14,066 bases of DNA from the NCBI GenBank assembly GCA_902386085.1, contig CABMIA010000062.1, positions 1 to 14,066 of the forward strand, in the 5' to 3' direction. This stretch comes from an uncultured archaeon. GTDB taxonomy: Archaea > Halobacteriota > Methanosarcinia > Methanosarcinales > Methanoperedenaceae. A program made the translations under genes and the position numbers. Positions 1 to 14,066 of this stretch are shown in pieces. Position 1 is the first letter of the stretch. Each line of letters opens with the position of its first letter. Below the pieces are notes generated by a model. The model made no database searches. It was not told the origin of the DNA and saw only the letters and a program-made list of their open reading frames with translations.

Positions 1-933
1 CCGAAACCTGACAGGTTCTGGGGATTGATCGAAAAATACAGGGTCACGATCTTCTACACCTCTCCCACTGCAATAAGGGCACTTGAAAGAATGGGTGATG
101 AATGGCCGAAAGGAAAAGACCTTTCAAGCCTCCGTCTTCTCGGTACTGTGGGCGAGCCAATAAATCCTGAAGCCTGGATGTGGTACTATAAGGTTATCGG
201 GAATGAGCGATGCCCGATCGTGGATACCTGGTGGCAGACTGAGACCGGAGGAATCCTTATAACACCTCTTCCAGGGGAAACTCCTCTTAAGAATGGCTAT
301 GACACATTGACATTTAAATTGATCGAGGAGGTTGTTATTCGTCAGGACGGGACTGAGGCGGATGTTAACGAAGGCGGTATGCTTGTGATCAGGAAACCCT
401 GGCCAGGAATGATGAGAACGGTTTACGGCAACCACCCGCGGTTTAAGGAAAAGTATTTCACAAAATTTCCAGGGTTGTACGCGACCGAGGATAGTGCACG
501 GAAGGATGAGGACGGGTACTTCTGGATTATGGGGCGGATCGATGACGTGATCAAAGTTTCAGGGCACAGGCTCGGACCTGCTGAAATTGAAAGCTCGCTT
601 GTATCCCATCCCGCTGTCGCCGAGGCTGCCGTGGTCGGCTATCCGCATGAAGTAAAAGGAGAAGCGATCTATGCCTTTGTCACGCTAAAAGTGGGTTTGG
701 AAAAAAATAAGAAATTGAAGTCAGAACTTGTCGATCATGTGAGGAATACGATAGGCCCTATCGCAAAACCCGAGAAACTGCAATTCGTGGACGGGCTTCC
801 CAAGACGCGGTCCGGCAAGATCATGAGGCGGATACTTCGCAAAATTGCATCAGGGGAGATTGATCAGCTCGGTGATACCACTACGCTTTCTGACCCTTCG
901 GTTGTTGAGGTTCTTGTGAGGGAGAGGGAGTAA
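1..933 (+). CDS. acs: Acetyl-CoA synthetase, AMP-forming, C-terminal part (5' end outside window)
   Basis: Activates acetate with ATP to acetyl-AMP and transfers the acetyl group to CoA, in the cytoplasm. The frame is open from base 1 (reads [15 protein letters not shown]), so the gene starts before the window; about 310 C-terminal residues are present and the enzyme is usually about 630-660. Visible adenylate-forming-enzyme motifs, in order, are [21 protein letters not shown], the acetate/adenylate motif [10 protein letters not shown], the hinge/ATP motif around [18 protein letters not shown], and the C-terminal [12 protein letters not shown], whose lysine before IMRR is the catalytic and acetylation-regulated residue in this family. 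It ends in TAA 14 bases before the stop of the convergent ferritin-like gene, with no clear terminator between them. In a methane-oxidising or acetate-handling archaeon it could make acetyl-CoA from acetate or work in reverse; direction cannot be told from sequence. Family identification is very secure. Confidence 0.97.
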
Positions 934-947
934 AAAACATAAAGGAT

Positions 948-1358
948 TTACTTTTGTAACTTTTCAAGCCTGATCCTGAACTCTTTCCTGTGCCGTTTTT
1001 CTTCATCGAGTATGTGCCTCAGGACGCCCACAACCTCGGCATCGTCTATGAGCTCGATATGCCTTTTGTATCGCTCAATCGCCTCGGTCTCAAGCGCGAT
1101 CTGCTTCTCCAGCTGACCATTCAGGTCATCGCCCCCGAAATCGAGTGCCTTGTGCTCCATGCTCGGCTTTCCTCCCCTTTTCACGATCAGTTCCGCAAGC
1201 CAGTTCATATGCCTCATTTCATAGATGGATATGGCTTCCGTGACCCGGCTCGGGTCGCACTTTGGCATGATGAAAGCGTTCCTTACATAGATCATTGAGG
1301 CTTCGATCTCTTTGACAAAATCTTCATTCAGCAAGCTGATTATTTCTTCTGTTTCCAG
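948..1358 (-). CDS. Small ferritin-like (rubrerythrin/bacterioferritin-type) four-helix protein
   Basis: A protein of about 136 residues, almost entirely helical and charged. It has the spacing of a ferritin-like di-iron fold: a glutamate pair near residues 18-20, ExxH at 47-50 (EMRH), a glutamate-rich third helix (LETEAIERY, 89-97) and a second ExxH at 120-123 (within EEKRH). It likely binds iron for storage, oxidation or peroxide defence; there is no signal peptide, so it is cytoplasmic. There is no ATG start in the frame. The only good ribosome site, AAGGAGGG (complement of 1366-1373), lies 7 bases before an in-frame CTG at 1358, giving the start used here. The next conventional option is TTG at 1334 (128 residues), which lacks a nearby ribosome site and would cut into helix A. 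It is convergent with acs and downstream of a membrane-protein gene on the same strand. The exact subfamily is not recognised. Confidence 0.82.
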   Translation of the reverse strand: METEEIISLLNEDFVKEIEASMIYVRNAFIMPKCDPSRVTEAISIYEMRHMNWLAELIVKRGGKPSMEHKALDFGGDDLNGQLEKQIALETEAIERYKRHIELIDDAEVVGVLRHILDEEKRHRKEFRIRLEKLQK

Positions 1359-1431
1359 ATTCTGACCCTCCTTGATGTAATGATTGGGTAAATATGTATT
1401 AATCTTTTGCGTATGCCGGGTTTTATTCTAT

Positions 1432-1881
1432 CTATTTCTTAAGCTGCCCGACAACCATTATCAGGATTGCAACTCCCAGGCTCATCCCACCCAATACCCT
1501 GAAAGGAACGGCAAGCCCCCTCAAAGATGCTACCTCGAGGAAATAGAAAGCAAATGTTACAAGAATTGCGACCGCAACCGCAAGAACGCTGCCAAACCTT
1601 TTGGTTTTGTCTGACAGGTTGACATTATCGATGCTGAGCCCATAAACTATATTCAGGATTGCAAGAAGTGCGCTATGCGCATGTATGAGCCGGTTTACTA
1701 CTCTTATGCCTGGTTCTCCCACATACATTGTCACGTTTTGCCCTGCTATTATCAGTTCTCTTGTGGCCGCATTATATGCAGCTCCCAGGCCGACCATCTG
1801 GCCGGTTATATACAAACCCATTAACGGGCCTAACAATAGCCATATCCAGCCAAACTTCTTGTTCAAATCACCTGTTGCCAT
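1432..1881 (-). CDS. Four-helix membrane protein with an HAH motif, function unknown
   Basis: 149 residues, not assigned to a named family. Hydrophobic segments at about 10-35, 61-83, 96-116 and 124-146 predict four membrane helices. A short polar loop containing NVT and GEPG lies between helices 1 and 2. Helix 2 begins RLIHAHSALLAI, with histidines 67 and 69; an HAH near a helix start followed by small and hydrophobic residues recalls helices of haem-copper oxidase subunit I and related haem proteins, but the rest of that family is absent. Helix 4 is preceded by a conserved-looking FLEVASLRGLAVPFRVLGG. The ATG at 1881 is well supported by GGAGG a few bases upstream on the minus strand. It lies between the ferritin-like gene and the secreted copper/haem gene, so a role in haem or redox metabolism is possible but is inference only. 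Confidence 0.85.
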   Translation of the reverse strand: MATGDLNKKFGWIWLLLGPLMGLYITGQMVGLGAAYNAATRELIIAGQNVTMYVGEPGIRVVNRLIHAHSALLAILNIVYGLSIDNVNLSDKTKRFGSVLAVAVAILVTFAFYFLEVASLRGLAVPFRVLGGMSLGVAILIMVVGQLKK

Positions 1882-1950
1882 TTATAATCCTCCATTCTTT
1901 AAGCTGTATATTTAATATTATTTAACGTACGCTTTAAATAAATGTTACAA

Positions 1951-1984
1951 AATAAAAAAAAATTGGTATTCCAAAAGGAATACC
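1951..1984 (-). terminator. Hairpin plus T-tract terminator after the copper/haem protein gene
   Basis: Read on the minus strand, a perfect 8-bp stem GGTATTCC / GGAATACC with a TTTT loop (1965-1984) is followed by AA and then a run of nine Ts (1954-1962) within an AT-only tract. It lies about 20 bases past the stop codon of the large minus-strand gene. The form is that of an intrinsic terminator; in archaea the T-tract is the essential part. Confidence 0.75.
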
Positions 1985-2005
1985 GGCTCCAGACTTGTTA
2001 TTGTC

Positions 2006-4177
2006 TCAGTGATTGAAGTACGCTATAACCACTTCTATGGCCACTACCCTCGTAGTCCTTCCAACGAAATAGTCCTCGATTGCCCTCACCGCTTCCCCCT
2101 TGTCGATTATACCGTTATTGTCCGTATCGTATGCCTCGACCTCAGGCGGCTGTCTCCCGGTCACTGTAACATTACCGGTCATATTCATATTATCGTGGAT
2201 AGTACACACGTAATTATACGTGCCGGGTTTCGTGAAAGTCAGGGTGTAGTTATCCCCGGCGTTAAGTATACCTGAGTTATAGAAACCTGTGCCGTTGTGG
2301 ATACTCCCGCCTGCTGGTGTCGCTGCCACCGGGTTTACTGTGAGATTTGGTAGCAGGAATTCCGGTGGGTTATTACCTGCTTCAGGGAATGTGACTGTGT
2401 GTATCTCGATAAAGTTCAACTGTTTCCATACTATTGAATCGTTAACGTGTATGGTCAGATTCTGAGGTGTAAACCGTGCGAACATCGCATTATGCTTAAC
2501 AATATCACCGCTTGCTATAGGTGTAGCCCCGGTACCTTCCATTGCAGGTCCCTGATGCACGTTAATGAACCAGCCTCTGCTTGCTACCGCAAACCATGGG
2601 GGGCCTGTGATTACAGTCGTGCTGGTGCCTGTGCCATTAAAGTCGGCAGTTAAGTTACCCAGTGTATAAAGGATCGGACCGCCTGCTTCGCTTGTGCCTA
2701 TGCGGATATCTGCCGGATATGTGTTGTTCGGAACAAGACCGGTCACCATTATCTGTACCTGCATTTCACCCACGCCGATAAAGCTCAGTGCAGCATTTCC
2801 GGTCACATTGGAGTTGTTCTCCGGCATTAAGCGCAGACTTGCATTTACAGGAAGGGGGATGTCGGCAGACACATGAAATACTGTTATGCCGTTCTCTCCC
2901 TGAGATGTTTCAGGGCTTTCATGATCTTCCAGTTCCTGCCCTGTATCCATATCCTCCTGCAATTCCCTCATACCCAGTGCTGTATACTGGCTCTGGTTTG
3001 ACGGGTAGGGGCTGCCTGCGGGCTGCACTATGACGACGCCAGTCATGCCAGGATGGATAAGACAACGATAGTCATAAAAGCCCTGCTTGGTGAATGTCAG
3101 GGAGTAACTCATACCCGGCGTTAATAAGCCGGAACTTGAAACACCTGTGCCGTTGTAAGTTGAGCCGCCGGCAGGCAGGAATACTGATGCATTGCCGGGA
3201 TCGGGGATCTGTGCACCGCTCAGGAAGCTGACAGTATGTACCAGATGACCTCCGAGCGTCCAGACGATAGTATCACCTTCGTTAATGATGATGCTTCCGG
3301 GATAGAATCCCATGCCCTGCAGCGCCATGTCGGGCGTTTCTCCACCCGCGAGCACCTGCCAAGTCATCCCTGATCGCACAATCACGACTGCGCTTCCTGT
3401 TACGGTGCCGTTAGTTGCATTTACCATTGATGTTCCCACAGCACCTGCCATGAATGATGTGGATGCATTTCCATCGGCGCCTGTTATTGCATTCACCGGG
3501 GAAACATTTCCGGGAGGGGTGCTCGTAAATGTTATATTGATTCCCGGCAGCGGAGCGCCATTCTGGTCCCTTGCCGTAGCAATGAACAACTGGGTTGCAT
3601 TGATACCCGGAGTAGCTGTTGAGGGTGAATCGGTGATCGTGGCCAGTATTGGTGGCGGAGCCGGAGTTGGTGTTGGTGATGTTGTAGGTGTCGGCGTCGG
3701 GGTCGCGACTGCTACTGTAATTTCTGCAAAGTTCGTTCCATCCGGGGCCATATTTGTTCCGGAACTTGTATATACCCTGAGAGTATAGGTTCCGGGAACT
3801 GCCGGTGCTGTCAGGACTGATGATGCCGTCCCGCTCGATGCCGCGCCTGCAGGGGCCGGAATACGTGGTGTCGGATTAAATAAACTATTTGAAATATTCG
3901 AGAGACCGATGTTAGAAAAATCAGTCGGCCAGTTTACCTCTGTTTCCGGTCCTGCACCTGTAGCAAGTCCTCCACTATAGGTTATGCCCACAGTAAAAAT
4001 CTGATTGGGATTCACTGTAAGTGAAGTAATATTTGTGCTGACAATAATGGATGGCGATAATGTATGACAACCATTGCATGCCATGGTTTGCCCTGGAAAG
4101 GCTCCAGCTATGGATATCCCTCCTGTGAGCAGTGCTAATATCAGGACTACCGATGCTAATATATTTTTAATTTTCAT
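2006..4177 (-). CDS. Large secreted haem/copper protein: CXXCH, two cupredoxin domains, CHRD-like domain, EF hand
   Basis: 723 residues. An N-terminal signal peptide (about 1-26, cleavage near AGA-F) is followed by one c-type haem site CNGCH (34-38) opening a beta-rich domain (about 40-157) that resembles Reeler/choice-of-anchor-V-type modules. A Thr-Pro linker (159-176) and an Ig-like domain (about 178-268) come next. Cupredoxin domain 1 (about 270-385) has the type-1 copper set His314, Cys372, His375, Met378 (RCLIHPGM). A CHRD-like domain (about 430-560, with FINVHQGP) precedes cupredoxin domain 2 (about 565-675) with His593, Cys658, His661 and Met664 or Met666 (VCTIHDNMNM). The C-terminus has an EF-hand-like loop DTDNNGIIDKGE (684-695). 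Many NxS/T sequons suggest surface glycosylation. There is no C-terminal membrane helix, so it is released or held by other surface proteins. Likely role: electron transfer or copper handling outside the cell. The ATG at 4177 has a strong GGAGG site 6-7 bases upstream. Confidence 0.93.
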   Translation of the reverse strand: MKIKNILASVVLILALLTGGISIAGAFPGQTMACNGCHTLSPSIIVSTNITSLTVNPNQIFTVGITYSGGLATGAGPETEVNWPTDFSNIGLSNISNSLFNPTPRIPAPAGAASSGTASSVLTAPAVPGTYTLRVYTSSGTNMAPDGTNFAEITVAVATPTPTPTTSPTPTPAPPPILATITDSPSTATPGINATQLFIATARDQNGAPLPGINITFTSTPPGNVSPVNAITGADGNASTSFMAGAVGTSMVNATNGTVTGSAVVIVRSGMTWQVLAGGETPDMALQGMGFYPGSIIINEGDTIVWTLGGHLVHTVSFLSGAQIPDPGNASVFLPAGGSTYNGTGVSSSGLLTPGMSYSLTFTKQGFYDYRCLIHPGMTGVVIVQPAGSPYPSNQSQYTALGMRELQEDMDTGQELEDHESPETSQGENGITVFHVSADIPLPVNASLRLMPENNSNVTGNAALSFIGVGEMQVQIMVTGLVPNNTYPADIRIGTSEAGGPILYTLGNLTADFNGTGTSTTVITGPPWFAVASRGWFINVHQGPAMEGTGATPIASGDIVKHNAMFARFTPQNLTIHVNDSIVWKQLNFIEIHTVTFPEAGNNPPEFLLPNLTVNPVAATPAGGSIHNGTGFYNSGILNAGDNYTLTFTKPGTYNYVCTIHDNMNMTGNVTVTGRQPPEVEAYDTDNNGIIDKGEAVRAIEDYFVGRTTRVVAIEVVIAYFNH
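3650..3703 (-). repeat. Thr-Pro linker coding repeat
   Basis: Low-complexity sequence encoding TPTPTPTTSPTPTPAPPP (residues 159-176) between the haem-containing N-terminal domain and the Ig-like domain of the secreted copper/haem protein. It acts as a flexible, probably O-glycosylated spacer, and is not a mobile or CRISPR repeat. Confidence 0.8.
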
Positions 4178-4225
4178 TATATCCTCCTTTTATTTTATTG
4201 AGATAGTTAATCGCATACAGAAAAA

Positions 4226-4239
4226 ATGATTATATCAGA
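4226..4239 (-). promoter_or_regulatory. Candidate TATA element for the copper/haem protein gene
   Basis: On the minus strand the sequence reads CTGATATAATCA, about 50-60 bases before the ATG at 4177. This leaves room for a start site and a short leader containing the GGAGG site. It is the best AT-rich box in this spacer for leftward transcription, but short AT-rich matches are weak evidence. Confidence 0.35.
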
Positions 4240-4277
4240 TGTTTTGTGATGATACTGTAAAGTCATTTAGTAGAGCA

Positions 4278-4289
4278 ATTGATATCAAT
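4278..4289. promoter_or_regulatory. 12-bp perfect palindrome, possible operator
   Basis: ATTGATATCAAT is its own reverse complement. It lies about 100 bases upstream of the leftward gene and 215 bases before the rightward gene. Its AT-rich dyad form is compatible with a dimeric repressor site, but a palindrome of this length in AT-rich DNA can be chance. Confidence 0.3.
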
Positions 4290-4388
4290 CTCCCTTTCTG
4301 CAAATTACTAACTCCTCACTTTCCTGAATTAATCTGTGGTGTTCAATTCATTTAAGCCTTTCTGTTGCAGAAGGTTCAATTGCAAATT

Positions 4389-4480
4389 ATTGCCAAGGTG
4401 CATCATCAATTTGGCATAAACGAATGAATTCATTGTCAAATAATCTTTTAGCATTGACATTAGATATTCAGAATTGGGGT
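4389..4480 (+). promoter_or_regulatory. Phased series of TTGnCAA/T elements upstream of the first regulator gene
   Basis: Five TTG-led heptamers occur at near-constant spacing: TTGCCAA (4390), TTGGCAT (4411), TTGTCAA (4433), TTGACAT (4454) and a weaker TTGGGGT (4474). Steps are 21, 22, 21 and 20 bases, about two helical turns, so all would face the same side of DNA. The segment TTGTCAAATAATCTTTTAG is nearly repeated upstream of the two-helix membrane protein gene (6144 onward). This fits an array bound cooperatively by a dimeric regulator such as the ribbon-helix-helix protein encoded directly downstream; that link is inference. Confidence 0.55.
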
Positions 4481-4504
4481 GGTTGAAATACAGGAGGTCA
4501 GAAC

Positions 4505-5944
4505 ATGAATGTTTCAAGGCACATCTCCATCGACGATGAACATATTGAAAAATTAAAGCCATATCTGGAGAAGCACAATGGTAATCTGGGCGCTGCAATA
4601 AAGGATATGATAAACATAGCTGAAAAATATGCCTGCCATACGAATTCTTCTGCAATAAATTTCTCTCTCTTTAACTGGATGCTTACAGAGGTTGACGGCA
4701 TCCTCGTTCCAGACGCCGAGCTGAATGAACTTATCGATCCAGCTTTGAATTCGATGAGTAAACTTGAGGAACTCCTGAAACGCAGGTTCAAGGAATGGGA
4801 ATGGGATATTGAGCTTGCATTAAAATATGATCTTGACAGCCTTCCCTCTTTCGTATCGGTAGAATTGAAAGGAGATCCTCAAAAAATAAAATTGGCAGCA
4901 TGTATTCTGTCACAGTATCTGGTTCGTAATTCACTTGACCGGGCGCCGCTTGAGATCAAGTACGCTGTCAATTTCAGCGATTGCCGCAAGGTCGGGCTTT
5001 CAATGTCAAATAAAAAGGATGCAGAGAAAAGCCTCATCACCTTTTTCGGGAGAAATGACACTGTGATAAAAGCAATAAAAAGCCGTCCGGCTTTCTGGAA
5101 ATCGGTGATCAACAGGCACATTTCAAGTAATTACAATATGGTCACTGTTCACAGGAACTACCTTGAGGATCTATTTGCCGGTAATATACCTCTTGAGGAT
5201 ATAACAATTGAAAACCTGGCACAAAAACCAATCCGGGAGATACCTCCCGATGAAATGCTTCACCTGATAAAAGAGGTTTATGAGACTTACAGGATCGTGG
5301 ACAGGGTTGACCTCGAAAAAGATACGATGATAGTATCCCACAGCTACAGGAACAAGGAAGCGATAGAGAAATTAAAAAAAATCCTGGTTTCGCTTCTGGA
5401 AGGGAATGGTCATTTATACGATGCCAAGTCAACTGCAAATATGATCGTACTTACGCACAGGCCTGATATAGGTACAAAGATCAATGAAATAGTGGACAAA
5501 CTGAAAGCAAGTAACAACAGGGTGGACCAGGAACTGATGGTTTTCATGGCATTTGTTTCGGGACTCAAGGACATTCCGGATATACCGATATCCCTGACAG
5601 CCCTTGGCAGGAGAATCGGAAAGTCCCTTATGCAGGAGTACGAAAAAGAAAACGGCATCAAGACCTGGGACCTGGGAAATTTCCAGAAAGCCCTGGAGAT
5701 AATCGATTCCAGGCTTCATCGGGAAAGTGAATGGAAACTTGAGGGAAAAAACCTGCTGTATACGGTCAGGAAATGCAATATCGTTGCAGAAGAAAAAACC
5801 TTTGATACGTATGTCTGCCATACTGCCAGGGAGACGTTCAAGGGGGCACTGAACTATGCCTTCGGCAATAAGGCGGAATTGGACATCAAACATCTGTTGA
5901 CTCACGGGGACAATATCTGTGAGGTGGTCATACGAATACCATAA
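4505..5944 (+). CDS. RHH-type regulator with C-terminal V4R-like sensor domain (paralogue 1)
   Basis: 479 residues; I do not recognise a named gene. The N-terminus (RHISIDDEHIEKLKPY, then a helix to about 41) has the strand-helix-helix pattern of a ribbon-helix-helix DNA-binding domain. The middle (about 85-350) is mixed alpha/beta and includes KSRPAFWKSVINRH (192-205) and SHSYRNKEAIEKL (278-290). The C-terminus (about 362-479) has the pattern of V4R-type small-molecule-binding domains: GRRIGKSL at the start, then Cys424, Cys438, a glycine-rich turn, and HGDNICEV with Cys472. V4R domains occur in the archaeal redox regulator MsvR. These cysteines and His439 are conserved in the downstream paralogue, so redox, metal or small-ligand sensing is plausible. 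No signal peptide or membrane helix is seen, so it is cytoplasmic. The start is firm: AGGAGGT lies 6 bases before ATG. It heads a rightward series leading to the cytochrome/HybAB genes. Gene certain, function inferred. Confidence 0.9.
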   Translation: MNVSRHISIDDEHIEKLKPYLEKHNGNLGAAIKDMINIAEKYACHTNSSAINFSLFNWMLTEVDGILVPDAELNELIDPALNSMSKLEELLKRRFKEWEWDIELALKYDLDSLPSFVSVELKGDPQKIKLAACILSQYLVRNSLDRAPLEIKYAVNFSDCRKVGLSMSNKKDAEKSLITFFGRNDTVIKAIKSRPAFWKSVINRHISSNYNMVTVHRNYLEDLFAGNIPLEDITIENLAQKPIREIPPDEMLHLIKEVYETYRIVDRVDLEKDTMIVSHSYRNKEAIEKLKKILVSLLEGNGHLYDAKSTANMIVLTHRPDIGTKINEIVDKLKASNNRVDQELMVFMAFVSGLKDIPDIPISLTALGRRIGKSLMQEYEKENGIKTWDLGNFQKALEIIDSRLHRESEWKLEGKNLLYTVRKCNIVAEEKTFDTYVCHTARETFKGALNYAFGNKAELDIKHLLTHGDNICEVVIRIP

Positions 5945-6010
5945 AACCGCAGATTTTGCCAAGAAGGTCAATAATCCCGGCCATAAACCCGGTAAAATAG
6001 CATGCGTTAA

Positions 6011-6030
6011 AGGAATTTCCAGGAATTTCC
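6011..6030. repeat. Tandem duplication of AGGAATTTCC
   Basis: The 10-mer AGGAATTTCC occurs twice head to tail, 65 bases after the stop of the first regulator gene. It is a short local duplication in the promoter-proximal spacer; whether it binds a protein is unknown. Confidence 0.5.
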
Positions 6031-6048
6031 TAGCCTCCATTACCCGGC

Positions 6049-6191
6049 TTTTATGCCAACGGAGGCAATTTTATGCCATTCATTGGCATAATATGATATT
6101 TTTTGTTATTTTATGGCAATACCTGGCCTCTCTTGCTAAATTTTTGTCAAATATTCTTTTAGGTTTGGCATTACATCGCTCTAATTGACGA
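6049..6191 (+). promoter_or_regulatory. Second cluster of TTGGCAT/TTGTCAA elements, upstream of the two-helix membrane protein gene
   Basis: The spacer 5945-6214 (270 bp, no gene) contains a dense set of related elements. TTTTATGCCA appears twice exactly 20 bases apart (6049, 6069). A perfect 7-bp inverted repeat TATGCCA-ttcat-TGGCATA covers 6072-6090. Plus-strand elements TTGGCAT (6083), TTGTTAT (6103), TTGTCAA (6144), TTGGCAT (6165) and TTGACGA (6185) fall on an approximately 20-21-base grid with one weak position near 6123. The 6144-6165 pair matches the 4433-4454 pair of the first array in order and spacing. It probably controls the operon starting at 6215 and shares its regulator with the first array. 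Confidence 0.55.
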
Positions 6192-6214
6192 TAATTAGTA
6201 GGAGAGGATAAAAT

Positions 6215-6508
6215 ATGAAGTACTGGAATAAATACGTTGCAACTGCCATTGTGGGCGGGGGTATAATCGGGGGAACTTATCTTCTCCCGGCCGATAGCTA
6301 CCTTGCCTTCGTGACGGGATGGGTTGTCCTCATTCCCGTAGCAGTAGCTGTATTCCTCGGATACGGGCTGCGGGAATACAGGAAGAACAGGAAGAACAGG
6401 ATAACCATATCCATGAAGCCGAGTGAAGCCATGAAAGCGCTTGCCAGAAGGGAAGCCGAACTTCAGAGGGAGAAAGAACTCCTGTACGAAGAAATTCGCA
6501 GGGGGTAA
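6215..6508 (+). CDS. Small two-helix membrane protein with charged C-terminal helix
   Basis: 97 residues, no recognised family. There are two membrane helices (about 7-24, glycine-rich, and 30-51). A strongly basic stretch REYRKNRKNR (53-62) follows, then a charged amphipathic helix (about 68-96, EAMKALARREAELQREKEL) that could form a coiled coil. The positive-inside rule places the C-terminus in the cytoplasm. AGGAGAGG lies just upstream of ATG. It sits between two regulator paralogues, with 24 bases to the next ATG, so it is co-transcribed with paralogue 2. It may anchor or signal to the soluble regulators or belong to the downstream respiratory complex; both are guesses. The tandem AGGAAGAAC at 6379-6396 encodes the basic repeat. 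Confidence 0.82.
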   Translation: MKYWNKYVATAIVGGGIIGGTYLLPADSYLAFVTGWVVLIPVAVAVFLGYGLREYRKNRKNRITISMKPSEAMKALARREAELQREKELLYEEIRRG

Positions 6509-6532
6509 AACAAAGAACAAGGGGTTTGGGTT

Positions 6533-7975
6533 ATGATAATTACAAGACACATCTCACTCGACAACGACTGCATTGAAAAGATGGAACCTTATGTCGAGAA
6601 ACATAAAGGTAATTTCAGTGCAGCGATTCGGGAAATAATCGACAGGGCAGGGAACTACAACTCCCTCAAGAACCTGTCGGCCATAGACAATTCCATGTTC
6701 AAATGGATGCTGAACGAGATCGACGGGATGCTCGTCCCTGATACCGTGCTGGACGATCTTATCGATCCCATGCTGATACACTCCATAGGGAAGCTTGAAG
6801 AACACCTGAAGCGGCGGTTTTCCGAACTTGAGTGGGATATTGACCTTACTTTGAAGTGCGACAATGACTCATCCCCCTCCGATATTTTCATAGAAATAAC
6901 CGGCTCTCCCCAAAAAACGAAATTTGTCGCCCGCATACTTTCGCAGTATCTTTTGAAAAATTCACCAGAACAAATCCCGCTTGAGATCAGGTCAGTCTAT
7001 AATTTAGAAGGATGCATAAAAATTGAGCTTTCCAGGTCTAACGAAAAAGACTCAAGGGATAGCCTCATAAAATATTTTGGAGGGATGGATGAAGTGACAA
7101 AAGCTGTAAAGAGCAGGCCGGCATTCTGGAAAGCCCTGATCAACGGTCACATGCTGAGCAATTATAACATGGTCACCCTTCACAGGAATTACTTTGAGGA
7201 TCTTCTTGCGGGAAAGGTTCCGATGGGAGAAATAACCATTGAAACCATGGCGAAAAAACCCATCCAGGAGATACCGCTTACTGAAATGCTCACCCTGATA
7301 AAGGAAGTTTACGAAACGTCCAGGGTCGCAGACAGGGTTGAGATAGACAGGGAAACCGTAATATTATTCCACAATTATAGAAATAAAGATGTAATAGAGA
7401 AATTAAAAAAGAGCCTTGTTACGCTGCTGGAGGCCAACGGGCATTTATACGATGCCAAGTCCACGGCGAACATGATCGTCCTGACCCACAGGCCTGATGT
7501 GGGCATCAAGATCAATGAGATCGTGGGTAATCTGAAAATAAGCAACAGCAGGGTGGATCAGGACCTTATAATGTTCATGGCCTTTCTTAAAGGGCTCAAG
7601 AACATCCCTGATATCCCCATATCCCTGACCGCCCTGGGAAGGAGAATAGGGAAGTCCCTGCTGCAGGAGTATGAAAAAGAGAACGGCATCAAGAGCTGGG
7701 AACTTGAAAATTTTCAGAAGGCTCTGGAAATAATCGATTCCAAGCTTCATAGGGAAAGCGAATGGAAACTTGAAGGGAAAAACCTCCTGTACACGGTCAG
7801 GAAATGCAATATCGTGGCAGAGGGGAATACATTCGATACATACGTCTGCCATACCATACGGGAGACATTCAAGGGGGCCGTGAGCTATGCATTTGGAAAC
7901 CGGGCAGAAATGGACATTAAAAAATTACTCTCGCACGGGGATAATTTTTGCGAGGTGGTTTTACGGATACCGTGA
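6533..7975 (+). CDS. RHH-type regulator with C-terminal V4R-like sensor domain (paralogue 2)
   Basis: 480 residues, collinear with the 479-residue protein upstream with a single one-residue insertion (near residue 82), so the pair arose by duplication. By eye, identity is about 50% over the first 50 residues and about 85% over the last 100, so the sensor end is far better conserved than the DNA-binding end. The N-terminus RHISLDNDCIEKMEPY keeps the ribbon-helix-helix pattern. V4R-like features are GRRIGKSL, Cys425, Cys439-His440 and HGDNFCEV with Cys473; Cys161 also matches Cys160 of the paralogue. The start at ATG 6533 matches the paralogue's start; the ribosome site is only a weak AAGGGG, suggesting coupling to the gene 24 bases upstream. 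The cytochrome gene follows after 78 bases. Function inferred as above; the differing DNA-binding end could mean different target preference or partner choice. Confidence 0.9.
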   Translation: MIITRHISLDNDCIEKMEPYVEKHKGNFSAAIREIIDRAGNYNSLKNLSAIDNSMFKWMLNEIDGMLVPDTVLDDLIDPMLIHSIGKLEEHLKRRFSELEWDIDLTLKCDNDSSPSDIFIEITGSPQKTKFVARILSQYLLKNSPEQIPLEIRSVYNLEGCIKIELSRSNEKDSRDSLIKYFGGMDEVTKAVKSRPAFWKALINGHMLSNYNMVTLHRNYFEDLLAGKVPMGEITIETMAKKPIQEIPLTEMLTLIKEVYETSRVADRVEIDRETVILFHNYRNKDVIEKLKKSLVTLLEANGHLYDAKSTANMIVLTHRPDVGIKINEIVGNLKISNSRVDQDLIMFMAFLKGLKNIPDIPISLTALGRRIGKSLLQEYEKENGIKSWELENFQKALEIIDSKLHRESEWKLEGKNLLYTVRKCNIVAEGNTFDTYVCHTIRETFKGAVSYAFGNRAEMDIKKLLSHGDNFCEVVLRIP

Positions 7976-8053
7976 AACTTAATCATCTAAAAATATGCAG
8001 AGGCAGGAGAATACAAATAAAAATTGTGGTAATTATAAAACCGGGAGGATAGG
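7976..8053 (+). promoter_or_regulatory. Short spacer before the cytochrome gene with ribosome site
   Basis: This 78-bp AT-rich spacer holds a strong GGGAGGAT ribosome site just before the cytochrome ATG. AT-rich stretches at 7988-7997 (CTAAAAATAT) and 8031-8040 (AATTATAAAA) could give an internal promoter, the first being better placed. No terminator hairpin is seen, so readthrough from the regulator gene is likely. Confidence 0.4.
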
Positions 8054-8857
8054 ATGAAAACATTACTGGAAAATATAACATTTGTCAAAGGAATAGAATA
8101 CCTGATCGTCGTTGCATTCGGGTTCGGGTTCATAGCGCTGTGGCTGTTGATACATGCCATGGAAAAGGACGGGATGAAAAGGATCGTATCCCTGGTCATT
8201 CCGCTCTCCCTGATATTTGGCGGCGCGGCTATCGTGGTCAACACACATGCCACCCCTGATTCAGCGCCCAATATTACGGCAATTACGGCAACAAGCGAAA
8301 AAAATTTTGATACTGGTGCAACGGTTCCGGTGAGTAACCTGGATAAATGGTTCAGGGTCAATAATTCGGAATATCTCTCAATAACCTACGGGCCTGATAC
8401 AAAGTTCCACCAGGTGATGAGTGAAAAGGTGAGCTGTCAAACATGCCATCACAACAGCGGGAATGAGATCCGGGCATGCAGGGATTGCCACAATGCGCCT
8501 TCCAACCCGCATAATTCAACCATCCCTGGTCTTAAGGCAGCATACCACCAGAGATGCATGTCCTGCCACAGGGAGGAATTCTCAGGCCCTTATTGCTGTT
8601 CCAGATGCCATACTGGAGAGGCAAAGGTATCAGCTATCGTTCAAGCTCCCACGCGTCCCCACACGCTTACCTGGGAAACATGCAGCAAATGCCATAAAAA
8701 TGGCATTCCGGGAGGGCAGGTTTCAAAGATCGTATATCACGATAGCTGCCTGAAATGCCATACGCAGGGCATTGGAGGGGCGGCAAAGATACCCGCGGAT
8801 CATGCAGGAAGAGCCGGAAATACCTGCTCAGGTTGCCACAAGCCGGCCGGAGGATAA
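8054..8857 (+). CDS. Membrane-anchored seven-haem cytochrome c
   Basis: 267 residues. Two N-terminal membrane helices (about 14-35 and 44-63) anchor the protein; residues 64 onward would be outside. Seven CXXCH haem c sites follow: CQTCH (128), CRDCH (142), CMSCH (168), CSRCH (182), CSKCH (210), CLKCH (232) and CSGCH (258). Additional histidines (for example His119, His153, His165, His203, His229, His250) can supply distal ligands for bis-His haems. The first helix with KGIEYLIVVAFGFGFIALW recalls small membrane subunits of multihaem electron-transfer complexes. It lies 2 bases upstream of the Fe-S subunit ATG, whose ribosome site overlaps its last codons, so the subunits are translationally linked. 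Likely role: haem wire between the ferredoxin/quinone module and outer electron carriers. Seven haems are directly visible; partners are inferred. Confidence 0.95.
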   Translation: MKTLLENITFVKGIEYLIVVAFGFGFIALWLLIHAMEKDGMKRIVSLVIPLSLIFGGAAIVVNTHATPDSAPNITAITATSEKNFDTGATVPVSNLDKWFRVNNSEYLSITYGPDTKFHQVMSEKVSCQTCHHNSGNEIRACRDCHNAPSNPHNSTIPGLKAAYHQRCMSCHREEFSGPYCCSRCHTGEAKVSAIVQAPTRPHTLTWETCSKCHKNGIPGGQVSKIVYHDSCLKCHTQGIGGAAKIPADHAGRAGNTCSGCHKPAGG

Positions 8858-8859
8858 CT

Positions 8860-9759
8860 ATGATGAACAGAAGGAACTTTCTAAAAATTGGGGTTTCGGC
8901 CCTTGCTTTTGGCATCGCAGGAAGCGGAAAGGCTCTCGCCACTGAGGACTTTGCAGGCAATCCCGACCGCCTTGGTATGTTGAGCGACACCACACGGTGT
9001 ATAGGATGCCGCCGCTGTGAAGCTGCATGCAACAAAGCAAACAACCTTCCTCCGCCTAAAAAATCGTTTGAGGACACATCGGTTTTCGAGGAGAAGAGGA
9101 GACCCTATGTTGCTGATGTGCAGTCATATACTGCGGTCAACCGCTATACTGTAGATGGAAAAACGGTTTACCGTAAAGTGCAGTGCATGCACTGCGATGA
9201 ACCGGCATGCGTTTCTGCCTGTCCGGTAGCCGCAATGAAAAAGAGCAAAGAAGGCCCGGTCGTCTGGGATGAGAAACTGTGCATAGGATGCAGATACTGC
9301 ATCGTTGCATGTCCTTTCTATGTTCCTGCATTTGATTATTCAAGTGCGTTCGATCCCAGGATACAAAAGTGCTTTATGTGCTACAAACGAATATCCGAGG
9401 GTCTTGTTCCTGCATGCGCCGAGGCATGCCCTGTCGAGGCTATCACATTCGGGAAAAGAAGCGACCTTATCAAGACCGCCAAGCTTCGGGTCTGGGGAGA
9501 GCCGGATAAGTATATCGACCATGTCTTTGGCGAAGAGGAAGCCGGTGGAACGGGATGGCTGTATATATCAGGGGTCCCTTTCTCCGAGCTTGACTTTCCG
9601 ATGGATGTCGGGACGACATCGTATCCCAAGCTTACCAAGGACTTCCTGTCGATGGTCAATATAACTCTTGTCTCATGGCCGGCACTTCTCGGAGGTTTTT
9701 ATCTGATGCATCATAAGGCACATAATGAAAAATCGGATAAGGAAGGTGACAAACAATGA
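8860..9759 (+). CDS. Tat-exported 4x[4Fe-4S] ferredoxin subunit, HybA/NrfC/DsrO type
   Basis: 299 residues. The N-terminus MMNRRNFLKIG followed by a hydrophobic stretch to ALA (about 27) is a twin-arginine signal, so the folded Fe-S protein is exported. Sixteen cysteines in four clusters are visible: 47/50/53/57, 109/112/117/121, 141/144/147/151 and 171/174/186/190, the standard pattern of the electron-transfer subunits of HybA, NrfC and DsrO complexes. The sequence DTTRCIGCRRCEAACNK is closest in style to HybA, and like HybA it has a C-terminal membrane helix (about 263-283). The start is ATG 8860 or the next codon 8863; GGAGGA at 8849-8854 suits both. A longer reading upstream would destroy the Tat signal position and overlap the cytochrome gene. 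Its stop overlaps the HybB-like start (ATGA), implying translational coupling and a stable complex. It would relay electrons between the quinone subunit and the cytochrome. Confidence 0.95.
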   Translation: MMNRRNFLKIGVSALAFGIAGSGKALATEDFAGNPDRLGMLSDTTRCIGCRRCEAACNKANNLPPPKKSFEDTSVFEEKRRPYVADVQSYTAVNRYTVDGKTVYRKVQCMHCDEPACVSACPVAAMKKSKEGPVVWDEKLCIGCRYCIVACPFYVPAFDYSSAFDPRIQKCFMCYKRISEGLVPACAEACPVEAITFGKRSDLIKTAKLRVWGEPDKYIDHVFGEEEAGGTGWLYISGVPFSELDFPMDVGTTSYPKLTKDFLSMVNITLVSWPALLGGFYLMHHKAHNEKSDKEGDKQ

Positions 9760-11024
9760 ACGAATTCGCAGGCGAATATACGGAAAAACACATTTATCAG
9801 GAGAAAGAACAAACGGGCTCCGAGATCATTACTTACTGGATAAGGGATAAGCTCTTCATGGGGCTTACCTTTAAAGAATACTTCAAGAGCCTGATAACGC
9901 CTTTGAATGTGGTCGCAGGACTCATTGTCCTGGCAGGGGCTTATCTTATCGCAATGCGTTTCCTCTTTAGACTTTCAGAGGTGACCGAAAGTTCAAATGA
10001 GCAGCCCTGGGGGCTTTTCCTGAGCTGGGGGCTGTTCATCGGCGTACCTTTCTCAGCGTCAGGATTCGTTATCGGGACAGCGGTGTATATCTTCGGGCTT
10101 AAGAAATACCAGCCGATAGTTAAAAATGCCATCCTGCTGGGTTTCCTCGGGTATCTCTTCGCTGTCATCTTCCTGATGATCGACCTCGGACGCCCATGGA
10201 GAATCTATTACCCCATGATCATCTCATTCGGCACAGCCTCGATCATGTTTCTTGTGGCATGGCACGTGTCCCTGTATCTCTCGGTCCAGTTGCTCGAGTT
10301 CTCGCCATCGGCGCTGGCGTGGCTTGGTGCCCGAAAACTCAGGAAGGTGGCTGTGGGCATGACACTGATGCTCACCGTATTCGGAGTGATGCTCTCGACA
10401 CTCCACCAGGCTGCCCTGAGCGGGATGTTCCTTCTCGCACCCGGGAAGCTGCATCCGCTCTGGTACACCTCGTACCTCCCCTGGCTTGCATTCATATCTG
10501 CCATCGGAGCAGCGATTGCCCTTATGATAGTGGTGACAAAACTTTCCCAGGTCTTCCTGAGGGAAAGGGCTGACGAGCATTATCTCTCAAACCTTGATAA
10601 TATCACCCTTGGCCTGGGGAAAGCTGCTTCTTTCGTGTTGTTCACCTACGTCGGCTTGAGGCTAATCAGCGTGACCCATGAGAGCGCATGGAAATATATA
10701 AACACGCCTTTCGGCCACTGGTTCCTGGTAGAGATCACGATCCTGGGTATTCTGCCTTTCCTCTTCTATTACGGTGTGCAGAAGAAGAATGTGGGTATTG
10801 TCCAGGTCTCGGCTGCGCTGACTATGGTCGGCATCATCATGAACCGCCTCAATATCTCTCTGATAGCATTCAACTGGCAGCTCCCGAACAGGGAACTATT
10901 CTACTGGAAGGAGTTCGTGGTCGTGATAGCAGTTGTTACTATCGAGATAATCGTCTACCGCTGGGTTGTGAACAGGATGCCCGTGCTCAGGCAGCACCCG
11001 GACTATATAGGGGACGAACATTAG
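9756..11024 (+). CDS. HybB/NrfD-type quinone-reactive integral membrane subunit
   Basis: 422 residues with about ten membrane helices (near 52-70, 88-112, 125-143, 153-178, 200-222, 240-260, 288-306, 320-340, 348-368 and 386-406), matching the HybB branch of the NrfD/PsrC family. Diagnostic segments are WGLFIGVPFSASGFVIG (92-108), DLGRPWR (143-149), LHQAALSGMFLLAPGKLHP (216-234) and MNRLN (362-366). The family oxidises or reduces menaquinone at the outer membrane face and passes electrons to an NrfC/HybA-type ferredoxin. It overlaps that gene by 4 bases and ends the operon before a strong terminator. No NiFe hydrogenase subunits are adjacent, so in this context quinone-cytochrome electron transfer is more likely than hydrogen metabolism. 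Whether it moves protons cannot be told from sequence. Confidence 0.95.
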   Translation: MNEFAGEYTEKHIYQEKEQTGSEIITYWIRDKLFMGLTFKEYFKSLITPLNVVAGLIVLAGAYLIAMRFLFRLSEVTESSNEQPWGLFLSWGLFIGVPFSASGFVIGTAVYIFGLKKYQPIVKNAILLGFLGYLFAVIFLMIDLGRPWRIYYPMIISFGTASIMFLVAWHVSLYLSVQLLEFSPSALAWLGARKLRKVAVGMTLMLTVFGVMLSTLHQAALSGMFLLAPGKLHPLWYTSYLPWLAFISAIGAAIALMIVVTKLSQVFLRERADEHYLSNLDNITLGLGKAASFVLFTYVGLRLISVTHESAWKYINTPFGHWFLVEITILGILPFLFYYGVQKKNVGIVQVSAALTMVGIIMNRLNISLIAFNWQLPNRELFYWKEFVVVIAVVTIEIIVYRWVVNRMPVLRQHPDYIGDEH

Positions 11025-11069
11025 AAGTGATCGAGCCGATGAAGAAATGAAGGAGGGCGGAAGGGATTC

Positions 11070-11101
11070 GGGGCGACTGTTAAAGTTGCCCCATTTTTTT
11101 T
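11070..11101 (+). terminator. Hairpin plus T-tract terminator after the respiratory operon
   Basis: GGGGCGACT (11070-11078) pairs with AGTTGCCCC (11084-11092) through nine base pairs including one G-U, with a GTTAA loop, followed by A and eight Ts (11094-11101). It begins about 45 bases after the HybB-like stop codon and separates the respiratory genes from proS. Confidence 0.85.
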
Positions 11102-11113
11102 ATCTTGATGTTG

Positions 11114-11123
11114 TTTTATAAAG
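11114..11123 (+). promoter_or_regulatory. Candidate TATA element for proS
   Basis: TTTTATAAAG lies about 70 bases before the proS ATG, after the preceding terminator, and is the most TATA-like sequence in the spacer. A second AT-rich run at 11131-11144 is an alternative. The weak ribosome-site context would be compatible with a start site near 11145. Confidence 0.4.
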
Positions 11124-11185
11124 CCGCTGCATAAAAAAATTTATTGCTGATAAGACAATAGTAGCTGCCGATACGGGTGACAGAA

Positions 11186-12631
11186 ATGGCGGAAAAGCAA
11201 ACAGACGAAAAGAAATCGGCACTTCCTGCAAAATCAAATTTCAGCGAATGGTATAATGAACTTTTACTGATGGGAGAGATAATGGATGTGCGTTATCCTG
11301 TAAAGGGTCTTTACGTCTGGTTCCCGTTCGGTTTCGAGGTGCGGAAGCTGACGTATGCCATTATACGCGAACTTCTTGATAAAGATCACAAGGAAGCGCT
11401 TTTTCCCCTGCTTATCCCTGAGACCGAGTTCATGAAGGAAGCCGAGCATATCAAGGGTTTTGAAAACGAGGTTTACTGGGTAACCCATGGCGGAAAGAAT
11501 GAACTCGATGTCAAGCTTGCGCTGCGCCCAACGAGTGAGACAGCAATATATCCCATGTACAAGGTTTGGGTGCGCTCCCATGCCGACCTGCCGATCAAAA
11601 TATACCAGATCGTGAACACGTTCAGGTACGAGACAAAACACACGCGCCCCCTCATCCGCCTGCGTGAGATCACATCCTTCAAGGAAGCCCATACCGTGCA
11701 CGCCACATGGGATGAGGCCGCGGAGCAGGTCAGGGAAGCTGTACGCATATACCAGGAATTTTACAGGAGGCTTGCTATCCCGACCATCGTCTCAAAGCGC
11801 CCTGACTGGGATAAGTTCCCGGGTGCGGACTATACAATGGCAGTGGACACGCTGATGCCTGATAACAGAACACTTCAGATAGGGACTGCGCATCACCTTG
11901 GAAGTAATTTTGCAAAGACGTTCGATATCAAATATGAAGATATTAACGGCGAACAGCAGTTTGCGCACCAGACATGCTACGGGATTTCGGAGCGCAGCAT
12001 TGCAGCCTTGATTTCGATCCACGGCGATGATAAAGGACTTGTGTTCCCGCCTGAGGCTGCGCCTGTTCAGGTCGTGATCATCCCGATCCTCTTTGGAAAG
12101 AGCGAAGAGATAACAAAGGCTTGCCGTGATGTTGCGAACCGGTTGAAGGAGTACGGTATGAGGGTGGCGCTTGACGAGAGCGACGAGCGTCCGGGCGCCA
12201 AGTATTACAAATGGGAGATGAAAGGCGTTCCGCTGAGAGTGGAGATCGGTCCGCGCGACCTGAAAAACAATGTGGCTACAATAGTCAGGAGGGATAGCGG
12301 AATAAAAGAGAATATTCCTCTGGATAATATTGAACAGGAGATTAGACACAAATTCGAGGATATCCGCAAAAACCTGCTTGGGAAAGCTCAAACATTATTG
12401 AAAGAAAGAATATTCGACTGCGGTACGCTGGAAGAGGTAAAAGATAAAATTTCAAAGGGAATTGCGCGCATCGCATGGTGCGGAGAACGTGAATGCGGGC
12501 TTGAAATGGAAAATGTGGTAGGCGCAGGGATCCTTGGTGTGCCGGAAGGAGAGCTTGGAAGAGGTACCGGGAAATGTCCTGTCTGCGGGAAAGAAACGGA
12601 AAATATGGCTATAATGGCAAAAACGTATTAA
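11186..12631 (+). CDS. proS: Prolyl-tRNA synthetase, archaeal/eukaryotic type
   Basis: Charges tRNA-Pro with proline using ATP. 481 residues, the usual archaeal length. Class II synthetase features are visible: [14 protein letters not shown] (motif 1 region, 41-54), [13 protein letters not shown] (114-126), [19 protein letters not shown] (motif 2, 144-162), [17 protein letters not shown] (substrate pocket, 234-250), and [19 protein letters not shown] (motif 3, 266-284). The anticodon-binding domain follows from about 290. The C-terminal zinc-type domain has Cys432, Cys437, Cys464 and Cys467 and ends in Tyr, as is typical of the archaeal/eukaryotic form; the bacterial editing insertion is absent. 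The start is ATG 11186: GGGTGA lies 5 bases upstream. GTG 11177 would add three residues and is less likely. It has its own promoter region after the respiratory terminator and is separated from psmB by another promoter. Confidence 0.98.
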
Positions 12632-12642
12632 AGTTGAATAAA

Positions 12643-12652
12643 CTTTAAATAC
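12643..12652 (+). promoter_or_regulatory. TATA box of psmB
   Basis: CTTTAAATAC contains TTTAAATA (12644-12651), a classic archaeal TATA box, 12 bases after the proS stop. It predicts a start site near 12673-12678 and a leader of about 40 bases ending in the GAGAGGT ribosome site at 12704-12710. An imperfect inverted repeat CTCATTT/AAGTGAG (12683-12698) lies within that leader. Confidence 0.65.
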
Positions 12653-12717
12653 CCATAAGCAAATTATACAACTGCTAATTTTCTCATTTTTAAGTGAGTA
12701 TTTGAGAGGTATTTAAA

Positions 12718-13347
12718 ATGGATAATATGGAATACAAAGGAACCACCACAATCGGGTTAGTCTGCGATAAGGGTGTAGTAATGGCATCGGAGAGGAGAGC
12801 CACAATGGGGCATTTCATTGCAAGCAAAGATGCAAAGAAAGTCTATCAGATCGATGACCTTGTGGCGATGACCACGGCGGGCTCTGTAGGAGATGCCCAG
12901 AGACTTGTCAAATGGATGCAGGTCGAGGCAAAACTCTATAAAATGCGCAGGGAAGAGCCTATGACTGTAAAGGGTACGGTAACGTTACTTGCCAATATCC
13001 TGAACGGCAACAGGTACTATCCGTATTTTGTCCAGCTTCTTGTAGGAGGGGTTGACAAAAACGGACCAAGCATCTATTCACTTGATGCGGTGGGCGGGGT
13101 AATCGATGAAAAAAAGGCAGTGTCGACAGGATCCGGTTCGCCCATGGCATACGGCGTGCTTGAGGACAGGTACGTTGAAAAGATGCCTATCGATGACGGT
13201 GTTGAACTGGCTGTACGCGCCCTGTATAATGCCATGAAGCGTGATTCAGCATCCGGAGACGGGATAAATGTGGTAAAAATCACCCCGGAAAATTATACCG
13301 TATTAGAAGATTCCGAGGTCAGGAAACTGATTGATACATTCACATAA
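12718..13347 (+). CDS. psmB: Proteasome beta subunit (20S core protease)
   Basis: Catalytic subunit of the archaeal 20S proteasome, which degrades unfolded proteins fed by PAN-type ATPases. 209 residues: an 8-residue propeptide MDNMEYKG is autocleaved before Thr9, which becomes the N-terminal nucleophile (TTTIGLV). In mature numbering Lys33 and Glu17 (SERRATMG; Glu as in Thermoplasma, where many others have Asp) are present, as are the GSGSP loop and the RDSASG segment carrying the conserved Asp and Ser. All active-site residues are intact. It is preceded by its own TATA box and followed after 39 bases by fttA, a neighbour commonly found beside psmB in methanogenic archaea, so the two are probably co-transcribed. 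Confidence 0.98.
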
Positions 13348-13386
13348 TTTATTTTTATTTTTTAGAATTTTAGAAGGAAAACCACG

Positions 13387-14066
13387 ATGACAGTTGATGA
13401 AGTATTAAATGAATTAAAGCAGAAAATAAGAGGGCAACTTCCCAAGGATATAACGATTTCAGATGTGGATTTTGAGGGGCCTGAACTTGTTATTTATACA
13501 GAGGAGCCAAGAAAATTTGCAGATAACGGTGAGCTTATAAAAAACCTTGCAAAAGACCTGAGAAAACGCCTTGTAGTCAGGCCAGACCCCAAGGTGCTCG
13601 TCCAGCCTGAGGAAGCAATTGCTTCCATAGCAAAAATCGTCCCTCCAGAATCCGGTATCTCCAACCACTATTTTGATGTTGATACAGGAGAAGTCGTAAT
13701 AGAAGCAGAGAAGCCCGGTCTTGTGATAGGCAGGCACGGCGAGACTCTCAGGGAGATCACAAAAGAGATAGGGTGGACCTCAAAAGTGGTTCGTACCCCT
13801 CCCATGAAATCCACCACGGTGAACAATATACGCCAGTTCATGCGCGCCAATAAGGACGAGCGCAAGACCATACTCAAAACAATTGGCAGGAAGATCCACC
13901 GCGGCCTGACATCCAAAGACAAATGGGTGAGGCTTACGACGCTTGGCGCCTGCCGCGAGGTAGGTCGCAGTTGCTTTTTACTGTCAACGCCGGAAACCAG
14001 GATATTGATCGATTGCGGCGTAAGCGTATCCGGGGAAGATAACGGGACGCCTTATCTATATGTTCC
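13387..14066 (+). CDS. fttA: FttA / aCPSF1, KH and beta-CASP ribonuclease termination factor, N-terminal part
   Basis: The archaeal transcription termination factor and 3'-end endonuclease, homologous to eukaryotic CPSF73. 226 residues are visible of about 635; the gene runs off the window. The N-terminal KH-like domain (about 1-70) lacks a clear GxxG. The second KH domain (about 72-145) has the RNA-binding loop GRHG (115-118). A linker MKSTTVNNIRQFMRA follows. The metallo-beta-lactamase domain begins at about 179 with WVRLTTLGACREVGRSC and ILIDCG (Asp209). The zinc-binding HxHxDH lies beyond the window end. The start is ATG 13387, preceded by AGAAGGAAAA, 39 bases after psmB. The intervening spacer is T-rich (13348-13363), so some transcription may end there. 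Confidence 0.96.
   Translation, partial: MTVDEVLNELKQKIRGQLPKDITISDVDFEGPELVIYTEEPRKFADNGELIKNLAKDLRKRLVVRPDPKVLVQPEEAIASIAKIVPPESGISNHYFDVDTGEVVIEAEKPGLVIGRHGETLREITKEIGWTSKVVRTPPMKSTTVNNIRQFMRANKDERKTILKTIGRKIHRGLTSKDKWVRLTTLGACREVGRSCFLLSTPETRILIDCGVSVSGEDNGTPYLYV

Follow-up and report, generated by a model that had tools for sequence, protein, structure and literature searches.

A phased array of WTGNCAW elements ahead of genes for predicted RHH-V4R regulators in Methanoperedenaceae

The window analysed here, a stretch of 14,066 nucleotides from an uncultured archaeon of the Methanoperedenaceae, carries a row of short TTGNCAW words ahead of a gene for a 479-residue protein, F1b, raising the question of whether these words form an operator and which protein might read it. 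The original prediction proposed five regularly spaced elements covering the expected promoter of this gene. Direct reading of the sequence gave four full elements (n=4; Table 1) with gaps of 21/22/21 bp at the predicted places, and these phased elements do overlie the presumed promoter. The fifth, TTGGGGT at 4474, was rejected, having 4/6 of the defined motif letters and lying in the presumed leader, 11 nt from the Shine-Dalgarno-like sequence. By its position and conservation TCTTTTA is likely to be the TATA region. The sequence TAGATA(G), located directly after the proximal element (window 4461-4466) and in many promoters of the F2 gene introduced below, resembles the ATAGATAG repeat of the viral RHH regulator F55, possibly by coincidence. 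The array shares its spacer with the divergent gene for a 723-aa protein, in which a Big_1-like domain was detected slightly under the cut-off.

Table 1. Positions of the elements and genes of the window discussed in the text.
Feature	Position	Strand	Basis or remark
Divergent gene, 723-aa protein	2006..4177	-	two plastocyanin-like copper-binding stretches, EF-hand-like end
Possible degenerate element TTGCAAA	4380..4386	.	5/6 letters; 10 bp ahead of first full element, in phase
Element TTGCCAA	4390..4396	.	sequence, shuffle test
Element TTGGCAT	4411..4417	.	sequence, shuffle test
Element TTGTCAA, slot -21; conserved core module TCAAATANTCTTTTANNATTGNCAT begins here	4433..4439	.	sequence
Candidate TATA region TCTTTTA, between the two proximal elements	4444..4450	+	recurs in related promoters; role assigned from position
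Element TTGACAT, proximal, slot 0	4454..4460	.	sequence
Shine-Dalgarno-like AGGAGGT	4492..4498	+	sequence read directly
F1b, 479-residue regulator; RHH-like N-terminus, V4R-like C-terminus	4505..5944	+	
Second array: elements 6053, 6073, 6083, 6113, 6144, 6165 (gaps 20, 10, 30, 31, 21)	6053..6171	.	
F2, 97-residue small membrane-type protein, opens second operon	6215..6508	+	membrane nature judged from sequence
F1c, 480-residue regulator paralogue, 68% identical to F1b	6533..7975	+	
Multihaem cytochrome c	8054..8857	+	Pfam just under cut-offs; CXXCH motifs visible in translation
Fe-S (4Fe-4S) protein	8755..9759	+	Pfam
NrfD-type membrane protein	9756..11024	+	Pfam

The spacing was expected to exceed what AT-rich sequence yields by chance, and this was borne out: when the spacer 4178-4504 was shuffled 20,000 times with its dinucleotides preserved, no shuffle contained four elements chained at 20-22 bp, 1 contained a chain of at least three and 50 a chain of at least two. 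The suggested search for repeats across the window's genome, a 64% complete assembly of 1.69 Mb, gave 8 matches to the pair pattern TTGNCAW-N12-16-TTGNCAW. Of these, 4 are on the window's own contig, three in the array and one at 6144. The other four are at chance level, since the reversed-pattern control gave 6 matches.

The phased array belongs to a larger system than first noted. In the window, six further WTGNCAW elements form a second array in the spacer ahead of F2, the first gene of the next operon; the F2 product gave no Pfam match above the cut-off. Two sequence features were observed at this second array: TTATGCCATTCATTGGCATAA at 6071-6091, an inverted repeat formed by two elements 10 bp apart that is also terminator-like, and AGGAATTTCC, present twice in tandem with a 10-bp period at 6011-6030, just upstream of the array.

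From 37 upstream regions of F2 relatives 30 were retained after removal of near-duplicates, and 26 of these could be anchored on the proximal element; at least two further elements are present in 19 of the 26 and none or one in the remaining 7. All further elements located 8-125 bp from the anchor (89/89, a count that omits elements closer than 8 bp or farther than 125 bp) are at most 1.5 bp off multiples of 10.25 bp, a period picked after the data had been seen and with a tolerance that takes in about 30% of positions. The omitted elements at 6 bp are overlapping TTGACATTGNCAT in L072 and in L026:4355. The 89 elements occupy 10 separate positions in 15 occupancy patterns, and shared ancestry alone does not explain that every element is in phase while the patterns differ among promoters. 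With the reach extended to 160 bp in 20 promoters, 94 of 95 full elements were in phase. The distances between element pairs showed a power of 0.87 at 10.2 bp and, with no length cuts applied, few out-of-phase values (6, 15, 26, 45, 55, 65, 75 and 85 bp; 1-2 each), and 59 of the 89 copies with 5/6 letters fell into phase bins holding 29% of positions. In the distal slots T and G occur again 11 and 12 bp past the element start (70% and 74%, n=76), and the promoters of G008 and G026 contain five consecutive elements at exactly 10 bp. Given the lattice phase, the recurrence of T and G and these 10-bp runs, the repeating unit is therefore WTGNCAWNNN, one DNA turn carrying a 7-bp near-palindrome, and the 21/22/21 layout of the window is its spaced version. 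The two-turn spacing put forward initially thus holds for the window, but the basic unit is a single turn (about 10.2 bp) whose slots are filled or skipped in the relatives.

Among the 15 promoters of the F1b type, the window and 13 of the 14 relatives (14/15) contain at least two elements, and L112 has a single one. The distances to the proximal element (n=25) showed a power of 0.86 near 10 bp and of 0.83 at 10.3, and this phase power was equalled by none of 20,000 random sets; near-duplicates were kept in this set (62/72 bp recurs in L109, L110, L116 and L119) and elements beyond 230 bp were dropped. Most elements, though not all, are spaced close to multiples of 10-10.3 bp, the promoter of L116 having one element out of phase at 131 bp, and degenerate copies are weakly in phase (27/56, p 0.013; 13/15 promoters anchored). 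Four elements at two-turn steps were found only in the window's promoter, the outer pair of which, 64 bp apart, recurs at 64 bp in L105 and at 63 bp in L108. In the comparison with related genomes that the original prediction suggested, the presence of at least two elements is widely shared but the exact 21/22/21 layout is not.

Chains of elements are concentrated at the regulator loci. In 60 stretches of the relative G001 (1,187,001 bp, F1 loci excluded), which contain 1,419 single elements, no three-element chain was detected either on or off the lattice. At the regulator loci, 20 in number and 276,494 bp in all, 18 on-lattice chains and 1 off-lattice chain were counted. A widened lattice (9-11, 19-22, 30-32, 40-42) still gave 0 chains in the background and 19 at the regulator loci. 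According to a tally read by eye, which adds F2 genes missed or mis-started by the ORF caller, 17/18 on-lattice chains are located ahead of an F2 gene and 1/18 (L113, 3560) ahead of an F1 gene; four of the 20 regulator loci (L109, L111, L118, L122) have no chain. The core module TCAAATANTCTTTTANNATTGNCAT was matched 43 times in 24 of 34 genomes at up to two mismatches, with 0 matches for the reversed control. Of these matches 30 were examined in their loci; 28 of the 30 core modules were found at most 400 bp ahead of an F1 or F2 gene, and the other two carry two mismatches each.

Relatives of F1 are encoded in all 34 genomes of the family (3 to 13 per genome); across the order, 110 of the 185 genomes encode them. 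At 20 loci of more distant F1 paralogues within the family no lattice pair was detected in the 400 bp upstream, nor an array near the gene start in 20 upstream stretches of F1 relatives from other families of the order. In such other families, three WTGNCAW elements at 41/40 bp were observed in L271 (287-374), where they precede an F1 relative by 187-268 bp, and an element pair at 40 bp in L282.

A frequent gene order among the 20 loci comprises F1a with genes for a NapC/NirT-type cytochrome and cytochrome b561, then F1b, then F2, F1c and the genes for cytochrome c, the Fe-S protein and NrfD. The genomes G008, G014, G015 and G017 (87, 93, 68 and 99% complete) contain F2-like genes with at least three phased elements upstream, located 145-207 bp ahead of the gene in G014, yet no NrfD match. 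Ten of the 11 listed F2-like matches were examined, and at least three near-lattice elements were present in 6 and none or one in 4. In G032 an NrfD gene is present without an F2 match, on a contig that starts inside F1 so that the promoter is off the contig; G020 and G021 (81% and 77% complete), without a close F1 gene, have no F2 or NrfD match either. Since genomes without an NrfD match keep F2-like genes together with phased elements, the array tracks F2/F1 more than NrfD, as far as the incomplete genomes allow.

The gene behind the first array had been predicted to encode a regulator, and the domain analysis agrees with this. In profile-profile comparisons the N-terminal 50 residues of F1 matched RHH in register (72.9%, E 3e-5; profile from 29 of 30 loci), and the full-length profile matched it weakly (11.4%, E 0.0026). 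Pfam RHH_1 was hit by 1/17 F1 members below the cut-off (E 0.068). Helices were predicted at residues 11-23 and 28-41 with moderate confidence, residues 1-9 having a pLDDT below 50 in the monomer model. The sequence search of solved structures revealed no RHH chain and nothing useful for F1, and the list of structural alignments, which cover mainly residues 324-479, likewise contained no RHH chain. For the C-terminus the V4R match reached 92.8% with the C-terminal segment and 81.2% at full length (profile from 26 of 30 loci), and a V4R/Bet3-like fold was found for F1. Pfam V4R matched two family members under the curated cut-off (E 4e-4 and 8e-4) and, in a separate 21-member set, 2/21 (best E 0.0064). 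The V4R-like domain contains three invariant cysteines; the conserved cysteines of the V4R region are C424, C438 and C472. NCBIfam MsvR was hit by 1/21 members (E 0.0017), and Pfam revealed no common helix-turn-helix family among the 21 members, TetR_N appearing in one (E 0.0086). An RHH domain appears to fit the F1 N-terminus better than an MsvR-type helix-turn-helix. A pair of MsvR-type TTCG boxes was not found at 4380-4504 of the window (none on the plus strand, one on the minus strand, CGAA 4421), and none occurred on either strand of 6040-6214.

Binding of a candidate regulator cooperatively along one DNA face, as envisaged in the original prediction, is a natural reading of the array, and the operator geometry seems compatible with side-by-side RHH dimers on a multi-site operator. 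We consider it moderately probable that RHH-V4R proteins bind side by side on one face of the DNA and autoregulate these promoters. The array appears to be a docking track whose candidate protein probably controls its own gene and the neighbouring electron-transfer operon. In this model the WTGNCAWNNN operator track would be read by the RHH-V4R products of the genes behind it, F1b, and F1c behind F2. Dimers of F1b and/or F1c would place their two-stranded ribbons in the major groove at successive turns, all on one face and each touching its neighbours. Binding may begin at the best distal elements and spread across degenerate ones to slots -21 and 0, one on each side of the presumed BRE/TATA; their occupancy would shut the promoter and result in autorepression, and at low occupancy activation might be possible. 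The V4R-like domain would presumably switch binding in response either to the redox state or to a hydrophobic ligand of small size, and expression of the electron-transfer operon (cytochrome c/Fe-S/NrfD) would be tuned in this way.

Multi-site operators were compared for precedents. The original prediction knew of no archaeal operator with this layout, which is only in part correct: tandem or oligomeric RHH operators of archaeal viruses have been described (PMC5569661), but the account given there of these operators contains no 10-bp WTGNCAW lattice. For the viral RHH proteins SvtR, AvtR and F55 it reports repression of the own gene, and for SvtR and AvtR it proposes that high-affinity sites are filled first and that oligomers then extend across degenerate sites in the direction of BRE/TATA. 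A region of about 100 nt is protected by AvtR, which passes from activation to repression as its concentration rises (PMC5569661). In contrast to F1 these are small viral proteins, for which the passages concerned mention no V4R domain, and their sites are unlike WTGNCAW: the reported consensus is a tandem repeat of ATAGATAG for F55 and an imperfect inverted repeat for the other two (PMC5569661). MsvR of methanogens, according to the passages on it in PMC3729527, resembles F1 as an archaeal regulator that ends in a V4R domain, has three conserved cysteines and is encoded behind operator boxes lying close to BRE/TATA, but differs in having two or three boxes. Its DNA binding is described as dependent on the redox state, so conserved cysteines in a V4R domain are able to place archaeal DNA binding under redox control (PMC3729527). 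ParB/omega of pSM19035 similarly places RHH dimers on arrays of 7-bp repeats and, as described in part of PMC9499535, requires at least four contiguous repeats for full activation of its partner ATPase; it differs in serving plasmid partition with contiguous heptads, whereas here the 7-bp words are one turn (10 bp) apart. The literature search, with subscription papers largely outside its scope, revealed no Methanoperedens paper with a V4R domain, or with a promoter and TATA box; for Methanoperedens and ribbon-helix-helix it returned a passage on a CRISPR spacer target (PMC9605863). RHH-type multi-site operators are already known; the one proposed here would be new in belonging to a cell, in its probable coupling to a sensor and in its close one-turn phasing. 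The phenol-sensor domains of MopR, DmpR and PoxR were also compared with the V4R-like C-terminus of F1; to our knowledge the output modules of these proteins are not RHH.

The array could alternatively be a true operator read from outside by a regulator other than F1 and unlinked to it, such as a helix-turn-helix sensor of redox state or electron acceptors that controls the regulator genes and their operon. The RHH match under the Pfam threshold and weak at full length would be in line with this, as would the F1 relatives elsewhere, which mostly lack the motif, and dimeric proteins of another fold might also recognise a near-palindrome of 7 bp. However, a global regulator would be expected to have sites at other genes, and no three-element chain occurs in 1.19 Mb of one relative, 28/30 core modules precede F1 or F2 genes, and the array is found ahead of F2-like genes even where no NrfD was found. 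We regard an unlinked regulator as rather unlikely.

It seems very improbable that the phased elements represent a chromatin or core-promoter feature such as histone positioning or DNA curvature instead of a regulator operator, although 10.2 bp is near the helical repeat, phased A/T-rich tracts can bend DNA and the proximal element belongs to the conserved core. The element is defined by its TG.CA letters, chains of it are absent from the 1.19 Mb background, and the flanks of the distal slots are A/T-rich but without a fixed A-tract. Chance or a decayed tandem duplication, which a short motif in an AT-rich spacer might suggest, was rejected as extremely improbable, considering the shuffle result (0/20,000) and the recurrence in relatives; furthermore, no tandem repeat extends over either array, the sole 10-bp tandem (6011-6030) having a different unit and lying outside the array. 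Three other candidate explanations were rejected. For an RNA element, the window gave no Rfam match above the gathering scores; for a bacterial sigma-70 promoter, there were 8 matches vs 5.8 expected, and the host is archaeal; for an origin from a virus, viral contigs yielded no relative.

Other paralogue groups of F1 have different upstream regions. The F1a promoters (L105-L111, L113-L116, L118-L120), which precede the genes for the NapC/NirT-type cytochrome and cytochrome b561, keep WTGNCAW beside a TATA-like stretch, and no array was seen in 520 bp when judged by eye. Ahead of TKHIS-type F1 genes, repeats of GGGGAAAACGG / GGGTAAAACGG in steps of roughly 8-11 bp were observed in the last 105 bp upstream (L034, L036, L037, L038, L065 and others); the motif-free autocorrelation of 15 regions shows elevated values at 8-10 bp and again at 17-20 bp. 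A third group, paralogues of about 350 aa (L150, L153-L156), has TTCACA repeats upstream, with spacings of about 11 and 16 bp. Ribbon residue 5 (R or K) was dropped as a setter of the operator word, the K-type L108 and L113 standing behind WTGNCAW. A sensor-tipped RHH-V4R family might build nucleoprotein filaments on one-turn operator tracks, with paralogue groups using different words (WTGNCAW, GGGGAAAACGG, TTCACA) and the Methanoperedens track acting as a graded redox or ligand dimmer of the cytochrome/NrfD module; we offer this wider scheme tentatively and consider it doubtful as a whole.

As electron acceptors change, Methanoperedens has to adjust its electron-transfer chains, by means that are still largely open. 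The locus provides a concrete candidate regulator-operator pair at a Methanoperedens electron-transfer operon, and this pair would give the RHH filament operators of archaeal viruses an equivalent in a cellular archaeon. The number and quality of the one-turn slots would constitute a graded operator code, of which 19 promoters with 15 patterns would represent the natural variation.
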